DNA from: Nitrospinae bacterium bin107
GTDB taxonomy: Bacteria > UBA8248
Assembly: GCA_002238965.1 (NCBI GenBank)
Contig: MPNJ01000022.1
Span: 1 to 64,000, forward strand
Reading direction: 5' to 3'
Length of the DNA: 64,000 bases
The notes below the pieces were generated by a model that was given only the letters and a program-made list of their open reading frames with translations, had not been told where the DNA came from and made no database searches. A program made the translations under genes and the position numbers. Position 1 is the stretch's first letter. Every line of letters starts with the position of its first letter. Below are positions 1 through 64,000 of this stretch, one piece after another.

Positions 1-158
1 TCCATCGCCACCACGCAGCGCGGCTGTTTGGCCAGGAAGTTCAGCAGACCCGCCCGACCGAGCTTCCTGCGGAACGCGACCGAACCGTCCGCGCGCGCCC
101 CGTGGAGTTGAAAACTGTTTTTCGCCAGGTCGATGCCGATGATGTAGACTCCTTCCAT
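1..158 (-). CDS. IS110-family transposase, N-terminal fragment cut by the window edge
   Basis: Reading the minus strand from the ATG at 158 gives 52 residues beginning MEGVYIIGIDLAKNSFQLHG and continuing to QPRCVVAM at the window edge. The IGIDLAK segment carries the first acidic residue of the RuvC-like DEDD domain of IS110-family transposases, and the CVVAM segment precedes the usual second part of that domain. A clear ribosome-binding site (GGAAGGAGG) lies 7 bases upstream of the ATG. The rest of the enzyme, including the C-terminal catalytic-serine domain, lies outside the window, so it is unknown whether the element is intact. Family assignment is by recognised motif; specific IS name not assignable. 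Confidence 0.85.
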   Translation of the reverse strand, partial: MEGVYIIGIDLAKNSFQLHGARADGSVAFRRKLGRAGLLNFLAKQPRCVVAM

Positions 159-290
159 GGATGCCTCCTTCCGGGCGGTGTGTGACGTTGCCTCGCCACA
201 TTCTAAACTGCCGGAAGGGGGCGTCCACCCCATCGGCCCCTACAGTGGAATCCTGACAGACCCGCAAGGGGTTCTTCAATTATTACCCAA
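159..290 (-). mobile_element. probable IS110 left-end region (candidate bridge-RNA segment)
   Basis: This non-coding stretch lies directly upstream of the IS110 transposase. In IS110-group elements the DNA between the element end and the transposase start encodes the structured bridge RNA (family knowledge). The segment contains a GGGG-tgga-CGCCCC type inverted repeat near 217-232 and other GC-rich pairings, which is compatible with a folded RNA. The exact element end cannot be fixed without a second copy or an empty site; the boundary given is an estimate that stops before the ribosome-binding site of the next gene. Confidence 0.4.
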
Positions 291-305
291 TACGGGAGAA
301 TAAGA

Positions 306-1484
306 TTGCCGAGAAGAAAACCGGGCAACACCTTCATGGGCTACAAACGGCCGAGCGGCCCGCCCGGCGCGCGGAACCACCTCGTCGTCGTGAGCGCGAT
401 GGACAACGCCAATCCCCTGGCGCGGCGGATCGGGAAACTCGTGCGCGAAGCGGTCGTGGTAAACACCACTTTTGGGAGAAACCTCTTCGGCGAGGACGAG
501 AAGCAGCACTACCGGGTGATGGGCCGCACGGCGGGCCACCCGAACGTGGGCGCGGCCATCGTCGTGAGCCTGGAGCCCAAGAGCGCGCAGGACCTGGCCG
601 ACGTGGCGGCTGCGGCATCGCCGTGGATGCCTATCGAGACCTTAACCATCCACGAGACGGGCGGCACGCTCCAGACGGCGAGCCGGGGGGTGGAGATCGC
701 CCAGAAGCTGTACCGCCACCTGAGCGCGGCGAGGCGGCAAAGGTGCGATCTCTCCGAAGTCACCCTGGGCACGGAATGCGGCGGCTCGGACACCACGAGC
801 GGGCTGGTGGCGAACCCGGTCACGGGCGTTCTGGCGGACAGGATCGTGGACGCGGGCGGCGTTGTGCTGTTTTCGGAAACCATGGAAATCGTCGGCGCGG
901 AGCATCTTCTCGCAAAACGGGCGGCCAGCCCGAATGTGCGGCGGAAGCTGCTGGGAGCTGTGAAGCGCACGATGGACTACGCCCACGAGATGGGGATGGA
1001 CATCATCGGCTGCAACCCGACCGAGGACAACATCCAGGGCGGTCTCTCATCGATTGAAGAAAAAAGCCTGGGCGCGGTGAAAAAAGCGGGTACGCGCGAT
1101 ATCGCCGACGTCATCGTTCCCGGCGAAATTACGAAGGAGCGCGGCTGCGTTTTCCTGGACGCGCCGAGCGCCGGGGTCGAGAACGTCACCGCGCTGGCCG
1201 CGTGCGGGTCGCAGGCCATCGTCTTCAACACGGGGAACGGAAACCCCATCGGCCATCCCGTCTCCCCCACCATCAAGGTGACGGCGAACCCCCGGACGGC
1301 GGCGCGCATGGCGGAGAACACCGATCTCGACATCAGCGGCGTCATGCGCGGCGAGATTTCCAGGGATCAAGCCGTGGACCTCCTGCACGAGGAGTTGACG
1401 GCCGTCCTGAGCGGAAAAACGACGCGGGCGGAAATTCTGGAGGAAACCGAAATCACCGTAAGCCGCCTGGCGCTGAATTTGTAA
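306..1484 (+). CDS. UxaA-family dehydratase (altronate/galactarate dehydratase large domain)
   Basis: The 392-residue protein matches the large catalytic part of altronate and galactarate dehydratases (GD_AH second plus C-terminal domains). These enzymes remove water from sugar acids using a metal centre. Visible family motifs are GYKRPSGPPGARNHL near residues 12-25, ECGGSD at 157-162 and NIQGGLSSIEEKSLG at 242-256. The small SAF domain of UxaA is absent, as in split members of the family. The start chosen is TTG 306 behind GGGAGAA at 294-300; ATG 336 is an alternative. An IS110 end lies just upstream, but the N-terminus looks complete. The substrate cannot be told from sequence; a sugar acid or sulfo-lactate-like hydroxyacid is possible. 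Confidence 0.85.
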   Translation: MPRRKPGNTFMGYKRPSGPPGARNHLVVVSAMDNANPLARRIGKLVREAVVVNTTFGRNLFGEDEKQHYRVMGRTAGHPNVGAAIVVSLEPKSAQDLADVAAAASPWMPIETLTIHETGGTLQTASRGVEIAQKLYRHLSAARRQRCDLSEVTLGTECGGSDTTSGLVANPVTGVLADRIVDAGGVVLFSETMEIVGAEHLLAKRAASPNVRRKLLGAVKRTMDYAHEMGMDIIGCNPTEDNIQGGLSSIEEKSLGAVKKAGTRDIADVIVPGEITKERGCVFLDAPSAGVENVTALAACGSQAIVFNTGNGNPIGHPVSPTIKVTANPRTAARMAENTDLDISGVMRGEISRDQAVDLLHEELTAVLSGKTTRAEILEETEITVSRLALNL

Positions 1485-1906
1485 ATTGCAACCGGGAGGG
1501 CTTCCCCTCGTCTTGCATGGCCGCCGAATCGGCCTCACCCTGAGCAGCGGCCGAAGGTCAAACGCGACGGAGAAGGGGTTGTTGAAAAAGCCCGTTTCGG
1601 AAGCGGTTGGCATGGAGGCTCACGTGGCGTGGGCGGGCACGATGGTTTTGTAGGGACAACCCTCCGTGGTTGTCCTGCCTTCCGTAGTCGCCCTTCGTCA
1701 GGACAGGCACGGAGGCCTGTCCCTACCGTGAACTATTCGAAGATCGGGATTCCCTCCCTCCTCGGGGGAGTTTTTCTACGATCCTCTTCCAGAGGGAGCA
1801 AGAAAACCCCAGTATCAGGAAGTAGTGATTGACAAGGAATTACAAACTGACCAACAAGAAGAATTCGTCATCTCAGGCGTATCATTCGATTTGAAAGGAG
1901 TTATTC
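1485..1906. repeat. intergenic region with a decayed MITE-like element (copy A)
   Basis: No gene is seen here. From 1575 it has the terminal motif GGGGTTGTTGAAAAAG shared with the copies at 20707 and 29605. Inside, 1650-1726 forms a pair of hairpins opening with GTAGGGACAACC and closing with GGCCTGTCCCTAC; the same module recurs almost unchanged at 20747-20820. The right terminal repeat is not clearly recognisable, so this copy looks eroded. The last 40 bases before 1907 hold the promoter-proximal region and the AAAGGAG ribosome-binding site of the M20 peptidase gene. Confidence 0.7.
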
Positions 1907-3112
1907 ATGAGTAACGCCATCACCCCCGTTCCCGTGGATGGGGACTACGTCGTAAACCTCGCGCAGGAACTGATTCGCATACCGGCGGAAAACCCGCCCG
2001 GCGACTGCTCGGACATGGCCGAGCGCATCCTCGCTGAGCTCAAAGCCATCGGCGTAGGTGATATCACCACTTATGAATACGAATCGGGAATGCCCAACTT
2101 CATCATCCGCACGGGAGACGGCGGCCCGGGCGGTCATTTCGTCATCGGCGGCCACATGGACACCGTGCCCGTCCATCCCGAAGAAGTGGACGCCTGGGAG
2201 GTTCCCCCTTTCAGCGGCGAACTCATAAACGGCGAAATCTGGGGGCGCGGCGCCGCCGACATGAAGGGCGCGCTGGCGTCCACCATCGGCGCGCTCAAGG
2301 CTCTCAAGGATGAGAAAATCTCACTTAACGGCGCCCTCACCTGGGTCCTGCTCTCAGACGGCGAGAAGGGCGACTACTACGGCGCGCAATCGCTCGTGAA
2401 CAACGGCATCTTGAAGGAACTCGGCGGCGACATGGTCCTCTACACCGAATCGACGGGCAACAACATCATCCGCTCCTTCAAGGGGCGGGTGTTCTTCGAA
2501 GTCAAGGTGCGGGGCCGCTCCGTCCACGTGAGCGTGCCCGAGAAGGGGGTCAACGCCATCGAGAAGATGGCGAAAATCATCGACGCCTTCAAGGCCGAGC
2601 GCATCGCGCCTCCGCCCCACCCCTTCCTGGGGCCGGGCACCCTCGCCTTCTCCACAATCAACGGAGGCTCCGCGGTGAACGTCGTGGGCGGGCGGTGCAG
2701 CGCCACCTTCGACGTGCGCATGCTGCCGGGGCAGACGTCCGCCGGCGTCAAGGAGAAGCTCAAGGGCATTCTCGCAGAACTCGCGGCGGATGACCCCGAG
2801 TTCGAGGCGTCGGTGGAGATCATGCCGAGCGGGGCGCGCGAGGTGACGGAAATCGCCGAGGATGAGCCCGTCGTGCAGCTCATGGAGCGCGTCGTGCCCG
2901 CCGTGCGCGGTACGCCGAACGAGTTTCTCCCCGGCATCGAGTCCCCCGGCGCGCTCAGGCTGTTCATCGAGAACGGGATTCCGGGCGTCTTCTTCGGCCC
3001 CGGCGAGTTCATCTCCGAAGCCCATCTGCCGAACGAGCGCGTGCCCGCGCAGAACCTCGTCGACGCCGCCGGCATGTTCGCCACCGCCGCAGTGGCGCAT
3101 TGCAACGGGTGA
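1907..3112 (+). CDS. M20 family (ArgE/DapE-like) metallopeptidase with altered catalytic residue
   Basis: The 401-residue protein has the M20 fold: GGHMDTVP (His83, Asp85), a second metal ligand in GRGAADMKG (Asp118), Glu181 in YTEST and a late His in EAHLPNE. Such enzymes hydrolyse N-acyl amino acids, acyl-diaminopimelate or small peptides with two zinc ions. The usual Asp-Glu-Glu triplet, whose first Glu is the catalytic base and whose second binds metal, reads Asp151-Gly152-Glu153 here, so the general base is missing at the expected place. The start at ATG 1907 follows AAAGGAG. It lies downstream of the UxaA gene but 420 bp away, so co-transcription is doubtful. The enzyme could be inactive, use another base, or be a binding protein. 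Confidence 0.85.
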   Translation: MSNAITPVPVDGDYVVNLAQELIRIPAENPPGDCSDMAERILAELKAIGVGDITTYEYESGMPNFIIRTGDGGPGGHFVIGGHMDTVPVHPEEVDAWEVPPFSGELINGEIWGRGAADMKGALASTIGALKALKDEKISLNGALTWVLLSDGEKGDYYGAQSLVNNGILKELGGDMVLYTESTGNNIIRSFKGRVFFEVKVRGRSVHVSVPEKGVNAIEKMAKIIDAFKAERIAPPPHPFLGPGTLAFSTINGGSAVNVVGGRCSATFDVRMLPGQTSAGVKEKLKGILAELAADDPEFEASVEIMPSGAREVTEIAEDEPVVQLMERVVPAVRGTPNEFLPGIESPGALRLFIENGIPGVFFGPGEFISEAHLPNERVPAQNLVDAAGMFATAAVAHCNG

Positions 3113-3261
3113 GAAGGGCAGATTTTTGACTGAATTCCTTGGACGATCAAAAGTGCCTATGGTTTACTTCAGTGTCAACTGTCACCTAAACGCGTGGTAG
3201 CATTCAGGCTGGCGTTGTCCTAGCATACTGATCATCAATGCTCGACGACTTGGGGGAGCAA

Positions 3262-4509
3262 ATGAAGATCATATCTATTGATATCGTCGGCTTCAGAGGG
3301 ATTCCGAAATTAAACTTGGAATTCACTGAGGGCGTCAACGTCTTGGTGGGTGTTAACGGAGCGGGCAAAACAGCTATTCTCGATTGTACAGCAATATTGT
3401 TGTCTCGTTTAATTGGTCGAATCCGTTCTTCAAAAGGTACGGGACGTTTTTTTTCTGAATACGACATCAACAATGAAGCCAATAATACTCAGAGTAAGAT
3501 CCGACTTTGTTTTCAGGGTGAAACTATTCAGTGGCGTGTAGCGAAGAGCCGTAAGGGTAAATCCAAGCAAATCATTACAGGCCTTCGGGAGTTACGCAGA
3601 CACGTAGAGTTATTTCGTCATGAACTTGAAGCGAATGAATCCTCTGAGCTTCCGCTCGCAGTCTATTATCCTGTCAATCGCGCAGTTTTAGACATCCCGC
3701 TAAGGATTAGAAAAAGGCATCCTTTTGACAGACTGTCTGCGTATGACCAAGCGCTATCGGGCAATTGGAACAGCTTTAGAATATTTTTTGAGTGGTTCAG
3801 AGAACGTGAAGATTTGGAAAATGAATACCGTTTAGAGAAACCGCGTTACCGCGACACGCAACTCAAAGCAGTTAGGTTGGCAACAGAACGATTCCTTCCC
3901 GGCTTCAAAAATTTGAAAGTAAAGCGCTCCCCACTGCGTATGGTAGTAGAGAAAGATAAAGAGGAACTGGTTGTTAACCAACTCTCCGATGGAGAAAAAT
4001 GTATGCTGGCGTTGGTTGGGGACCTAGCTCGACGCATGGCAATTGCTAATCCAAACTCAAAAGATCCTCTTAAAAGCGACGCGATCGTGTTGATCGATGA
4101 GGTCGACCTTCATTTGCACCCTGAATGGCAGCACAAGGTTCCTATAGCGTTGAAAGAAACATTTCCCAATTGCCAGTTCCTATTATCAACGCATTCTCCA
4201 ATAATTATGAGCCACCTAGATGCCAAAAGTATCTGGATATTAGAACGAACGAATAAACGCGTAGAAGCCAGACGACCCAGTGAAGCATATGGCCAGACAG
4301 TAAACAGAATTCTTGAAGACAACATGGGTGTTCCTGACAGGCCACTGGAAATTAAGAAACATTTAGCCGAGTTATTTTCTGCAATCGAGCTGGAAAAACC
4401 AGACAAGGCAAAAGGACTATGGAATGAACTGCGGGAAGAAATTGGGATCGATCCAGCTTTAGTCAAGGCGGATATGCTAATCCGACGAAAAGAACATCTT
4501 GAACTATGA
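3262..4509 (+). CDS. ptuA: Septu anti-phage system ATPase PtuA
   Basis: This 415-residue AAA/ABC-like ATPase has Walker A GVNGAGKT at 30-37, an LSDGEK signature at 241-246, Walker B IVLIDEVDLHLHP at 275-287 and the STHSP motif at 309-313, the layout of SMC-like defence ATPases. Directly followed, with a 4-base ATGA overlap, by an HNH nuclease of the PtuB type, it fits the two-gene Septu system, in which PtuA and PtuB form a complex that restricts phage. ATG 3262 is chosen over ATG 3238 because GGGGGAG sits just before it. The pair is clearly lower in GC (about 45% in a sampled stretch against over 60% next door), which points to recent acquisition. No reverse transcriptase or retron RNA is seen nearby. 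Confidence 0.85.
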   Translation: MKIISIDIVGFRGIPKLNLEFTEGVNVLVGVNGAGKTAILDCTAILLSRLIGRIRSSKGTGRFFSEYDINNEANNTQSKIRLCFQGETIQWRVAKSRKGKSKQIITGLRELRRHVELFRHELEANESSELPLAVYYPVNRAVLDIPLRIRKRHPFDRLSAYDQALSGNWNSFRIFFEWFREREDLENEYRLEKPRYRDTQLKAVRLATERFLPGFKNLKVKRSPLRMVVEKDKEELVVNQLSDGEKCMLALVGDLARRMAIANPNSKDPLKSDAIVLIDEVDLHLHPEWQHKVPIALKETFPNCQFLLSTHSPIIMSHLDAKSIWILERTNKRVEARRPSEAYGQTVNRILEDNMGVPDRPLEIKKHLAELFSAIELEKPDKAKGLWNELREEIGIDPALVKADMLIRRKEHLEL

Positions 4510-5114
4510 AACAAATTCTTAAGGGTGTGGAACCGGATGCTTTTTCAACTTGGAAAGACGAAGATACGATGTCCCACCGACCAAGGTGGAATAGAGTTCC
4601 AGCCGAAATCAGGAAGTTCATTCACCAAGCACTAATTCAAGAGCAGGGCTTTATATGTTGCTATTGTGAATCTATGGTCATGCTGGAGAATAGTCATGTA
4701 GAGCACTTCCGTCCTAAAGAGAATTATCAAGATCGGCAACTGGAATACGAAAACCTCCTATGTTCATGCCAACGAGAACTCGCGGTAGGAGAGCCACGTC
4801 ACTGTGGATACAAGAAGGGAAGCTGGTTTGATGAAAATTTATTGATTTCGCCCCTGGACGCTAATTGCGAACAAAAGTTCCTGTTCACAGGCGGTGGAGA
4901 AGTCTTTCCGCGCTCGGAGGGAGAACGTGCAGCAGAAGCGACTATTCAGAAGCTTGGCCTGAACTTACCTAAGCTGCAGGCGCTACGCTCTGCAGCCATC
5001 GATGCGTTATATGATTTGCCACGGGAAGAGATCATTCGGTTATTGGAAAAAACCTCAGAAGGAAGATATCCAAATTACTGTTCAGCAATTTCCCAAGTCT
5101 TGTTGGGCCGGTAA
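4506..5114 (+). CDS. ptuB: Septu HNH endonuclease PtuB (TIGR02646-like)
   Basis: The 202-residue product has the HNH zinc-finger nuclease layout of the PtuB/TIGR02646 family: CCYCE at 51-55, VEHFRPK at 65-71, YENLLCSC at 81-88 and HCGYKKG at 99-105. It is the effector that cleaves nucleic acid once the PtuA partner senses infection (family knowledge). It is translationally coupled to ptuA by ATGA. Its last 40 bases run over the 3' end of the convergent cupin gene, and the GC content jumps exactly here, so the last residues may have been set by the insertion junction. Function follows from motifs and partner; the trigger is unknown. Confidence 0.85.
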   Translation: MKQILKGVEPDAFSTWKDEDTMSHRPRWNRVPAEIRKFIHQALIQEQGFICCYCESMVMLENSHVEHFRPKENYQDRQLEYENLLCSCQRELAVGEPRHCGYKKGSWFDENLLISPLDANCEQKFLFTGGGEVFPRSEGERAAEATIQKLGLNLPKLQALRSAAIDALYDLPREEIIRLLEKTSEGRYPNYCSAISQVLLGR

Positions 5115-5383
5115 AACTCCACCTGGAACCGGACCATTCCGAGGAGTTCCACACGGTGGGGCTCGGTGGGCCGGATGATGCCGACATCTCCGGTATCCAG
5201 GCGGCGGTTCCGCTCGGGCGCACCCGTTACGACATAGTCGAGGCTGCCCTCGAGAACAACGATTCGCGCCCAGACGCCCGGCTTCGTGTCGTGCAGGGTC
5301 AGGAGTTTTTCGGGAACGGTCTTCTCGGTGAAGATTTTGCTTTCGAAATACTTGACGAGCCCTTCCGGAATGTTCTCACTCAT
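5075..5383 (-). CDS. DUF1971 cupin-like protein (TehB-associated type)
   Basis: The 102-residue protein begins MSENIPEGLVKYF and carries the DUF1971 signature (VWARIVVLEGSLDYVV, then RPTEPHRVELLG and VRFQVEFYR). DUF1971 domains are small cupins found alone or fused to the TehB tellurite methyltransferase. The start at 5383 overlaps the globin stop codon by ATGA, making this the third gene of an operon. The family normally ends near FxVEFYR; here ten extra residues follow and are encoded by DNA inside ptuB, so the native stop seems to have been replaced when the Septu cassette arrived. Biochemical role unknown; nitrosative or oxyanion stress is suggested by neighbours only. Confidence 0.75.
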   Translation of the reverse strand: MSENIPEGLVKYFESKIFTEKTVPEKLLTLHDTKPGVWARIVVLEGSLDYVVTGAPERNRRLDTGDVGIIRPTEPHRVELLGMVRFQVEFYRPNKTWEIAEQ

Positions 5384-5829
5384 GCGCCTGCCCTCCCGAA
5401 ACCTGATGCGCCGAACATGGCGATCTGCAGTCCTCGCCCGATCTGCCTGGCGTGGCCCATGAAATAGGCGGCCGCCTCCGGCGTGGGCGCCGTGTCCTGC
5501 AGGGTTTCCTCGAACAGTTCGAGCCATTCGTCGAAATGCCGGGGCCGGACCTCCACGAGTTTCTTGTGCGCCGGAATCGGTTCTCCCGAGTAGCGCCCGG
5601 CGCCCAAGGCCACCGTCGCCCAGAAATCCTTCATCTTCTCGAGGTGAAGCCCCCACCTGTCGCCGATGGCTTCATCGAAAATCGGCCCGAGGAGCCGGTC
5701 TTCCCGGATGCGGCTGTAGAAAGCATTCACGAGCTCGGAGACGTACGCCTCGTCGACCCCCATCGCGGCGGCTTTCGCCTGGATTCCGGCCCGGCGTTCT
5801 CCCACGATCTTGAGATGCGTCGTGTTCAT
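5380..5829 (-). CDS. group III truncated haemoglobin
   Basis: The 149-residue product has the pattern of group III truncated globins: FYSRIREDRLLGPIF, LHLEKMKDFW, LGAGRYSGEPIPAHKKL and FDEWLELFEETL. Tyr38 (B10), His62 (E7), the proximal His88 and Trp102 (G8) are the likely haem-pocket residues by family pattern. Such globins bind oxygen and are linked to nitric-oxide and peroxide stress. The gene sits between an NsrR-like regulator and a DUF1971 cupin with ATGA overlaps on both sides, so the three are one translationally coupled operon, which supports a nitric-oxide-response role. Confidence 0.88.
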   Translation of the reverse strand: MNTTHLKIVGERRAGIQAKAAAMGVDEAYVSELVNAFYSRIREDRLLGPIFDEAIGDRWGLHLEKMKDFWATVALGAGRYSGEPIPAHKKLVEVRPRHFDEWLELFEETLQDTAPTPEAAAYFMGHARQIGRGLQIAMFGASGFGRAGA

Positions 5830-6266
5830 GCGGCGTCTCCGACAAGCAAGGCGAGCAGTCCGGGGTTGCGTTTCACCAGGTCGTGGATGGTGTAGCGATC
5901 GAGAACGGTGAAAAAGGCTTCCTGCGCCTCGGCCAGAACGCTCTTGAGCCGGCAGTGCGGCTTAACCAGGCACTTTCCGCTTCCGCCCGGAAAACACTCG
6001 ACGAGGGCGCTGCCTTGTTCGGTGTGCCTCGCCACCGTCCCGACGGAGATTTCCTCCGCCGGCTCGGCGAGCCTCAGGCCGCCGCTTCGGCCGCGGATCG
6101 TTTCGATGAACCCCGCGCGGCCCAGCCTGTGCGCGACCTTCACCAGATGGTTCTTTGATATCCCGTACCGCTCCGCAATCTCGTGGATCGTCACCAGGTC
6201 ATGAGTGCGGCAGGCCAGGTGCATCAGCATCCTGAGTGCATAGTCTGTCTGAACGGTGAGCCTCAT
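5826..6266 (-). CDS. Rrf2-family regulator, NsrR-like (iron-sulfur nitric-oxide sensor)
   Basis: The 146-residue protein begins MRLTVQTDYALRMLMHLA, the typical Rrf2 winged-helix start, and has three cysteines at 91, 99 and 105 (ECFPGGSGKC, VKPHCRLK) where NsrR binds its iron-sulfur cluster. NsrR represses nitric-oxide detoxification genes until the cluster reacts with NO. ATG 6266 is used rather than the longer upstream frame because GGGAGGG precedes it and the family begins here. It is the first gene of the regulator-globin-cupin operon, and an AT-rich palindrome overlapping its likely promoter suggests autoregulation. Assignment to NsrR over another cluster-binding Rrf2 protein is by cysteine pattern and globin neighbour. 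Confidence 0.82.
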   Translation of the reverse strand: MRLTVQTDYALRMLMHLACRTHDLVTIHEIAERYGISKNHLVKVAHRLGRAGFIETIRGRSGGLRLAEPAEEISVGTVARHTEQGSALVECFPGGSGKCLVKPHCRLKSVLAEAQEAFFTVLDRYTIHDLVKRNPGLLALLVGDAA

Positions 6267-6284
6267 CGAGTGTCCCTCCCAATA

Positions 6285-6307
6285 AACATATATATTATAT
6301 ATATCTT
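6285..6307 (-). promoter_or_regulatory. candidate NsrR-type operator over the operon promoter
   Basis: A 23-bp AT-rich dyad begins AACATATATA and ends TATATCTT. It resembles the length and AA..AT...AT..TT pattern of NsrR/Rrf2 operators, with poor match at the G/C positions. On the minus strand it covers a TATAAT box, with a TTGCGC at 6319-6324 as a weak upstream box at 19-bp spacing. It lies 19-41 bases before the regulator ATG, so it fits autorepression. Low base complexity makes chance resemblance possible. Confidence 0.4.
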
Positions 6308-6379
6308 TTATATCGACTGCGCAACCCGAGATGGAAACATGACGAATACCTGTTTTCACCTTCTAGCAGGCGGAGGTAG

Positions 6380-6403
6380 CGGACAGGCTCCTGCGCCTGT
6401 CCG
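6380..6403. repeat. short inverted repeat of the GACAGG...CCTGTCC type
   Basis: CGGACAGGC and GCCTGTCCG face each other across 6 bases. The arms resemble half of the hairpin module found at 1650-1726 and 20747-20820 (GGACAGGC...GCCTGTCC), so this may be a relic of the same repeat family. It lies between the NsrR promoter and the terminator at 6472 and could also form an RNA hairpin. Confidence 0.5.
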
Positions 6404-6471
6404 GCTGCAAAACCATCGCACCCCCACGGCTCTGCAATCGCTCCCCCTTCGGTCGCAAATAACAAACAAAA

Positions 6472-6500
6472 ACCGGGGGAGCATCGCGCACTCCCCCGGT
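6472..6500 (-). terminator. rho-independent terminator of the flavoenzyme cluster
   Basis: ACCGGGGGAG and CTCCCCCGGT form a perfect 10-bp stem around a 9-base loop, followed on the minus strand by TTTTTGTTTGTT. It lies 22 bases past the stop codon of the last minus-strand gene of the cluster at 6522. Confidence 0.85.
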
Positions 6501-6521
6501 CGGCTCACTTTCGGCCTTGCT

Positions 6522-6899
6522 CTAATACCCCTCGTCGATCACCTCTTTGAGCTGCGTGCACCCCGCCACGAGCGCCGTCATCCCGCAGGGGGGCAGCATG
6601 CACTCGAGGGCCTCGGTCGCCTCCTCGACGGTCGCGCCGAGTTGCAGCGCTTTCTTCAAGTGGTTCTTGATGCCCTCGGTATCAGAGGGGTTGCGCGAGG
6701 CGCTCGCCACCGCGATGAAGAGCTCCTTGTATTTCTCATGAAAGGGGCCCTGTTTCTTCATGATGTGGTTTTTGAGGTTCTCGTAGTTCTCCAGAAGCTC
6801 GGGGTCCACCTCGCACAGGAGTTCATACGCCGGGTAGATAAACCCGCGCGCCGCCTTCATCTCCTCGTACAAGGCCCTGCCCCGCTCGCTCATCGCCAT
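6522..6899 (-). CDS. carboxymuconolactone decarboxylase-like (AhpD fold) protein
   Basis: The 125-residue product is a single-domain member of the carboxymuconolactone decarboxylase/AhpD superfamily by its helical pattern (GPFHEKYKELFIAVASASRN, IKNHLKKALQLGATVEEATEALE). It has no CxxC motif; the two cysteines near the C-terminus (PPCG and AGC) are 9 residues apart, so AhpD-type thiol peroxidase chemistry is not expected from motif. The start at 6899 follows GGGAGGAATCAGG. It is the last gene of a minus-strand cluster that also holds a second AhpD-like protein, and it ends at a strong terminator. Substrate unknown. Confidence 0.75.
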   Translation of the reverse strand: MAMSERGRALYEEMKAARGFIYPAYELLCEVDPELLENYENLKNHIMKKQGPFHEKYKELFIAVASASRNPSDTEGIKNHLKKALQLGATVEEATEALECMLPPCGMTALVAGCTQLKEVIDEGY

Positions 6900-6953
6900 C
6901 CTGATTCCTCCCTTTGCAAACACTCGGCTCTTGGCGCCGAGCGTTATACGCTC

Positions 6954-7724
6954 TTACGGGTAGACTTCCTTCTCCAGCACCGAGATTTCATGACCGGGCA
7001 GGATGTATTCCTCCTTCGTGGCGCGCTCGATGCACTTATGGATGGAATCCATCGCGTCGCGCATGTTCGACATCTGGCCGGCGGGAACGCGGCGCTCGAG
7101 GCCTTCGTTGATCTGGATGACGTCGGCGGCGATGACGTAGGTGCCCACGCGCGTCTCGACGGCGACCGAGCAGTGCCCCGGCGTGTGGCCCGGCGTGTGG
7201 AAGTAGGTGACGCCCGGCACGATCTCGGTATTGTCCTTCCAGATCGGCTCGAAGATGATGCCCTGCTGCGCGATCACCGGCCAGCGGGTGTTGGGGTGGA
7301 TCGGCGCGTCGTAGGGTTTCGCCTGCAGCGCGACCGGGCACATGGAGTATTGAAGCTCCTCCGCCCACACGTATTTAACCGCGTTGGTGAACAGGTCGCA
7401 GTTCTGGGAGTGATCCCAGTGGAGGTGCGTGAGGATGAGGATGTCCACATCCTCGGGCTTCCAGCCCGCGCCTTCGAGCTGCTCGCGCACGCCCTGGCCG
7501 GGTTCCCGGCTCGCGGGCCAGGGGGCGCCGCCGCGCTCGGGGTCCAGGAAACTGGTGTCGACCACGACCTTCACGTCCTTGCCGTCGTGGTCCTTCGCCC
7601 CCTCGATCATGTAGATGAACGAGGGAATCTCCAGTTTCGTCCCGAAGTTCGTCCAATACACCATATTGGAGTAATCCGTGTGAATGGTGCCGCAGTTCAG
7701 CGGACGGATGGTGAGCTCTGACAT
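6954..7724 (-). CDS. metallo-beta-lactamase-fold hydrolase (AHL-lactonase-like)
   Basis: The 256-residue protein shows the complete metallo-beta-lactamase metal set: HLHWDH at 100-105, His180 in TPGHTPGH, Asp201 in AADVI and His245 in LPGHE. Overall length and the LTHLHWDHSQN context match the AiiA-like N-acyl homoserine lactonase group, a family that opens lactones or cleaves other esters. It lies between the selenoprotein-like AhpD gene and the CMD-like gene in the same direction, with gaps of 54 and 122 bases. No signal peptide, so cytoplasmic. Quorum quenching should not be assumed; the operon of flavoenzymes suggests a lactone or thioester intermediate. Confidence 0.85.
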   Translation of the reverse strand: MSELTIRPLNCGTIHTDYSNMVYWTNFGTKLEIPSFIYMIEGAKDHDGKDVKVVVDTSFLDPERGGAPWPASREPGQGVREQLEGAGWKPEDVDILILTHLHWDHSQNCDLFTNAVKYVWAEELQYSMCPVALQAKPYDAPIHPNTRWPVIAQQGIIFEPIWKDNTEIVPGVTYFHTPGHTPGHCSVAVETRVGTYVIAADVIQINEGLERRVPAGQMSNMRDAMDSIHKCIERATKEEYILPGHEISVLEKEVYP

Positions 7725-7846
7725 GGAATCTCTTCCTTTCTGCTTTGTTTCGCGGCCTGGGCGCGCCGCAAATGAACGGTGGCAAACTTTTTTGCCTGAT
7801 AATCACCGGCCCGGACTTGCTCGGCCGGCAAACGGATATATGTCTT

Positions 7847-8446
7847 TTAAGCCCGAGCGGTTCGGGAGAAGCGCACCACCTCCATCAACTCGTCCGGGCC
7901 TTCGGGTTCGACGGCATCGAGGCCGAGCGCCAGGTTCAGCCGGTTGCTCATGTTCCGGTACGAGACGGAACCGATGATGTCCAGCACGTTCTCATCACTG
8001 AAGCCCCCCTCGCGCAGCGCGTCCAGGTCCGCCTCGCTCATCGCGTAGTGGTCGAACGTGAGTTTTTCGGCGAAGGCGAGCATCGCCTTGTCCGCATCGT
8101 CGAGAACCGGGGAATTGTCCCTGTCCGTCACCACGGTGGCCACGTCGGCCAGCGTTACGTCGTCGCCGCTTTCAGCACGGAAAGCCTGGCCATGGTTCAT
8201 CGTTCAGCCATAGCACCCGCCGATGGTGGCCACGTAGTAGGAGATCAGTTCCTCGCGCCTCCCGCCCAGCGTCGAATTCCCGCCGTGGACGGCCATGTTC
8301 ATCGTCTGGCGTCCGTTCAGGACCTGGGGCCTGCGCGCCATCGTGAGCAGCAGCTTGGGCACGGCGCCCCGTTTCGCCCGGATGCCCTCGAGTATGCCGC
8401 GCGCGGGCTCCTGGGCGTCATTCAGCCTTAATGGGGATATCCACAT
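7847..8446 (-). CDS. AhpD-like peroxidase-related selenoprotein with in-frame UGA (Sec81)
   Basis: Read through one UGA (bases 8206-8204) this is a 199-residue protein of the peroxidase-related AhpD group. The N-terminal part runs MWISPLRLNDAQEPARG to IGGCYG, the C-terminal part TMNHGQAFRAE to NRLNLALGLDAVEP; both are in one frame and join as one family member. The UGA falls at the second Cys of the AhpD CxxC...H redox motif: Cys78-Tyr79-Gly80-UGA81-Thr-Met-Asn-His85. A SECIS-like hairpin follows at the right distance. Selenocysteine would make it a CxxU thiol peroxidase or reductase. Start ATG 8446 follows GGAG, 24 bases after the flavoenzyme stop codon. Read as two ORFs, the downstream one would start at ATG 8200 and the product would lack the redox motif. 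A disabling nonsense mutation is less likely because both halves are well kept. Confidence 0.85.
8165..8190 (-). promoter_or_regulatory. bacterial SECIS-like hairpin after the UGA codon
   Basis: On the minus strand, 14-39 bases after the UGA, the RNA can fold as GCC, two bulged bases AG, GCUUUC, loop CGUGCU, GAAAGC, GGC. That gives a 6-bp upper stem, a 3-bp lower stem and a 5'-side bulge, with G as the second loop base. A bacterial SECIS needs a stem-loop starting within roughly 16-37 bases of the UGA with a G in the first two loop positions; this one meets that rule, and the bulge recalls that of E. coli fdhF. It lies inside the coding frame, as in other bacteria. Confidence 0.75.
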
Positions 8447-8470
8447 TCTCCGTTCTCCTCGAAACCGATG

Positions 8471-9526
8471 TTATTCGCTTGAACTCGCCGCGCGCTCTTC
8501 GGCGAACGCGGGCATCACCTCTTTCGCAAACCGCTCTATCGACTGAATCGCCTCGTCCTGGGCGATGCCGCGCAGCACGAAGATCATGATGTGATTCACC
8601 TGGAACTCCGTCTGGAGGCGCTTGAGATCGGCGATCACCTTCTCCGGCGGGCCGATGACGCCGCCCCCCTCGATGACCTGGCGGATGTCGACGTCGTAGC
8701 TCCAGTTGCGCTTGAGGGCTTCTTTCTCCTCGAGCGGCATCTCGATGGAATTCACCGCGCTGCGGTAGGAGAGATACCACGATTCCGAGGGTTCGATCTG
8801 CCGCCAGGCATGCTCGGGGTCGTCGCACACGTGGACGTGGTGCGCCATGAGGGCGGGATAAACACTCGGGTCGCCGCCCCGGTTGCGCACGGTTTCGTTG
8901 AACAACTCCATCTTCTCCAGATACACCTCAGGCCCCTTGAAGGTGCCCGACGCCATGATGTTGTACCCCCTCTGGCCGGCGAAGACGTAGGTTTCGGGAC
9001 TCGTGCCGGCCAGCCAGATGGGAGGACGCGGCTTCTGGATGGGTTTCGGGAAAATCTCCGCGTCGATGCAGCTGTAATGCTTCCCGTGGAAGGTGAGGCA
9101 TTCCCCCTCCAGCAGGCGGGTCAAGACCTCGAGGCCCTCCTGCATCTTCTCTCTGCTCTCGGAGGGGGAGATGTTGAAGCCCTGGAATTCCTTGGGCTGG
9201 GAGCCCCTGCCGACGCCCAGTTCCAGACGTCCCCCGCTCAGCACGTCGACCAGGGCGGCCTGTTCGGCCAGGCGCACCGGATTGTGGAACGGCATGATGC
9301 AGATGGCGGTGCCGATTCTGATCTTTTTGGTTCTCTGCGCGATGGCGAGCGCGACCATCAGGGCGTCGGGGCACATGCCCACGCGGGAGAAGTGGTGCTC
9401 GGCCAGGAACACGGCTTCATAGCCGAGCTCGTCGGCCACCTCGCATTGTTCGATCAACTGGTCGAACTCGTGCTTGTAGCTTTCGCCCTCCTGACAGGCA
9501 GGAATGTAGAAAAGCGAGAATTTCAT
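8471..9526 (-). CDS. LLM-class flavin-dependent oxidoreductase (copy 1)
   Basis: The 351-residue protein is a bacterial-luciferase-like (LLM) TIM-barrel flavoenzyme: AEHHFSRVGMCPDAL, RIGTAICIMPFHNPVRLAEQAA, SGGRLELGVGRGSQPKEFQGF and PPIWLAGTSPETY are the standard blocks. Such enzymes use reduced FMN or F420 to oxygenate or reduce substrates such as alkanesulfonates or aldehydes. It is closely similar to the copy at 11050-12120 (same motif strings throughout) and differs from the smaller LLM at 10021. It lies 24 bases upstream of the AhpD-like selenoprotein gene and probably shares its mRNA. Cofactor and substrate cannot be read from sequence. Confidence 0.88.
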   Translation of the reverse strand: MKFSLFYIPACQEGESYKHEFDQLIEQCEVADELGYEAVFLAEHHFSRVGMCPDALMVALAIAQRTKKIRIGTAICIMPFHNPVRLAEQAALVDVLSGGRLELGVGRGSQPKEFQGFNISPSESREKMQEGLEVLTRLLEGECLTFHGKHYSCIDAEIFPKPIQKPRPPIWLAGTSPETYVFAGQRGYNIMASGTFKGPEVYLEKMELFNETVRNRGGDPSVYPALMAHHVHVCDDPEHAWRQIEPSESWYLSYRSAVNSIEMPLEEKEALKRNWSYDVDIRQVIEGGGVIGPPEKVIADLKRLQTEFQVNHIMIFVLRGIAQDEAIQSIERFAKEVMPAFAEERAASSSE

Positions 9527-9573
9527 CTATCAGGTCTCCGTCCCGTACATGGCAATCCGGTGCGCAGGGCTTC

Positions 9574-9972
9574 TTACGCACCCATCGTGAACACCTTGTC
9601 CGCCCGGATGCGGTAGATGACGCGCACCTGTCCCGCCTGGCGGTTCGGATAGCTGTCCACGCCCAGATACTTGTTCGCCAGGGCGTCGATATGCTCTTCC
9701 GCCCCGTTTTCGGTAATCTCCACCACCGTGCCCTGAATCCCCACCCACCTGTAGGCGTTTTCGGGGTCGACGATGGCGATGGAAACCTTGGACCTCGCGC
9801 GCATGTTGAGGTCCTTCAGTCGGCCTTTGGCCGAATTCACCTCGATGATGTCGCCGTTGGTGCCGAACCATACGGGAGAGACCTGGGGAGATCCGTCCTT
9901 GTTCTGGGTGCCCAGGTACAGGAGGGCCTTTGTGTCGAGAATGCCGGCATGAGAATCGGGTATCAGCGCCAT
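9574..9972 (-). CDS. PPOX-class split-barrel flavin/F420-binding protein
   Basis: The 132-residue protein matches the pyridoxamine 5'-phosphate oxidase-like split barrel: LYLGTQNKDGSPQVSPVWF, GRLKDLNMRARSKVSIAIVDPENAYRWVGIQGTVVEI. Members bind FMN, F420 or haem and act as dimers. Its position between two LLM flavoenzymes suggests flavin or F420 reduction or a related redox step for them, but this is an inference from neighbourhood. Gaps of about 47 bases on both sides fit one operon. Confidence 0.82.
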   Translation of the reverse strand: MALIPDSHAGILDTKALLYLGTQNKDGSPQVSPVWFGTNGDIIEVNSAKGRLKDLNMRARSKVSIAIVDPENAYRWVGIQGTVVEITENGAEEHIDALANKYLGVDSYPNRQAGQVRVIYRIRADKVFTMGA

Positions 9973-10020
9973 GTTGGGTTCCTTTTATGAATAAGGCGGT
10001 CGATTACGCCCCGGATGCGG

Positions 10021-11001
10021 TCATACGCACCTGGGCAAAACCTCTTCGGTGAACATTTTGAGAGATTCGTCGAAATCCTGGTTCGGGGGGTCGATCATGA
10101 TGCTCTTGACGCCGTAGGACTCGATCTCCTGGATGCGGTCGACGCATTCCCCGGGCGTTCCCGTGATGGTGAAGCGGTCCAGGATGTAGTCGGTAATGAG
10201 CGGCACGTGCTTGGGATCCCGCCAGTTGCTCACGTCGAAGTTGTCCAGAAGGTGTTTGATTTCGGGCTTGTACGGGTCGGGCACCGAGTCGAGCGTCATG
10301 CGGAAGTTGTGGTGCGCCCGGTTCGCCACCCGCGCCCGCACCTTCTCGCGAGCGCGCACGCTGTCGGTATCCACCGAGACGACCGCGCCGAATATGATGT
10401 CCATCTCGCCCAGAGAGGAGTCGCGGTTCGCCATCCCCTCGTTCAGGTACTTCATCACCCAGTCCACCGTCTCCTGGTAGACGCCCGAACCCACGATGAC
10501 GCCGTCCGCGACCTCGGCCGACATGGAGAGCGTCCGGGGACCCTCGGCGGAGGTGTAGATGGGGATATCCCGCTCACACCACATGTTCACGTGCACGCCC
10601 TCGGCGTATTCCACCGTCTCGCCGCGCGTGAACGCGCGAACCGCCGCTATGGATTCGCGCATCCGCGCGAGCCGGGCCATCTTCTTGCCCAGCGTATAGA
10701 CGGGCGTATCGCCCGAGCCGATGCCGAACAGCACCCGGCCGCCCGATAGTTCATCGAGCGTGGCGATGGCGCTCGCTGCGACGCTGTCGTCGTGCAGGAC
10801 CGGGTTCGTCACGCCGGGGCCGATTTTCACATGCGAGGTATTCTCGATCGCCAGGGCGAGCGCGATGTTGTGATCCCGGCAGGTGAGGTGGCTCTCCGCT
10901 ATCCACACCTGCTCGAAACCGTTGTCCTCGGCGTATTTCGAGCGCTCCGCCACGACCCGGATGTCATCCGGCACCAGATGCAAACTAAAGCTCATACCCA
11001 C
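10021..11001 (-). CDS. LLM-class flavin-dependent oxidoreductase, F420-type (copy 2)
   Basis: The 326-residue LLM protein has the layout of methylenetetrahydromethanopterin-reductase-like, F420-using members: GFEQVWIAESHLTCRDHNIALALAI, VKIGPGVTNPVLHDD, LDELSGGRVLFGIGSGDTP, and a C-terminal TGTPGECVDRIQEIESYGV block. It is clearly distinct from copies 1 and 3 at 8471 and 11050. It sits between copy 3 and the PPOX gene in one minus-strand run. Whether this organism makes F420 is not shown by the window, so FMN use remains possible. Confidence 0.85.
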   Translation of the reverse strand: MGMSFSLHLVPDDIRVVAERSKYAEDNGFEQVWIAESHLTCRDHNIALALAIENTSHVKIGPGVTNPVLHDDSVAASAIATLDELSGGRVLFGIGSGDTPVYTLGKKMARLARMRESIAAVRAFTRGETVEYAEGVHVNMWCERDIPIYTSAEGPRTLSMSAEVADGVIVGSGVYQETVDWVMKYLNEGMANRDSSLGEMDIIFGAVVSVDTDSVRAREKVRARVANRAHHNFRMTLDSVPDPYKPEIKHLLDNFDVSNWRDPKHVPLITDYILDRFTITGTPGECVDRIQEIESYGVKSIMIDPPNQDFDESLKMFTEEVLPRCV

Positions 11002-11049
11002 GACAAAGCGCCTCCTGATTTTTAAGACAAGAAAGAAACCTTCAAGGCT

Positions 11050-12120
11050 TCAAGGCTGACTGCCACCTGTGCCGACGGGCGCGGTGGCGTTCACCAGCGG
11101 CATGACGTCACTGGCGAAGCTCTCTATCGAGCGCATCACCGCGGCGTGGTCCGGCCCGCGCCAGGGCGCCAGGATAACGTGATTGACCCCGTAATCATCG
11201 CGCAGCCTGCAGATATCCTCCGCCACGGCCCCCGGATCGGCAATGATGCCGCCGCCCCTGACAATCTCGGCGACGTCCAGCTCATAACTCCAGTTGCGCT
11301 TCAGGTGCTTCGCCTCATCCTCGGGCATTTCCACCTCGTTCATCTTCGCCCGGTAGCGCAGGTACTCGCCCTCGCCCTCCACCGTGAGGTCGAAGCATTC
11401 CTTCGCATCCGCCGCATCGCAGACGTGGATGTGGTGAACCAGGGGTCTGTCGATTCCGGCGGGGTCGCCGCCCGATTTCCTGATGGCGTCCTCGTAAAGC
11501 CCGAACTTTTGCTTATAAACCTCAGGCCCCGTGAAGCCGGCCGAGGCCATCACCTTGAAGCCGTTCTCGCCCGCATAAGTGTAGGTTTCGGGGCTCGTTC
11601 CCGCCAGCCAGATGGGCGGGCGCGGCCTTTGGAGGGGCTTGGGGAAGATTTCCACGTCCGCGCACTGGTGATGCCGGCCCTCGAACGTCACCTTCTGCCC
11701 TTCGAGAAGGCGGGAGAGAATGTGGAGACCTTCTTTTAAGCGCTCGCGGCTTTCCGACGGCTTCGCGCCGAAACCCTGGAACTCCTTGGGCTGGGAGCCG
11801 CGCCCGATGCCCAGCTCCAGCCTGCCGCCGCTCAGGAGATCTACCATGGCGGCCTGCTCGGCCAGCCTTATGGGATCGTGAAACGACATGATGGAAATGG
11901 CCGTGCCCACGTGGATTTTTTTCGTCTTTTGCGCCACCGCGGCGCAGATGAGGAGGGGGTCGGGGATCATCCCGACGCGTGAGAAGTGATGCTCGGCGTA
12001 CCAGACGCACGAGTAACCCAACTCGTCCGCCAGAATGCTCTCTTCGAGCATATCCTCATGGACCTGCGCCTCGGTCATATCTTCGGGACGATACAGGATA
12101 TAAAATAAGGAAAAATCCAT
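11050..12120 (-). CDS. LLM-class flavin-dependent oxidoreductase (copy 3)
   Basis: This 356-residue LLM protein is a paralogue of copy 1: AEHHFSRVGM, LAEQAAMVDLLSGGRLELG, GRGSQPKEFQGF and RPPIWLAGTSPETY are shared almost word for word. It is the first gene of the minus-strand cluster that ends at 6522. The ATG at 12120 is preceded by a weak ribosome-binding site (GAGGGTTTTTTGA region). A small serine/glycine-rich C-terminal tail (NATAPVGTGGSQP) has no obvious function. Role as for copy 1; the two may act on different substrates of one pathway. Confidence 0.87.
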   Translation of the reverse strand: MDFSLFYILYRPEDMTEAQVHEDMLEESILADELGYSCVWYAEHHFSRVGMIPDPLLICAAVAQKTKKIHVGTAISIMSFHDPIRLAEQAAMVDLLSGGRLELGIGRGSQPKEFQGFGAKPSESRERLKEGLHILSRLLEGQKVTFEGRHHQCADVEIFPKPLQRPRPPIWLAGTSPETYTYAGENGFKVMASAGFTGPEVYKQKFGLYEDAIRKSGGDPAGIDRPLVHHIHVCDAADAKECFDLTVEGEGEYLRYRAKMNEVEMPEDEAKHLKRNWSYELDVAEIVRGGGIIADPGAVAEDICRLRDDYGVNHVILAPWRGPDHAAVMRSIESFASDVMPLVNATAPVGTGGSQP

Positions 12121-12384
12121 TCAAAAAACCCTCAAATCCGGCGCGCCGAAGCCGTGGTTGACGGCTCCATTCAAAAGTCGAAGGGGCATTCGACACATGC
12201 TGATGAAACGAGCCTATGAGATTTCCCGTACTCAAGGTTGGCGGTTATAATGCCGATATAATCGCAGCGGCGTCAAGGTTCAGCGCCATGTTTGCGGATT
12301 TCTCGCGATGAGCCGTTCACGTCTTCGAGTGTCGCTTTCAGCCTCATCTCGCCTGGCGTAAAAACTTCTTTTCTCGGGGTTATT

Positions 12385-13143
12385 TTGAGTCCTCTGGTCT
12401 ATATTCTGGTTTTTTGCGCCGCATTCGTCGGCTCGGGCCTCAAGGCGGTGGGCGGATTCGGCTTCGCCACCCTCACGACGCCCACCGTGGCCATTTTCTG
12501 GGACGTGCCGACGGCCATCGCCGTCATCTCCATCCCCACCCTGTGCACGAGCCTCATGAACGCCTGGCGAACGCGCGCGGCCGTCCACGAGGGCTTGCGG
12601 CCCTTCGTTCCCTTCTTTTCGATGAGTCTGGTGGGCCTTGCCGTCGGGCTGACGATTCTCCTGAATACCGATCCACGCCTGATGAAATTCATCCTGGGCG
12701 CTTTTTTGATCTGCCAGATCGTCTGGCAATGGCGGCAGACCGAAAAACCGGCGCCCGAGGAATCTCTCAAGCGTTCGCTTGGCATGGGCGCGGTCGCAGG
12801 CCTCATGCTAGGGACCATCAACATCCCCTCCCACGTCATCGCCTCCTACTTAACGGGGATGAAAATCTCGAAAGAGCGCTATCTCTTCGTGCTGAGCGCG
12901 AGCCAGGTGGTGCTCCGGGTCGCGGCCATCGCCTCCATCGCGGCGGCGGGCTACATCGGCGAAACGGCCCTGTGGCTCATCCTCGTGCTGACGACGCCCG
13001 TGCTGCTCGGATTCTTTGTGGGCACGAAGATATACAACATTTTTACGGATCAGCTGTTCTTCCGTATCGTCACGATCATTCTGTTCGTCATGGGCGCTCT
13101 TCTCGTGGTGATGAATTTTGAGGGCATCTATGCTTTTTTCTGA
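12385..13143 (+). CDS. TauE/SafE-family membrane exporter
   Basis: The 252-residue protein is hydrophobic throughout, with about eight membrane segments, and the family-typical duplicated GxxxKxxGGFGFATLTTP and SLGMGAVAGLMLGTINIPSHVIASY segments. TauE/SafE proteins export sulfite or sulfoacetate or carry other organic anions across the inner membrane. TTG 12385 is chosen because the first membrane helix begins right after it; a longer TTG start at 12292 would add 31 polar residues. It lies just before a TauB/SsuB-like ABC ATPase and after three LLM flavoenzymes, so a link with sulfonate use is possible. Confidence 0.78.
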   Translation: MSPLVYILVFCAAFVGSGLKAVGGFGFATLTTPTVAIFWDVPTAIAVISIPTLCTSLMNAWRTRAAVHEGLRPFVPFFSMSLVGLAVGLTILLNTDPRLMKFILGAFLICQIVWQWRQTEKPAPEESLKRSLGMGAVAGLMLGTINIPSHVIASYLTGMKISKERYLFVLSASQVVLRVAAIASIAAAGYIGETALWLILVLTTPVLLGFFVGTKIYNIFTDQLFFRIVTIILFVMGALLVVMNFEGIYAFF

Positions 13144-13275
13144 TTTCCGCGAATCGAATTGCGGAGCCTGACGGAATTGACGGGTGCGGATCATCTGCGT
13201 TATTTTTCGGGGTCATAGCGAAAAACAAAAAGACGAAATCACGTTCTATCAGATATCTCATAAGGACCGAATAAC

Positions 13276-14028
<753 letters not shown>

Positions 14029-14055
14029 CGCCACTCCCCACCGGAATTACAAAAA

Positions 14056-14085
14056 AAGGCCGGCCCCCGCGAGGGAGCCGGCCTT
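14056..14085. terminator. bidirectional terminator between ABC ATPase and permease genes
   Basis: AAGGCCGGC and GCCGGCCTT make a 9-bp stem with a 12-base loop. An A-run precedes it and TATCTTTT follows it, so it can stop transcripts from both the plus-strand ATPase gene and the minus-strand permease gene. Confidence 0.85.
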
Positions 14086-14110
14086 ATCTTTTGCCTTTGG
14101 GTTTTATCGG

Positions 14111-14977
14111 TTACTGGCGCTGTCCGCCGACCTCTTCCATCATGCCCCACTTGACGACGGTCACTTTTTCAAATTTCTCGAAGATGAACTTCTCCATCAC
14201 GAAGCCGACCAGGGCGATGGCCGCGATTCCCACCAGCATGAATGCGGTGTCCAGGTCTTCGCGGCTGTCGAAGATGGCGTAGCCCAAACCCCAGTCGCTC
14301 GCGGCCACCATCTCGCCTGCGATGCCGGCGCGCCATGCGCGCGCGAGGCCGATGCGGATGCCCGAGAGGATGAAGGGCAGCGAACCGGGGAAAATGACCT
14401 TCCAGAACAGGGTCATCCCCTCGGCGTTCATCGACTGCGCCGCCCGTATCCAGATGGGATTGATGGTCTTCACCCCCGTCCAGGTGGAGGATATGGCCGG
14501 AAGCGCCGCGGCGAACGCGGTGATGAATATCATGGTCGTGTTGCCGAGGCCGAACCACAAGACGAGAATCGGGCTCCAGGCCAGTGCCGGAATGGGCAGG
14601 AGCATGCTCAGGATGGGGATCATGAACTTCTCGAACCAGCCGATGCGGCCCATCGCGATGCCGATGGCTATCCCCACGAAGCCGGCGATGAGCATTCCTA
14701 TCATGATCCGCCAGGCGGTGTGGTAGGAGTGCACGCACAAGACGCACGTGGTCTCACCGGACTTCAGGAAGGTGACCTCGTAGAAGCGGTGGACAATGGG
14801 AAATACGCGCGGGAACAGAGCGGGTTCATTCACGTACCAGGCGATGCACTCCCATATGACGAGCACCGCGATGAAGCTCGGGACGTTGTCCTTGAGCCAC
14901 ATCCAGACTCTTTCCTGCTTGGTGTATTCGTCAGGTAGTTTTACTTCATCCCTTCTGACTTCACTCGCCGTCGCCAT
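14111..14977 (-). CDS. ABC transporter permease (SsuC/TauC/NrtB-like)
   Basis: The 288-residue inner-membrane permease has about six helices and the binding-protein-dependent permease EAA-type loop (WIRAAQSMNAEGMTLFWKVIFPGSLPFILSGIRIGLARAW). This is the family of nitrate, sulfonate and taurine importers. The start at 14977 follows GGGAGG at good distance; an upstream ATG frame would lack it. It faces the ABC ATPase gene at 13276 convergently. The two presumably form one transporter, but the periplasmic substrate-binding protein is not in the neighbourhood. Confidence 0.85.
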   Translation of the reverse strand: MATASEVRRDEVKLPDEYTKQERVWMWLKDNVPSFIAVLVIWECIAWYVNEPALFPRVFPIVHRFYEVTFLKSGETTCVLCVHSYHTAWRIMIGMLIAGFVGIAIGIAMGRIGWFEKFMIPILSMLLPIPALAWSPILVLWFGLGNTTMIFITAFAAALPAISSTWTGVKTINPIWIRAAQSMNAEGMTLFWKVIFPGSLPFILSGIRIGLARAWRAGIAGEMVAASDWGLGYAIFDSREDLDTAFMLVGIAAIALVGFVMEKFIFEKFEKVTVVKWGMMEEVGGQRQ

Positions 14978-15350
14978 CAACAGCCTCCCAAATGATACGA
15001 ATTTCAAAATAATTCATATACAATGAGTCCATAGCCGAAGCCATGGGATTATCCCGTCTGTTCTGTGTGGTTCATTGCGGCTCAGGTCCGAATTTCGGGC
15101 ATTCTTGCAAAAATAGGATATCAAGTCAAAATCTTCGGGCAAAATTTACGAGTTTTCCGTGTTGCGGAATCAGGCGCGCGAAAACCGCCTTATCCCCGCA
15201 ATTTCTGACACTCCCCCCCTCACCGGGGATTGACGCGATCGGTTTTCTTGCACTTTAGTCAATCTCCGCTTTATGGGGGCTGCGGAAAAACCCCTCAGAA
15301 GAAGCGCTACATTTCACTCCCACCGACCTCCCTCGTCGGAAGCAACCCCT
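14978..15350. repeat. intergenic region with a repeat relic (copy D, 15273-15310)
   Basis: No gene is seen. The part next to the permease is AT-rich and should hold its promoter. At 15273-15310 the string GGGGGCTGCGGAAAAACCCC followed by TCAGAAGAAGCGC resembles 20606-20640 (ATTGTTGAAAAAACCC then ACAGAAGAAACGCGC), so it looks like an eroded end of the same TTGTTGA-type repeat family. The remainder holds nothing I can name. Confidence 0.5.
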
Positions 15351-15785
15351 TTATTCGGAGCCTTTTTCGGAAATCTCGCGAAATCGCGCGGCCACGCTCT
15401 CGTCAGCGCCATCGCCGATGTACGCGCCATAAGAGGAATCATCCTCGGGGACTCCCTCGATCTGCCAGGCCGTATCCTTCGCCACGATGAAAATGACGTC
15501 CTCATCATCGGTGGCCACCATGCTGTGGAGCGAATTGGCCGGTATGTGGATGATGCCCCCCGCGCCGACCGTTTTCCGCTCGCCGTCGATCATCGCCTTC
15601 AGGCTGCCCTGCTGCACGAGGATGAACTGCTCATTCGCATGGCGATGGGGTCTGCTGCCCGTGCCCGCCGGCTTGTTGATGATGCCGAATATGACGCGCT
15701 CGCCATCCACCCACACACCCTCGGAAGTGCTGTAGCTCGCCCCCGCCAGTCTTTGCTCCATCGTTTCGGGTTCGTAAAAAGGCAT
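15351..15785 (-). CDS. single-domain cupin protein
   Basis: The 144-residue product has one cupin barrel: motif 1 GTGSRPHRHANEQFILVQQG near residues 41-60 with metal-binding His-His and Glu, and motif 2 HIPANSLHSMVA with the late His. Cupins of this size serve as dioxygenases, isomerases or ligand-binding proteins. It lies 68 bases downstream of the AstE-like gene and in the same direction, so it is probably third in the operon starting with the oxidoreductase at 17877. It shares general fold with the two-cupin protein at 18125, which is transcribed the other way. Confidence 0.78.
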   Translation of the reverse strand: MPFYEPETMEQRLAGASYSTSEGVWVDGERVIFGIINKPAGTGSRPHRHANEQFILVQQGSLKAMIDGERKTVGAGGIIHIPANSLHSMVATDDEDVIFIVAKDTAWQIEGVPEDDSSYGAYIGDGADESVAARFREISEKGSE

Positions 15786-15853
15786 TTTCTTGCGTTTCCT
15801 CCAAATCTGTCCTTCAAAGGCCCATAGATAAAATCGCGCTTATGCGCGGTTTG

Positions 15854-16873
15854 TCATATTTCCCGGTATTCAGTGGCGACGGCGAACCCCTTGTTCCCCA
15901 CTTCGAACGGCCCGCTGCACCTGCTGAAAAAGAGCACCCCGTCGGCGGGACTGCGCAACTCCTCCACTACCTCCAGGGAGAACGGATCCAGCATTTCACC
16001 CAGAAGCTCCCCTTCGCTCACTTTGGCGCCCAGGTCTGCGAAGTGCGTTTTCCGCGAGATGAGGTATCCGCCGCTCGAGGGATTCGCCTCGGCTCGATTA
16101 GCGAAACCGAAATAGGTGATCCTCAATCTCTTCTCCTCCCCGGGAAGCATCCCGAGGTGAACGAGCAGGTTCAAGAACCCCTCCTCCAGGTTCTCCCGGT
16201 AGAGGTTCTCCTCGCACTCGGGGAGGTAGGCGCCGCCAATCTCCACGCTGACCGCCGGTATCTTCTGCGCGAGCGCATAGCCCGATGCGCTCGATTTGCT
16301 GAAGGGCACGCTGTGCACCAGGCCCGCGCCCCCGCTTGCGAATGCGATCGCCATCTCGCGCGATTTTTCACCTGCCGCGCCTTCGATGTCCGGGTCCATG
16401 TCGACGCGCCTCTGGATTCTCCCGGCCGCACCGCCGGAATGACATTCCACGAGATAATCCGCACCCTCGATAAGGATTTTACGAATCTTGTGCGCGTAGC
16501 GCTGCGTCAGCGTCCCCTTGGCCGAACCCGGAAACGCGCCCCAGAGATTCGTCTGCTCGTGCTGATCGGGCGATTGCCGCGAGAAATTCGCAAAGGCGAA
16601 CGGGTTCGCCACCGGTACCACCAACAGGGCGCCGCTCAATTGCGCGCGGTCGATTCGCGCCAGCACGTTCTGGAACGCGCGAATCGGCTGCGGCTCATCC
16701 CCGTGGACACACGCCAGAACGGAAAGCGTGGGGCCGGGCTTCGCCCCCCTCACGCAATGAAGGGGCAGGCCGGTTTCTGAGCCGGTGAGCATCTGCGCCA
16801 CCGGTATTTTCACGTATTCATAGGAGCCTGCGGCCACTTCCACGCCCCCGATTTCCCACGAATCTCGACTCAC
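15854..16873 (-). CDS. succinylglutamate desuccinylase/aspartoacylase-family amidohydrolase
   Basis: The 339-residue protein matches the AstE/AspA zinc carboxypeptidase-like family: CVHGDEPQPIRAF (His57, Glu60), VPVANPFAFANFSRQSP, and ECHSGGAAGR with His145 as third zinc ligand. A later VSVEIGG holds the likely catalytic Glu. These enzymes remove acyl groups from amino acids. The C-terminal third has the beta-rich domain seen in family members that end in a barrel-sandwich hybrid (SPADGVLFF). It starts with GTG, two bases after the TAA of the oxidoreductase gene, so the two are co-translated. The exact amide substrate is unknown. Confidence 0.82.
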   Translation of the reverse strand: MSRDSWEIGGVEVAAGSYEYVKIPVAQMLTGSETGLPLHCVRGAKPGPTLSVLACVHGDEPQPIRAFQNVLARIDRAQLSGALLVVPVANPFAFANFSRQSPDQHEQTNLWGAFPGSAKGTLTQRYAHKIRKILIEGADYLVECHSGGAAGRIQRRVDMDPDIEGAAGEKSREMAIAFASGGAGLVHSVPFSKSSASGYALAQKIPAVSVEIGGAYLPECEENLYRENLEEGFLNLLVHLGMLPGEEKRLRITYFGFANRAEANPSSGGYLISRKTHFADLGAKVSEGELLGEMLDPFSLEVVEELRSPADGVLFFSRCSGPFEVGNKGFAVATEYREI

Positions 16874-16875
16874 CC

Positions 16876-17877
16876 TTATTGTCCTCTAATCTCGGAAACA
16901 TCGACCACGCGCCCGCTCTTGGCGCTCTCAACGATAGACTCCAGAACGGCCACGACTTCCCGCGCGGCTCTTCCGTCCGTCTCGGGCGTGGCTTCGCCCC
17001 GTATGCACTTGCCGAACTCCTGTATTTCTTCGGCGAGCGCATCGCCGCCGTCCACGGAGAGCTCGCTCCTTTCATTCTCGCCTTTTTTCTGGAGATAGAG
17101 CCGCTCCCCCTCGTCCTCGCTCCATGCGGAGCCTTCCGTGCCATGGGCCGAGGTCGTGCACTGCTTGGGCGTGACGTAGCAGGTGGTGATGTAGCCGAGC
17201 GGGCCGCTCTCGTATTCGAGAATGATGTTCGTCACGTCATCGAGATTGCCGGCGGCGAACAGTTGCTTGCTGAACGCGCTCGCCCGCTTCACGGGGCCGG
17301 CCAGGTACTGGAGATTGTCCACCATGTGGACGCCCAGCCCCGTCATGCCCCCCGCCGGACATTCCGCCGGGTCGTTCCGCCAGCCGCTTCTCGGGTTCTG
17401 CCCGTTGGGATTCGAGAGATTCGCTTCCAGTGCGTGAACCATGCCCAGCGCGCCTTCGTCTATCATCGCCCGTATCCGGCGGTTCGCTCCCTGCCGCCTT
17501 CTGTGGTGCCCGACCAGGAGCGTAACGCCTGCTTTTTCAGTGGCGTCGATGCACTTGTCCGCATCGGCCACCGTCAGGGTGAGCGGCTTTTCGACGAAAA
17601 CGTGCTTGCCTGCGGATGCCGCCTGCGTGATCAGGTCCGTATGCGTGGAATGGGGCGTGGCGATGAGGATTCCCTCCACCTCGCTGTCTTTCAGGACTTC
17701 CTCAAAAGACGCCGCCGGGCGGCAACCGAATTTCTCCGCGAATTCCTCGCGCGAGGACTCGGTTCTCGTGAAGCACCGGGTAATCTCCACGTTTCCCGCC
17801 CTTTTCGCGGCATTCCCCAGCATGGTTCCCCAGTTGGCCAGGCCTATCGACGCCAACCGAACTTTTTCATCCGCCAT
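16876..17877 (-). CDS. Gfo/Idh/MocA-family NAD(P)-dependent oxidoreductase
   Basis: The 333-residue protein has a Rossmann N-terminus (LASIGLANWGTMLGNAAKRAG), the VFVEKPLTLTVADADKC block with the family EKP motif, and the C-terminal alpha/beta substrate domain (GGGMTGLGVHMVDN-like GGMTGLGVHMVDNLQY). Members oxidise or reduce sugars, inositols and related polyols. ATG 17877 is preferred to ATG 17883, since GGAG lies 6 bases before it. First gene of a minus-strand unit with the AstE-like and cupin genes; divergent from the two-cupin gene at 18125. Confidence 0.86.
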   Translation of the reverse strand: MADEKVRLASIGLANWGTMLGNAAKRAGNVEITRCFTRTESSREEFAEKFGCRPAASFEEVLKDSEVEGILIATPHSTHTDLITQAASAGKHVFVEKPLTLTVADADKCIDATEKAGVTLLVGHHRRRQGANRRIRAMIDEGALGMVHALEANLSNPNGQNPRSGWRNDPAECPAGGMTGLGVHMVDNLQYLAGPVKRASAFSKQLFAAGNLDDVTNIILEYESGPLGYITTCYVTPKQCTTSAHGTEGSAWSEDEGERLYLQKKGENERSELSVDGGDALAEEIQEFGKCIRGEATPETDGRAAREVVAVLESIVESAKSGRVVDVSEIRGQ

Positions 17878-17962
17878 ATCCATCTCCAGTATATTTGATA
17901 AGTGCCGTTAAGTATCCAGGATCGCGCCCACCGCCAGGAAAATGCCGGGGAGCGCCTCATTT

Positions 17963-18036
17963 ATTGTCGAACATAAATTGTCAGACGCGACGGGAAAGGG
18001 TAACATTCGCGCCTTGGGTTCAACAAACCTGACAAC
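17963..18036. promoter_or_regulatory. divergent promoter region with repeated ATTGTC/GACAA motifs
   Basis: Between the oxidoreductase and two-cupin genes, ATTGTC occurs at 17963-17968 and 17977-17982, and GACAAC lies in the opposite sense at 18031. The spacing of 14 bases between the first two and their place in a divergent region suggest binding of a regulator, possibly of GntR type. No regulator gene is adjacent, so this is a weak call. Confidence 0.25.
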
Positions 18037-18124
18037 AATAATTTTTTTGATTCCCGGCGGCGAATTGCCTTGAATCACCGAAAACGAATGCAGGGATATT
18101 TTCGTCAGAAAAGGAGTTTACCGG

Positions 18125-18952
18125 ATGCCGTTCCATCGTTTCGATGAAATAGAGAAAAAAGCCGTTACCCCCCATCTCTCCTCCGGTCAGGGTTCCATCA
18201 TCGAGGGGGAATACATGTATTTTTGCCAGGTCAGCAAGGTGGCTGGCACGGGTTCGCAGATACACTATCACCCCAACGAGCTCATGATTTTCCCCGTCAG
18301 TGGTAAAATCAACGCCCTCGTCGGTAAGGACAGAAGAGTCGTCACGCCGGGCACCTTCGTTCACGTCCCCGCCTACGCGCAGCATCAGATGGGCGCCACC
18401 GAAGACGGCGACATGGACTACCTCTACGTGAAGGACCGCTCCTGGACGGTCGTGGGGCTCGACAGGGACCAGGTTGTGCCGGACAAGGCGCTCACCGTCG
18501 AAGAAATCAACCAGCGATACGAGGAAGGCACCGCTGAAGAATTCGAAAGAGACGCCGAGAGATCGGAAATCATCGTCGAGGGCCTGAACAACTCCTATTA
18601 CCCGATTCTCCCCTCCCTGGACGCGCCCGCATCTTCGGGACGCCACACCGTGTGGATCGAAGGCGAGCGCCTCGCGTTCGGCTACGGCGAGATTCCCGAG
18701 GGCTTTGAGGACCAGACGGCCGAGAACGCGCACGAGCAATTCGTCTACGTCATCAAGGGAGTCATCGACGCCCAGGTGGACGACGACCGGCAGCAAGCGG
18801 GTCCCGGCTCCATCATCCACATCCCGAAGGGTTCGAAGCGGAGCCTCTCCGCCCAGAGCGGCCAGCACGCGCGCTACGCGTCGGTGCGGGCCATGCCGAA
18901 GCTCGAGGAGATGTTGCGGGAAAAGGCGGCGGCCGCGGCGGCGCAAGGCTAA
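18125..18952 (+). CDS. two-domain cupin protein
   Basis: The 275-residue product contains two cupin barrels. The first has AGTGSQIHYHPNELMIFPVSG and HVPAYAQHQMG; the second has ENAHEQFVYVIKG and HIPKGSKRSLSA and has lost part of the usual histidine set, so only the first may bind metal fully. Bicupins include dioxygenases and decarboxylases. AAGGAG precedes ATG 18125. It begins a plus-strand run with the Rieske protein (18970) and the enolase-superfamily enzyme (19397) with short gaps, so a catabolic oxygenase-isomerase pathway is suggested but not proven. Confidence 0.8.
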   Translation: MPFHRFDEIEKKAVTPHLSSGQGSIIEGEYMYFCQVSKVAGTGSQIHYHPNELMIFPVSGKINALVGKDRRVVTPGTFVHVPAYAQHQMGATEDGDMDYLYVKDRSWTVVGLDRDQVVPDKALTVEEINQRYEEGTAEEFERDAERSEIIVEGLNNSYYPILPSLDAPASSGRHTVWIEGERLAFGYGEIPEGFEDQTAENAHEQFVYVIKGVIDAQVDDDRQQAGPGSIIHIPKGSKRSLSAQSGQHARYASVRAMPKLEEMLREKAAAAAAQG

Positions 18953-18969
18953 AGCGGGGCGAATCGCGC

Positions 18970-19368
18970 ATGGCGAAACACATGGTGTGCAAAATCTCGG
19001 ACTTGCCCCCCGGCGCGCGCAAGATAGTCGAGGTCGAGGGCCGCTCCATCGGCGTGTTCAACATCAAGAATTCCCTCTACGCGGTCAGGAACTCCTGTCC
19101 GCACCAGGGCGCGCCGCTGTGTCTCGGCAAGGTCAAGGGGACGATGAAGTCATCCAGGCCCCATACCTATGAATACGTGATGGACGAGCAGGTTCTCGTG
19201 TGTCCCTGGCATTGCTGGGAGTTCGACATCACGAACGGGCGCTCGGTCTTCAATCCCCACAAAATGCGCGTCAAAACCTATGAGGTCACGCTCGAGGCGG
19301 AAGAAGACCCCTCCATCGAGACGTATGAGGTTACGCTCGAAAAAGACCTGGTGATGCTGCACGTCTGA
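18970..19368 (+). CDS. Rieske [2Fe-2S] ferredoxin-like protein
   Basis: The 132-residue protein has both Rieske cluster motifs: Cys43-x-His45 in SCPHQGAPLC and Cys78-x-x-His81 in CPWHCWEFD. The 27 residues after the first pair include a longer insert (KSSRPHTYEYVMDEQ) than in minimal Rieske ferredoxins. A repeated phrase, YEVTLE, occurs twice at the C-terminus. Such proteins carry electrons to or form part of ring-hydroxylating oxygenases. It lies 17 bases after the two-cupin gene and 28 before the enolase-superfamily gene, so the three are probably one operon. Confidence 0.88.
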   Translation: MAKHMVCKISDLPPGARKIVEVEGRSIGVFNIKNSLYAVRNSCPHQGAPLCLGKVKGTMKSSRPHTYEYVMDEQVLVCPWHCWEFDITNGRSVFNPHKMRVKTYEVTLEAEEDPSIETYEVTLEKDLVMLHV

Positions 19369-19396
19369 TTCCCCGCCAGAGGAGCCGAGAGCACGA

Positions 19397-20494
19397 ATGA
19401 GAAAAATCGAGAAAATAGAACTCTTCCCCGTCGCCATACCCTTGAACCATCCCTACAAGAGCGCCACGCGCATGGCGACGCATTCAGAGGACATCGTCGT
19501 CAAGATCACCTGCGACGGCGTTTCCGGCTGGGGCGGGGCGCCGCTCCGCTCGTTTCCCACCGGGGAGACGCTCAAGAGCGCGTACCAGATTCTCGATGAA
19601 TACCTCGTACCCGCGGTCGCCGATAGCAACCCCTTCGACAGGGAACTCATCGTCCACAAGATGGAAAAGGCCATCCCCTTCCACTACTCACCCAAAGCGG
19701 CAATCGACTGCGCGGTGCACGACCTCCTGGGGCGCATGCTGGGATGCCCGGTCTACGATCTCCTGGGCGGAAAAATCAGGGACGAGATGCCCGCCTTCGA
19801 CATCCTGCCATTGGAATCACCCGAGCGAACCGCCGAGCTCGCGGCGGAATCCATGGCTCTGGGCATCACCTCGTTCAAGGTGAAGATGAACCGTGACACG
19901 AAGACGAGCATTGCGCGCGTGGCGGCGGCCCGGGAGGCTGCCGGGGATGAGGCCCACATCGTCGTCGACGCGAACATGAGCTGGACGCCCAAGCTCGCCG
20001 TGCAGATGTGCGCGCGCATCGAGGAGTACGGCATCACCATGCTGGAGCAGCCCGTGCCCGGCAACGACCTCGACGGCCTGGAGTTCGTCAACAAGAACAC
20101 GCGCATCCCCATCTGCGCGGACGAGTCGTTCCGGCCCGACTATCTGGCCGAAATCGCCCGCAGGCGCGCCGCCGACATCGTGAACCTGAAGGTGAACCGC
20201 GAGGGCGGCCTGCTCCACGCGAAAAAGGCCGCCGCCCTCATCGAGATCCACGGCATCGAGGGCATCTGCGGCAGCGTGATCCACAGCGCGCTGAACGACG
20301 CCGCCTGTGCGCATCTTTTCGCCTCGACCCCTTCAATCGTCTATAACGAATCCGGCAAGGCCCCCGCCTGGCACGATGAGGACATCGTCACCGGCTTCGT
20401 GGCGAAAGACGGGGTCGTCAAGGTTCCCGACGGTCCGGGTCTGGGAGTGGAAGTCAACGAGGAGGCGGTGCAAAAATTCCGCCTCGATCTTTGA
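19397..20494 (+). CDS. mandelate racemase/muconate lactonizing enzyme family protein
   Basis: The 365-residue protein is an enolase-superfamily member: catalytic Lys161-x-Lys163 (FKVKMN), metal ligands Asp191 (VVDANMSW), Glu217 (LEQPV) and Asp242 (CADESF), and the opposite general base Lys265 (VNLKVNREGG). This KxK plus K arrangement marks the muconate lactonizing enzyme subgroup, which includes cycloisomerases and dipeptide or amino-acid epimerases. It lies last in the run cupin-Rieske-enolase. The substrate cannot be chosen by sequence alone; a cyclic acid or N-acyl amino acid would fit the neighbouring oxygenase-like genes. Confidence 0.87.
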   Translation: MRKIEKIELFPVAIPLNHPYKSATRMATHSEDIVVKITCDGVSGWGGAPLRSFPTGETLKSAYQILDEYLVPAVADSNPFDRELIVHKMEKAIPFHYSPKAAIDCAVHDLLGRMLGCPVYDLLGGKIRDEMPAFDILPLESPERTAELAAESMALGITSFKVKMNRDTKTSIARVAAAREAAGDEAHIVVDANMSWTPKLAVQMCARIEEYGITMLEQPVPGNDLDGLEFVNKNTRIPICADESFRPDYLAEIARRRAADIVNLKVNREGGLLHAKKAAALIEIHGIEGICGSVIHSALNDAACAHLFASTPSIVYNESGKAPAWHDEDIVTGFVAKDGVVKVPDGPGLGVEVNEEAVQKFRLDL

Positions 20495-20702
20495 TACGGG
20501 CGGGCATCACCGGCCGTTCAGCTCTCAAGTAGCCCTAAGTCCACGTACTGTACTTCTCCCGAATAACCAACCGGCAAGAGAGAAGAGAACCACTCCCCCT
20601 TAAAGGTGGGATTGTTGAAAAAACCCACAGAAGAAACGCGCTAAAATGCACTAACTCCTTGAGAGTTCTTGCCGTTTCACGAGAGAGTAATTCACTCCCC
20701 CC
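20495..20702. repeat. intergenic region with repeat relic (copy C, 20606-20640)
   Basis: No gene is seen between the enolase-superfamily gene and the complete element at 20707. The stretch 20606-20640 shows TTGTTGAAAAAACCC followed by ACAGAAGAAACGCGC, similar to the relic at 15273. It seems to be an older copy of the same family lying beside the intact one. The rest is unassigned. Confidence 0.5.
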
Positions 20703-20706
20703 TTGA

Positions 20707-20872
20707 GGGGGCTGTTGAAAAACCCCGATGATGGAGGGATGGCAGTGTAGGGACAACCCTCCGTGGTTGTCCTTTTGCAGGATGGTTACAATCAGGACAG
20801 GCACGGAGGCCTGTCCCTACGGGATCATCAAGTCGCCGAGCGAAGGAAAACAAGGTCTTTTTCAACAGCCCT
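20707..20872. mobile_element. MITE-like element (copy B) with TTGA target duplication
   Basis: Terminal inverted repeats GGGGGCTGTTGAAAAA (left) and TTTTTCAACAGCCC (right) bound 166 bp, flanked by the direct repeat TTGA at 20703-20706 and 20873-20876. The inside (20747-20820) is a double hairpin starting GTAGGGACAACC and ending GGCCTGTCCCTAC, nearly identical to copy A at 1650-1726. No ORF inside, so movement would need a transposase from elsewhere. Confidence 0.78.
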
Positions 20873-20887
20873 TTGACGCTCTCCCCC

Positions 20888-22033
20888 TCAAAGCTTGTGG
20901 CCGTATAACTCCTCGGCGCTCTCGTGGTAGATGCGCCGCCTCAGTTCGTCCGGGACTTCCTGAAAAACCTGCCGGGGGTTGTCGAAATCCCAATGCGGAT
21001 AATCGGACGCGAACAGCAGCGTCTTTTCCGCCTTCGCCATTCTGAGAATCTGGCGGTGGTCCTCGTTCGTGGGCGGCTCCGCGATGGGCTGTGTGGTCAG
21101 CCGGATGTGGTCGACGATGTATTCACTCGGCGGACGCTCGAGCCAGGGCACCTCCGCGCGCAGTGAGCGCCATTCCTGATCGAAGCGCCACATGATGCTC
21201 GGCAGCCAGGCGTAGCCCATCTCCTGGAAAACGACCTTGAGTTTCGGGAAGCGCACGAACACGCCCTCGCACACCAGGCTGATGACCTGGGACTGCGCAA
21301 TCGTCACCGCGCCCGTGTGAACCTCGATGTAATAGGCGGGAATTCCCGTGGGGTTCATAGGCGTGTTCACGCCCGCCCCCTCGCCCGCGCCGTGCATCCC
21401 GATGGGCAGCCCCATGGCTTCTGCGGCCTCGTAGATGGGGTAGTAGTGGCGGTTCCCCAGCAACACGTCCATCTGCGGAATCTGCACCTGAACCACGGAG
21501 GGATGCGCGCCGATTCTCTCGATCTCCTTGACGGCGAGCCCCGGGTCGCGCGGGCCGACGTGAATCGCGAGCTTGAGCCGGGGTTCCGGCTCGCACCACT
21601 CGTGGAGCAGCCAGTCGTTGTTCGCCGCGATGAACGCGGCCGCCATGTCGGCGTCCGGCAGTCCGCCGATGCCGAACAGATCGCCGGCGATGAGAACCCC
21701 GGTGTCGACCCCGTATTTATCCAGATGGTGGGATCGCAGCATGTCGAGGCTGGAACCCGGTCTCCCACCGTCGGGCGGCAGGGCGTCGGGACGTTCGGCG
21801 CCGTGGGGATGGTAGTACCAGCGCTTGGGAATCGAAAAGACGTTTCTCGCGGTGGTCGGGTCTTTGGCGGAACTGAGCGGCGCCACGCCCATGCGCTTGC
21901 GCCACGACTCGGACAGATATGGATGAAGCTGGTACATGCCGTTCATCCGCGGATGGATGTCCGCGTCGATAATTTTGAGCTTCACTTCATCCGTCGTTTC
22001 TTGCGCCGCCGGTTCAAGTCCCGTCTCGTTCAT
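20888..22033 (-). CDS. amidohydrolase family 2 (ACMSD-like) hydrolase/decarboxylase
   Basis: The 381-residue protein is a TIM-barrel metal-dependent hydrolase of the amidohydrolase-2 group: IIDADIHPRM at the start, GMHGAGEG mid-protein, FPKLKVVFQEMGYAWLPSIMWRFDQEW, and the late metal ligand Asp in FASDYPHWDFDNP. The group contains decarboxylases such as ACMSD and gamma-resorcylate decarboxylase as well as hydrolases. The ATG at 22033 follows GAGGGGCC. It lies 42 bases downstream of the amidase gene, same direction, so they are probably co-transcribed. Substrate unknown. Confidence 0.82.
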   Translation of the reverse strand: MNETGLEPAAQETTDEVKLKIIDADIHPRMNGMYQLHPYLSESWRKRMGVAPLSSAKDPTTARNVFSIPKRWYYHPHGAERPDALPPDGGRPGSSLDMLRSHHLDKYGVDTGVLIAGDLFGIGGLPDADMAAAFIAANNDWLLHEWCEPEPRLKLAIHVGPRDPGLAVKEIERIGAHPSVVQVQIPQMDVLLGNRHYYPIYEAAEAMGLPIGMHGAGEGAGVNTPMNPTGIPAYYIEVHTGAVTIAQSQVISLVCEGVFVRFPKLKVVFQEMGYAWLPSIMWRFDQEWRSLRAEVPWLERPPSEYIVDHIRLTTQPIAEPPTNEDHRQILRMAKAEKTLLFASDYPHWDFDNPRQVFQEVPDELRRRIYHESAEELYGHKL

Positions 22034-22075
22034 TTCAGGCCCCTCTGTTTCAAGTATTCAAAAATGTATGCAGTC

Positions 22076-23419
22076 CTAAAATTCCGGAAACTCCGCCCGC
22101 CAGCCCATCTCGTCCTCGAACCACTTCGCGGTCGCCAGGAGCTTCTCCTCCCCGCAGCGCATCGCGCCGAACTGGATTCCCAGGGGAAGGTTCATGTCCC
22201 CGCGCCCCAAAGGCAGGGTGATGGCGGGCTGCCCCGAAAAGGTGAGCGGCTGCAACATGGCCGGCCCGCCGGTGGATTCCGCCCACGGCGGCGGCCCCGC
22301 GTCGAAACTCGGCAGGGCGAACAGATCGTAGCGCTCCATCAGATCGTCCATTTTCCGGGTGAAATTCGCCCGCACGCGCAGCGCCTTCACGTAATGGACC
22401 GCGGGCGCCATGTAGCCGATCGTCATGCTCCTGCGCACGTAAGGCGGCAGTTCGTCCTTGTGCGCCGCGTACAAATCCTCATGGCAAGCGGCGGAATCGA
22501 CGCATCGGGCGATGAAATGCGCCGCGTTTATCTCATCCATGCTCAGGGGCAGCTCCACCTCGTGGACGTCGATACCCTTTGATTTTACTTGAGATACGGC
22601 CCGCTCGGTCCATTCGACGACTTCCTCGCTGGCAAGCGGGAGCAGGTGCTTCAAATAGGCGATTTTTACAGGCTTCCGGGGCATCTGGTTGGCAGCGGGC
22701 GGCGGATCATCCACCGCGCTGTGATCCGCGCCATCGGGACCCGCCGCCACCTCCAGTATCTTTGCGATATCCTCGACCGTGCGCGCGATAACGCCTAAGT
22801 GATCGAAATTCCATGAAACTTCGATGACGCCCGTCCTGGGAATGCGTCCATAGGTGGGTTTCAGTCCCGGTACGCCGCAATAGGCGGCGGGGCGAAGCGT
22901 GGAGCCCGTCGTCTGGCTGCCGAACGCGGCGGGAACCATGCCCGCGCCCACGGCGGCGGCGGAGCCGCTGCTCGACCCGCCCGGGCTTCGCTCGATGTTC
23001 CAGGGATTGCGGGCGATGGATGGGTCTCCCTGCGCGAAGGGCGTCGTCACCGCCTTGCCCAGGGCGATTGCGCCCGCATTCCTGAGACGCGCCACGCAAG
23101 TGGCGTCCTCGGCGGCAGTTTGTCCCTCGAAAATCCCCGTTCCGGCTTCGAGCTTGAGACCCCGGATGCCGAAAATATCCTTGGCCGCATAAGGCGCACC
23201 GGCAAGAGGGCCCAACGCCTCACCGGCGCTTCTCGCATCGTCTATCGCCTTCGCCGCCTCGAGCGCGCCTTGCGCGTCCACCTGCACCCAGGCCTTCACC
23301 TGCTCTTCACAAGCGTCGATTCGGGATATAAGCGAGCGCACCCACTCCGTCGCTGTGAGTGCGCCCTCCTCCATCTTGCTTAAGCCTTCGCTCAAGGAGA
23401 GCCGCCAGTGTTCGCTCAT
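22076..23419 (-). CDS. amidase-signature family enzyme
   Basis: The 447-residue protein carries the amidase-signature catalytic triad: Lys80 (YAAKDIF), cis-Ser149 in PGGSSSGSAAA, and nucleophile Ser173 in GSQTTGSTLRPA. These enzymes hydrolyse amides or, as GatA, transfer ammonia. No GatB gene is nearby, so a stand-alone hydrolase is more likely than tRNA transamidation. Its ATG overlaps the stop codon of the small gene at 23416-23631 by ATGA, so the two are coupled. One of three amidase-signature proteins in this window. Confidence 0.87.
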   Translation of the reverse strand: MSEHWRLSLSEGLSKMEEGALTATEWVRSLISRIDACEEQVKAWVQVDAQGALEAAKAIDDARSAGEALGPLAGAPYAAKDIFGIRGLKLEAGTGIFEGQTAAEDATCVARLRNAGAIALGKAVTTPFAQGDPSIARNPWNIERSPGGSSSGSAAAVGAGMVPAAFGSQTTGSTLRPAAYCGVPGLKPTYGRIPRTGVIEVSWNFDHLGVIARTVEDIAKILEVAAGPDGADHSAVDDPPPAANQMPRKPVKIAYLKHLLPLASEEVVEWTERAVSQVKSKGIDVHEVELPLSMDEINAAHFIARCVDSAACHEDLYAAHKDELPPYVRRSMTIGYMAPAVHYVKALRVRANFTRKMDDLMERYDLFALPSFDAGPPPWAESTGGPAMLQPLTFSGQPAITLPLGRGDMNLPLGIQFGAMRCGEEKLLATAKWFEDEMGWRAEFPEF

Positions 23420-23631
23420 TTCGCGCCCTCATCGGCCTTCGGCTCTTCAAGCATGGGGAGAAACGGCTCATCGGTGGATTCTACGGGTGTGCCTGAGAGA
23501 ACCTGGAGCATCCGGGCGACATCATCCGCCGTCTTGAGGCCGAGTTCATCCCGGGGCACGTTAAATACGGAAGCGGCCATCTCGCTTATCCGCGCCGCGA
23601 TTTCCTCATGACCCTCTTGCGGTTGTGACAT
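23416..23631 (-). CDS. small protein coupled to amidase (unrecognised family)
   Basis: I do not recognise the 71-residue product (MSQPQEGHEEIAARISEMAA at the start). It is mostly helical in the first half (ISEMAASVFNVP, TADDVARMLQVL) and has an acidic, proline-containing tail. The helical part faintly recalls acyl carrier or GatC/AtzG-type helpers, but there is no DSL serine site. ATG 23631 has GGGAG 7 bases upstream and is preferred to the GTG at 23637. The ATGA overlap with the amidase ORF argues for a stoichiometric helper of the amidase, like GatC for GatA or AtzG for AtzE; this is inference. Confidence 0.65.
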   Translation of the reverse strand: MSQPQEGHEEIAARISEMAASVFNVPRDELGLKTADDVARMLQVLSGTPVESTDEPFLPMLEEPKADEGAK

Positions 23632-23751
23632 ATTCACTCTCCCGGCTGCACGGATATCACCCGATCCGGAATATCGTGTTAGGTATCTCGAATGAAAAGC
23701 ATCATACTATAAAGGAACCGCCGGATTTAAGGGCGATGAGAGGGAAAACGC

Positions 23752-24204
23752 ATGAAAATCTGGGTGGACGCGGACGCATGCCCGCAAGATATCAAGGAGA
23801 TCCTCTACAAAACCGCCGATCGCCTCGATATACCCACCGTACTGGTCGCCAACATGAAGCTCAGGACGCCGGATATCTCCTCCGTCTCCACGATTCAGGT
23901 CCCCGGCGGGGCGGACGTAGCCGATGAGTACATCGTCGAGCACTTAAGCAAAGGCGATTTCGTCATCACCGCGGACGTTCCCTTCGCGGCGAAAGCAGTC
24001 GAAAAAGGCGCGCTGGGCATCGACCCGCGCGGCGAAGTCTATACCGAGGAAAACGTGGGCGAGCGGCTCTCTTTAAGAAATTTCATGATGGATATGCGCT
24101 CGGGCGGCCTCGTCCAGGGCGGCCCGCCGCCCATGGCCACCTCGGACCGCCACAAATTCGCAGCGGCTTTGGACCGCGAGTTGACGAAAAAAAGAAACGC
24201 CTAG
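23752..24204 (+). CDS. UPF0178 (YaiI/YqxD, DUF188) family protein
   Basis: The 150-residue protein begins KIWVDADACPQDIKEILYKTA and contains VITADVPFAAKAVEKGA and the LRNFMMDMRSGG block, the full signature of the UPF0178 family. The family has a PIN-like fold and its function is not settled. The length is typical. It ends in a 4-base convergent overlap (CTAG) with the quinone-oxidoreductase-like gene, so both genes end with no spacer and no separate terminator. Confidence 0.88.
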   Translation: MKIWVDADACPQDIKEILYKTADRLDIPTVLVANMKLRTPDISSVSTIQVPGGADVADEYIVEHLSKGDFVITADVPFAAKAVEKGALGIDPRGEVYTEENVGERLSLRNFMMDMRSGGLVQGGPPPMATSDRHKFAAALDRELTKKRNA

Positions 24205-25187
24205 GCGTTCACGTCCACGACCACGCGGCCCCTCACCTGCCCCTTCAATATATCGCCGCCCAGTCCGGCCAAATCGGATAGCGTCGCTTCTGTGATCATC
24301 GATTCGAGCTTGTCCATCGGCATCTCCTCCGCGAGCCTTGCCCACGCTTTCTTACGAGGCGCAAGCGGGCACATGGCGGATTCGATACCCAGCAGGTTCA
24401 CGCCGCGCAGGAGAAAGGGGATTACCGTCGTCTCGAGCCCGCTCCCGCCGGCCAGACCCACCGCCGCCACCGAGCTTCTGTATTTCATCTGCGTGAGCAG
24501 GCGCGCCAGCGTCGTGCCGCCCACCGAGTCGATGCACCCCGCCCAACGCTCGCTATCGAGCGGGCGTTTCGTGGGTTCGGCGAGTTCGCTCCGGGCGATG
24601 ATGGTCGAAGCGCCCAGTGATTCGAGATATCCGTGCGTTTCCTCCCTGCCCGTCGACGCGGTGACCGAATAACCCTGATTCGCGAGTACCGCCACTGCGA
24701 CCGAGCCCACCCCGCCTGCGGCGCCCGTGACGAGCACATCCCCGTCATCCACGCCCATTCCGTGGTCTTCGAGCGCCTGAACGGACAGCATGGCAGTGAA
24801 GCCGGCCGTGCCGAGCGCCATCGCCTGTCTCGTGGACATATTCTCCGGCAGATGGACCAGCCAGTCTCCCTTGACGCGCGCCTTTTGGGAATATCCCCCC
24901 CAGTGCGCCTCGCCGACCCGCCAGCCGGTGAGAATCACCTTGTCTCCGGGGCTGTAACCCGGGTGCGCGCTCTTCTCCACCGTGCCGGCGAAATCGATGC
25001 CCCCGATGTGGGGATAATTCCGCACCAGCCGCCCGATGCCGCCCAGCACCATCCCGTCTTTATAGTTGAGCGTCGAATAATCGATAGCGACCGTCACGTC
25101 GCCATCCGGCAAACTCGCCTCATCGAGCTCCTGAATCGATGAACTGACCTTCCCGTCCGCTTCCTCTAAAACCAGAGCACGAAACAT
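24201..25187 (-). CDS. YhdH/AcuI-family acrylyl-CoA reductase-like oxidoreductase
   Basis: The 328-residue medium-chain dehydrogenase/reductase has the YhdH/AcuI features: MFRALVLEE start, LNYKDGMVLGGIGRLVRNYPHIGGIDFAGTV, and the NADPH-binding VTGAAGGVGSVAVAVLANQG. AcuI reduces acrylyl-CoA to propionyl-CoA, for example during 3-hydroxypropionate or DMSP breakdown. No zinc-binding cysteine pattern is seen, as usual for this branch. ATG 25187 follows GAGAGG; the frame is open further upstream but without family similarity. The CinA-like gene begins close by and runs the same way. Confidence 0.85.
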   Translation of the reverse strand: MFRALVLEEADGKVSSSIQELDEASLPDGDVTVAIDYSTLNYKDGMVLGGIGRLVRNYPHIGGIDFAGTVEKSAHPGYSPGDKVILTGWRVGEAHWGGYSQKARVKGDWLVHLPENMSTRQAMALGTAGFTAMLSVQALEDHGMGVDDGDVLVTGAAGGVGSVAVAVLANQGYSVTASTGREETHGYLESLGASTIIARSELAEPTKRPLDSERWAGCIDSVGGTTLARLLTQMKYRSSVAAVGLAGGSGLETTVIPFLLRGVNLLGIESAMCPLAPRKKAWARLAEEMPMDKLESMITEATLSDLAGLGGDILKGQVRGRVVVDVNA

Positions 25188-25206
25188 AACGCACCTCTCC
25201 ATATGG

Positions 25207-25692
25207 TTAGCTTTTCTCGATTGCCTCTTTGAGCTGGCCGAGCGTCGCTTCCGCAAACGCCCACATATTCGCCTCCCTGTCCGCGCTGCCCGTCTCCAGC
25301 GTCATCACCATGTCCACCGGGCCGGATACCGCCATGCACGAATGCCCGGGCGCATCTCCGTATCGGTTGCCCGCAGGGCCGGCCGCTCCTGTTTCGGAAA
25401 CGCCCCAGGTCGACCCCAGCCTGTCCTTTATCGCCCCGGCCAGCTTCGCCGCGTAAGGTTCCGTGCTCGGCCGCATTCCCTCGAAGGCGTCTTCGGGCAG
25501 CCCGAGCAGAATGCTCCTCGAATCGTAGGTGTAGAGCACGCCGCCGCCCATGTAGTAGGCCGAAGCCCCCGGTATGGCGAGCAGGGCGGCCGACACCAGG
25601 CCGCCGGCGGACGTTTCCGAAACGGCGACCGTCTGTTCCTTATCCTTCAGCAATTGCCCGATTTCACCGGCCATTCGCGTGAGCAAATCCAT
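25207..25692 (-). CDS. CinA C-terminal-like protein (PncC-type nicotinamide-nucleotide amidase domain)
   Basis: The 161-residue product is a stand-alone CinA C-terminal domain: VAVSETSAGGLVSAALLAIPGASAYYMGGGVLYT, then STWGVSETGAAGPAGNRYGDAPGHSC. PncC-type enzymes convert nicotinamide mononucleotide to nicotinate mononucleotide. The usual ESCTGG segment near the active-site serine reads ETSAGG, so the catalytic serine position is shifted or replaced and activity is uncertain. ATG 25692 is chosen with GGAG 6 bases upstream; the open frame continues upstream to 26205 without coding sense. Confidence 0.8.
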   Translation of the reverse strand: MDLLTRMAGEIGQLLKDKEQTVAVSETSAGGLVSAALLAIPGASAYYMGGGVLYTYDSRSILLGLPEDAFEGMRPSTEPYAAKLAGAIKDRLGSTWGVSETGAAGPAGNRYGDAPGHSCMAVSGPVDMVMTLETGSADREANMWAFAEATLGQLKEAIEKS

Positions 25693-25884
25693 GAGATTCT
25701 CCAAATCAGTAAATTTGAACTCAGAAGGTGGAACAATGGCACACTCTCGCCTTAAAATCATCCCGTTACCGGTGTTGGACGCTTGGAATGCCAGGGCGGG
25801 GGGACTTGTCTCCCACTCGTGATATACTGCTCGAAACGCACGCAAATCATGAGTACGACTCAGATTCATGGAGGAAATCATCTG

Positions 25885-28212
25885 ATGCCCGACGGGCAAA
25901 GTGAAATTGAAAAACGTCACCACAGTTCCCACTGGGGGGCGTTCCGGGCGCATGTGCGCGATGGCCGCATGGTGGGTTTCGAGCCGTTCGCCAAGGACCC
26001 GGCGCCCTCCCCCATCCTGGATTCTATCCAGGACGCCGTTTATGACGAAAGCCGCGTCTCCCAGCCCATGATCCGCGCGGGCTGGCTCGAAGGCGGGCCC
26101 GGGAAAAAGGGCGAAGGACGCGGCGGCGAGCCTTTCGTGCCCGTCTCCTGGGATTTCGCCCTGAAGACCGTCGCCGATGAAATCCGGCGCATCAAAACCG
26201 AACACGGCAACGAATCCATATTCGCGGGTTCATACGGCTGGGCGAGCGCGGGCCGCTTCCACCACGCGAACACCCTGGTCAAGAGGTTTTTCAACTGCTG
26301 CGGCGGCTTTACGGATCAGGTGACCACCTACAGCATCGCAGCCGGATACGTCATCCTCCCCCACGTTCTGGGGGACAATACCGCCTGCTCGGGCCCCATC
26401 ACGACGTGGGACAGCATCGCGCAAGACTCAAAGCTGTTCGTCATGTTCGGCGGCGTCCCGGCCAAGAACACGCAGGTGGCTGCCGGTGGCGCGGGAGAAC
26501 ACACCCTGGCGTTCTGGCTCGAAAAGGCGAAGGCGAACGGCGTGGATTTCGTGAACGTAAGCCCCTTGAAGGACGATGCGCCCGATTTTCTGGACGCCCA
26601 GTGGCTCGCCGTTCGCCCCAATACCGACGTGGCGCTCATGCTCGGCCTCTCCCACACGCTTTGGGAAGAGAATTTGCACGATCGGGATTTCCTCGCGCGC
26701 TACTCTGTGGGGTTCGAGAAGTTCGAAGCCTACCTGACGGGCCAAACCGACGGCCGTCCCAAAAGCGCGGAATGGGCGGCCCCCATTACGGGGATCGGGG
26801 CGGACGTCATTCGAAGCCTCGCCCGGCGCATGGCGGGCGCGCGAACCATGCTCAACACGAACTGGTCGCTCCAGCGCGGAGACCACGGCGAGCAGACGTT
26901 CTGGATGACCATCACGCTCGCCGCCATGCTCGGGCAAATCGGCCTGCCCGGCGGCGGGTTCGGCTTCGGCTACGGGAGCATGGGCGGGCGCGGAACGCCG
27001 CGCGAGGACATCCCCTCCGTCAAAATGAACTTTGGGAAAAACCCGACGGGCAGCTTCATACCCGTCGCCCGCATCGCGGACATGATGCTCCACCCGGGCG
27101 AGGGATACGACTTCAACGGCGAACGCCGCACCTACCCCGATATCCGCATGGTGTACTGGTGCGGGGGCAACCCTTTCCATCACCACCAGGACTTGAACCG
27201 GCTGGTGAGGGCGTGGCAAAGGCCGGAAACCATCGTCGTTCACGACCCGTGGTGGACGTCCACGGTGCGCCATGCGGACATCGTGCTGCCCGCCACCACC
27301 ACGCTCGAGCGCAACGACATCGGTTCGAGTTCGAGGGACCGCTTCATCCTCGCCATGCACAAGGTGATCGAGCCTGTGGGCGAAGCCCGGCACGATTTCG
27401 ACATCTTCTCAGAGCTTGCGGAGCGCCTCGGCTTCAAGAGCGCGTTCACCGAAGACCGCGGCGAGATGGAATGGCTCCGCCACATCTATGAGGAAGCGCG
27501 CCAGAAGGCCGCTGCCAAGGGCGTGGTTCTCGACACCTTTGAGCATTTCTGGGAGACCGGGCATACCGAAGTCGCCCCGCCGGAGACGCCTTACGTCTAT
27601 CTCGCCGATTTCCGGGAAACCCCGGAGAGCAATCCGCTCAAGACGCCCTCGGGGAAAATCGAGATATTTTCCGAACGCATCGAGAGCTTCGGTTATGCAG
27701 ACTGCCCGCCCCACGCCGCATGGCTGGAACCCCGCGAATGGCTGGGAAGCGGACTGTCGGAGGAATTCCCGCTGCACATGATCTCGAACCAGCCGCGCAC
27801 GAGGCTCCACGGCCAGATGGACAACGGGACCACAAGTATCGAAAGCAAGATTCACGGAAGGGAGCCGGTGTGGATTCACCCCGATGACGCCGCCGCACGG
27901 GGCATACAGGATGGAGAGGTCGTGAGAATCTTCAACGAGCGAGGCTCGATTCTCGCAGGCGCCGTCATCACCGATGGGCTGCTCCCGGGCGTCATACAGC
28001 TCTCCACGGGCGCCTGGTACGACCCGCAGGAGCCCGGGAGAATCGGGGCTCTCGACAAGCACGGAAACCCCAACGTATTGACGCCCGACAAGGGAACCTC
28101 AAGCCTGGGCCAAGGTCCGAGCGCGCATAGCGCACTGGTGGAGATGGAGCGCTACGCGGAAGAACTCCCCGAGATCACGGCATTTCAACCCCCATCCTTC
28201 ATTGAGGCGTAA
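25885..28212 (+). CDS. BisC/TorZ-like molybdopterin oxidoreductase (biotin/TMAO sulfoxide reductase type)
   Basis: The 775-residue protein aligns end to end with E. coli BisC by memory of its motifs: FAGSYGWASAGRFHHA with the Mo-ligand Ser121, TLAAMLGQIGLPGGGFGFGYG, WCGGNPFHHHQDLNRLVRAWQRPE, HADIVLPATTTLERND, PLKTPSGKIEIFSERI. It belongs to the DMSO-reductase family binding the bis-MGD cofactor and reducing S-oxides or N-oxides. There is no Tat signal peptide and no N-terminal FeS motif, so it should be cytoplasmic like BisC. ATG 25885 has GGAGGA upstream; two earlier in-frame ATGs lack it. The stop is followed at once by the ATG of the triple-RidA gene. Confidence 0.88.
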   Translation: MPDGQSEIEKRHHSSHWGAFRAHVRDGRMVGFEPFAKDPAPSPILDSIQDAVYDESRVSQPMIRAGWLEGGPGKKGEGRGGEPFVPVSWDFALKTVADEIRRIKTEHGNESIFAGSYGWASAGRFHHANTLVKRFFNCCGGFTDQVTTYSIAAGYVILPHVLGDNTACSGPITTWDSIAQDSKLFVMFGGVPAKNTQVAAGGAGEHTLAFWLEKAKANGVDFVNVSPLKDDAPDFLDAQWLAVRPNTDVALMLGLSHTLWEENLHDRDFLARYSVGFEKFEAYLTGQTDGRPKSAEWAAPITGIGADVIRSLARRMAGARTMLNTNWSLQRGDHGEQTFWMTITLAAMLGQIGLPGGGFGFGYGSMGGRGTPREDIPSVKMNFGKNPTGSFIPVARIADMMLHPGEGYDFNGERRTYPDIRMVYWCGGNPFHHHQDLNRLVRAWQRPETIVVHDPWWTSTVRHADIVLPATTTLERNDIGSSSRDRFILAMHKVIEPVGEARHDFDIFSELAERLGFKSAFTEDRGEMEWLRHIYEEARQKAAAKGVVLDTFEHFWETGHTEVAPPETPYVYLADFRETPESNPLKTPSGKIEIFSERIESFGYADCPPHAAWLEPREWLGSGLSEEFPLHMISNQPRTRLHGQMDNGTTSIESKIHGREPVWIHPDDAAARGIQDGEVVRIFNERGSILAGAVITDGLLPGVIQLSTGAWYDPQEPGRIGALDKHGNPNVLTPDKGTSSLGQGPSAHSALVEMERYAEELPEITAFQPPSFIEA

Positions 28213-29604
28213 ATGTCCAGAAAATTCTTTTCAGATCACGCCAAGTGGCCCCGGTGCGTTTCGGGCGGACCTTTCCTGTTCTTCAGCGGACAGATGGGAA
28301 TGCACCCGAAAACGGGGAACATCTGCACCAGATACACCGAAATCGGGGACAGCGGACCCGCGCGAACCAAAAATTACCCCTGGGTCGACAGGATCGAAGC
28401 ACCCATCGGCGCGCAGGCCATCGCCACCTATGAGGGCGTGGGGGAAACGCTCGCGGCGAATGGCGGGGGGCTGGAGAATCTGCTCAGGTTCCACCTCTAT
28501 CAGCTCGACAAGCGCTTTTTCCCGGTGTTCGATAGCATCAGGCGCCACTATGAACCGAAAGCGCCGACGCCGAGCACCGCCGTGGGTATGGGCGCGTTCG
28601 ACCCCGAGCGTACCGTGCGCTTCAACATCGACGGCATCGCACTGAATCCCGAGGCGGCGAAAACGCTGGGGAAAAGGATGAAGCATGAAGGCTCGAAGGC
28701 GCACTCGGCCGCCGCCCATTTCTCACACGTCGTGGGCGCGGGCCCCTATCTCTTCGTCGCCGGGCAGATTCCGACAGATACCTCCAAACCCGGCTCTCCC
28801 CTCATCCGCAACTATCCCGACATCCCGAAAAAGGGGAGATTCCTCTCCGTCGGCCAGAGCCACGAGGACAGCAGAAACGGCCCCATCGCCGCGCAGACGT
28901 GGTTCGTCTACGACCTGATCCGCAAACATCTGGAAGGTTCTGGTTCTTCACTCGAAAACATCCTGAATCTCACCGTCTATCTCGGGGACATGCGCGATTA
29001 TCCCACCTTCCACCGCATCCACGAACGGTTTTTCCCAAAAGACCCGCCGGCACTTACGGTGATGCAGGTGGCGGAAGTCGGCCACAAGGGGGAGAAAATC
29101 GAAATCGAACCCACGGCGCTGATGAATAAAAGCAAGATCAAGCGCGAGGTCATTCGGGGTGAGGATGGAGCAGGCGCCCAGATGAGCCTGGGCGTCGCGG
29201 CGGGCGGCGTGCTGTTCCTCTCGAACCTGGTCGGCCTGAACGGGGACGGCGAGCCGATAAGCAGAAGAAGCGAGCTTAAGGGAGCGCTACGCCGGAAACT
29301 GCCGAAAGCGTCTTCGCCAGCTACGAGAAACACAGTTCTCCAGGGGCTGGCGATTCTGGATCAGATGGAAAGCGCGATGAAAGCAGCAGACTCCGACATG
29401 AGCCGGGTGACGCACCTGACGCTCTTCCTCCAGAACATCGCTCACCTCTCGGCGCTCGATCCTTTGTTCAGGAAATATTTCCCGAAACGAAGACCGGCCT
29501 TCACCGCCATTCAGATACCGGAAGTCTCGCCCGTCGCGGGCACGGAAGTCTCGATGACGGCCATCGGGTGGCTCGGCGACGGCGACCCGGAGGTCGTCGT
29601 GTAA
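28213..29604 (+). CDS. triple RidA (YjgF/YER057c) domain fusion protein
   Basis: The 463-residue protein consists of three successive RidA-like domains at about 1-150, 160-305 and 310-455. Each has the FLFFSGQ/LFVAGQI/LFLSNLV strand, a FHLYQL/LNLTVYL/THLTLFL strand and an RHYxP/RFFPKDPPALTV/KYFPKRRPAFTA segment. The Arg of RidA (Arg105, in PARS of E. coli RidA) is Thr, Leu and Phe respectively in the three domains, so imine deamination is not expected by that mechanism. Three domains in one chain could form a trimer-like barrel from a single protein. It begins directly at the stop of the BisC-like gene (TAAATG), so the two are coupled. Its TAA stop lies in the target-site duplication of an inserted repeat. 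Confidence 0.84.
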   Translation: MSRKFFSDHAKWPRCVSGGPFLFFSGQMGMHPKTGNICTRYTEIGDSGPARTKNYPWVDRIEAPIGAQAIATYEGVGETLAANGGGLENLLRFHLYQLDKRFFPVFDSIRRHYEPKAPTPSTAVGMGAFDPERTVRFNIDGIALNPEAAKTLGKRMKHEGSKAHSAAAHFSHVVGAGPYLFVAGQIPTDTSKPGSPLIRNYPDIPKKGRFLSVGQSHEDSRNGPIAAQTWFVYDLIRKHLEGSGSSLENILNLTVYLGDMRDYPTFHRIHERFFPKDPPALTVMQVAEVGHKGEKIEIEPTALMNKSKIKREVIRGEDGAGAQMSLGVAAGGVLFLSNLVGLNGDGEPISRRSELKGALRRKLPKASSPATRNTVLQGLAILDQMESAMKAADSDMSRVTHLTLFLQNIAHLSALDPLFRKYFPKRRPAFTAIQIPEVSPVAGTEVSMTAIGWLGDGDPEVVV

Positions 29605-29860
29605 GGGGTTGTTGAATAACCCGGCTCTGGGAACGGGCGGTATGGAGTGTCACGAAGCGATGGATGTGAAGCCGGCTCGGCGCGAGTGGGTGAGATTGGT
29701 CGTGTAGGTAGCGCTCCCTTCTTGGGAGCGCTACAGATATGCGGCCCATGGTCGGCAGGCGTAAAAGGCAGTGTCGCATATATGTCGGACATATATGTCC
29801 GACCTACAACTTCACATCCGTCGTTCCGAATCCCGAAATCTGGACTTTCTCAACAACCCC
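29605..29860. mobile_element. MITE-like element (copy E) with GTAA target duplication
   Basis: A 256-bp element bounded by GGGGTTGTTGA (left) and TCAACAACCCC (right), flanked by GTAA at 29601-29604 and 29861-29864. It contains two hairpins, GTAGCGCTCCC/GGGAGCGCTAC (29708-29734) and GTCGGAC/GTCCGAC (29784-29803), and the pair is framed by GTAGG and CCTAC as in copies A and B. The left duplication provides the TAA stop of the RidA gene. Confidence 0.82.
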
Positions 29861-29866
29861 GTAAGG

Positions 29867-30766
29867 CTACCCCGTATCGCAGACCCTGTGTCCGGCTAGG
29901 TCTTCGATGAGGGTGGCGAAGCCGCTGTGGTCCAGTTCTCCGCGATCCGCCGCCAGCAGCGCCGTGAACATCTGATAGAGCTGGCCCGCCGCCGGTATCG
30001 CCACGCCCAGGTCCGCTCCCGCCTCCATGGCGAGGCGCAAGTCCTTCCGGTGCAAGCGAATCCGGAATCCCGGCGGGTATTCACCCTTCACCAGATTCGG
30101 CCCGCGCAACTCCAGCACGCGCGATTGCGCGAGGCCGCCGGATAGGGCGGCGATCATTTTTTCGGGATTCACGCCCGCTTTGGAGCCCAGCACCAGCGCC
30201 TCGCTCATCGCGGCGATGTGGAGCCCCACCATGATCTGGTTCGCGATCTTCACGTAACCGCCGTCTCCCACGTTCTCCCCAACGTGGACGATGGTCTTGC
30301 CCATGGCTTCGAAAACGGGGAGCGCATCCTCGAAATCCTTAGCGGCGCCGCCCACCATGATGGAGAGCGTGCCCTCCCTGGCGCCTACGTCGCCCCCGCT
30401 CACGGGCGCATCGAGCATGCGCACGCCCTTCTCTCCCAAAGCCAGCGCCACCTTCTTGGAGACGCCGGGAGCGATGGTGCTCATGTCGATAAAAAGGGAA
30501 CCCTCCCCCGCTCCTTCGATAATGCCCCCTTCGCCCAGGGCGACCAGTTCAACGTCCGGGGAATCGGGCAGGCAGGTGATGGTAACCTCGGCTTTCGAGG
30601 CGGCCTCGGATGCGGAGCCACAAACAATTGCGCCCGCCTCACCGAGTTCCTCCAGCGGAGGCTTGCTGCGGTTGTGGACGGCCACCGAAAGGCCTGCTTT
30701 CAGCAAGTTCAACACCATGGGCCTACCCATGATGCCGGTTCCGATAAAAGCGACGGCTCGGCTCAT
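29867..30766 (-). CDS. NAD(P)-dependent beta-hydroxyacid dehydrogenase (copy 1)
   Basis: The 299-residue protein belongs to the 3-hydroxyisobutyrate/tartronate-semialdehyde reductase family: FIGTGIMGRPMVLNLLKAG Rossmann start, DAPVSGGDVGAREGTLSIMVGG substrate loop, and GYVKIANQIMVG with the catalytic Lys. It interconverts a beta-hydroxyacid and its semialdehyde. It lies downstream of an amidase gene in the same direction (110-base gap). A second member of the family is at 32273-33172; the two share motifs but are not identical. Confidence 0.86.
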   Translation of the reverse strand: MSRAVAFIGTGIMGRPMVLNLLKAGLSVAVHNRSKPPLEELGEAGAIVCGSASEAASKAEVTITCLPDSPDVELVALGEGGIIEGAGEGSLFIDMSTIAPGVSKKVALALGEKGVRMLDAPVSGGDVGAREGTLSIMVGGAAKDFEDALPVFEAMGKTIVHVGENVGDGGYVKIANQIMVGLHIAAMSEALVLGSKAGVNPEKMIAALSGGLAQSRVLELRGPNLVKGEYPPGFRIRLHRKDLRLAMEAGADLGVAIPAAGQLYQMFTALLAADRGELDHSGFATLIEDLAGHRVCDTG

Positions 30767-30876
30767 CGTTTAAGCCTCCCTCTTTGTGATTTATGGACGA
30801 AACAAGACGCGGGCCGGAGCCTCCGGCGCAATCGCGGAAACCACGCCAGCCCTGGCGCTGTTCATATCCTGGCGGA

Positions 30877-32214
30877 TTACCCGCCGAGCCGGGACTCCAG
30901 CCACCTCGCCGTTCGGAGTAGCCTGGCGTCGTCTCCCTTGGGCCCCACGAGCTGAACACCAAGCGGCATCCCGTCCGCGCCCTCAAGCACAGGAAGCGTC
31001 ACGGCCGGCGTCCCGCACAAGGTCCAGATGGTGCAGAAAACGGGATTCCCCGTAGCGCCCAGCCCGAGCGGCGCCTGACCCGGCGCAGGCGGTGTGAGCA
31101 GGGCGTCGTACCGCTCGAACATCTCTCCCAGCAAACGATTCAGCACGGGGACCTTCTCCACCGCCCGGGTGTAATCCACCGCGAGATACTTTTTGCCGCG
31201 TTCCATCATCAGGCGCAGAAGGTCGCTCAGCTGGTCCTTGCCGCGTTCGTATTCCGTCTCGAAGTTCCGCGCGAGGTTCGATTCCAGGATGATTTGATGC
31301 CATTCGACCGCGCTGTTGAAGGGCTCGGGCAATTCGACTTCCTCCACTATCTCCTCGCCCAGACGTATCGCCAACTCCTCAAAAGCCGCCTGCGCGTCCT
31401 CATCGGCCTGATCCCAGACGGGCGTTTTCACGAACGCGAAGCGTGGAGTAATCGGTGGCTCGGCGGCGGCGGTCTCAAGCAGTCTCGGGGCCGCGCGATG
31501 CCGCATATCCGGGTCGCGCCCGTCAAAGACCATCAACTGATCGCCCAGGAAGGCGACGTCCTCGACCGAGCGCGCGAATAGGCCCACGTGATCGATCGGC
31601 CTCGACTGCGGGAGCATGCCGTAGCGAGAAATCGACCCGTGGGTGGGCTTGAAGCCGCAGACGCCGCAAAAAGAGGCGGGCCGAATCACGGAACCGTTCG
31701 TCTGGCTCCCCACCGCCACGGGAACCATGTGGGAGGCGACGGAAGCGGCGGAACCGCTCGACGAGCCGCCGGGCGTGCGGTTCGGGTCGTGGGGGTTCTT
31801 CGTCTTGCCCGGGTGATAGACGGCGAACTCCGTCGTCACGGTCTTGCCCATGATGACGGCGCCCGCGTTTTTTAGCAGGGACACGAGTGCGGCGTCCTTG
31901 GTGGGCCGGCGGCCCGCATGGAGTACGGAGCCGTTCTCGGTCGGAAAATCGGCGGTGTCGATAATGTCCTTGATTCCGACGGGGACCCCGTGAAAAGGCC
32001 TCAGGGCCTTCCCTTCCCCTCTGGCGAGGTCGGCCTCCCTCGCCTGCGAAAGGGCGAATTCCCTGTCCAGATGCTCCCAGGCGCCGATTTGCTCCTCACA
32101 CTCCTCGATGCGGGCCAGGCACGCCACGACGAGTTCCTCCGAGGTCAATCGTCCTTCGCGTATCGCTTCTGCGGCGCTAAGGGCGTTCAGTCGGGCCGGA
32201 TTGCTCTCTTCCAT
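30877..32214 (-). CDS. amidase-signature family enzyme (second copy)
   Basis: The 445-residue protein has the amidase-signature triad: Lys82 (PVGIKDII), cis-Ser151 (PGGSSSGSAAS), nucleophile Ser175 (GSQTNGSVIRPA). The region after residue 200 differs from the other two amidases. The start at 32214 has GGAGGA 8-9 bases upstream; an open frame extends a few codons further. Between two beta-hydroxyacid dehydrogenase genes in one minus-strand run, it could produce a carboxylic acid feeding the dehydrogenase step, but no substrate can be named. Confidence 0.85.
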   Translation of the reverse strand: MEESNPARLNALSAAEAIREGRLTSEELVVACLARIEECEEQIGAWEHLDREFALSQAREADLARGEGKALRPFHGVPVGIKDIIDTADFPTENGSVLHAGRRPTKDAALVSLLKNAGAVIMGKTVTTEFAVYHPGKTKNPHDPNRTPGGSSSGSAASVASHMVPVAVGSQTNGSVIRPASFCGVCGFKPTHGSISRYGMLPQSRPIDHVGLFARSVEDVAFLGDQLMVFDGRDPDMRHRAAPRLLETAAAEPPITPRFAFVKTPVWDQADEDAQAAFEELAIRLGEEIVEEVELPEPFNSAVEWHQIILESNLARNFETEYERGKDQLSDLLRLMMERGKKYLAVDYTRAVEKVPVLNRLLGEMFERYDALLTPPAPGQAPLGLGATGNPVFCTIWTLCGTPAVTLPVLEGADGMPLGVQLVGPKGDDARLLRTARWLESRLGG

Positions 32215-32272
32215 CGGATCATTCCTCCAATCAGAGCGCTTCGTCGTCAGACGCATTTCCGCAATACATCGC

Positions 32273-33172
32273 TCACCGGGGACGCTCCGCTGCGCCCGTC
32301 AACATGGCCACCGCGGCGAAATCCAGATCCCCCAGACCATCGCGCGAAGCCATGCGGTAGACCTGGTTCGCGGCCGCTCCGGTGGGGCACGGAATCCCGA
32401 GTGACATCAGTGCGGATACGGCCAGGGACATGTCCTTGAGCATCAAGTCCACCGTGAAGCCCGCCTCGAAATCCTTGCTCGAAGGCGCGCCCTCGATGAG
32501 ATCGGGACACGGCGGGTCTTTCTCCATCACCCAGCTTCCGCCGCTGCTCGTGCGTATCACCTCGTGGAGAATCTTCGTGTCCACGCCGGACGCCTTCCCC
32601 ATGGCGAACGCCTCCGCCGCCGCCACCATGGTGACGCCCGCGATGAGATTGTTGCAGAGCTTCGCGACCTGCCCTGCGCCGTATCCTCCGACGTGGATGA
32701 TGTTCTTTCCCAACAGCGCCAACACGGGCTGCACGGTATCGAAGGCCTCTTTCGGCCCCCCGACCATGATGGTAAGGCTCGCCGCATCCGCTCCCATCAC
32801 CCCGCCCGATACGGGCGCATCGAGCGCCACCGCTCCGCGCTCGGCCGCCTCGGCGGCGAGTTTTCGGCTCTGATCGGGCTCGATGGTGGAGAGGTCCACC
32901 AGCAAACCGCCCTCACCCACGGCTTCCATGAGTCCGCCCTCGCCCAGAAAGACCTCTTCCACCTCGGCGCCCGTGGGAAGGGACGTGAGCACGATCTCGC
33001 ACGTAGCGGCGAGTTCCGCCGGGCCGGACGCCTCGACGGCCCCATACGAGACGGCGCGCTCAACAGCCTCGCGGCCGACGTCCACCACGCCCACCTCATG
33101 GCCTGCCTTGATGAGATGCGGCACCATCCTACCGCCCATCGCTCCCACGCCTACAAAACCCAGTCGTTTCAT
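32273..33172 (-). CDS. NAD(P)-dependent beta-hydroxyacid dehydrogenase (copy 2)
   Basis: The 299-residue protein is a second family member: GFVGVGAMGGRMVPHLIKAG, DAPVSGGVMGADAASLTIMVGG, QVAKLCNNLIAGVT with the catalytic Lys. Same length as the copy at 29867 yet many substitutions, so it is an older paralogue. ATG 33172 follows GGAGG. It lies 40 bases downstream of the allophanate-hydrolase-like amidase gene and 58 upstream of the next amidase, so an operon of five minus-strand genes from 36139 to 29867 is likely. Confidence 0.86.
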   Translation of the reverse strand: MKRLGFVGVGAMGGRMVPHLIKAGHEVGVVDVGREAVERAVSYGAVEASGPAELAATCEIVLTSLPTGAEVEEVFLGEGGLMEAVGEGGLLVDLSTIEPDQSRKLAAEAAERGAVALDAPVSGGVMGADAASLTIMVGGPKEAFDTVQPVLALLGKNIIHVGGYGAGQVAKLCNNLIAGVTMVAAAEAFAMGKASGVDTKILHEVIRTSSGGSWVMEKDPPCPDLIEGAPSSKDFEAGFTVDLMLKDMSLAVSALMSLGIPCPTGAAANQVYRMASRDGLGDLDFAAVAMLTGAAERPR

Positions 33173-33212
33173 CAGATATCCTCCGGTAAAATTTCTCTCG
33201 TTTTCATCTATT

Positions 33213-34595
33213 TTAACCCGCCCTCGACAGAAACTCCTCCGCCACCGCGCACAAGAATCCCTCCCTGAAGGCGGGCGCAAGCAGGGTCATCCCGATGGGC
33301 AGCCCGTTCGCATAAAATCCATTCGGGATGGCGATGGCGCATAAATCCAAAAGATTCACAAAATTCGTATAGGTCCCCAGATTCGAGTTCAAAGCCACAG
33401 GGTCGGCATTCACCTCGTCAATCGTGTAGACCGTGGGCGTCGTGGGAACCGCCACAATATCAATATCTTCCCAGACTTTATTTGCCTCGCGCTTTAGTTC
33501 CTCCAGGCGATAGAAGGCCCGGAAAGCGTCGACAGCCGTATACCGGGCGGCTCCCGCTATTATCTCTCTCGTGACGGGATGGAGGGCATCCGGCTTTTCT
33601 CCAAAAAACTCTTCAATCGCCGCCAGACGCTCCGCCACCCAGGGGCCGCCATAGAGAAGCCCCGCCGCCTCGAAAAAAGGCGAGAAATCGATCTCCCGCA
33701 CTACCGCACCCATTTCTGTGAAGCGCTCTATCCCCCTCTCATAAGTACTTTGCGCTTCACCATCTCCCAGAAAATCTCTTTGTTCAGGAAGCGGCACGCC
33801 AGCATTCAGCCCCTCCGGCAAGTCGGCGGCCACTTGCAGGGACGCTCCCGCCGGAAGCGCACGGCTGTAGGGGTCCCCATCGGGCGCGGCCATCGTCTCC
33901 AGCGCACGAAGCGCGTCCGAAGCCTCGAGAGCAAAGACCGAGACGCAATCGAGCGTGCGGCAGGCGGGCACTACGCCCCGCGTGCTAACCAGTCCCCGGG
34001 AGGGTTTGAAACCCACGATGTTGTTGAACCCGGCGGGCACCCGGCCCGAGCCGGCCGTATCCGTGCCGAGGGCGAAACTCACCAGACCCGCTGCGACGGC
34101 CACGGCCGAGCCCGAACTCGAACCGCCCGGAATGTAGTCGGGATGAAACGGATTCCGGGCCACCCCATACGGCGTGCGCACGCCGACGAGGCCCAGCGCG
34201 AACTGATCCAGGTTCGTCTTCCCGACGAAAATCGCCCCCGCATCGAGCAGAAGCTCCACGCAGGGAGCACTCTCCTCGGGCGTATAGGCGTATTCGGGGC
34301 ACGCCGCCGTGGTCGGAACACCCGCTACGTCGATGTTGTCCTTCACCGCAAAAGGGATGCCGTAAAGGGGGAGTTCACCTGCATCCGCCTTGCTGGCCTC
34401 CAACTCTTCCGCGCGCGCGAGCAATTTATCCTCGGATTCGACGTGAATCCAGACGCCGTCCTCACCGCGCGCGGCGATTCGCCGATAAACCTCATGAACC
34501 ACGTCCGAAGGCGTCTGCTCACCCGGGGAATACGCTTGCCGAAGCCTGGAGAATTTCATTTCCTCCACGCCTGGTGCTGCGCCCCTCATCATCAT
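33213..34595 (-). CDS. allophanate hydrolase-like amidase (AtzF N-terminal domain type)
   Basis: The 460-residue product is an amidase-signature enzyme most like the N-terminal domain of allophanate hydrolase: GIPFAVKDNIDVAG (Lys85), IPGGSSSGSAVAVAAG (cis-Ser159), GTDTAGSGRVPA (Ser183), and VGFKPSRGLVSTRGVVPACRTLDCVSVFA. Full allophanate hydrolases are about 600 residues and carry a C-terminal domain that removes the second carboxyl group; here the protein stops after the amidase domain. It may hydrolyse a different amide. ATG 34595 overlaps the upstream stop codon (ATGA), coupling it to the acyl-CoA synthetase gene. Confidence 0.83.
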   Translation of the reverse strand: MMMRGAAPGVEEMKFSRLRQAYSPGEQTPSDVVHEVYRRIAARGEDGVWIHVESEDKLLARAEELEASKADAGELPLYGIPFAVKDNIDVAGVPTTAACPEYAYTPEESAPCVELLLDAGAIFVGKTNLDQFALGLVGVRTPYGVARNPFHPDYIPGGSSSGSAVAVAAGLVSFALGTDTAGSGRVPAGFNNIVGFKPSRGLVSTRGVVPACRTLDCVSVFALEASDALRALETMAAPDGDPYSRALPAGASLQVAADLPEGLNAGVPLPEQRDFLGDGEAQSTYERGIERFTEMGAVVREIDFSPFFEAAGLLYGGPWVAERLAAIEEFFGEKPDALHPVTREIIAGAARYTAVDAFRAFYRLEELKREANKVWEDIDIVAVPTTPTVYTIDEVNADPVALNSNLGTYTNFVNLLDLCAIAIPNGFYANGLPIGMTLLAPAFREGFLCAVAEEFLSRAG

Positions 34596-36139
34596 CCTTC
34601 GCTTTCCCGGGATTCGCGCTCCGCCATCTCGCGAAGCGCCGTCTTGAGAACTTTTCCGTAATTGTTCTTCGGCAAGGCCTCGATGAAACGATACGATCGG
34701 GGGCGCTTGAAGCGCGCGATGTGTTCGAGACACAAGCCGTCGAGTTCTTCCTCGCTCACGCCTCGCCCGTCTTTGGGCACCACGAAGGCCATGACCTCCT
34801 CCCCCCAATCCGGGTGGGGCCGCCCGATAACGGAGACTTCCTGAACGCACTCGTGGCGGAGCAGCACTTCCTCCACCTCGCGGGGATAGATGTTGCTCCC
34901 ACCGCTGATGATGAGGTCCTTGGAGCGATCCTTGAGGGTGAGGAAACCGTCCTCATCCATCACTCCCACGTCGCCCGTGTGGAGCCACCCGCCCTTGAGC
35001 GCGCTCGCCGTGGCTTCGGGGTTGTTCCAGTAACCCTTCATGACGACGTCGCCGCGCACGAGCACCTCGCCGGTCTCTCCCGGCGGCAGGGTGTTGTCCT
35101 CGGCGTCCACCACGCGCACTTCGACCACGGTGTGCGGCACCCCGACGGATGCGAGCCGCTCCTCGTAGCGCGGGTGATCGGTGTCGACGTGCCGTTCCCT
35201 GGAGACGACCGTAATGGTCATGGGGCTTTCCCCCTGCCCGTAAACCTGAACGAGTTTGTTCCCCAGAGCCTCCATGGCCTTTTTGAGGTCTTCCAGGTAC
35301 ATCGGACCGCCGCCATAGGCGACCGTCTTGAGATTCGTGGTATCCGCACCCCTGAGGGCTTCGCTCTGTATCAGTCGCGTCACCATCGTGGGCGCCGCGA
35401 AAATGGCGAGGCCCGGGTAGGCCTCGATCAGACGGAAAATCTCCGCGGGCTCGAACCCCCCGCTCTCGGGAACGATGTTGTTCGCGCCCTTATAGACGTG
35501 TGGTATCGCGTACAGGCCCGAGCCGTGGGACAAGGGCGCAGCGTGCAGGATGCAATCGTTCTCGGAGACCGGGTCGACGTCGGCGAAATAGCTCAGGGAC
35601 ATGCTGTGCAGGTTCCGGTGGGTGAGCATCGCGCCCTTCGGCCTGCCCGTCGTGCCGCTCGTATAGAAGAGCCAGGCCAGGTCATCCGGCTCCCGGGGTT
35701 CGATGGAGACGGGCTCCCGGGACTGGATCGCCCGGTATTCGGGGGTATCGACCTCCATCACGCTTTCCAGGCTTTCGATTTCATCGACGAGCGGCGACAC
35801 CGTCCCCATGAGGTCGGAAGTGGCGAAACAGCAGCGCGCTCCGGCATTCTCGAGGATGAAAGCCATCTCCTTCGGATGGAGTTTGGCATTGACGGGCAGC
35901 GCGCAGCACCCCGCATGCCATATGGCGTAGAGGACCTCCAGAAACGCCGGGCAATTCTTCATCGTGATGGCGGCGCGATCCCCGGGCGCCATCCCCAGCA
36001 CTTCCCGAAGGTAACCCGCCATGGAACCCGCCCTGCGGGCAAGCGTCTCATACGTGCAATGAACCGCCTCGCCCGAAGATATGGCCGGCCGACCGCCACA
36101 GGCATTGGCCGCCCGGGCCAAAAACTCCGCCATGTTCAT
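34592..36139 (-). CDS. AMP-forming acyl-CoA synthetase-like ligase
   Basis: The 515-residue protein is a class I adenylate-forming enzyme: P-loop-like YTSGTTGRPKGAML, YGQGESPM motif, GGWLHTGDVG, DLIISGGSNIYPREVEEVL hinge and catalytic Lys in NYGKVLK. It activates a carboxylic acid with ATP and joins it to coenzyme A or another acceptor. The start at 36139 has GGGAGG upstream; a longer frame lacks one. First gene of the minus-strand unit with the allophanate-hydrolase-like gene; the class III aminotransferase gene diverges from it. Confidence 0.87.
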   Translation of the reverse strand: MNMAEFLARAANACGGRPAISSGEAVHCTYETLARRAGSMAGYLREVLGMAPGDRAAITMKNCPAFLEVLYAIWHAGCCALPVNAKLHPKEMAFILENAGARCCFATSDLMGTVSPLVDEIESLESVMEVDTPEYRAIQSREPVSIEPREPDDLAWLFYTSGTTGRPKGAMLTHRNLHSMSLSYFADVDPVSENDCILHAAPLSHGSGLYAIPHVYKGANNIVPESGGFEPAEIFRLIEAYPGLAIFAAPTMVTRLIQSEALRGADTTNLKTVAYGGGPMYLEDLKKAMEALGNKLVQVYGQGESPMTITVVSRERHVDTDHPRYEERLASVGVPHTVVEVRVVDAEDNTLPPGETGEVLVRGDVVMKGYWNNPEATASALKGGWLHTGDVGVMDEDGFLTLKDRSKDLIISGGSNIYPREVEEVLLRHECVQEVSVIGRPHPDWGEEVMAFVVPKDGRGVSEEELDGLCLEHIARFKRPRSYRFIEALPKNNYGKVLKTALREMAERESRESEG

Positions 36140-36227
36140 TCGAAATATCCTCCCGAACTCACGGCCCATGATTCGCGCAATCACGAGGTTTCACGGGCGA
36201 ATCACCGTTGGATGACTTATTCGCCAG

Positions 36228-36283
36228 ATGGCTTGATGATAAGCCATATCCGAAACCATGAATATGAGATAGTATTAAACTAT
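36228..36283. promoter_or_regulatory. divergent promoter region with two inverted repeats
   Basis: Between the acyl-CoA synthetase and aminotransferase genes, ATGGCTT-6-AAGCCAT (36228-36247) and ATAGT-5-ACTAT (36269-36283) are perfect dyads in an AT-rich tract. Both are of a size suited to dimeric regulators and could control the two divergent units. No regulator gene is adjacent. Confidence 0.4.
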
Positions 36284-36384
36284 ATCACAGCGTTTCATGG
36301 AGCGCGGTTTAAGCGAGAAATTCCGCATTTGCGAGAGGAGCGCGCCGGGCGACCCATCTTCTCATACCCGTGGAGGCGACTTTC

Positions 36385-37701
36385 ATGCGAAGCGAGAAAG
36401 ACCTGCTTGATTCGGCGAAGAAATACAGCTTTCGCGGGCGGGTGGACAAGACGGTATTCGCAGGCCCCGTCTTCGTACGCGGTGAAGGTTCCACCGTCGA
36501 GGACGTGAACGGCAAGCAGTACCTCGATTTCAACTCGGGCCAGATGTGCTCCGCCTTGGGGCACAACCACCCCACTGTCACGGACGCTATCAAAAAAAGT
36601 TGCGATGAGCTGATTCACGCGCACAGCAGCTTCTTCAACGACCAGGAGATAATCCTCGCCGAGCGTCTCGGCGCGCTGCTGCCGCCCCCGCTCGAGAAAA
36701 GCCTCTTTCTCGGTTCCGGCGCAGACGCCAACGAGGCGGCGGTGACCATCGCCCGCAAATTCACCGACGGCTTCGAGGTGGCGAGTCCCCACATCAGCTT
36801 CCACGGCCTCTCCGACACGGCGCGCTCCCTCACCTTCGCGGGCTGGCACAGCGGGCACGGGCCGCTGTCGCCCGGGAGCATGGCCATGGTCGCGCCCTAC
36901 TGCTACCGCTGCCCGCTCGCCCAGAAATTCCCCGATTGCGAGATCGCCTGCCTGGACACGAGCTTCGAACTCATCGACGCGCAAACGACGAGCAAGCCCG
37001 CCGCCGTCATCACCGAACCCCTGTTCAGCGCGGGTGGCGTGGTGGAGCCGCCGCCCGGATGGCTCAAGAAACTCAAAGAAAGCTGCGAGGAGCGCGACAT
37101 GCTCCTCATCGTGGACGACGAGCAGACCGGACTCGGCAAGCTGGGCACGATGTTCGGCTTCGAAAAGGACGAGGTGGTGCCCGACGTCGTGACGCTGGCG
37201 AAGCACTTCGGCGGGGGCGTGAGCATCTCTTCGGTCTCGACGAGCGCCGAGGTGGAGGAGAAGATAGCGTCCACCGAGTTCGTCGTCACCCATTCCCACA
37301 CGAACGACCCGCTCGCCTGCGCCGCGGGCGTGGCGAGCTTAGACGTCATCGAGGGAGAAGACGTTCCCGCCAAGGCGCGGAAAATCGGCGCTCACCTGAG
37401 AGAACGCCTCACCTGGCTGGGCGAGCAGTATGAAATGGTGGGCGACATCAGGGGCCGGGGCCTTCTGCAGGGGATCGAACTGGTGGAGGACAGGCGCACG
37501 AAAACGCCCGCCACCAGGCAGGGCAGCGAGATCAACCGCAGGTGCCTAGAAAACGGCCTCATCTTCAGCCAGCGGCGCGGGGGGAGCGTACTCCGGTTCG
37601 TGCCGCCCGCCACGACGACGGAAGGACAGATGGATCAGGCGATGGACATCCTCACCGACGCGGTGGACAAGGCGAGCGTTCGCGGCGCCGTCTCGGGATA
37701 A
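36385..37701 (+). CDS. class III aminotransferase (dialkylglycine decarboxylase-like)
   Basis: The 438-residue PLP enzyme has class III motifs: LFLGSGADANEAAVTIARKF, IVDDEQTGLGKLGTMFGFE, and TLAKHFGGGVSIS with the PLP-binding Lys. The pattern around the cofactor and the IRGRGLLQGIEL segment is closest to 2,2-dialkylglycine decarboxylase and related transaminases. ATG 36385 follows GTGGAGG. The gene diverges from the acyl-CoA synthetase gene across a 245-bp region with dyads. The amino donor is not determinable. Confidence 0.83.
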   Translation: MRSEKDLLDSAKKYSFRGRVDKTVFAGPVFVRGEGSTVEDVNGKQYLDFNSGQMCSALGHNHPTVTDAIKKSCDELIHAHSSFFNDQEIILAERLGALLPPPLEKSLFLGSGADANEAAVTIARKFTDGFEVASPHISFHGLSDTARSLTFAGWHSGHGPLSPGSMAMVAPYCYRCPLAQKFPDCEIACLDTSFELIDAQTTSKPAAVITEPLFSAGGVVEPPPGWLKKLKESCEERDMLLIVDDEQTGLGKLGTMFGFEKDEVVPDVVTLAKHFGGGVSISSVSTSAEVEEKIASTEFVVTHSHTNDPLACAAGVASLDVIEGEDVPAKARKIGAHLRERLTWLGEQYEMVGDIRGRGLLQGIELVEDRRTKTPATRQGSEINRRCLENGLIFSQRRGGSVLRFVPPATTTEGQMDQAMDILTDAVDKASVRGAVSG

Positions 37702-37739
37702 CGCTCGGCTTCGGGTTCCCTACTTTCGAATAGAATGAA

Positions 37740-38231
37740 ATGCTCCACGTCGCTCTCTATCATCCGGCGATTCCGCAGAACACCGGGAACATCGGCCGTC
37801 TTTGCGTCGGGATGGATGCGCATCTGCACATCATCGAGCCTGCGAAATTTAATTTTTCGGACAATTCCCTGAAAAGAGCGGGGCTGGACTACTGGCCTGA
37901 CGTGAAGCTCACCATCCACGAGAACGAAACCCGCTTCCTCGAATGGCTGGGCGAGAGAACGCCCTGGCTCATCACGAAGTTCGGCGCTTCTCGATTCGAT
38001 AGAGTTTCATACAAAGACGAGGACGTGCTGCTGCTCGGAAACGAAAACACGGGGCTTCCCGATTCCTGGCACGCGCGCTGGCCCGAGCGGCGGATCTACG
38101 TGCCCATGCCCGGGCCGATCCGCTCCTACAACCTCGCCAACACCGCCGCGGTCGTCCTCGCCCAGGCGTTCATTCAACTGAATGAGGCGGACGTCACGAA
38201 CCTCGGCGGCGGACGGGATCCTATAGGCTGA
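37740..38231 (+). CDS. trmL: tRNA (cytidine/uridine-34-2'-O)-methyltransferase
   Basis: The 163-residue SPOUT methyltransferase begins MLHVALYHPAIPQNTGNIGRLC and holds the SAM-binding knot segments LLLGNENTGLPDSW and VPMPGPIRSYNLANTAAVVLAQ. TrmL methylates the 2'-O of the wobble base in certain leucine tRNAs. Length is typical. It follows the aminotransferase gene by 38 bases and is convergent with the Gfo/Idh/MocA gene at 38256. Confidence 0.9.
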   Translation: MLHVALYHPAIPQNTGNIGRLCVGMDAHLHIIEPAKFNFSDNSLKRAGLDYWPDVKLTIHENETRFLEWLGERTPWLITKFGASRFDRVSYKDEDVLLLGNENTGLPDSWHARWPERRIYVPMPGPIRSYNLANTAAVVLAQAFIQLNEADVTNLGGGRDPIG

Positions 38232-38255
38232 GGTTTACAGCATCCAGGCTACCCA

Positions 38256-39413
38256 TCACGCCTTCATATCCACCCAGCCGCCCTCTTGCGCGCTTTGGAG
38301 ACAGGCTTCGGCGAGCCTCACGTCGCGGATTCCTGCGGTGAGGTCGGCGTAGAAAGGTTCATCGCGCACCACGTGGCGGATGAAGCGCTCCCAGCCGTAG
38401 CGATAAGGGTTCTTATAAGGCGCAGGGTCGGGCTCTTCCTGCCAGTTCTCGCGGTAATCCACCGAGACGTCCATGGTGTCCGCGTCGCGTCCCATCAGGA
38501 AACCGCGCACCAAAGGGGTATCGCCCGCCGCCTGCTTCCAGCATCTTCTCAAGCCCGCGACTGCTGAGCCGCCGGTTCCGTCCACCTGGAAAGTCACCAG
38601 GTCCTCGCGCCTGACCCGCGTGGACCAGGAGCTCAGAATCGCGCCGCGCGCGCCGCTTTCGAGTTCCAATAGCGTGTGGGCGTTGTCCTCTACGTCGACG
38701 CGGAAGCGCGCCCCCGCCTCGTCGGCGCGCTCGGTCTGCCCCGTCCAGGCTAGCGCCGCCACGCGCGCAATCGGCCCCAGGGTTCCCTCGACGATGTAGC
38801 GCCAGTGCGGGTGCATGTCCGAGATGAGACCGCCGCCGCCCGCCTTCCGGTAGTTCCAGCTCGGGCGCTGGCATTCCGCCTCGATACCGTCGAACACCCA
38901 CCAGCCGAAGTTGATCTGAAACCCGATGATCCGCCCCAGAAAACCGCTCTCCACCACCCGCCTGAGTTTCAGGAACCCCGGCAGGAAGAGCTTATCCTCC
39001 ACAGCGCCGTGCTTGAGGCCTTTGGCCTGCGCCGCGCCAAGAAGCTCCATCCCCTCTTTAACGGTGGGAGCTACTGGTTTTTCGGTATAGATGTGTTTCC
39101 CGGCGGCAATGGCGCGCTTAAGGACATCCACTCTCAAATGCGTGGACACAGCGTCGAAGAAGACGGGATACGCCTCGTTCCCGAGAGCCGCATCCAGATC
39201 GGTCGTCCAGTCAAGGCCGCCGTGTACGGCCGCCAGTTTCGCGAGACGCTCCTCGCTCCTGCCGACAAGCAGGAGCTTCGGCAGGATTCTCTCGCCGCCG
39301 ACTTCGAGGCCGCCCTCGCCGATGATGGGAATGAGCGAATTTCTCAGATGCTGGAAGGAGCAGATGCCGCCCGTCGCCCCGTGCAGAATGATTCCCAACT
39401 CACGCGTCGCCAT
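38256..39413 (-). CDS. Gfo/Idh/MocA-family oxidoreductase (second copy)
   Basis: The 385-residue protein has a Rossmann start (GIILHGATGGICSFQHLRNS), IYTEKPVAPTVKEGMELL with the EKP motif and a large C-terminal substrate domain (GGGGLISDMHPHWRYIVEGTLGP). It is longer than the copy at 16876. ATG 39413 is the cleanest start; the frame continues to a TTG at 39437, and no strong ribosome-binding site decides. It lies 42 bases after the stop of the next copy at 39456, and both run the same way, so they are probably one unit acting on related sugars or polyols. Confidence 0.83.
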   Translation of the reverse strand: MATRELGIILHGATGGICSFQHLRNSLIPIIGEGGLEVGGERILPKLLLVGRSEERLAKLAAVHGGLDWTTDLDAALGNEAYPVFFDAVSTHLRVDVLKRAIAAGKHIYTEKPVAPTVKEGMELLGAAQAKGLKHGAVEDKLFLPGFLKLRRVVESGFLGRIIGFQINFGWWVFDGIEAECQRPSWNYRKAGGGGLISDMHPHWRYIVEGTLGPIARVAALAWTGQTERADEAGARFRVDVEDNAHTLLELESGARGAILSSWSTRVRREDLVTFQVDGTGGSAVAGLRRCWKQAAGDTPLVRGFLMGRDADTMDVSVDYRENWQEEPDPAPYKNPYRYGWERFIRHVVRDEPFYADLTAGIRDVRLAEACLQSAQEGGWVDMKA

Positions 39414-39455
39414 GTAGTCGCCCTGCCCCACGCTCAAGATTTCGCGAGAACGCCC

Positions 39456-40586
39456 CTATGCCTCGAGACCCGCCATCAGTTCCGCAGGACTGATTGGCAA
39501 CTTCAACTCCTCGCCGCGCTTGGCCGAGAGGTCCATCGCCATGGTCAGCATGAGGTTACGGTGCCCCTCGGCGGCGGTCGCATGGGGCGTACTCTTGTCC
39601 GAATAAATCCGCTGGAACCAGGAGTTCGTCTCCTCGCGCATCGGCCCCCAGAGTTCCCCCTCATACATGTCGCCCGGCGGGAAGCTGGTGAGAAATTCGA
39701 CGTTGCGCTGCGCTTCCAGTTCGAAATCATCCGGATTATAGGCGGGCCCTTGCGAGAATTCAGACGCCATCACAACGTCGCGGTGCGTGTCCTCGATGTC
39801 CACTACACCTTTGGTGCCCACGATGCCGATCTCGAGTCCATATACCGCGCCGGGCCATTCCTTGGGCAGCGCCCAGCAGATGTTCATGCTCCAGATGGCG
39901 CCGCTGTCCATTGTGAACACGCCGAAGGTGGCGTCCTTGGTGCCGAGATCGCTCAATATCCCCTCGGTCGAGCGCGCGAATATGGAAACGGGCTTGGCGT
40001 CGCCCATCAGCCACAGGCACATATCGAGACTGTGGGTGCCCGAAATCACCATGGGCGTCAGGAACCGGCGGTCCTGTGAGAGCCGGACCTCTCCGGTCGG
40101 CGCCATGCGGTTCATGAAGGCGCGCGTGACCGCCGCCGTGACGTCGCCGATCTGGCCGTTATCGACGCGGTCCTTCACGGCGAGGAAACGCCTGCGAAAA
40201 CGCTGGGTGTAGCCGACCACGGCGTCCACGCCGGCCGATTCTATCGCTGCGAGAACAGAGGCGGACTCGCGCGCGTCCGTGGCGAGTGGCTTTTCGATCA
40301 GCATGGGCAGGCCGCGCTCCGCCGCGGCGAGCGTGGGTTCGACGTGCGCCCAGGTCGAAGTGGCGATGATCGCCGCATCCACCTCGGGCCGGGCGAGGAG
40401 TTCCTTGAAATCGGTGGTGAAGTAATCGGCCCCGATATCATCTTTGAGATTATTGCCGACCTTCTCGTTCATATCAGAGAGGCCGATCCAGCCGATTCCT
40501 GGGAAATCCCTGGCCAGCGCGCCCCGCATGCGCCCCACGACCCCGCAACCGACGATGGCAAGCCCCAGCTCCTTTTTATCCGCCAT
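39456..40586 (-). CDS. Gfo/Idh/MocA-family oxidoreductase (third copy)
   Basis: The 376-residue protein has LAIVGCGVVGRMRGALARD at its Rossmann start, MLIEKPLATDARESASVL with the EKP motif, and a C-terminal domain with VISGTHSLDMCLWLMGD. ATG 40586 follows AGGAAGAG. It is upstream of the second copy and close to the initiator tRNA gene, with a terminator lying between. It may form a hetero-pair with the downstream protein, a pattern seen in other sugar-oxidation loci, but that is not shown here. Confidence 0.85.
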   Translation of the reverse strand: MADKKELGLAIVGCGVVGRMRGALARDFPGIGWIGLSDMNEKVGNNLKDDIGADYFTTDFKELLARPEVDAAIIATSTWAHVEPTLAAAERGLPMLIEKPLATDARESASVLAAIESAGVDAVVGYTQRFRRRFLAVKDRVDNGQIGDVTAAVTRAFMNRMAPTGEVRLSQDRRFLTPMVISGTHSLDMCLWLMGDAKPVSIFARSTEGILSDLGTKDATFGVFTMDSGAIWSMNICWALPKEWPGAVYGLEIGIVGTKGVVDIEDTHRDVVMASEFSQGPAYNPDDFELEAQRNVEFLTSFPPGDMYEGELWGPMREETNSWFQRIYSDKSTPHATAAEGHRNLMLTMAMDLSAKRGEELKLPISPAELMAGLEA

Positions 40587-40652
40587 TTCTCTTCCTTTCA
40601 CTTTTATGAGTATCGTCTCTATGATTTCGTGAATGTATCCGGCAAAGAAAAA

Positions 40653-40671
40653 GCCGCGGAGACTCCGCGGC
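40653..40671 (-). terminator. terminator after the initiator tRNA gene
   Basis: GCCGCGGA and TCCGCGGC pair around a three-base loop (8-bp stem), followed on the minus strand by TTTTTCTTT. It lies 12 bases past the 3' end of the tRNA gene and before the oxidoreductase start, so it separates the two units. Confidence 0.85.
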
Positions 40672-40682
40672 CGTTTTTCGCT

Positions 40683-40759
<77 letters not shown>

Positions 40760-40865
40760 TCAATATGTGTTATCTACTCCCGCATGGGCGTTCTGTCAAG
40801 GAGAGAGAGGCTCTTCGAGAATTACCAGGAGGACCCCTTGAGATCGAGGCAACGAAAACTGAAGG

Positions 40866-41189
40866 TCATTTTTTCGAGGGAATGAACTCGTAGACGACTT
40901 CCCCTTTTTTGACGAGGCCTAAGTCTTCTCGCGCGATTTTCTCTATCGCGCGTTCATCGGAGCGCAATGAGCGGATTTCCGAGCGCAATTCCTTGTTCTT
41001 CGTTTCGATTTCCGCGTTTTCTTTCTTGAGTTCAGAGACGCGATCCTGGTTCACGATGACGGCAAGATACCCGTCCTGGCCCAGCCATGCCGAACCCAAC
41101 AGCAAGACGATAATACCCGCAGAGAGCCAGAAAAAAAGTCTTGCTTTTGGCGATTGGGCCGTGGTGGATGATCGTCCTGCTTTTCGCAT
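40866..41189 (-). CDS. ftsB: cell division protein FtsB (septum formation initiator)
   Basis: The 107-residue membrane protein has a short basic cytoplasmic head, one transmembrane helix at about 18-36 (LFFWLSAGIIVLLLGSAWLG), and a periplasmic coiled coil (RVSELKKENAEIETKNKELRSEIRSLRS). The sequence IEKIAREDLGLVKKGEVVY is the family C-terminal motif. It joins FtsL and FtsQ in the divisome. It lies 35 bases after hemL in the same direction and may be last in the long biosynthetic run. Signal for a stop is not clear. Confidence 0.87.
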   Translation of the reverse strand: MRKAGRSSTTAQSPKARLFFWLSAGIIVLLLGSAWLGQDGYLAVIVNQDRVSELKKENAEIETKNKELRSEIRSLRSDERAIEKIAREDLGLVKKGEVVYEFIPSKK

Positions 41190-41224
41190 CGCGCTCAGGC
41201 TCCGAGACGTGCGAACTCTAGCAG

Positions 41225-42508
41225 CTAAAGCTCGGCGAACGCCTCTCGCGCAGCGGCCAGCGTGGCCTCCACGCTCTCATCCGTATGGGCGGAAGACATG
41301 AACCCCACTTCGAACTGACTCGGGGCGAATGCCACACCCCGTTTTAGCATAGAATGAAAGAATTTGGCATACCGGTCGGTGTCCGAGCGCATGGCGTCCG
41401 AGAAATTGCGAACCGGACCTGCCTGAAAAAACGCGCCGAACATCGACCCGCAACACGCGGTAGTGAGCGGAATTCCCGCCGACCGCGCCGCGTCGGTCAT
41501 ACCCCCGGAGAGCGCTTTGGTCCGCTCGGCAAGAGCTTCGGGCAGTCCCAGTTCCTCGATAATTTTGAGCGTTTCCACTCCCGCCGTCATGGCGATAGGA
41601 TTCCCCGACAGCGTTCCCGCCTGATAGACCGAACCCAGGGGGGCGACGCATTCCATCACGTCGCGCCTGCCCCCGTATGCGCCCACGGGCATGCCGCCGC
41701 CGATCACTTTCCCGAGAGTCGTCAAATCGGGCGTGATTCCGAACAGGGACTGGGCGCCGCCTCTCGCCACCCGAAACCCCGTCATCACCTCATCGAATAT
41801 GAGCAAGGCGCCCGCTTTTTCGGTTTCCTCCCGCAAGACCTCCAAAAACCCGGTCTCGGGCAGAATCAGCCCCATGTTGCCGGCCACCGGCTCGATGATG
41901 AGGGCGGCCACGTCCGCGCCGCGTCTGGCGAAGAAATCCCTGACCGCCTCAACGTCGTTGAAGGGAAGGGTCGCCGTGTTTCGCGCATAATCTCCCGGAA
42001 CGCCCCCGCTGTCCGGCACGCCCAGGGTGGCGCCCCCGCTGCCCGCCTTGACGAGCAGTCCGTCGGCATGGCCGTGGTAGCAGCCCTCGAATTTGACGAT
42101 CACGTCCCGGCCCGTGAAACCGCGTGCGAGGCGGATGGCCGACATCGTCGCCTCGGTGCCCGAATTCACGAAACGCAGCAACTCCATGGAAGGATATGCA
42201 GCGTTCACCAGCTCCGCCAACTCGGTCTCGAGAGCAGTGGGCGCGCCGAAACTCGTACCGCGCGCCGCCGCTTCCTGAATGGCGCGCACAACGCGCGGGT
42301 GTGCGTGGCCCAGAATCAACGGTCCCCAGGAGAGCACGTAGTCGATATAGGTGTTGCCGTCGGCGTCCCGGATTCGCTCCCCTTCTCCTTTTTCAACGAA
42401 AAAAGGCGTACCGCCGACGCCCCGGAACGCGCGGACCGGGGAATCCACCCCGCCCGGGATACGGTTTTGCGCGAGCGCGAAGAGTTCTTCGGATTTAGGC
42501 CGGTTCAC
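41225..42508 (-). CDS. hemL: glutamate-1-semialdehyde 2,1-aminomutase
   Basis: The 427-residue PLP enzyme has the HemL signature blocks: RAFRGVGGTPFFVEKGEGERIRDADG, FVNSGTEATMSAIRLARGFTGRD, LIFDEVMTGFRVARGGAQSLFGITPDLTTLGKVIGGGMP with the PLP-binding Lys. It makes 5-aminolevulinate from glutamate-1-semialdehyde for haem and related tetrapyrroles. The start is GTG 42508, overlapping the mtnP stop codon (GTGA). Full length for the family. It is a member of the run that ends in ftsB. Confidence 0.94.
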   Translation of the reverse strand: MNRPKSEELFALAQNRIPGGVDSPVRAFRGVGGTPFFVEKGEGERIRDADGNTYIDYVLSWGPLILGHAHPRVVRAIQEAAARGTSFGAPTALETELAELVNAAYPSMELLRFVNSGTEATMSAIRLARGFTGRDVIVKFEGCYHGHADGLLVKAGSGGATLGVPDSGGVPGDYARNTATLPFNDVEAVRDFFARRGADVAALIIEPVAGNMGLILPETGFLEVLREETEKAGALLIFDEVMTGFRVARGGAQSLFGITPDLTTLGKVIGGGMPVGAYGGRRDVMECVAPLGSVYQAGTLSGNPIAMTAGVETLKIIEELGLPEALAERTKALSGGMTDAARSAGIPLTTACCGSMFGAFFQAGPVRNFSDAMRSDTDRYAKFFHSMLKRGVAFAPSQFEVGFMSSAHTDESVEATLAAAREAFAEL

Positions 42509-43362
42509 GATATGTATTTTCCAATCAGGTGACTGAGACGTTCTTTCGTCTCACTCGGCATGCGGGCAGGGTCCGTCATGAGGGCCGTCGCCAAAGAGCC
42601 TGAAAAGGGGCTGTCGCCATCAATTTCAGGTACTGCCTTATTGATAATCTGCTGCGCGAGGGTCGCGTTGCGCTTCACGAGGGCGATCACGGCCTCCACG
42701 CTCACCGCCTCTTCCTCCTCGTGCCAGCAGTCATAATCCGTCGCCAGCGCGATGGTGGCGTAGCTCATCTCCGCCTCGCGCGCGAGCTTGGCCTCGGGCA
42801 TGTTCGTCATCCCGATAATCGATGCGCCCCAGTCGCGGTAGCGGAAACTCTCCGCCCGGCTGCTGAACTGGGGGCCTTCCATGCACACGTACGTCCCGCC
42901 CGCGTGCGCCGTTGCGCCCGCCCGAGCGGCCGCGCCCGCCAGTATCCCGCTCAGCACCCCGCACACCGGGTCCGCCATAGACACGTGGGCGACGACACCG
43001 TCGCCGAAAAAAGTGGCTATTCGCGTTTTTGTGAGGTCGATGAACTGGTCGGGAATCACGATGTCGCCCGGATGAATATCTTCTTTCAAACTACCCACCG
43101 CGCTGACGGATATCAGCCATTCCACGCCCAACTGCTTGAATCCATGGATATTGGCGCGGAAGGGAATTTCATTCGGAAGATATACGTGCCCTCTACCGTG
43201 TCGGGGCAGAAAGGCGATTCGCTTGCCGGAGAACGTCCCCACAACATAGGGGGCCGAGGGCGCGCCGTAGGGTGTATCGAGCGCGCGTTCTTCCACCTCG
43301 CTCAACTCCGCCATCTCGTAAAGGCCGCTTCCTCCGATTACCCCGATTTTCACATCAGACAC
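42505..43362 (-). CDS. mtnP: S-methyl-5'-thioadenosine phosphorylase
   Basis: The 285-residue protein has the PNP/MTAP family 2 layout: IGVIGGSGLYEM, GKRIAFLPRHGRGHVYLPNEIPFRANIHG, DIVIPDQFIDLTKTR, CMEGPQFSSRAESFRYRDWGASIIGMTNMPEAKLAREAEM. It splits methylthioadenosine to adenine and methylthioribose-1-phosphate, salvaging methionine. GTG 43362 follows GAGG. It overlaps hemL by four bases and follows asd by 20 bases in the same operon. Confidence 0.92.
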   Translation of the reverse strand: MSDVKIGVIGGSGLYEMAELSEVEERALDTPYGAPSAPYVVGTFSGKRIAFLPRHGRGHVYLPNEIPFRANIHGFKQLGVEWLISVSAVGSLKEDIHPGDIVIPDQFIDLTKTRIATFFGDGVVAHVSMADPVCGVLSGILAGAAARAGATAHAGGTYVCMEGPQFSSRAESFRYRDWGASIIGMTNMPEAKLAREAEMSYATIALATDYDCWHEEEEAVSVEAVIALVKRNATLAQQIINKAVPEIDGDSPFSGSLATALMTDPARMPSETKERLSHLIGKYIS

Positions 43363-43382
43363 TTATATAACCTCGTTCGTGA

Positions 43383-44393
43383 TCACTTCACCGGGGCCGC
43401 CCGGAGCATTCCCTTCTCTATCAGGGTCTCGGCAATCTGCACCGCGTTCAGCGCAGCCCCTTTTCTCAGGTTATCCGCCACCACCCACAGGTTGAGCGTG
43501 TTTTCGCGTGAATCATCCCGGCGGATGCGGCCCACATACACCGGGTCCTCACCGTCCGCGTCCTTGGGCATGGGATAGGAGAACGATTCCACGTCATCCA
43601 CCACCTCCACGCCTGGCGCGCGGGAAAGCAACGATCGCGCTTCCTCCGGTGAGATAGAGTCTTCAAGCTCCACGTTCACCGACTCGGAGTGCGCGTTGTA
43701 AACGGGCACCCGCACGCATGTGGCGCTGACGGCCAGATGAGGCGCGCCCATGATCTTTCGCGTCTCATCGACCATCTTCTTTTCCTCTTTCGTATGCCCG
43801 CCGTCCAGGAAAACGTCGATATGGGGCAGGCAGTTGAAGGCGATCTCATGGGGCATTTTCTCTGGGGCCGCAGCGTCGCCATCGACTTGCGCCTGCATCT
43901 CGTCTATCGCGGCCTGCCCCGCTCCGCTCACCGCCTGGTAGGTGCTCACCACGATCCGCTTGATGCGCGCTGCATCATGAAGGGGCTTAAGCGCCACCAC
44001 GAGCTGGATGGTGGAGCAGTTCGGGTTGGCGATGACTCCCTGGTGCGCAGCCATCGCATCCGGATTCACCTCCGGCACCACGAGGGGAACATCCTCATCC
44101 ATCCGATAGGCGCTGGAATTATCCACCACGACCGCCCCAGACTTCACGGCCGCAGGCGCGAACTCGAGTGAGCGGGTAGCGCCACAGGAGAAAAGCGCCA
44201 AGTCCACGCCCTTGAAAGCATCCTTGGTAAGCCTGCTTACCGTGAGTTCCGAGTCCCGAAACGGGATTTTCCGGCCCACGCTGCGCTCGCTCGCAAGCAA
44301 AACGACCTCTTCGGCGGGGAAATTCCGCTCCTCCAGAATCCGGAGCATCTCCCGGCCCACGGCGCCAGTGGCGCCGGCGACGGCGACGCGCAT
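43383..44393 (-). CDS. asd: aspartate-semialdehyde dehydrogenase
   Basis: The 336-residue enzyme shows VAVAGATGAVGREMLRILEERNFP (NADPH binding), the catalytic cysteine in NPNCSTIQ, and the GGHTKEEKKMVDETRKIMG block of the bacterial family. It catalyses the second step towards lysine, threonine and methionine. ATG 44393 or GTG 44396 both fit, behind GGGAGGGG; the ATG overlaps the leuB stop by one base. It lies between leuB and mtnP, so amino-acid biosynthesis genes are grouped. Confidence 0.94.
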   Translation of the reverse strand: MRVAVAGATGAVGREMLRILEERNFPAEEVVLLASERSVGRKIPFRDSELTVSRLTKDAFKGVDLALFSCGATRSLEFAPAAVKSGAVVVDNSSAYRMDEDVPLVVPEVNPDAMAAHQGVIANPNCSTIQLVVALKPLHDAARIKRIVVSTYQAVSGAGQAAIDEMQAQVDGDAAAPEKMPHEIAFNCLPHIDVFLDGGHTKEEKKMVDETRKIMGAPHLAVSATCVRVPVYNAHSESVNVELEDSISPEEARSLLSRAPGVEVVDDVESFSYPMPKDADGEDPVYVGRIRRDDSRENTLNLWVVADNLRKGAALNAVQIAETLIEKGMLRAAPVK

Positions 44394-45481
44394 CACGACG
44401 CCCCTCCCGCCAGAGCAGCGACTCTCGCGCCCATCTCTTCACAACCCACCGCCGTAGCGCCGGGTGTATGGATGTCGGATGTTCTGAGACCCTCATCGAG
44501 CGCCGCGGCCACGGCCGCCTCGATGGCTTCGGCCACGTCCACCCGCTTAAGCGAGTAGCGGCACAGCATGGCAGCCGACATGATGGCCGCAATCGGGTTC
44601 GCCTTGTCCTGGCCGGCGATGTCTGGCGCGGTGCCGTGCACCGGTTCGTAGAGGCCGAAACCGGTCTCGTTCAGGTTCGCCGAGGCGAGCATGCCGATGG
44701 AACCCGTGAGCATCGAAGCGCAATCGCTCAGGATGTCGCCGAACATGTTGCCCGTCACGATGACGTCGAATTGCAGCGGGTCGCGAATCAACTGCATCGC
44801 CGCGTTATCCACGTACATGTGGCTGGTTTCGATGTCGGGGAATTCCCCGGCGACGTCTGTGGCGACCCGGCGCCACAGCCGGCTGTTGTCGAGAACGTTC
44901 TCCTTATCCACCGAGCAGAGCTTCTTTTCGCGCACCGAAGCCAACTCGTACGCGAGGCGGACGATCTGACGAATCTCGCCCGTGGTGTACGTCATCGTGT
45001 CGACCGCTTTTTCCTCATCGGGAGAGAGCCGCTCGATGCCTCTCGGCTGGCCGAAATATATGCCGCTCACGCCCTCGCGTACGACGAGCATGTCGAGTCC
45101 GCGAACGACTTCGGCCTTGAGCGATGAGGCTTCCACCAGCGGATCGAACATGACGGCGGGCCTCAGATTGGCGAAGAGGTTCAGCTCTTTCCGTAAACCC
45201 AGGATGGCCTGTTCGGGGCGTTTGTCGCGAGAGAGTTCATCCCATTTGGGGCCTCCCACGGCGCCGAACAGCCCCGCTTCGCTCCTGCGGCAGAGGGCAA
45301 GGGTCTCCTCGGGAAGGGGCTCGCCCTTCGCGTCATAAGCTGCACCGCCGCAAAGTCCTTCTTCAAACTCGAAACTGGCGCCAAAGCGAGCGCCCGCCGC
45401 CTCCAGGGTCGAGCGCGCCTGCGCCACCACCTCCTGGCCGATACCGTCACCCGGCAAAACGGCTATCCGATAACTGCTCAC
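44393..45481 (-). CDS. leuB: 3-isopropylmalate dehydrogenase
   Basis: The 362-residue product has the LeuB motifs: YRIAVLPGDGIGQEVV, LGLRKELNLFANLRPAVMF, RELTGGIYFG-like REGVSGIYFGQPRG, TDVAGEFPDIETSHMYVDNAAMQLI and NMFGDILSDCASMLTGSIGMLASANL. It oxidises and decarboxylates 3-isopropylmalate in leucine synthesis. GTG 45481 is the start, with GGAGAG just upstream, since the family begins here; the frame is open further out. Note that the usual TGG in REL(L/T)GGIYFG is replaced by REGVSG, a known bacterial variant. Confidence 0.93.
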   Translation of the reverse strand: MSSYRIAVLPGDGIGQEVVAQARSTLEAAGARFGASFEFEEGLCGGAAYDAKGEPLPEETLALCRRSEAGLFGAVGGPKWDELSRDKRPEQAILGLRKELNLFANLRPAVMFDPLVEASSLKAEVVRGLDMLVVREGVSGIYFGQPRGIERLSPDEEKAVDTMTYTTGEIRQIVRLAYELASVREKKLCSVDKENVLDNSRLWRRVATDVAGEFPDIETSHMYVDNAAMQLIRDPLQFDVIVTGNMFGDILSDCASMLTGSIGMLASANLNETGFGLYEPVHGTAPDIAGQDKANPIAAIMSAAMLCRYSLKRVDVAEAIEAAVAAALDEGLRTSDIHTPGATAVGCEEMGARVAALAGGAS

Positions 45482-45498
45482 CGATAACTCTCCTCTCT

Positions 45499-46107
45499 TT
45501 ATTGCGCGTCGTTCTCGAAATTCGTGACGTACGGCAGATGCTGCGCCACCTCCTCGACTTGGGGTAGATTGCTTCTCAAATTGGTGAGCATGTCCCACGT
45601 GCCGGCCAAAAATGCGGCCTTACGCGTCTCCTGGATTTCGATGGGAATGACGCGATCACCGAAGCTGACAGTGGAATTCCTGATGTCCACGTTGAAGCGC
45701 GTCTCCGGTTCTTCCTGCGCCTGTCTGATCAGCTCATTCACGTCATCCGCCGAAGCCACGCCGAGCGGCACGCCGATGGCGAAGCAGTTGCCCGCAAAAA
45801 TCTCGGCAAACGATACCCCGACGAGCACTTCGATTCCGAAGCGCTTGAGCGCCTGCGGGGCGTGCTCGCGCGAGGAACCCGAACCGAAGTTCTTGCCCAC
45901 GAACATCATGTTGGCCCCTTTGTGAGCAGGGTTGTCGACGGGATGATCGGGCGTGTTCTCGCGCTCATCGCAAAACAGGGCCTTCTCGATGCCCTCGAAG
46001 GTGATGGACTTGAGAAAGCGGGCCGGCGTGATCCTGTCGGTATCGATGTCGTCGCGAGGCATGGGGATGGCCTTGCCAACGATTTTTTCGATTCTTTTCG
46101 TGCTCAT
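45499..46107 (-). CDS. leuD: 3-isopropylmalate dehydratase small subunit
   Basis: The 202-residue swivel-domain protein has [41 protein letters not shown] and the [15 protein letters not shown] segment typical of LeuD. It completes the isomerase with LeuC, shuttling 2- and 3-isopropylmalate. Its ATG overlaps the leuC stop codon by ATGA, and leuB follows 17 bases after. Slightly longer at the C-terminus than short LeuD forms. Confidence 0.93.
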
Positions 46108-47516
46108 GCCTGTTCTCCCATCTCTCTGGGGTCCGCGATGCAGCCCGCAATCGCTGAGGAGACGACAACGGCCGGACTGCCCAGGTGCGTTCTTCCGCGC
46201 GGACTGCCCTGACGCCCGATGAAATTGCGGTTCGAGGTGGAAATGCTTCTCTCCGCACCCACGAGCTTGTCCGGGTTCATGCCCAGACACATCGAGCATC
46301 CCGCTTCGCGCCACTCCGCGCCCGCTTCGGTGAAAATTTCGTGCAATCCCTCTTCCTCGGCCTGCTGCTTCACCTGCTGGGAGCCGGGCACCACCAGCAT
46401 CCTGACCCCTGGGTGCACCTTGTTGCCATTTATCAGCTGCGCGCCCTCGCGCAAGTCTGAGATTCTCGAATTCGTGCAGGAACCCAGGAAGGCGACGTCG
46501 ACCTTCGTGCCCAGAATGGACTCGCCCGGATTGAGGGCCATGAATTCATAGCCGTGTTCCGCCGTATTCCTGTCCTCGCCCGAGAAACTATTCACTTCGG
46601 GCAGCGGCTGAGAAATCCCGACAGAATGCCCCGGGTTAATGCCCCAGGTGACCATCGGTTCGATGGATTCGCCCGCAATCTCGTAGACGTCGTCATATTC
46701 CGCGTCATCGCCAGAGGCGATATCCCGCCAGTACGCGAGCCCTCTTTCCCAGGCTTCTCCTTCGGGGCTGAACTCGCGGCCCTCGAGATAATCGAACGTC
46801 GTCTGATCCGGATTCACGTAGCCGATTCGGGCGCCGCCCTCGATGCTCATGTTGCAGACCGTCATGCGTCCTTCCATCGACATGGCGTCGAAAACGTCGC
46901 CGCCGTACTCATAGGCGAAACCCAGACCGCCCTTGATACCCAGATCGTGGATGACGCGCAAGGTCACGTCCTTGGGCGTCACGCCGGGGCCAAGAGCGCC
47001 CGTGACCTCGATTCGCTTCACCTTCAGGCGGTTCAGCGCCAGGGTCTGCGTCGCCAGGACGTGGCCCACCTCGGTCGTGCCGATGCCGAAGCCCAGTGAT
47101 CCCATCGCGCCGTGCGTGCTCGTGTGGCTGTCGCCGCAGGCGATGGTCATACCGGGCTGGCTGAGCCCCAACTCCGGCCCGATGACGTGAACGATGCCCT
47201 GCTTCCCGGAATCGAGATGCAAGAAGCGGACGCCGAACTCGTTCACGTTCTGCTCCAGGGCGGCCATCATCTTCTCGGCCTGCTCGTCCTCATAGGGCCT
47301 TATCTGGCTGAGCGTGGGGATGATGTGGTCCACCGTCCCCATCGTGCGGCCGGGAAAAGCGACGCCCGCGCCGATTTCCTTGAGCATCCCGAACGCCTGG
47401 GGCGTGGTGACTTCATGGATGAGATGCAGACCGATGAAAATCTGATCCTGGCCCGAATCGAGCCTGGCCACGGTGTGGGAATCCCAAACCTTATCGTAGA
47501 GCGTGTTTTTCGACAT
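46104..47516 (-). CDS. leuC: 3-isopropylmalate dehydratase large subunit
   Basis: The 470-residue aconitase-type subunit has [70 protein letters not shown] and [12 protein letters not shown]. The three cysteines in CTNS and SMCLG positions bind the catalytic 4Fe-4S cluster. It joins LeuD. ATG 47516 follows GAGGG. It lies 55 bases after trpA in the same direction, so leucine and tryptophan genes may share an mRNA. Confidence 0.94.
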
Positions 47517-47571
47517 GGCATTACCCTCGAAATGATCTACAGATTCTTACGCGTCATTTTTAAATTGGTTG

Positions 47572-48390
47572 TCAAGAAACCGTTTTTGAGCGATCGAGAC
47601 CTTCCCGCAAAGAGGCGATGTAATCGCAAGCCGCCCGCATCTTGTCCTCACGCGACGCTTCCGCCTCCATGACGTCTATCAGTGCGCTGCCCACGATGAC
47701 GCCATCGGCATGCCCGGCCACCTCCGCCGCCTGCTCGGGCGTCTTGATGCCGAACCCAACGAGAACGGGCCGGTTCTTCACCCGGTTGATCCTCGTCAGG
47801 GTGGCGCCCAAATCCGAATCCAGGGCGTCGCGCGCGCCGGTGACACCCATCTGACCGACGTAGTAGATAAAACCGCCGCCCACATCGTTCACCAGCTCGA
47901 TACGCTCCTGCGTGCTCGTCGGCGCAAGCATGAAGACGGGCACGAGCGGATAATCGTGCATGATCTCGACAATAGCGTTCGCTTCTTCGGGCGGCAGGTC
48001 GGGCACGATGACGGCGTCGGCCCCCACCTGCGCCGCGCCGCGCACGAACTCCGCCAGGCCCATGGCGATGATGGGGTTGTAATACGTCATCAGGACCAGA
48101 GGCGTATCCGGTATGTCCGCGCGAACCTCTCCGACCATCTCCAGAACGCCGTTCAGGCGGGTGCCGCCCGCAAGCGAACGCATGCTCGAACGCTGAATGG
48201 TGGGGCCGTCCGCCAGGGGATCGCTGAAGGGAACCCCTATCTCGAAGCCGTCCGCTCCCGCCTCGGTCATGAGGGGCAGGAGTTCACGGGTGAAGCCAAG
48301 GTCAGGGTCGCCCGCTGTAACGAACGGGAACAGACCGGCCCGGCCCTCTGTGCGCAAACGGTTGAAACACGCTTCCAGTCTGCCGCCCAT
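47572..48390 (-). CDS. trpA: tryptophan synthase alpha chain
   Basis: The 272-residue TIM-barrel protein has FPFVTAGDPDLGFTRELLPLM, GFEIGVPFSDPLADGPTIQ with the catalytic Glu and Asp, PDLPPEEANAI, and VGFGIKTPEQAAEVAGHADGVIVGSAL. It releases indole from indole-glycerol phosphate and passes it to TrpB. It overlaps trpB by one base (TGATG). Normal length and complete active site. Confidence 0.94.
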   Translation of the reverse strand: MGGRLEACFNRLRTEGRAGLFPFVTAGDPDLGFTRELLPLMTEAGADGFEIGVPFSDPLADGPTIQRSSMRSLAGGTRLNGVLEMVGEVRADIPDTPLVLMTYYNPIIAMGLAEFVRGAAQVGADAVIVPDLPPEEANAIVEIMHDYPLVPVFMLAPTSTQERIELVNDVGGGFIYYVGQMGVTGARDALDSDLGATLTRINRVKNRPVLVGFGIKTPEQAAEVAGHADGVIVGSALIDVMEAEASREDKMRAACDYIASLREGLDRSKTVS

Positions 48391-49607
48391 CAGCGCACGT
48401 CCTCGTCATCGAGCATTTCCGTCAATAGCCCTTCCGCCTGATGAACGTCCTTGTCCCCCCGGCCCGAAAGGCAAAGCACCACGGTCTTCATCTCGCCCGC
48501 CTCTCTCGTCTCCTCGGCCAGGCGGTCCAGATAGGAAATCGCGTGGGCGCTTTCGAAGGCGGGGATGATGCCCTCCAGCACGGATAGTTGCTGGAACGCC
48601 TTGAGCGCGTCGTGGTCTTCGACCGTCACGTAGCGCGCGCGGCCGGTATCCTTCAAATGGGAGTGTTCGGGACCCACGCCGGGGTAATCAAGGCCCGCGG
48701 ACACCGAATGGGCCGGGATGATCTGTCCGTCATCGTCATACAGCAGGAACGTCTCGCAGCCGTGCAGAACACCCACGCGGCCGGCGGTCAGGGAGGCGCC
48801 GTGCTCCTCGGTGTCCAGACCCCGGCCCCCGGCTTCCACGCCGATGAGTTCGACGTCTTCGTCATCCACGAAGGGATGGAACAGGCCGATGGAATTGCTG
48901 CCGCCTCCCACGCAGGCCACGCAGGCGTCGGGAAGCCGGCCTTCAGCCCCGAGAATCTGCTCACGCGCCTCGCGTCCGATGACGGACTGACAATCGCGTA
49001 TCATTTCCGGGAACGGGTGCGGCCCCACGACCGAGCCGATGATGTAGTGGGTCGTCCGCACCGATGCCGTCCAGTCGCGCAGCGTCTCGTTCGTGGCGTC
49101 CTTCAGGGTCTTGCTGCCCGAGGTGACCGGAATCACCCGCGCGCCCAGAAGACGCATGCGGAACACGTTGAGCGATTGCCTGCCGATGTCCTCCTCGCCC
49201 ATGTAGACGTCGCAATCCAGGCCGAAGAGCGCCGCCGCCGTCGCCGTCGCCACCCCGTGCTGGCCTGCTCCGGTTTCCGCGATGATCCGCGTTTTCCCCA
49301 GCCTCCTGGCCAGAAGGACCTGGGCGAGCGTGTTGTTTATCTTGTGAGCGCCCGTGTGGCAGAGGTCCTCACGCTTGAGGTAGACCCTCAGCACGCCCAG
49401 ATGATCGGACAGGCGCTCAGCCAGATAGAGCGGCGTGGGCCTGCCCACGAATTCCCTCAGATAATAGGCAAGTTCTTCATGATACGCCGGGTCGCTGCGG
49501 GCTTCCTCGTACGCTTCTTCCAACTCATCAAGGGCGGGCATCAGGGTTTCAGGCACATAGCGCCCCCCGAACCGACCGAACCTTCCCCTGGAGACCAATT
49601 CGCTCAT
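48390..49607 (-). CDS. trpB: tryptophan synthase beta chain
   Basis: The 405-residue PLP enzyme has [16 protein letters not shown], the PLP-binding Lys in [28 protein letters not shown], and [10 protein letters not shown]. It condenses indole with serine to tryptophan. The C-terminal [10 protein letters not shown] is the usual phosphate site. Its ATG overlaps trpF by ATGA. Standard type 1 TrpB length. Confidence 0.95.
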
Positions 49608-50254
49608 CTTCTGATTTCCTCAAATTCCGATATCGCCGCGCGCGCGTTTTGTATGAAACCCAAGACCCGCTCGGGGTCCTTCCGGCCCAGAACGGCGCCC
49701 TCTACCCCGCTGCTCGAATCCACCCCATAGGGCTGAACGCTCCTCACGGCTTCACCCACGTTCTCGGGCTTTAGACCGCCCGAGAGGATGATGGGTCGCG
49801 CTTCGGCCGCCCGCCGGGCCAACTCCCAATCGAAAGTCTCGCCCGTGCCTCCGAGCGCGCCCTTCACGTAGGCGTCCAGCAAAATCGCGCAATCGGGAAA
49901 AACGTCAATTTGCGCTATCGTTTCCGGCCCTTTCACCCTTAAAGCCCGAATGACGCGCAAGCCCCGCTCGATGAGCCAGCGGCAATCTTCGGGCGACTCA
50001 TCGCCATGAAGCTGGGCTGCGTCCAAACCGACGAGGCGCGCAACTTCCATGACACGCTCGGGTGGCTCGTTCACGAAAACGCCGACCCTGGTCCCGAAAG
50101 CGGGCAGCGCCTCGGCAATTCCCCGCGCCTGCGCCACCTCCAGACACCGGGGAGTGCCCGGAACGAAATTCAGCCCCAGGGCGTCGGCGCCTGCTTCCAA
50201 GGCGAATTCCGCATCCTCGACGGTCGTAACTCCACAAATCTTCACGCGGATCAT
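49604..50254 (-). CDS. trpF: phosphoribosylanthranilate isomerase
   Basis: The 216-residue barrel protein has [33 protein letters not shown] with the catalytic Cys, [14 protein letters not shown], and [17 protein letters not shown] followed by [10 protein letters not shown]. It is the third tryptophan step. ATG 50254 has GGGAGGG about 10 bases upstream; a longer frame begins at 50281. It is first in the run trpF-trpB-trpA-leuC-leuD-leuB-asd-mtnP-hemL-ftsB; no trpE, D or C is seen here. Confidence 0.93.
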
Positions 50255-50434
50255 GTCACGAAACCCTCCCGGGCAGAGCAAGCATTTATAGCATAGAGTC
50301 GAAGCGCAAGCCTAGCGTAAAGGTGCAGTCCAAGCGACATGAGAATAAGGCGAGAAAATTGCATCAGGTAGAGGACGCGAGGCTTTCAGAACTTAGGGAG
50401 ATGCAAATTTTACGGGAAAGGAAGGGGTGGCCCG

Positions 50435-51148
50435 TTAGCCGCCGCCCAGATACATCATCTTGACTTCCTGGTTGTTCAGGAGTTCGTGGCCGCCGCCCTG
50501 ATAGCGGTTCCTGCCGAGTTCGAGCACGTAGCCCCGGTCCGAAATTTCCAGGGCGCGAGCGGCGTTCTGCTCGACCAGCATGATGGTCAGGCCTTCCTTG
50601 GCGAGGCTCACGATTTTCTCGAACACTTCCGTGACGAAGCGGGGACTCAAGCCCAGGGAAGGCTCGTCGAGCATGATCATCTTGGGCCTCGTCATCAGGG
50701 CGCGTCCCATGGCCAGCATCTGCTGCTCGCCGCCGCTCATCGTGCCTCCCAACTGCTTCTGTCGTTCGCCGAGACGCGGGAAGAGCGTGAAGACGTAATC
50801 CATCGACTCGTCGATTTTCTTCTGATCGCGCTCGATGTAAGCGCCCATCTCCAGGTTTTCCTTGACCGTCATCTGGTTGAAAACGATGCGGCCCTGCGGC
50901 ACGTAGCCCAGCCCCCGGCCCAGAATCTGATCCGGGCGGAAGCCCACGATGTTCTGACTATCGAACTCGATCTCGCCGCCGAGATAGTTGATAAAGCCCA
51001 TGATGATTTTGAAAGTCGTGGATTTTCCCGCGCCGTTCGGCCCGATGACGGCCACCACCTCTTTTTCGTTCACGTGGAGCGACACGTCGTGGAGTATCTG
51101 GATTCGGCCATAGGCCGCGTTGACATCCTTGAGGTCTAATAGCGCCAT
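50435..51148 (-). CDS. livF: branched-chain amino acid type ABC transporter ATP-binding protein LivF
   Basis: The 237-residue ATPase has Walker A IGPNGAGKSTT, signature MSGGEQQMLAMGRAL, and Walker B MIMLDEPSLGL with the LivF-type ending VLELGRNRYQGGGHELLNN. It powers the importer made with LivG, LivH and LivM. Its ATG begins right after the livG TAA. The ligand of such importers may be leucine-type amino acids but is often another amide or carboxylate, so the substrate is open. Confidence 0.9.
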   Translation of the reverse strand: MALLDLKDVNAAYGRIQILHDVSLHVNEKEVVAVIGPNGAGKSTTFKIIMGFINYLGGEIEFDSQNIVGFRPDQILGRGLGYVPQGRIVFNQMTVKENLEMGAYIERDQKKIDESMDYVFTLFPRLGERQKQLGGTMSGGEQQMLAMGRALMTRPKMIMLDEPSLGLSPRFVTEVFEKIVSLAKEGLTIMLVEQNAARALEISDRGYVLELGRNRYQGGGHELLNNQEVKMMYLGGG

Positions 51149-51874
51149 TTATTTGTGTCCAAAATATGCTTCGATGACTTCTTCGTTCGTCTGAATGTCC
51201 TCTGGCAGACCCTCGGCGATTTTCACGCCGTAGTCCAGCACGAACACCTTTTCGCAGTGATTCATGATGACGTTCATGTCGTGCTCGACGATGAGCACCG
51301 TTTTCCCCTGCTCTTCCTGGAGATGGTGAATGTGGTCGAGCAGGTTGTTGAGCAGGGTTCTGTTGACGCCGGCCGCCGGCTCATCGAGGAGGATGAGGTC
51401 CGGGTCCGTCATAAGGGCGCGGGCGAATTCGAGAAGTTTCTGCTGTCCGTAGGAGAGATTTCCGCCATACTCGCCGCGAAGCTTCGTGAGCGTGACAAAC
51501 TCCATCAACTGCTCCGCCCGGGCGCGCGCCTCGCGCAAGGGTACTTTCATGCTCGATGCGGAAAGCATGTTCTCGAACACCGTCATTTCCCGGTAGATGC
51601 GCGTAATCTGGAACGTGCGGCTGATGCCCCTGTTGAAAATTTCATATGGCCTCAAGCCGACGATGTTCTCTCCGTTATAGAGCACCTCGCCGCTGTCCGC
51701 CGCGAGAACGCCCGTGAGCAGGTTGAACGTGGTGGTCTTGCCGGAGCCGTTCGGTCCGATCAGGCCCGATATCTGGCCTTTGGGCACCTGAAACGTGCAC
51801 CCGTCCACCGCCTTGATGCCCCCGAAATACTTCTTCAGGTTCTGAATGTCGAGGGCGATTTCCGCATCAGCCAT
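51149..51874 (-). CDS. livG: branched-chain amino acid type ABC transporter ATP-binding protein LivG
   Basis: The 241-residue ATPase has [20 protein letters not shown] (Walker A), [32 protein letters not shown] (signature and Walker B) and the LivG-type long C-terminus with EVIEAYFG. It pairs with LivF. It is 21 bases after livM in the same operon. All functional residues are in place. Confidence 0.9.
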
Positions 51875-51895
51875 TTTCTCGCGCTGCTCCGTTTC

Positions 51896-52834
51896 TTAGT
51901 GAACCATTCCCTTGCGCGCCCAACCCTTGTCGATGGCGTATCCCATCAATCCGCGCGGCATGAACCGGGCCACGAGGACGATAAAGACGCCGAAGGCGAT
52001 GAGGTGGGCCGTCGGGAACTTCACCCAGGTAATTTCCTGAACGATATACAAAATGAATGTGCCCAAGATGGGGCCAATCACTGTTCCTTTTCCGCCGAAC
52101 ATGGCGAAGAGCTTCATGTAGATGGTGACGAGAATGAAGAATTCGGTTTCAGGATCGATATAGAGAATCTTGTATGCCTGAATGCCGCCGGCCGCCGCCG
52201 GGAATATGGCGGAAAGCGCGAAGGCGGAAAGCTTGTAGAACGTGGTGTTGATACCCAGGCTCTCCGCGGCGATCTCGTCCTCACGAATGGCGTTCAGGCG
52301 GATCCCGAACCTTGAATGCCCCACCCAATAGGACACGATAATAGTGGCCAGCATGACCACCAGCATGGCGAAATAGGTTTCAAAGGAGTTTTCCACGTTG
52401 GGCAGACCGATTCCTTCACCACCGTGTGTCAAGCTCTCCCACACCGTGGCCACCACGCGCGTACCCTCCGCCGCGCCGAGCATGGCGATGGCGAAATAAG
52501 GACCTTTGAGGCGCAAAACCGGAAACCCGATACATAGAGAAACTACGAAGGAGACGAACACGCCCACGCCCAGGGTCGCTATCCAGTGCCAGCCGTAATC
52601 CACCACCAGAATACCCGTGGCGTATGCGCCGATGCCGTAGAACATCACATGGCCGAACGACACGTAGCCCGTATAGCCGCTGATGATGTTCCAACTCAGG
52701 GAGAGAATGACGTACATCATCGTGAAGAGTATAACGGAGCGCTGATACAGATTGATATTCGAGGGCAACACGCACAGGATGATTATGAGGACGGCCAGCA
52801 TCCCGAAGTTGCGCAGGTGTTCATTTTGGCCCAT
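51896..52834 (-). CDS. livM: ABC transporter permease LivM
   Basis: The 312-residue protein is an inner-membrane permease with about nine hydrophobic helices. GYVSFGHVMFYGIGAYATGILV, GLPVLRLKGPYFAIAML-like FPVLRLKGPYFAIAMLGAAEGTRVV and GPILGTFILYIVQEI are the LivM blocks. It lies 12 bases after livH. The short charged tail suits contact with LivG. Normal size for this subunit. Confidence 0.88.
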   Translation of the reverse strand: MGQNEHLRNFGMLAVLIIILCVLPSNINLYQRSVILFTMMYVILSLSWNIISGYTGYVSFGHVMFYGIGAYATGILVVDYGWHWIATLGVGVFVSFVVSLCIGFPVLRLKGPYFAIAMLGAAEGTRVVATVWESLTHGGEGIGLPNVENSFETYFAMLVVMLATIIVSYWVGHSRFGIRLNAIREDEIAAESLGINTTFYKLSAFALSAIFPAAAGGIQAYKILYIDPETEFFILVTIYMKLFAMFGGKGTVIGPILGTFILYIVQEITWVKFPTAHLIAFGVFIVLVARFMPRGLMGYAIDKGWARKGMVH

Positions 52835-52846
52835 TTCAGATCTCTC

Positions 52847-53836
52847 CTAGTTTTCTTTGGGCCCCATCAGGCCGCGAGGCCTGATAAGCAGCACGAATAC
52901 CATCATTCCGTAGGACGCAATTTCCACCATGGCGGTGCCGTTGGGGATCATGAAGGAGATAAGGCTCTCGATGACCGCGAGCATGACTCCTCCAATGAGC
53001 GCACCGATATAGTGGCCCCTGCCTCCGAGCACGATGATGGCGAAGGCCTGCAACGTATACAAAACGCCCGTTTCCGGGTTGAAGCCGAACTGAATCGACA
53101 CCAGGGCGCCGCCCGCCACAGCAAGGGCCGCGGCGAGACCCGAGGTGATCATGTAGATATGAAAAATGTTGATGCCGCAGACCATCGCGACGTCCGCATT
53201 TTGCGCCGTAGCGCGGATTGCCTTGCCGATGCGGTGAATCTTGAGAAAGAAGAAAACGCTTATGGAGATGAAAGAAGCCATCACGAAGCTGATGATCTTG
53301 CTCCTGCCTATATTGATGGACTCGCTGATCTGCAAAGCGTCGGGAGCGTATGGAATAGTGCGGTAATCGGTGGTGAATATGGCTTCTACGATATGAATGA
53401 TCGTGAGACCCAGGCCGAAGGTAATCAGCAAGGGCGTTAGTTCCGGCCCGCCCACCACGGCGTTCAACAGCAGCTTCTGGATAAGGACCCCGATGACGAA
53501 AGCGATGGGAAGCGTGAGGAACAAGGCGAGGAGCGGGTCGATTCCAACGTAGAAGAAGAACATCCACGTCAGGTAGGCGCCCAGCATCACCAGCTCGCCA
53601 TGCGCCACGTTGATGATGCGCATGACGCCGAAGATGAGCGTGAGCCCCACGGCGAACATGGCGTATACGCCGCCCTGCATGATGCCGTTCAGGATGACGG
53701 TAGTCAGGTCCGCCAGCCACTGGAGATCGAAGAATACGTTGTCCGTATAAATACCGATGCCGAAGGGAACGGTGTAGGCCGCAACCAGAAACAACGCCAG
53801 CCAGTATTTGCTACGGATTTCCGCTTTTTCCTGCAT
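52847..53836 (-). CDS. livH: ABC transporter permease LivH
   Basis: The 329-residue permease has GIMQGGVYAMFAVGLTLIFGVMRIINVAHGELVMLGAYLTW and later IVLGGRGHYIGALIGGVMLAVIESLISF, the LivH signatures. An N-terminal 20-residue helix (LALFLVAAYTVPFGIGIY) precedes the usual first segment, so the protein is a bit longer than E. coli LivH. It lies 130 bases after the nearest binding-protein gene, with an RNA hairpin between that could temper read-through. Confidence 0.88.
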   Translation of the reverse strand: MQEKAEIRSKYWLALFLVAAYTVPFGIGIYTDNVFFDLQWLADLTTVILNGIMQGGVYAMFAVGLTLIFGVMRIINVAHGELVMLGAYLTWMFFFYVGIDPLLALFLTLPIAFVIGVLIQKLLLNAVVGGPELTPLLITFGLGLTIIHIVEAIFTTDYRTIPYAPDALQISESINIGRSKIISFVMASFISISVFFFLKIHRIGKAIRATAQNADVAMVCGINIFHIYMITSGLAAALAVAGGALVSIQFGFNPETGVLYTLQAFAIIVLGGRGHYIGALIGGVMLAVIESLISFMIPNGTAMVEIASYGMMVFVLLIRPRGLMGPKEN

Positions 53837-53886
53837 GAGAAATCAAGTCCTCGAATTGCTACACAAAAACTCCGGATACTTTCGCC

Positions 53887-53923
53887 TTCGCGCCGGAGCC
53901 GCTTTTAACAGCCCCGGCGCGAA
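53887..53923 (-). terminator. stem-loop between binding-protein gene 1 and livH
   Basis: TTCGCGCCGG and CCGGCGCGAA make a 10-bp stem with a 17-base loop, without a T-run after it on the minus strand. Such hairpins between a binding-protein gene and the membrane-component genes stabilise the upstream mRNA or partly stop transcription, giving more binding protein than permease. The role is inferred from position. Confidence 0.6.
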
Positions 53924-53965
53924 AGTTCAAGTGTTTATGGCATTTTCGCCTTTCACGCAACCCGC

Positions 53966-55162
53966 CTAGTTCTTGCCTCTTTCCTTCCAATTCGGCATCG
54001 GCAGCTTGTAGGGGACTTCCGATATCTTCTTGGGCCACACGATCTTGCGCTCGCCGTTCAATATCTGGAAGGTCAGGCCTTCATGCTGGTTCAGGTTGGT
54101 GTCATCCACCTTCCAGGGACCGATGACGGTCGTGGTCTTCATGGTGCGCAGCGCTTTCCACACCTTGTCCCTATCCGCGGAGCCGGCTTTCGCCACAGCG
54201 TCACCGAAAATCTGCAGGGACGCATAAGACTGACCCGCATGGTAGTTCGGGTTCACGCCATAGCGCTTTTTATACGCCGCGATGAATTCCTTCATGCCTG
54301 GCCGCTTGAGAATGGCCGGCTTCGGTTCCCACTGGCTGAATCCCAGAACGTATTCCGCCGTGTCGCCGAGCTGCTTGGCGAATTTCGGCAGACCCGGGCC
54401 GACGGTTCCGGCGAAAATCTTGAGGTTGATGTTGAGCTCGCGAAGCTGGCGAATCTGCGCAGCGGCGTCCGCGAAGTAGCTGTTCGAGATGAGCGCTTCC
54501 GCGCGGCGCGCCTTGATTTTCTGCAGCAGCGCGGTGAAGTCGGTCTGCTTGCGCGGATAGTTCTCGTTCAGCACTACTTCGAGGCCCAGCTTCTTCGCCC
54601 ACTCCACAGCGCCCTCGGCCGACTGGCGCGGGAAGAGGCTGTCCTCGCCGACGATGGCGATTTTTTTCACGCCGATGTCCCTGGCGATGTGAATCGCGCC
54701 CTTCTGGTAGTCCTGGGCGATGGCGATGATGTTGAACAGATACTTGCGGCCTTTTTTCCAGATGATGCCCGAGGAGGCGCCCGGCGCCATCGTGGGGTAC
54801 TTGTACCTTTCGAGCACGTTGGCCACGGCGTCGGTGATGCCGCTGGAATAGGGGCCGATGGTCAGGTTCACCTTGTCCTGCGTTATGAGCTTCTCGTAAA
54901 GCTTGATGCTGGTCTGCTTGTCCGATTTGTCGTCCAGAAGGATGAAGTCGATTTTCTTGCCGTTCCATCCTTTTCCGGCGTTGACCTGATCCACATACAG
55001 TTTGTAGGAGTTCACCATACGTCCGGCAGGCTCGGCGTAGCGACCCGTCTGCGAAATGGCGATACCCAGAGAGACCTTGTCCATCGCGTGGCTTTTCTCC
55101 ACGAAGGGAGCAGCCGTGAGGGCGAGAGCAAAGCCGAGAATCAACACAAAGCTTTTCTTCAT
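53966..55162 (-). CDS. LivJ-like periplasmic substrate-binding protein 1
   Basis: The 398-residue protein has a signal peptide (KKSFVLILGFALALTAAPFVEKSHA) and the type-I periplasmic binding fold: LGIAISQTGRYAEPAGRMVNSYKLYVDQVN, DDKSDKQTSIKLYEKLITQDKV, GPYSSGITDAV, and GEDSLFPRQSAEGAVEWAKKLG. Tandem with two close homologues at 55501 and 56792, it probably feeds the LivHMGF importer encoded downstream. A likely sigma-70 promoter lies 173 bases upstream. The ligand is unknown; leucine or a similar compound is the family default. Confidence 0.87.
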   Translation of the reverse strand: MKKSFVLILGFALALTAAPFVEKSHAMDKVSLGIAISQTGRYAEPAGRMVNSYKLYVDQVNAGKGWNGKKIDFILLDDKSDKQTSIKLYEKLITQDKVNLTIGPYSSGITDAVANVLERYKYPTMAPGASSGIIWKKGRKYLFNIIAIAQDYQKGAIHIARDIGVKKIAIVGEDSLFPRQSAEGAVEWAKKLGLEVVLNENYPRKQTDFTALLQKIKARRAEALISNSYFADAAAQIRQLRELNINLKIFAGTVGPGLPKFAKQLGDTAEYVLGFSQWEPKPAILKRPGMKEFIAAYKKRYGVNPNYHAGQSYASLQIFGDAVAKAGSADRDKVWKALRTMKTTTVIGPWKVDDTNLNQHEGLTFQILNGERKIVWPKKISEVPYKLPMPNWKERGKN

Positions 55163-55334
55163 TTCTTTACACTCCTTTGATGGAAACAAATAATACTGCC
55201 TTACAACAGAAAAACAAGTTTGAATTACTACTCATAAATGAACGGCTACATTGCAGTAATTCAGACTATTTCTACTTGAAAAAATCAACTTCTCGTAGTG
55301 CTGAATGCGCATTTTTGCCTTTAATAGGTGCGAT

Positions 55335-55362
55335 ATGATACGCATATTGTTTCATATGTCAA
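55335..55362 (-). promoter_or_regulatory. sigma-70-type promoter of binding-protein gene 1
   Basis: On the minus strand TTGACA (55362-55357) and TATCAT (55340-55335) are 16 bases apart. That is a near-consensus promoter 173 bases before the ATG of binding protein 1. A dyad ATATGA...TCATAT runs over the same area. The long leader region that follows holds no ORF. Confidence 0.55.
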
Positions 55363-55420
55363 AGGGTGTTTTATAAAGAATTTATGAACAACCCTCAAAT
55401 ATTTATTGCACCGGCAAAAT

Positions 55421-55452
55421 CCCGCCCCACGCAATACCACGCGCGGGGCGGG
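55421..55452 (-). terminator. terminator after binding-protein gene 2
   Basis: CCCGCCCC and GGGGCGGG pair with 8 bp around a 16-base loop, followed on the minus strand by ATTTTG. It lies 49 bases past the stop codon of binding protein 2. The T-run is short, so attenuation rather than full stop is possible. Confidence 0.65.
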
Positions 55453-55500
55453 AGTCGACTTACTACGCTATCACGACCTTTGCCTATCTCCTTTGCCTTC

Positions 55501-56697
55501 CTAGTTTTTGGCCCTGTCCTTCCATTTCGGCATCGGCAGCTTATAGTTGACTTCCGATATCTTCTTGGGCCACACAATCTTGCGTTCGCCATTCAATATC
55601 TGGAAGGTCAAGCCCTCGTGATTGTTCATGTTGGTATCATCCACTTTCCAGGGACCGATGATGGTCGTAGTGCTCATGGTGCGCATCGTCCTCCATACCT
55701 TGTCCCTGTCGATGGAGCCGGCTCGTTTCACCGCTTCGCCGAAAACCTGCATGGACGCATAGGACTGGCCCGCGTGGTAGTTGGGCTTTACGCCGTAGCG
55801 CTTCTCATACGCAGCGATGAACGCCTCCATACCGGGCCTCTTGAGGATTTCCGGCTTGGGTTCCCACTGGCTGAAACCCAGCACGTACTCCGCCGTGTTG
55901 CCGAGCTGCTTGGCGAACTTGGGCAGACCCGGGCCGACGGTTCCGGCGAAAATCTTGAGGTTGATGTTCAGTTCGCGAAGCTGGCGAATCTGCGCCGCGG
56001 CGTCCGCGAAGTAGCTGTTCGAGATGAGCGCCTCCGCGCGGCGCGCCTTGATCTTCTGGAGCAGCGCGGTGAAGTCGGTCTGCTTGCGCGGATAGTTCTC
56101 GTTCAACACCACTTTGAGGCCGAGCTTCTTCGCCCAGTCCACGGCGCCTTCCGCCGACTGGCGCGGGAAGAGGCTGTCCTCGCCGATGATGGCGATGCGC
56201 TTCACGCCGATGTCCTTGGCGATGTGAATCGCGCCCTTCTGGTAGTCCTGGGCGACGGCGATGATGTCGAAGAGATACTTGCGGCCCTTCTTCCAGATGA
56301 TGCCCGAGGCGGCGCCCGGCGCCAGCGTGGGGTACTTGTACCTTTCCAGCACGTTGGCCACGGCGTCGGTGATGCCGCTGGAATAGGGGCCCATGGTCAG
56401 GTCCACCTTGTCCTGCGTGATCAGCTTCTCATAGAGCTTGATGCTGGTCTGCTTGTCAGATTTGTCGTCCAGGATGACCATATCGATTTTCTTGCCGATC
56501 CAACCACCCTTGGCGTTCATCTGATCCACATACAGATTGTAGGAGTTCACCATACGTCCGGCGGGCTCGGCGTAGCGACCCGTCTGCGAAATGGCGATTC
56601 CCAAGGTTACCTTGTCCGCCGCGAAGCCTTTCTCCACAAAGGGAGCGGCCGTGAGGGCGAGAGCAAAGCCGAGAATCAATACAAAGCTTTTCTTCAT
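55501..56697 (-). CDS. LivJ-like periplasmic substrate-binding protein 2
   Basis: The 398-residue protein has a signal peptide (KKSFVLILGFALALTAAPFVEKGFA) nearly the same as protein 1, and the same type-I binding fold. The core from GEDSLFPRQSAEGAVDWAKK to ALISNSYFADAAAQIRQLRELNINLKIFAGTVGPGLPKFAKQLG is almost identical to copies 1 and 3. Differences cluster in the first 100 residues after the signal (MNAKGGWIGKKIDMVILDD) and in the last third. So the three are recent duplicates that may bind different ligands or give gene dosage. Confidence 0.87.
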   Translation of the reverse strand: MKKSFVLILGFALALTAAPFVEKGFAADKVTLGIAISQTGRYAEPAGRMVNSYNLYVDQMNAKGGWIGKKIDMVILDDKSDKQTSIKLYEKLITQDKVDLTMGPYSSGITDAVANVLERYKYPTLAPGAASGIIWKKGRKYLFDIIAVAQDYQKGAIHIAKDIGVKRIAIIGEDSLFPRQSAEGAVDWAKKLGLKVVLNENYPRKQTDFTALLQKIKARRAEALISNSYFADAAAQIRQLRELNINLKIFAGTVGPGLPKFAKQLGNTAEYVLGFSQWEPKPEILKRPGMEAFIAAYEKRYGVKPNYHAGQSYASMQVFGEAVKRAGSIDRDKVWRTMRTMSTTTIIGPWKVDDTNMNNHEGLTFQILNGERKIVWPKKISEVNYKLPMPKWKDRAKN

Positions 56698-56730
56698 CTC
56701 CGATCCTCCACTTATGGATATTCAAAGGTT

Positions 56731-56753
56731 GCGCCGCCATTACAAATCGGCGC
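56731..56753 (-). terminator. stem-loop between binding-protein genes 3 and 2
   Basis: GCGCCG and CGGCGC form a 6-bp stem with a loop of 11 bases, followed by a small AAGGTT-AACCTT hairpin beyond it. Only a short spacer of 94 bases lies between the two genes. No T-run, so this may stabilise mRNA rather than stop transcription. Confidence 0.4.
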
Positions 56754-56791
56754 GCCAAGGTTAAACAACCTTCGCCATACACGCCGCCTGC

Positions 56792-57985
56792 CTAGTTCTT
56801 GGACCTCTCGTTCCATTTCGGCATCGGCAGTTTGTAGGGGACTTCCGCGATGCTCTTCGGCCAGACGATCTTGCGCTGGCCGTCGAGAATCTGGAAAGTC
56901 ACTCCATCATGATCGTTGAGGTTGTTCTTATCCACTTTCCATTTCCCCATAACGGTCTGGAACTGTGAGGTGCGCAGCGTCTTCCAGACCTTCTGGCGAT
57001 CAAAAGAACCCGCCTTCTGAATCGCCTGAGTCATAATCTGCATCGATACCCAGGCGATTCCGGCGTGGTAGTTCGGCTTCACTTTATGACGCTTCACGTA
57101 CGAGTCGATGAAATGCTTCATGCCCGGGAACTTCAGGATTTCGGGGCGAGGCTCCCACTGGCTGAAGCCCAGAACGTACTCGGCCGTGTTGCCGAGTTGC
57201 TTGGCGAACTTGGGCAGGCCGGGGCCGACGGTTCCGGCGAAAATCTTGAGGTTGATGTTGAGTTCGCGAAGCTGGCGAATCTGGGCCACGGAATCCGCGA
57301 AATAGCTGTTCGAAATGAGCGCCTCTGCGCGGCGCGCCTTGATCTTCTGCAGCAGCGCGGTGAAGTCGGTCTGCTTGCGCGTATAGTTCTCGTTCAGCAC
57401 GACCTTGATGCCGAGTTTCTTCGCCCACTCCACGGCGCCCTCGGCCGACTGGCGCGGGAAGAGGCTGTCCTCGCCGACGATGGCGATTCGCTTCACGCCG
57501 ATATCTTTCGCCATGAAAACGGCGCCCCTTTGATAGTTCTGGGCGATGGCGTTCTGGTTGAAAAGATATTTTCTGCCTTTTTTCCAGATGATGCCCGAGG
57601 AGGCGCCCGGCGCCAGCGTGGGGTACTTGTACCGTTCCAGCACGTTGGCCACCGCGTCGGTGATGCCGCTCGAGTAGGGGCCGAGCGTGATGGCGACCTT
57701 ATCCTGCGTGATGAGCTTCTCGTAGAGCTTGATGCTGGTCTGCTTGTCCGATTTGTCGTCCAGGAGAGTGACTTTAATCTTCTTACCCAGCAGACCGCCC
57801 TTGGCGTTTACCTGATCGATGTACAGCTTGTAGGCGTTGACGAACCTGCCGGCTGGCTCCGCATAGCGGCCCGTCTGGGAGATGGCTCCGCCGAAGTGGA
57901 TTTCGTTCGCCGCCAATGCCGGGCTGGCGAAGAACGCCGTCGTCACCAAAAATGCGATTGTAATGAAGATGCGAGCCATTTTCAT
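56792..57985 (-). CDS. LivJ-like periplasmic substrate-binding protein 3
   Basis: The 397-residue protein has a different signal peptide (ARIFITIAFLVTTAFFASPALA) but the same mature fold as proteins 1 and 2. IHFGGAISQTGRYAEPAGRFVNAYKLYIDQVN and GEDSLFPRQSAEGAVEWAKKLG are shared. It diverges most in the C-terminal third (FPGMKHFIDSYVKRHKVKPNYHAGIAWVSMQIMTQAIQKAG). First of the run, so it may be the original from which the others arose, or a paralogue from another source. Ligand unknown. Confidence 0.87.
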   Translation of the reverse strand: MKMARIFITIAFLVTTAFFASPALAANEIHFGGAISQTGRYAEPAGRFVNAYKLYIDQVNAKGGLLGKKIKVTLLDDKSDKQTSIKLYEKLITQDKVAITLGPYSSGITDAVANVLERYKYPTLAPGASSGIIWKKGRKYLFNQNAIAQNYQRGAVFMAKDIGVKRIAIVGEDSLFPRQSAEGAVEWAKKLGIKVVLNENYTRKQTDFTALLQKIKARRAEALISNSYFADSVAQIRQLRELNINLKIFAGTVGPGLPKFAKQLGNTAEYVLGFSQWEPRPEILKFPGMKHFIDSYVKRHKVKPNYHAGIAWVSMQIMTQAIQKAGSFDRQKVWKTLRTSQFQTVMGKWKVDKNNLNDHDGVTFQILDGQRKIVWPKSIAEVPYKLPMPKWNERSKN

Positions 57986-58197
57986 TTTCTATCCTCCTTG
58001 CTAGGTGGGAAAAACATTGAATCTCGCAGCGGTAAATCCGCCCTTTCTTCAAATGTTTCCAAAGCAGGATGAAACGAAGCTCTATATGTGCGTAATCAAT
58101 TACTATGGAACGAAAAATACGTCATAGACATCAAACGCCATCTCCAGGCGCAATTCTCTGTGGGTATAGTTAAATTCTAGCCGGAAGGGGAAAAAAG

Positions 58198-58659
58198 TCA
58201 AACGCGCTGATTTTGCGCTTTTTGAGGCTCCGCCGTCTCAGCGTCCACCGCGCAGCCCTCGACCCATGCCACGCCGTCTTCGCCGAACTCCTTCTTCCAT
58301 ATCGGAACGATCTGCTTGATGCGGTCGATCGCGTAGCGGCACGCCTTGAAGGCCGCGTCCCGGTGGGCGGAGGCCGCCGCGATGCCCACGGCGATATCGC
58401 CGATTGCGAGCGTTCCCACACGGTGGGCCATGGCCAGGTGGGTGACGCCGAAGCGCTCTTCGATCTCCCCGGCGACCTGGCGCATCTTCTTCTCCGCCAT
58501 CTCGGGATAGGCGTGGTATTCGAGATGCGTCACTCCCTGCCCCGCACTGTGGTTGCGCACCTTGCCCACGAACGTGCAGAGCCCGCCCAGTTCGGGAGAA
58601 TCGAGGCTGTCCGTCAACTCGTCCATGTCGACGGGAGAATCCGTGATGCGGCAAATCAT
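58198..58659 (-). CDS. moaE: molybdopterin synthase catalytic subunit MoaE
   Basis: The 153-residue protein has GGLCTFVGKVRNHSAGQGVTHLEYHAYPEMAEKKM, AMAHRVGTLAIGDIAVGIAAASAHRDAAFKACRYAID and WKKEFGEDGVAWVEG with the catalytic lysines. It moves sulfur from the MoaD thiocarboxylate to precursor Z, forming molybdopterin. ATG 58659 overlaps the moaD stop (ATGA). The GGAGG ribosome-binding site is formed by the Gly-Gly codons of moaD. The tail is a little longer than usual. Confidence 0.93.
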   Translation of the reverse strand: MICRITDSPVDMDELTDSLDSPELGGLCTFVGKVRNHSAGQGVTHLEYHAYPEMAEKKMRQVAGEIEERFGVTHLAMAHRVGTLAIGDIAVGIAAASAHRDAAFKACRYAIDRIKQIVPIWKKEFGEDGVAWVEGCAVDAETAEPQKAQNQRV

Positions 58660-58907
58660 GCGCAACCTCCACTGATGGGAGGGATCAGCGCCAACTCATC
58701 GCCCGCATCCACGGGCGTGCCCTCGCCCGCGAACTCCTGGTTCACGGAGACGGCGATGGACTCCATCCGCCCGGAGAAAACAGGAAACCGCTCGGCGAGG
58801 CTATCCCTGAGATCTGCCACCGTGGCGCTTTCGGGCACTTCGAGGTCGATTTCCTCCTCGCCCGTCACCTCTTTGGCCCAGGCGAAGCACTTGACGCGAA
58901 CTTTCAT
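58656..58907 (-). CDS. moaD: molybdopterin synthase sulfur carrier MoaD with two residues after the Gly-Gly
   Basis: The 83-residue ubiquitin-fold protein begins MKVRVKCFAWAKEVTGEEEIDLEVPES and ends IPPISGGCA. MoaD proteins must end in Gly-Gly for MoeB to adenylate and sulfurate the carboxyl end; here Cys-Ala follows. So either the last two residues are removed by a protease or this end is used another way. GAGGAG precedes ATG 58907. It overlaps moaE by ATGA. The BisC-like molybdoenzyme at 25885 would need its product. Confidence 0.88.
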   Translation of the reverse strand: MKVRVKCFAWAKEVTGEEEIDLEVPESATVADLRDSLAERFPVFSGRMESIAVSVNQEFAGEGTPVDAGDELALIPPISGGCA

Positions 58908-59038
58908 GCGGCTCCTCACTCGTGATGATGAAATTAGTCAACTCTTCTTGGGATGATAGATATTCCAACAGGCGGAATCAAGGGGCGCTTCCTCCTGCCC
59001 CGTTCTTCTCCTTCTATATGGCGTGTATACTTCGCGCC

Positions 59039-60199
59039 ATGAAAATCGCCTCCCATCCCGAACTGTCCAAAGCCCTTGCGGATGCGCTCGAAACCGGTCC
59101 CATTTCATTTCGGCACTTCATGGAGGTCGCCCTCTATCATCCCACGGGCGGCTATTACTGCCGGGACAGCCCACGAATCGGCCCCGGTGGCGATTTCTAC
59201 ACCTCGCCTCACCAAAGCCCCTGGCTCGGGCGGTTGATTGCGCCGCTGCTCGAGAAAATCAGGCTCCGCATGGACGAGCCGCCCGCCCTTCACCTCTGGG
59301 AATACGGCCCCGGGGAAGGATGGCTCGCCTTCGACATCCTGGAGGCGATTCACTCCTCGCATTCGGCTCTCCACCAGGCCGTCGCCTATACCTTCGCCGA
59401 GCAGAGCGCGCAGGCCCAAGCGCGGATACGGGAAAAATTTCAAGATACCGATAACATACGATTCTCTGACCCAACGCAGCACCCGCCTCCGGGCTTCGAG
59501 GGCGTCGTGCTCGCCCATGAGTTCCTGGACGCCCTGCCCGTCCACGTCATTATTCAAAAAGAGGGGCATCTACGAGAAAGATACGTGGAGCAAAGCGGCG
59601 AGAAGCTTCAGTTTTCAGAAGGTCCGCTTGCCGATGAGCGCTTAAGCGACTGGTTCCCCGATTTGGGTGTGCGGCTCTCCACGGGCCAGATGGCGGAAGT
59701 GAACCTGTGCGCCTTCGACTGGGTGAGCGAGGTGGCGCGCCGGATGGAGCGGGGCGCCATTCTTATCTTCGACTACGGTTTCTCCGCAAGAGTCCTCTAC
59801 GGCTCCAGCCGACCCGAGGGCGCGCTGCGCGGCTACAGAAACCACACCCTCGTGAGCGACGTACTCTCCCGCCCCGGGGAAACCGACCTCACCACCCACG
59901 TCGACTTCACCTCCATCCTGCGAACCGCTGCGTCACACGGCATGGAGCTCGCGGGCTTCACCGACCAGACGCGCTTTCTTCTGGGCGCCGGGCTACCAAA
60001 GGCGGTGGAAAACTGGAAGACCGAGGATGAAGAAAAAGCGAGGCGCGAGCGCCAATCCGTCATGGGAATCATGAACCCCACCGGCCTGGGCGGCGCCATC
60101 AAGGTGATGCTGCTGTCCAAGAACCTGAGCTTAAGCGATTTGAGCGAGTTCTCGATGAAGCCCGACGACAGGGAGTCGCTCGAAACCCTCTTCGGTTAG
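59039..60199 (+). CDS. MidA/NDUFAF7-like class I SAM-dependent methyltransferase
   Basis: The 386-residue protein has the DUF185/MidA blocks: ISFRHFMEVALYHPTGGYYC, IGPGGDFYTSPHQSPWLGRLIA, LHLWEYGPGEGWLAFDILE and VLAHEFLDALPVHV. In mitochondria the homologue NDUFAF7 methylates an arginine of complex I. The bacterial target is not known. The start is ATG 59039; the frame is open further upstream. It is convergent with recJ, the stop codons overlapping by four bases. Confidence 0.87.
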   Translation: MKIASHPELSKALADALETGPISFRHFMEVALYHPTGGYYCRDSPRIGPGGDFYTSPHQSPWLGRLIAPLLEKIRLRMDEPPALHLWEYGPGEGWLAFDILEAIHSSHSALHQAVAYTFAEQSAQAQARIREKFQDTDNIRFSDPTQHPPPGFEGVVLAHEFLDALPVHVIIQKEGHLRERYVEQSGEKLQFSEGPLADERLSDWFPDLGVRLSTGQMAEVNLCAFDWVSEVARRMERGAILIFDYGFSARVLYGSSRPEGALRGYRNHTLVSDVLSRPGETDLTTHVDFTSILRTAASHGMELAGFTDQTRFLLGAGLPKAVENWKTEDEEKARRERQSVMGIMNPTGLGGAIKVMLLSKNLSLSDLSEFSMKPDDRESLETLFG

Positions 60200-61986
60200 C
60201 CGCCCGCCGGGCGGATGGCGCGGAGTTCAAGCTGCACCCTGGTGTTGCCTCGCCAGCGGTTCAGGCCGGGTGAGAACGCGACGTCGAGCTTGCCCTTCAA
60301 ACGCTCCGGCTCCTTGAGCAGCGCCCCCATGCCGAAGCCGATGGCCTCTCTCTCGTCGCGGAACTGGCGCAAGTTCATCTTCAAGTGTTCTCTCTCGCGG
60401 CCCACCGCGCCGGGAGTGCCGGCCACTTCGACCCGGGAGGCGCAGAACACGGGCCGTGGGTTCTCCTCCCCGAAAGGCGCCATGCCCTCGAGTTGCTCCA
60501 GGAGCGGCACGTCCATTTCGGAAAAATCGACGCGGTCGTCGAGCAAGAGTTCGCGCTCATCCGCCCCGGTCTTCTTCATCCCGCGAATCACCTCCCGGAA
60601 GCGGCCCCTGAATGCGTCTATCTTCTCTTCCACCACCTTGAGGCCCGCGGCGCCCTTGTGTCCGCCGAACTGAATCAAAAGGTCAGAGCAGTGCTCGAGC
60701 GCATCGTAAACATGAAGACCCATGGCGGAGCGAACGGAACCCTTGCCCACCCCGTCCTTTAAGTGGATGAGAACCGAAGGCTGGTGATACTCCTCCACGA
60801 GTTTTGCGGCCACGATGCCCACCACGCCGGGATGCCACTTGTCGCTCGCGAGCACGATGGCCTCATCCCGGGCGTCGACTCCCGAAGTTTCCATGAGGGC
60901 CTTCGCCTCCTCCCAGGCCAGTTGCTGTAAATTCTGGCGCTGCCGGTTCCACTCTTCGAGCACCTCAGCGCGCGAGCGCGCCTCGCCCTCGTCATCAGCG
61001 GTGAGAAGCTCGACGCCGAAGGAAGCTTCTCCCACCCGCCCTGCCGCGTTCAGCCTCGGCGCGATCATGAAGGAGATGTGCCCGACGTTGAGCGCTCCGG
61101 CTTTCAGATTCGCCGCCGCCTGCAATGCGCGGATTCCCGCCTTTCTCCGATCCAGGGTCTCGAACCCGCCTTCGGCCACTTCGGGGGGCGAGAGAATCTC
61201 CAGCCCGTGGCGAACAAATATGTGATTCTCATCCCTGAGGGGGACCACGTCGGCCACCGTGCCCAACGCCACCAGGTCCAGATGCTGCTTGAGGTTCGGC
61301 AGCGACGCCGTGAATCCGCCTTCATGCAAACGCCTTCTGAGGGCTGTGATCAGTTTGAACGCGACCCCGACCCCGCTGAGTCCTCGAAAAGGATATTCAC
61401 AACCCATCTGGCCGGGATTCAGGACTGCCACGGAGGGCGGCAACTCGTCCGGCGGGCGGTGATGATCGGTGATGATGAGCCGCAAACCCATCTGTTCGGC
61501 TTCTCTGGCGGCGGAATGCGCGCTGATACCGCAGTCGACCGTCACCACCGTGTCGCAGCCCGCCTCCTTGAGCTTTTCCAGACCCTTACGGTGCAGGCCG
61601 TATCCCTCATCCAGGCGATTCGGAATGTAGTAGGGAGTCCTCACGCCCACCTGGGAGAAAAACCGGCACAGGAGCGCCGTGGCGGAGATACCGTCCACGT
61701 CGTAATCCCCATAAACGCCGATGGGGCGTCGGTTTCTTATCGGCCCCAGGAGGTGGGAGACAGCTTCTTCCATCCCTTTCATCAGAAACGGATCGTGCAG
61801 CCCCGCGAGGGGGGCATCCAGGAACTTGCGCGCCTCATCGGGGTCTTGAATTCCCCTTTGCGCGAGAAGTTTTCCCATCAAAGGGGGGACGTTCAACTCC
61901 CGGGAAAGTTTTTCGGCTGACTCTTTATCGACGGGGCGCAGAGTCCACTTGCGGGGATGCGCGAGCGGGCCAGTGGAATCGCTCAT
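60196..61986 (-). CDS. recJ: single-stranded-DNA-specific exonuclease RecJ
   Basis: The 596-residue protein has the DHH-family motifs: IGVYGDYDVDGISATALL, TVDCGISAHSAAREA, LIITDHHRPP, VALGTVADVVPL, IAPRLNAAGRVG and the DHHA1 motif FGGHKGAAG. It degrades single-stranded DNA 5' to 3' in repair and recombination. ATG 61986 is the preferred start; ATG 62016 and 62025 would add up to 13 residues. All catalytic acidic and histidine residues are in place. Confidence 0.93.
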   Translation of the reverse strand: MSDSTGPLAHPRKWTLRPVDKESAEKLSRELNVPPLMGKLLAQRGIQDPDEARKFLDAPLAGLHDPFLMKGMEEAVSHLLGPIRNRRPIGVYGDYDVDGISATALLCRFFSQVGVRTPYYIPNRLDEGYGLHRKGLEKLKEAGCDTVVTVDCGISAHSAAREAEQMGLRLIITDHHRPPDELPPSVAVLNPGQMGCEYPFRGLSGVGVAFKLITALRRRLHEGGFTASLPNLKQHLDLVALGTVADVVPLRDENHIFVRHGLEILSPPEVAEGGFETLDRRKAGIRALQAAANLKAGALNVGHISFMIAPRLNAAGRVGEASFGVELLTADDEGEARSRAEVLEEWNRQRQNLQQLAWEEAKALMETSGVDARDEAIVLASDKWHPGVVGIVAAKLVEEYHQPSVLIHLKDGVGKGSVRSAMGLHVYDALEHCSDLLIQFGGHKGAAGLKVVEEKIDAFRGRFREVIRGMKKTGADERELLLDDRVDFSEMDVPLLEQLEGMAPFGEENPRPVFCASRVEVAGTPGAVGREREHLKMNLRQFRDEREAIGFGMGALLKEPERLKGKLDVAFSPGLNRWRGNTRVQLELRAIRPAGG

Positions 61987-62065
61987 CGGCTCTTCATGCT
62001 CCCCTGCTCCACCCATAGCCGCCACGCCGGGAGAGTCCGCCCCGAAAAAGCGTATCGCTCACAGG

Positions 62066-63862
62066 TTACTCACGACTGCGCCCGCGCGGGGCGTTTTTCG
62101 AGGGCCACGCGGCGCCACCTTCCGCCGGGACTGCTTCTTCAGAATTCTCCATAGACAATTCGTCGGGGGAATCGTCCAGGGGCGATTCGGCGACCGGAGC
62201 GATTCCCGGGCCAAGCTCCTCGAAATCATCCTCTTCGGCCGGGCCCGCCCGCGGAGAGGAGCGTCTGCGCCACCCGTCTCTGATGGAAGGCTTCGGCATG
62301 GAGCGCGCCATTATCTCGCGAGCCCCACTGAGATGAGCGTTCACGGGATTCGAAAAGCTCCGCTTCAAAGAAACCATTGCGCGAACCACCTCACCCGTGA
62401 GGCTTTTGGGCCGGCAGGCGTTCCCGTTCATGAGAACAGAGAATGCGAGAATTTCCCCGTTTCCGGCGGCCGCATATCCGCTGAAGGCGCGCACGCCGTT
62501 CAACACGCCCGTCTTCACCCGCACCCGGCGCGATTTGACTCCCCGGCGGCGTCTTTTCTTCACCGTGCCGTCGACGCCGAATACGGCCAGCGACGCCATG
62601 AACTCCGGCCGCAGCCTGAAATCGTTGTGCGCCGCTTCGAGCAGAGTGGCCAGAGCGCGGGGCGAGGCGCGGTTCATCCGGCTCAAGCCCGAACCGTCGG
62701 CGAGGGCGATCTCTTTCGCGGAGACGCCTGTGGAGATCAGAAAATCCCGCACGACGCGCAGGCCTTTTTCCGCCGTGCCCGGCGCGCCGTGCGTCTCGGC
62801 GCCCATCGTCTTGAGAACCTGTTCGGCCACGAAATTGTTGCTGAACTTATTGAGTCCGCTCACCACCTCGCTCAATTGCGGCGAGAGGTTTCGCGCGAGA
62901 AGCTTCGCATCGGGCGGCGTGGCGGCCCGCCGGATTCCGCCCTTCAAGGCGATTCCCTGCCTCTCCAATTCGACGGCGACTGCGCCGGCGGTGTAGGCGG
63001 TGGGGTCCGTGACGGGCACCCGGTACCGCTTCATTCTGATCCCCGCCGGAAACAAGCCGCTAATCTGAACGACATCCTTTCCTTTGGAGCGCCCGCGCCC
63101 GAGCCGGATCTTCAGGCTCCTGCGCGAGGTTTTCACTCTCGCCTGGAGACGAAGCGCGCGCGAGGGCGGCTCGAGATTCGCCATCGCCGGCGTACCGGCC
63201 CCATCACCCGGAGCCACGAGCACGTTCGCCGAACCAAAATTCAGGGACAAAGCCCCGTGCGGCGCCAGATACGGCCGGATGGAGCGGCCCACGCGCCACC
63301 CGCGCCCATGTTTTTTCTCATCGAAAAACGTATCGTCCGCCACCAGGTCGCCCTCGATGCGCCTCACGCCGCGCAGCTTGAGGCGGCGAACGAAGTCACG
63401 CATCCTTTCATGCACGAAATGCGGATCGCCGTAGCCCTTGAGATACAGGTCCCCCCGCAGGACGCCGCCTCGAACCTTGCCCTTCGCGTAAAAATCGGTG
63501 GCGAAGCGGTAGTCCGGCCCCAGACGCGCGAGCGCGGCGGCGGCCGTGAAGAGTTTGACGTTCGATGCAGGAATCCGCTTCGTGGCGGCGTTATGGGAAT
63601 AGAGCGTCTGAGCGGTGGAAACCGAGCGAATGTAGAGACCGAGGCGTCCCGGGCGGACACACTGCCTTTTTACGGCGCGCCTCACCCTGGCCTGGAAGGC
63701 GGCCTTCGAGACGATGCCTTTGGAAGCGATCTTTTTTTTCGGAGCGCGTTTTTTTCTTGCGGCGAAGGCGTCCGACGCGCATATGGCGGCGAGGCACAGA
63801 ATCATCGCCCACAAGGAGAACCTGAAAAACCGGCACGCTGAGTCTTGCTTCATGAATCTCAT
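62066..63862 (-). CDS. dacB: D-Ala-D-Ala carboxypeptidase/endopeptidase PBP4 type (S13) with long acidic tail
   Basis: The 598-residue protein has a signal peptide (FFRFSLWAMILCLAAICASDAFAA), then a very basic linker, and the S13 catalytic motifs SNVK within IPASNVKLFTAAAAL, SNN in FSNNFVAEQVLK, and KTG in VRVKTGVLNGVRAFSGYA. It trims and cuts peptidoglycan cross-links in the periplasm. About 80 residues after the catalytic domain form a Pro-Ser-Asp-Glu-rich tail (EEDDFEELGPGIAP), not usual in the family and probably disordered. Start ATG 63862 or ATG 63853. Confidence 0.88.
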   Translation of the reverse strand: MRFMKQDSACRFFRFSLWAMILCLAAICASDAFAARKKRAPKKKIASKGIVSKAAFQARVRRAVKRQCVRPGRLGLYIRSVSTAQTLYSHNAATKRIPASNVKLFTAAAALARLGPDYRFATDFYAKGKVRGGVLRGDLYLKGYGDPHFVHERMRDFVRRLKLRGVRRIEGDLVADDTFFDEKKHGRGWRVGRSIRPYLAPHGALSLNFGSANVLVAPGDGAGTPAMANLEPPSRALRLQARVKTSRRSLKIRLGRGRSKGKDVVQISGLFPAGIRMKRYRVPVTDPTAYTAGAVAVELERQGIALKGGIRRAATPPDAKLLARNLSPQLSEVVSGLNKFSNNFVAEQVLKTMGAETHGAPGTAEKGLRVVRDFLISTGVSAKEIALADGSGLSRMNRASPRALATLLEAAHNDFRLRPEFMASLAVFGVDGTVKKRRRRGVKSRRVRVKTGVLNGVRAFSGYAAAGNGEILAFSVLMNGNACRPKSLTGEVVRAMVSLKRSFSNPVNAHLSGAREIMARSMPKPSIRDGWRRRSSPRAGPAEEDDFEELGPGIAPVAESPLDDSPDELSMENSEEAVPAEGGAAWPSKNAPRGRSRE

Positions 63863-63913
63863 ATTCGGTGTCCGTTACGCGCCGGGCGGGGGCGGGAATA
63901 CCGGCTATTCATT

Positions 63914-64000
63914 TCACAAAAAAGCGAGGGCCTGCATCACCTGTTGAACCGATGGACGGTCGCTGGGATATTTGCCCACATGAACGTAGCGAACCACGCC
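63914..64000 (-). CDS. 3' end of an unidentified gene, cut by the window edge
   Basis: Reading the minus strand from the window edge gives 28 codons ending ...DRPSVQQVMQALAFL and TGA at 63916-63914, open through the edge. The DRPSVQQVMQAL part recalls the last segment of protein-kinase catalytic domains, but 28 residues are too few to name it. The place just upstream of dacB and the good codon use make a real gene end plausible. Confidence 0.4.
   Translation of the reverse strand, partial: GVVRYVHVGKYPSDRPSVQQVMQALAFL

Follow-up and report, generated by a model that had tools for sequence, protein, structure and literature searches.

Two adjacent open reading frames (ORFs) on the minus strand of a 64,000-nucleotide stretch of Nitrospinae bacterium bin107 (contig MPNJ01000022.1; "the window" is this whole stretch) almost certainly form one gene for an AhpD-like (TIGR01926) selenoprotein, in which the UGA at codon 81 would be decoded as selenocysteine (Sec) by way of SelB, Sec-tRNA(UCA), and a hairpin 3' of the codon. 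A sequence-only reading had claimed that the ORFs, 8446-8204 and 8200-7847, are a single frame for one 199-residue protein, that the UGA occupies the second Cys of CxxCxxxH (Cys78, UGA81, His85), and that family similarity holds up to the break in both halves. It had also called for an alignment with AhpD-like proteins, for homologues with UGA at the same place, and for selA, selB, selC, and selD in the same genome, and had named a sequencing error at 8204-8206 as an outcome that would overturn it. When the frame was re-read, both ORFs were in a common frame with TGA-ACG in between, and the TGA at 8206-8204 was the sole internal stop of the 199-codon frame 8446-7847 (minus strand). Translation of the TGA as Sec gave the active-site stretch RREELISYYVATIGGC78YGU81TMNH85G, which confirmed the proposed placement in the motif C78-Y-G-U81-T-M-N-H85. 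The ATG at 8200, listed as the start of the second ORF, is an artefact of the ORF list because it falls at codon 83 of the full frame, where a 75%-identical orthologue (G009) has CTT. Automated annotation would label this gene, and likewise about a dozen sister genes, as broken or split, and a portion of the redox enzymes of the lineage would thereby be hidden.

Table 1. Positions in the window of the selenoprotein gene, its elements, and its same-strand neighbours
Feature	Positions	Strand	Remarks
AhpD-like (TIGR01926 peroxidase-related) gene, probable selenoprotein	7847..8446	-	199 aa; stop TAA
In-frame UGA, codon 81, probably read as selenocysteine	8204..8206	-	Second Cys of CxxC
Cys78 codon	8213..8215	-	First Cys of the motif
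His85 codon	8192..8194	-	His of CxxUxxxH
Glu66 codon	8249..8251	-	12 residues ahead of Cys78; M. tuberculosis AhpD has this spacing for Glu118/Cys130 (PMC3141380)
Predicted SECIS hairpin, GCUUUC-CGUGCU-GAAAGC	8168..8185	-	nt 22-39 (U of UGA = nt 1); from comparison of relatives
Probable ribosome binding site, GAGGAG	8455..8460	-	Shine-Dalgarno-like, 9-14 bases ahead of ATG; from sequence
Luciferase-like monooxygenase (PF00296)	11050..12120	-	
Luciferase-like F420-type oxidoreductase (PF00296)	10021..11001	-	
PNPOx-like flavin/F420-type protein (PF01243)	9574..9972	-	
Luciferase-like monooxygenase (PF00296)	8471..9526	-	Immediately upstream of the selenoprotein gene
Metallo-beta-lactamase-fold hydrolase, lactonase-like (PF00753)	6954..7724	-	Downstream
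Second CMD-family protein (PF02627)	6522..6923	-	CxxC-less; end of the conserved block

The fused protein scored 106.9 bits against NCBIfam TIGR01926 (peroxid_rel; cut-off, 81.8), and the match ran over residues 2-177 without a gap at the UGA. Its Pfam CMD score of 20.5 was slightly under the gathering score of 23. Two NCBIfam families of the same superfamily that are (seleno)proteins by name did not take it in as a member; the scores were far under both cut-offs, at 23.9 bits for NF041238 (AhpD_rel_CFYUT; cut-off, 175) and 43.2 bits for NF053654 (YciW-related (seleno)protein; cut-off, 310). Relatives in the PDB by sequence were 6k40, 3c1l, 2pfx, 2prr, and 2oyo. The peroxidase-related AhpD-like structures 6k40, 3c1l, 2pfx, and 2prr have the fold, the CxxCxxxH motif, and the conserved Glu in common with the window protein at about 25-33% identity, but carry a Cys in place of the window gene's UGA; Cys was aligned to residue 81 in the three for which alignments were shown (6k40, 3c1l, and 2pfx).

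An AlphaFold model built from 16 family members was all-helical with a mean pLDDT of 92.3, and Foldseek matched it to 2prr, 3c1l, and 6k40 at TM scores of 0.73 to 0.77. In the model, helix H79-93, which comes next after the Glu-bearing helix (H61-76), has the Cys/Sec pair at its start. The protein has the AhpD-type helical fold and CxxCxxxH with a Glu 12 residues earlier, with the predicted Sec replacing the second Cys. A proton-relay site has been described as Glu118, Cys130, Cys133, and His137 in Mycobacterium tuberculosis AhpD and as Glu36, Cys48, Cys51, and His55 in Pseudomonas aeruginosa PA0269 (PMC3141380). The Glu-x11-Cys-x2-Cys-x3-His spacing of these two proteins matches the Glu-x11-Cys-x2-U-x3-His of the window protein, whose Gly80 falls at the position of His132 (M. 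tuberculosis AhpD) or Tyr50 (PA0269) in the relay. However, the chain topology of M. tuberculosis AhpD is unlike that of the window protein, and in both reference proteins the second Cys stands where the window protein would have Sec. The peroxidase activity of PA0269, a member of the same fold family, is weak (PMC3141380).

The gene lies in a same-strand series in the order luciferase-like monooxygenase (LLM), F420-type LLM, PNPOx-like protein, LLM, selenoprotein, metallo-beta-lactamase (MBL)-fold hydrolase, and CMD protein. This block was syntenic in four further genomes of the same genus, and also in G009 minus the first two LLM genes. The MBL-fold hydrolase is flanked by two AhpD/CMD proteins, namely the selenoprotein and the CxxC-less CMD protein. 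Upstream and divergent are a TauE-type permease and an ABC transporter ATPase; these permease and transporter genes, at 12292-15007 of the window, adjoin the three luciferase-like oxidoreductases, and the combination suggests an organosulfur-oxidation locus. The operon context suggests that flavin/F420 enzymes oxidise an organic, possibly organosulfur, substrate and that the AhpD protein handles a peroxide or a reactive product.

We infer the translation step from the three elements that were found, namely the Sec machinery genes, the UGA codon, and the hairpin: SelB with Sec-tRNA(UCA) would be brought in by the hairpin, approximately 20 nt downstream of the UGA, and Sec81 would be inserted. 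By homology, the active site would comprise Glu66, Cys78, and His85, with Sec81 standing in for the second catalytic Cys. Sec81 would probably reduce a peroxide or similar electrophile and become a selenenic acid, which Cys78 could resolve as a selenenyl-sulfide; a cellular dithiol might then reduce the selenenyl-sulfide. It is conceivable that the selenoprotein removes a hydroperoxide of the operon's three luciferase-like flavin/F420 oxidoreductases or acts on their product. Alternatively, the protein could be a selenoprotein that performs reductive dehalogenation or another thiol transfer instead of peroxide removal, as does the AhpD-fold debrominase Bmp8. Structures of Bmp8 (6ohi and 6ohj) were among the fold matches, at a TM score of about 0.71, and the relatives of the window gene are marine or sponge metagenome-assembled genomes (MAGs), from settings in which brominated metabolites are common. 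However, identity to Bmp8 was 17%, the protein was nearer to the peroxidase-related group (23-33%), and no halogenase or dehalogenation gene was recognised in the operon. We consider such a dehalogenase or other thiol-transfer function unlikely.

Whatever the substrate, a single-base change of a Cys codon from TGT or TGC to TGA, by mutation in a pseudogene or by misreading, would look alike, and the DNA comes from a MAG-like draft genome (4.37 Mb in 60 contigs, 95.9% complete). The TGA was, however, present at codon 81 in six of six orthologues, five from the same genus (95-97% identity) and one from another genus of the family (G009, 75% identity), so that it occurs in seven independently assembled genomes. 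The public records of the orthologues are MAGs from several projects, mostly labelled Nitrospinota, and a shared assembly error is therefore not plausible; nor can chance explain the TGA, which recurs in six orthologues that were assembled independently. Against the same-genus orthologues, the window gene gave pairwise omega values of 0.03-0.08 upstream of the UGA and 0.07-0.18 downstream. Both gene halves are, judging from these substitution rates, under purifying selection, which is strong after the TGA, and Sec machinery is present. A pseudogene or error was thus refuted by the conserved TGA and the low omega downstream, and we regard it as highly improbable; the sequencing error that the sequence-only reading had named was ruled out, as relatives keep the TGA.

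Equally hard to credit is the possibility of two separate proteins, the 5' ORF ending at the UGA and the 3' ORF beginning at the ATG at 8200. An ATG two codons past the UGA occurs in 6 of 7 orthologues, but G009 has CTT there and its next in-frame start is codon 99; moreover, the active site would be divided over two polypeptides, whereas the homologues are single proteins.

The homologues also bear on how the UGA is read. Of 386 genomes from across the domain, 56 matched the family profile. The motif was read in 31 homologues that lie outside the family, and the residue-81 position was Cys or TGA in every one. Homologues with UGA at the same place were, therefore, found as the earlier reading had hoped, and no sense codon other than that for Cys was seen among these 31. 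One of them (L101) has an SxxC motif without the first Cys.

The Sec machinery on which the earlier reading had made its case depend, selA, selB, selD, and tRNA-Sec(UCA), was all present in the same genome. One tRNA-Sec was over the cut-off (75.9 bits, contig 32), with the anticodon TCA confirmed by ARAGORN. The selA (576 bits) and selB (386 bits) genes are near each other on contig 14, and selD scored 334 bits (contig 32, 206681-207643). The selD gene has its own in-frame TGA (motif GGUGSK; L019, 1528-1530) and is, hence, itself a selenoprotein gene. Readthrough of the UGA by other means, either Trp suppression or a changed code, has virtually nothing in its favour, given that tRNA-Sec(UCA) and selA/B/D are present, that the site is Cys and not Trp in homologues, and that TGA is the normal stop of about half of the window's long ORFs (approximately 26 of 47, in a mechanical ORF set that includes some spurious frames); with TGA serving as a usual stop in the rest of the window, the code is not reassigned.

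A candidate SECIS element was sought 3' of the UGA. Codons 80-104 had zero synonymous variation among six same-genus sequences; 0 of 21 degenerate codons varied synonymously in codons 82-103, compared to 58 of 188 overall, and a permutation test of the 18 codons after the UGA gave P of approximately 0.001. A scoring scan of Sec genes and Cys homologues first singled out the hairpin; in that scan, the mean score was 14.6 in 41 Sec genes compared to 7.1 in 16 Cys homologues (Mann-Whitney p = 3e-8, a value that is too strong for rows that are related). The stem was then examined in six sequences that share a register chosen after inspection, namely the window gene, the G009 orthologue, and four distant CxxUxxxH selenoproteins. 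Across these, 97.2% of cells were paired (one cell was unpaired in G009), and 5 of the 6 pairs had changes on both sides. None of 500 shuffles reached the covariation score, and slid controls paired at 33-47%. Comparison thus placed a stem-loop with G in the apical loop 3' of the UGA. Single-sequence folding gave no SECIS signal; the folding energy of the 64-nt stretch was no better than that of shuffles (z = -0.11), and z was mostly near 0 for 42-nt folds. The evidence for the predicted hairpin as a SECIS element is good but falls short of formal proof, as the register was chosen after inspection and folding energy by itself gave no significant signal.

Two other structures were dropped. The minimum-energy structure of approximately 64 nt, whose outer stem is GGCCAG/CUGGCC, is lost in the G009 orthologue, and the hairpin CAUGG-(9)-CCGUG at nt 13-31, drawn by analogy with the UxxU group described below, had a G009 loop without G.

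The protein kind is already known. AhpD-like CxxU selenoproteins have appeared in catalogues from 2005 onwards, with 27 sequences from the Sargasso Sea (PMC1088965) and 299 and 70 sequences from the GOS data (PMC2398784), and TIGR01926 CxxU appears in the table of a 2026 survey (PMC13188914); the statement in the earlier reading that the family-level idea was known agrees with these sources. The window gene adds a further member. It shares with the known TIGR01926/COG2128 proteins the family (over cut-off), the CxxU motif, and the predicted Sec at the second Cys, and differs from them, though not in kind, in its own subgroup motif, CYGUxxNH, its luciferase-like-monooxygenase operon, and its Nitrospinota MAG lineage. 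It offers a well-supported case of predicted Sec in the active site of an AhpD-like protein, and both Sec-type and Cys-type variants exist in nature for comparison.

Less ordinary than the window gene itself is the expansion of AhpD/CMD selenogenes in this lineage, together with a UxxU paralogue. The window's own genome was searched by family profile and the stretches around matches were read, so that gene counts are lower bounds. At least 13 AhpD/CMD-superfamily genes had an in-frame TGA at a catalytic Cys: the window gene, one UxxU gene, and eleven paralogues with one TGA (L053-L055, L058-L062, L127, L131, and L132, on contigs 8, 14, 15, 24, 29, 32, 35, and 45), whose motifs included CAYUYAH, CEIUTNH, CDYULGH, and CKYUTAH. 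Two CxxC forms were found; one of these few Cys copies, at 91833-92330 of contig C4 (L056), has the motif CHFCTNMH.

The UxxU paralogue (L043; C14:289588-290151, minus strand) has TGA at both Cys positions (UYGUAMNH), shares 45% identity with the window protein, and scored 88.5 bits against TIGR01926 when read with Cys, over the cut-off. The form occurred in 11 genomes of two genera, the window's own and 10 further (L032-L036 and L038-L042). The least synonymously variable stretch of the gene is on the motif, and 3' of the second UGA is a hairpin, CACGGG-CAGUUGU-UCCGUG; the first UGA lies nine bases ahead of the second. A homologue search beyond the family found no further UxxU; the forms met in other lineages were Sec and Cys. 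In the 2026 table, UxxU is given for Prx-like, NF041115, and FmdB proteins (PMC13188914), which likewise have two Sec per redox motif but belong to other protein families; in a search that covered open-licence papers, UxxU for AhpD-like proteins was not in that table. Taken together, these data indicate that the lineage probably uses AhpD/CMD proteins as a selenium redox platform, with one clade having a double-Sec site that could cycle via a diselenide. With the UxxU sister, the effect of a second Sec on a CxxC-type site could be studied in a natural protein, as could the decoding of two UGAs nine bases apart.

Five of the single-TGA paralogues (L053, L054, and L059-L061) have in common a GGUC apical loop at approximately nt 25-28 after the UGA, on stems that vary. 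They form a second SECIS class, unlike the window gene with its CGUGCU loop, and their loop resembles that of Escherichia coli fdhF.
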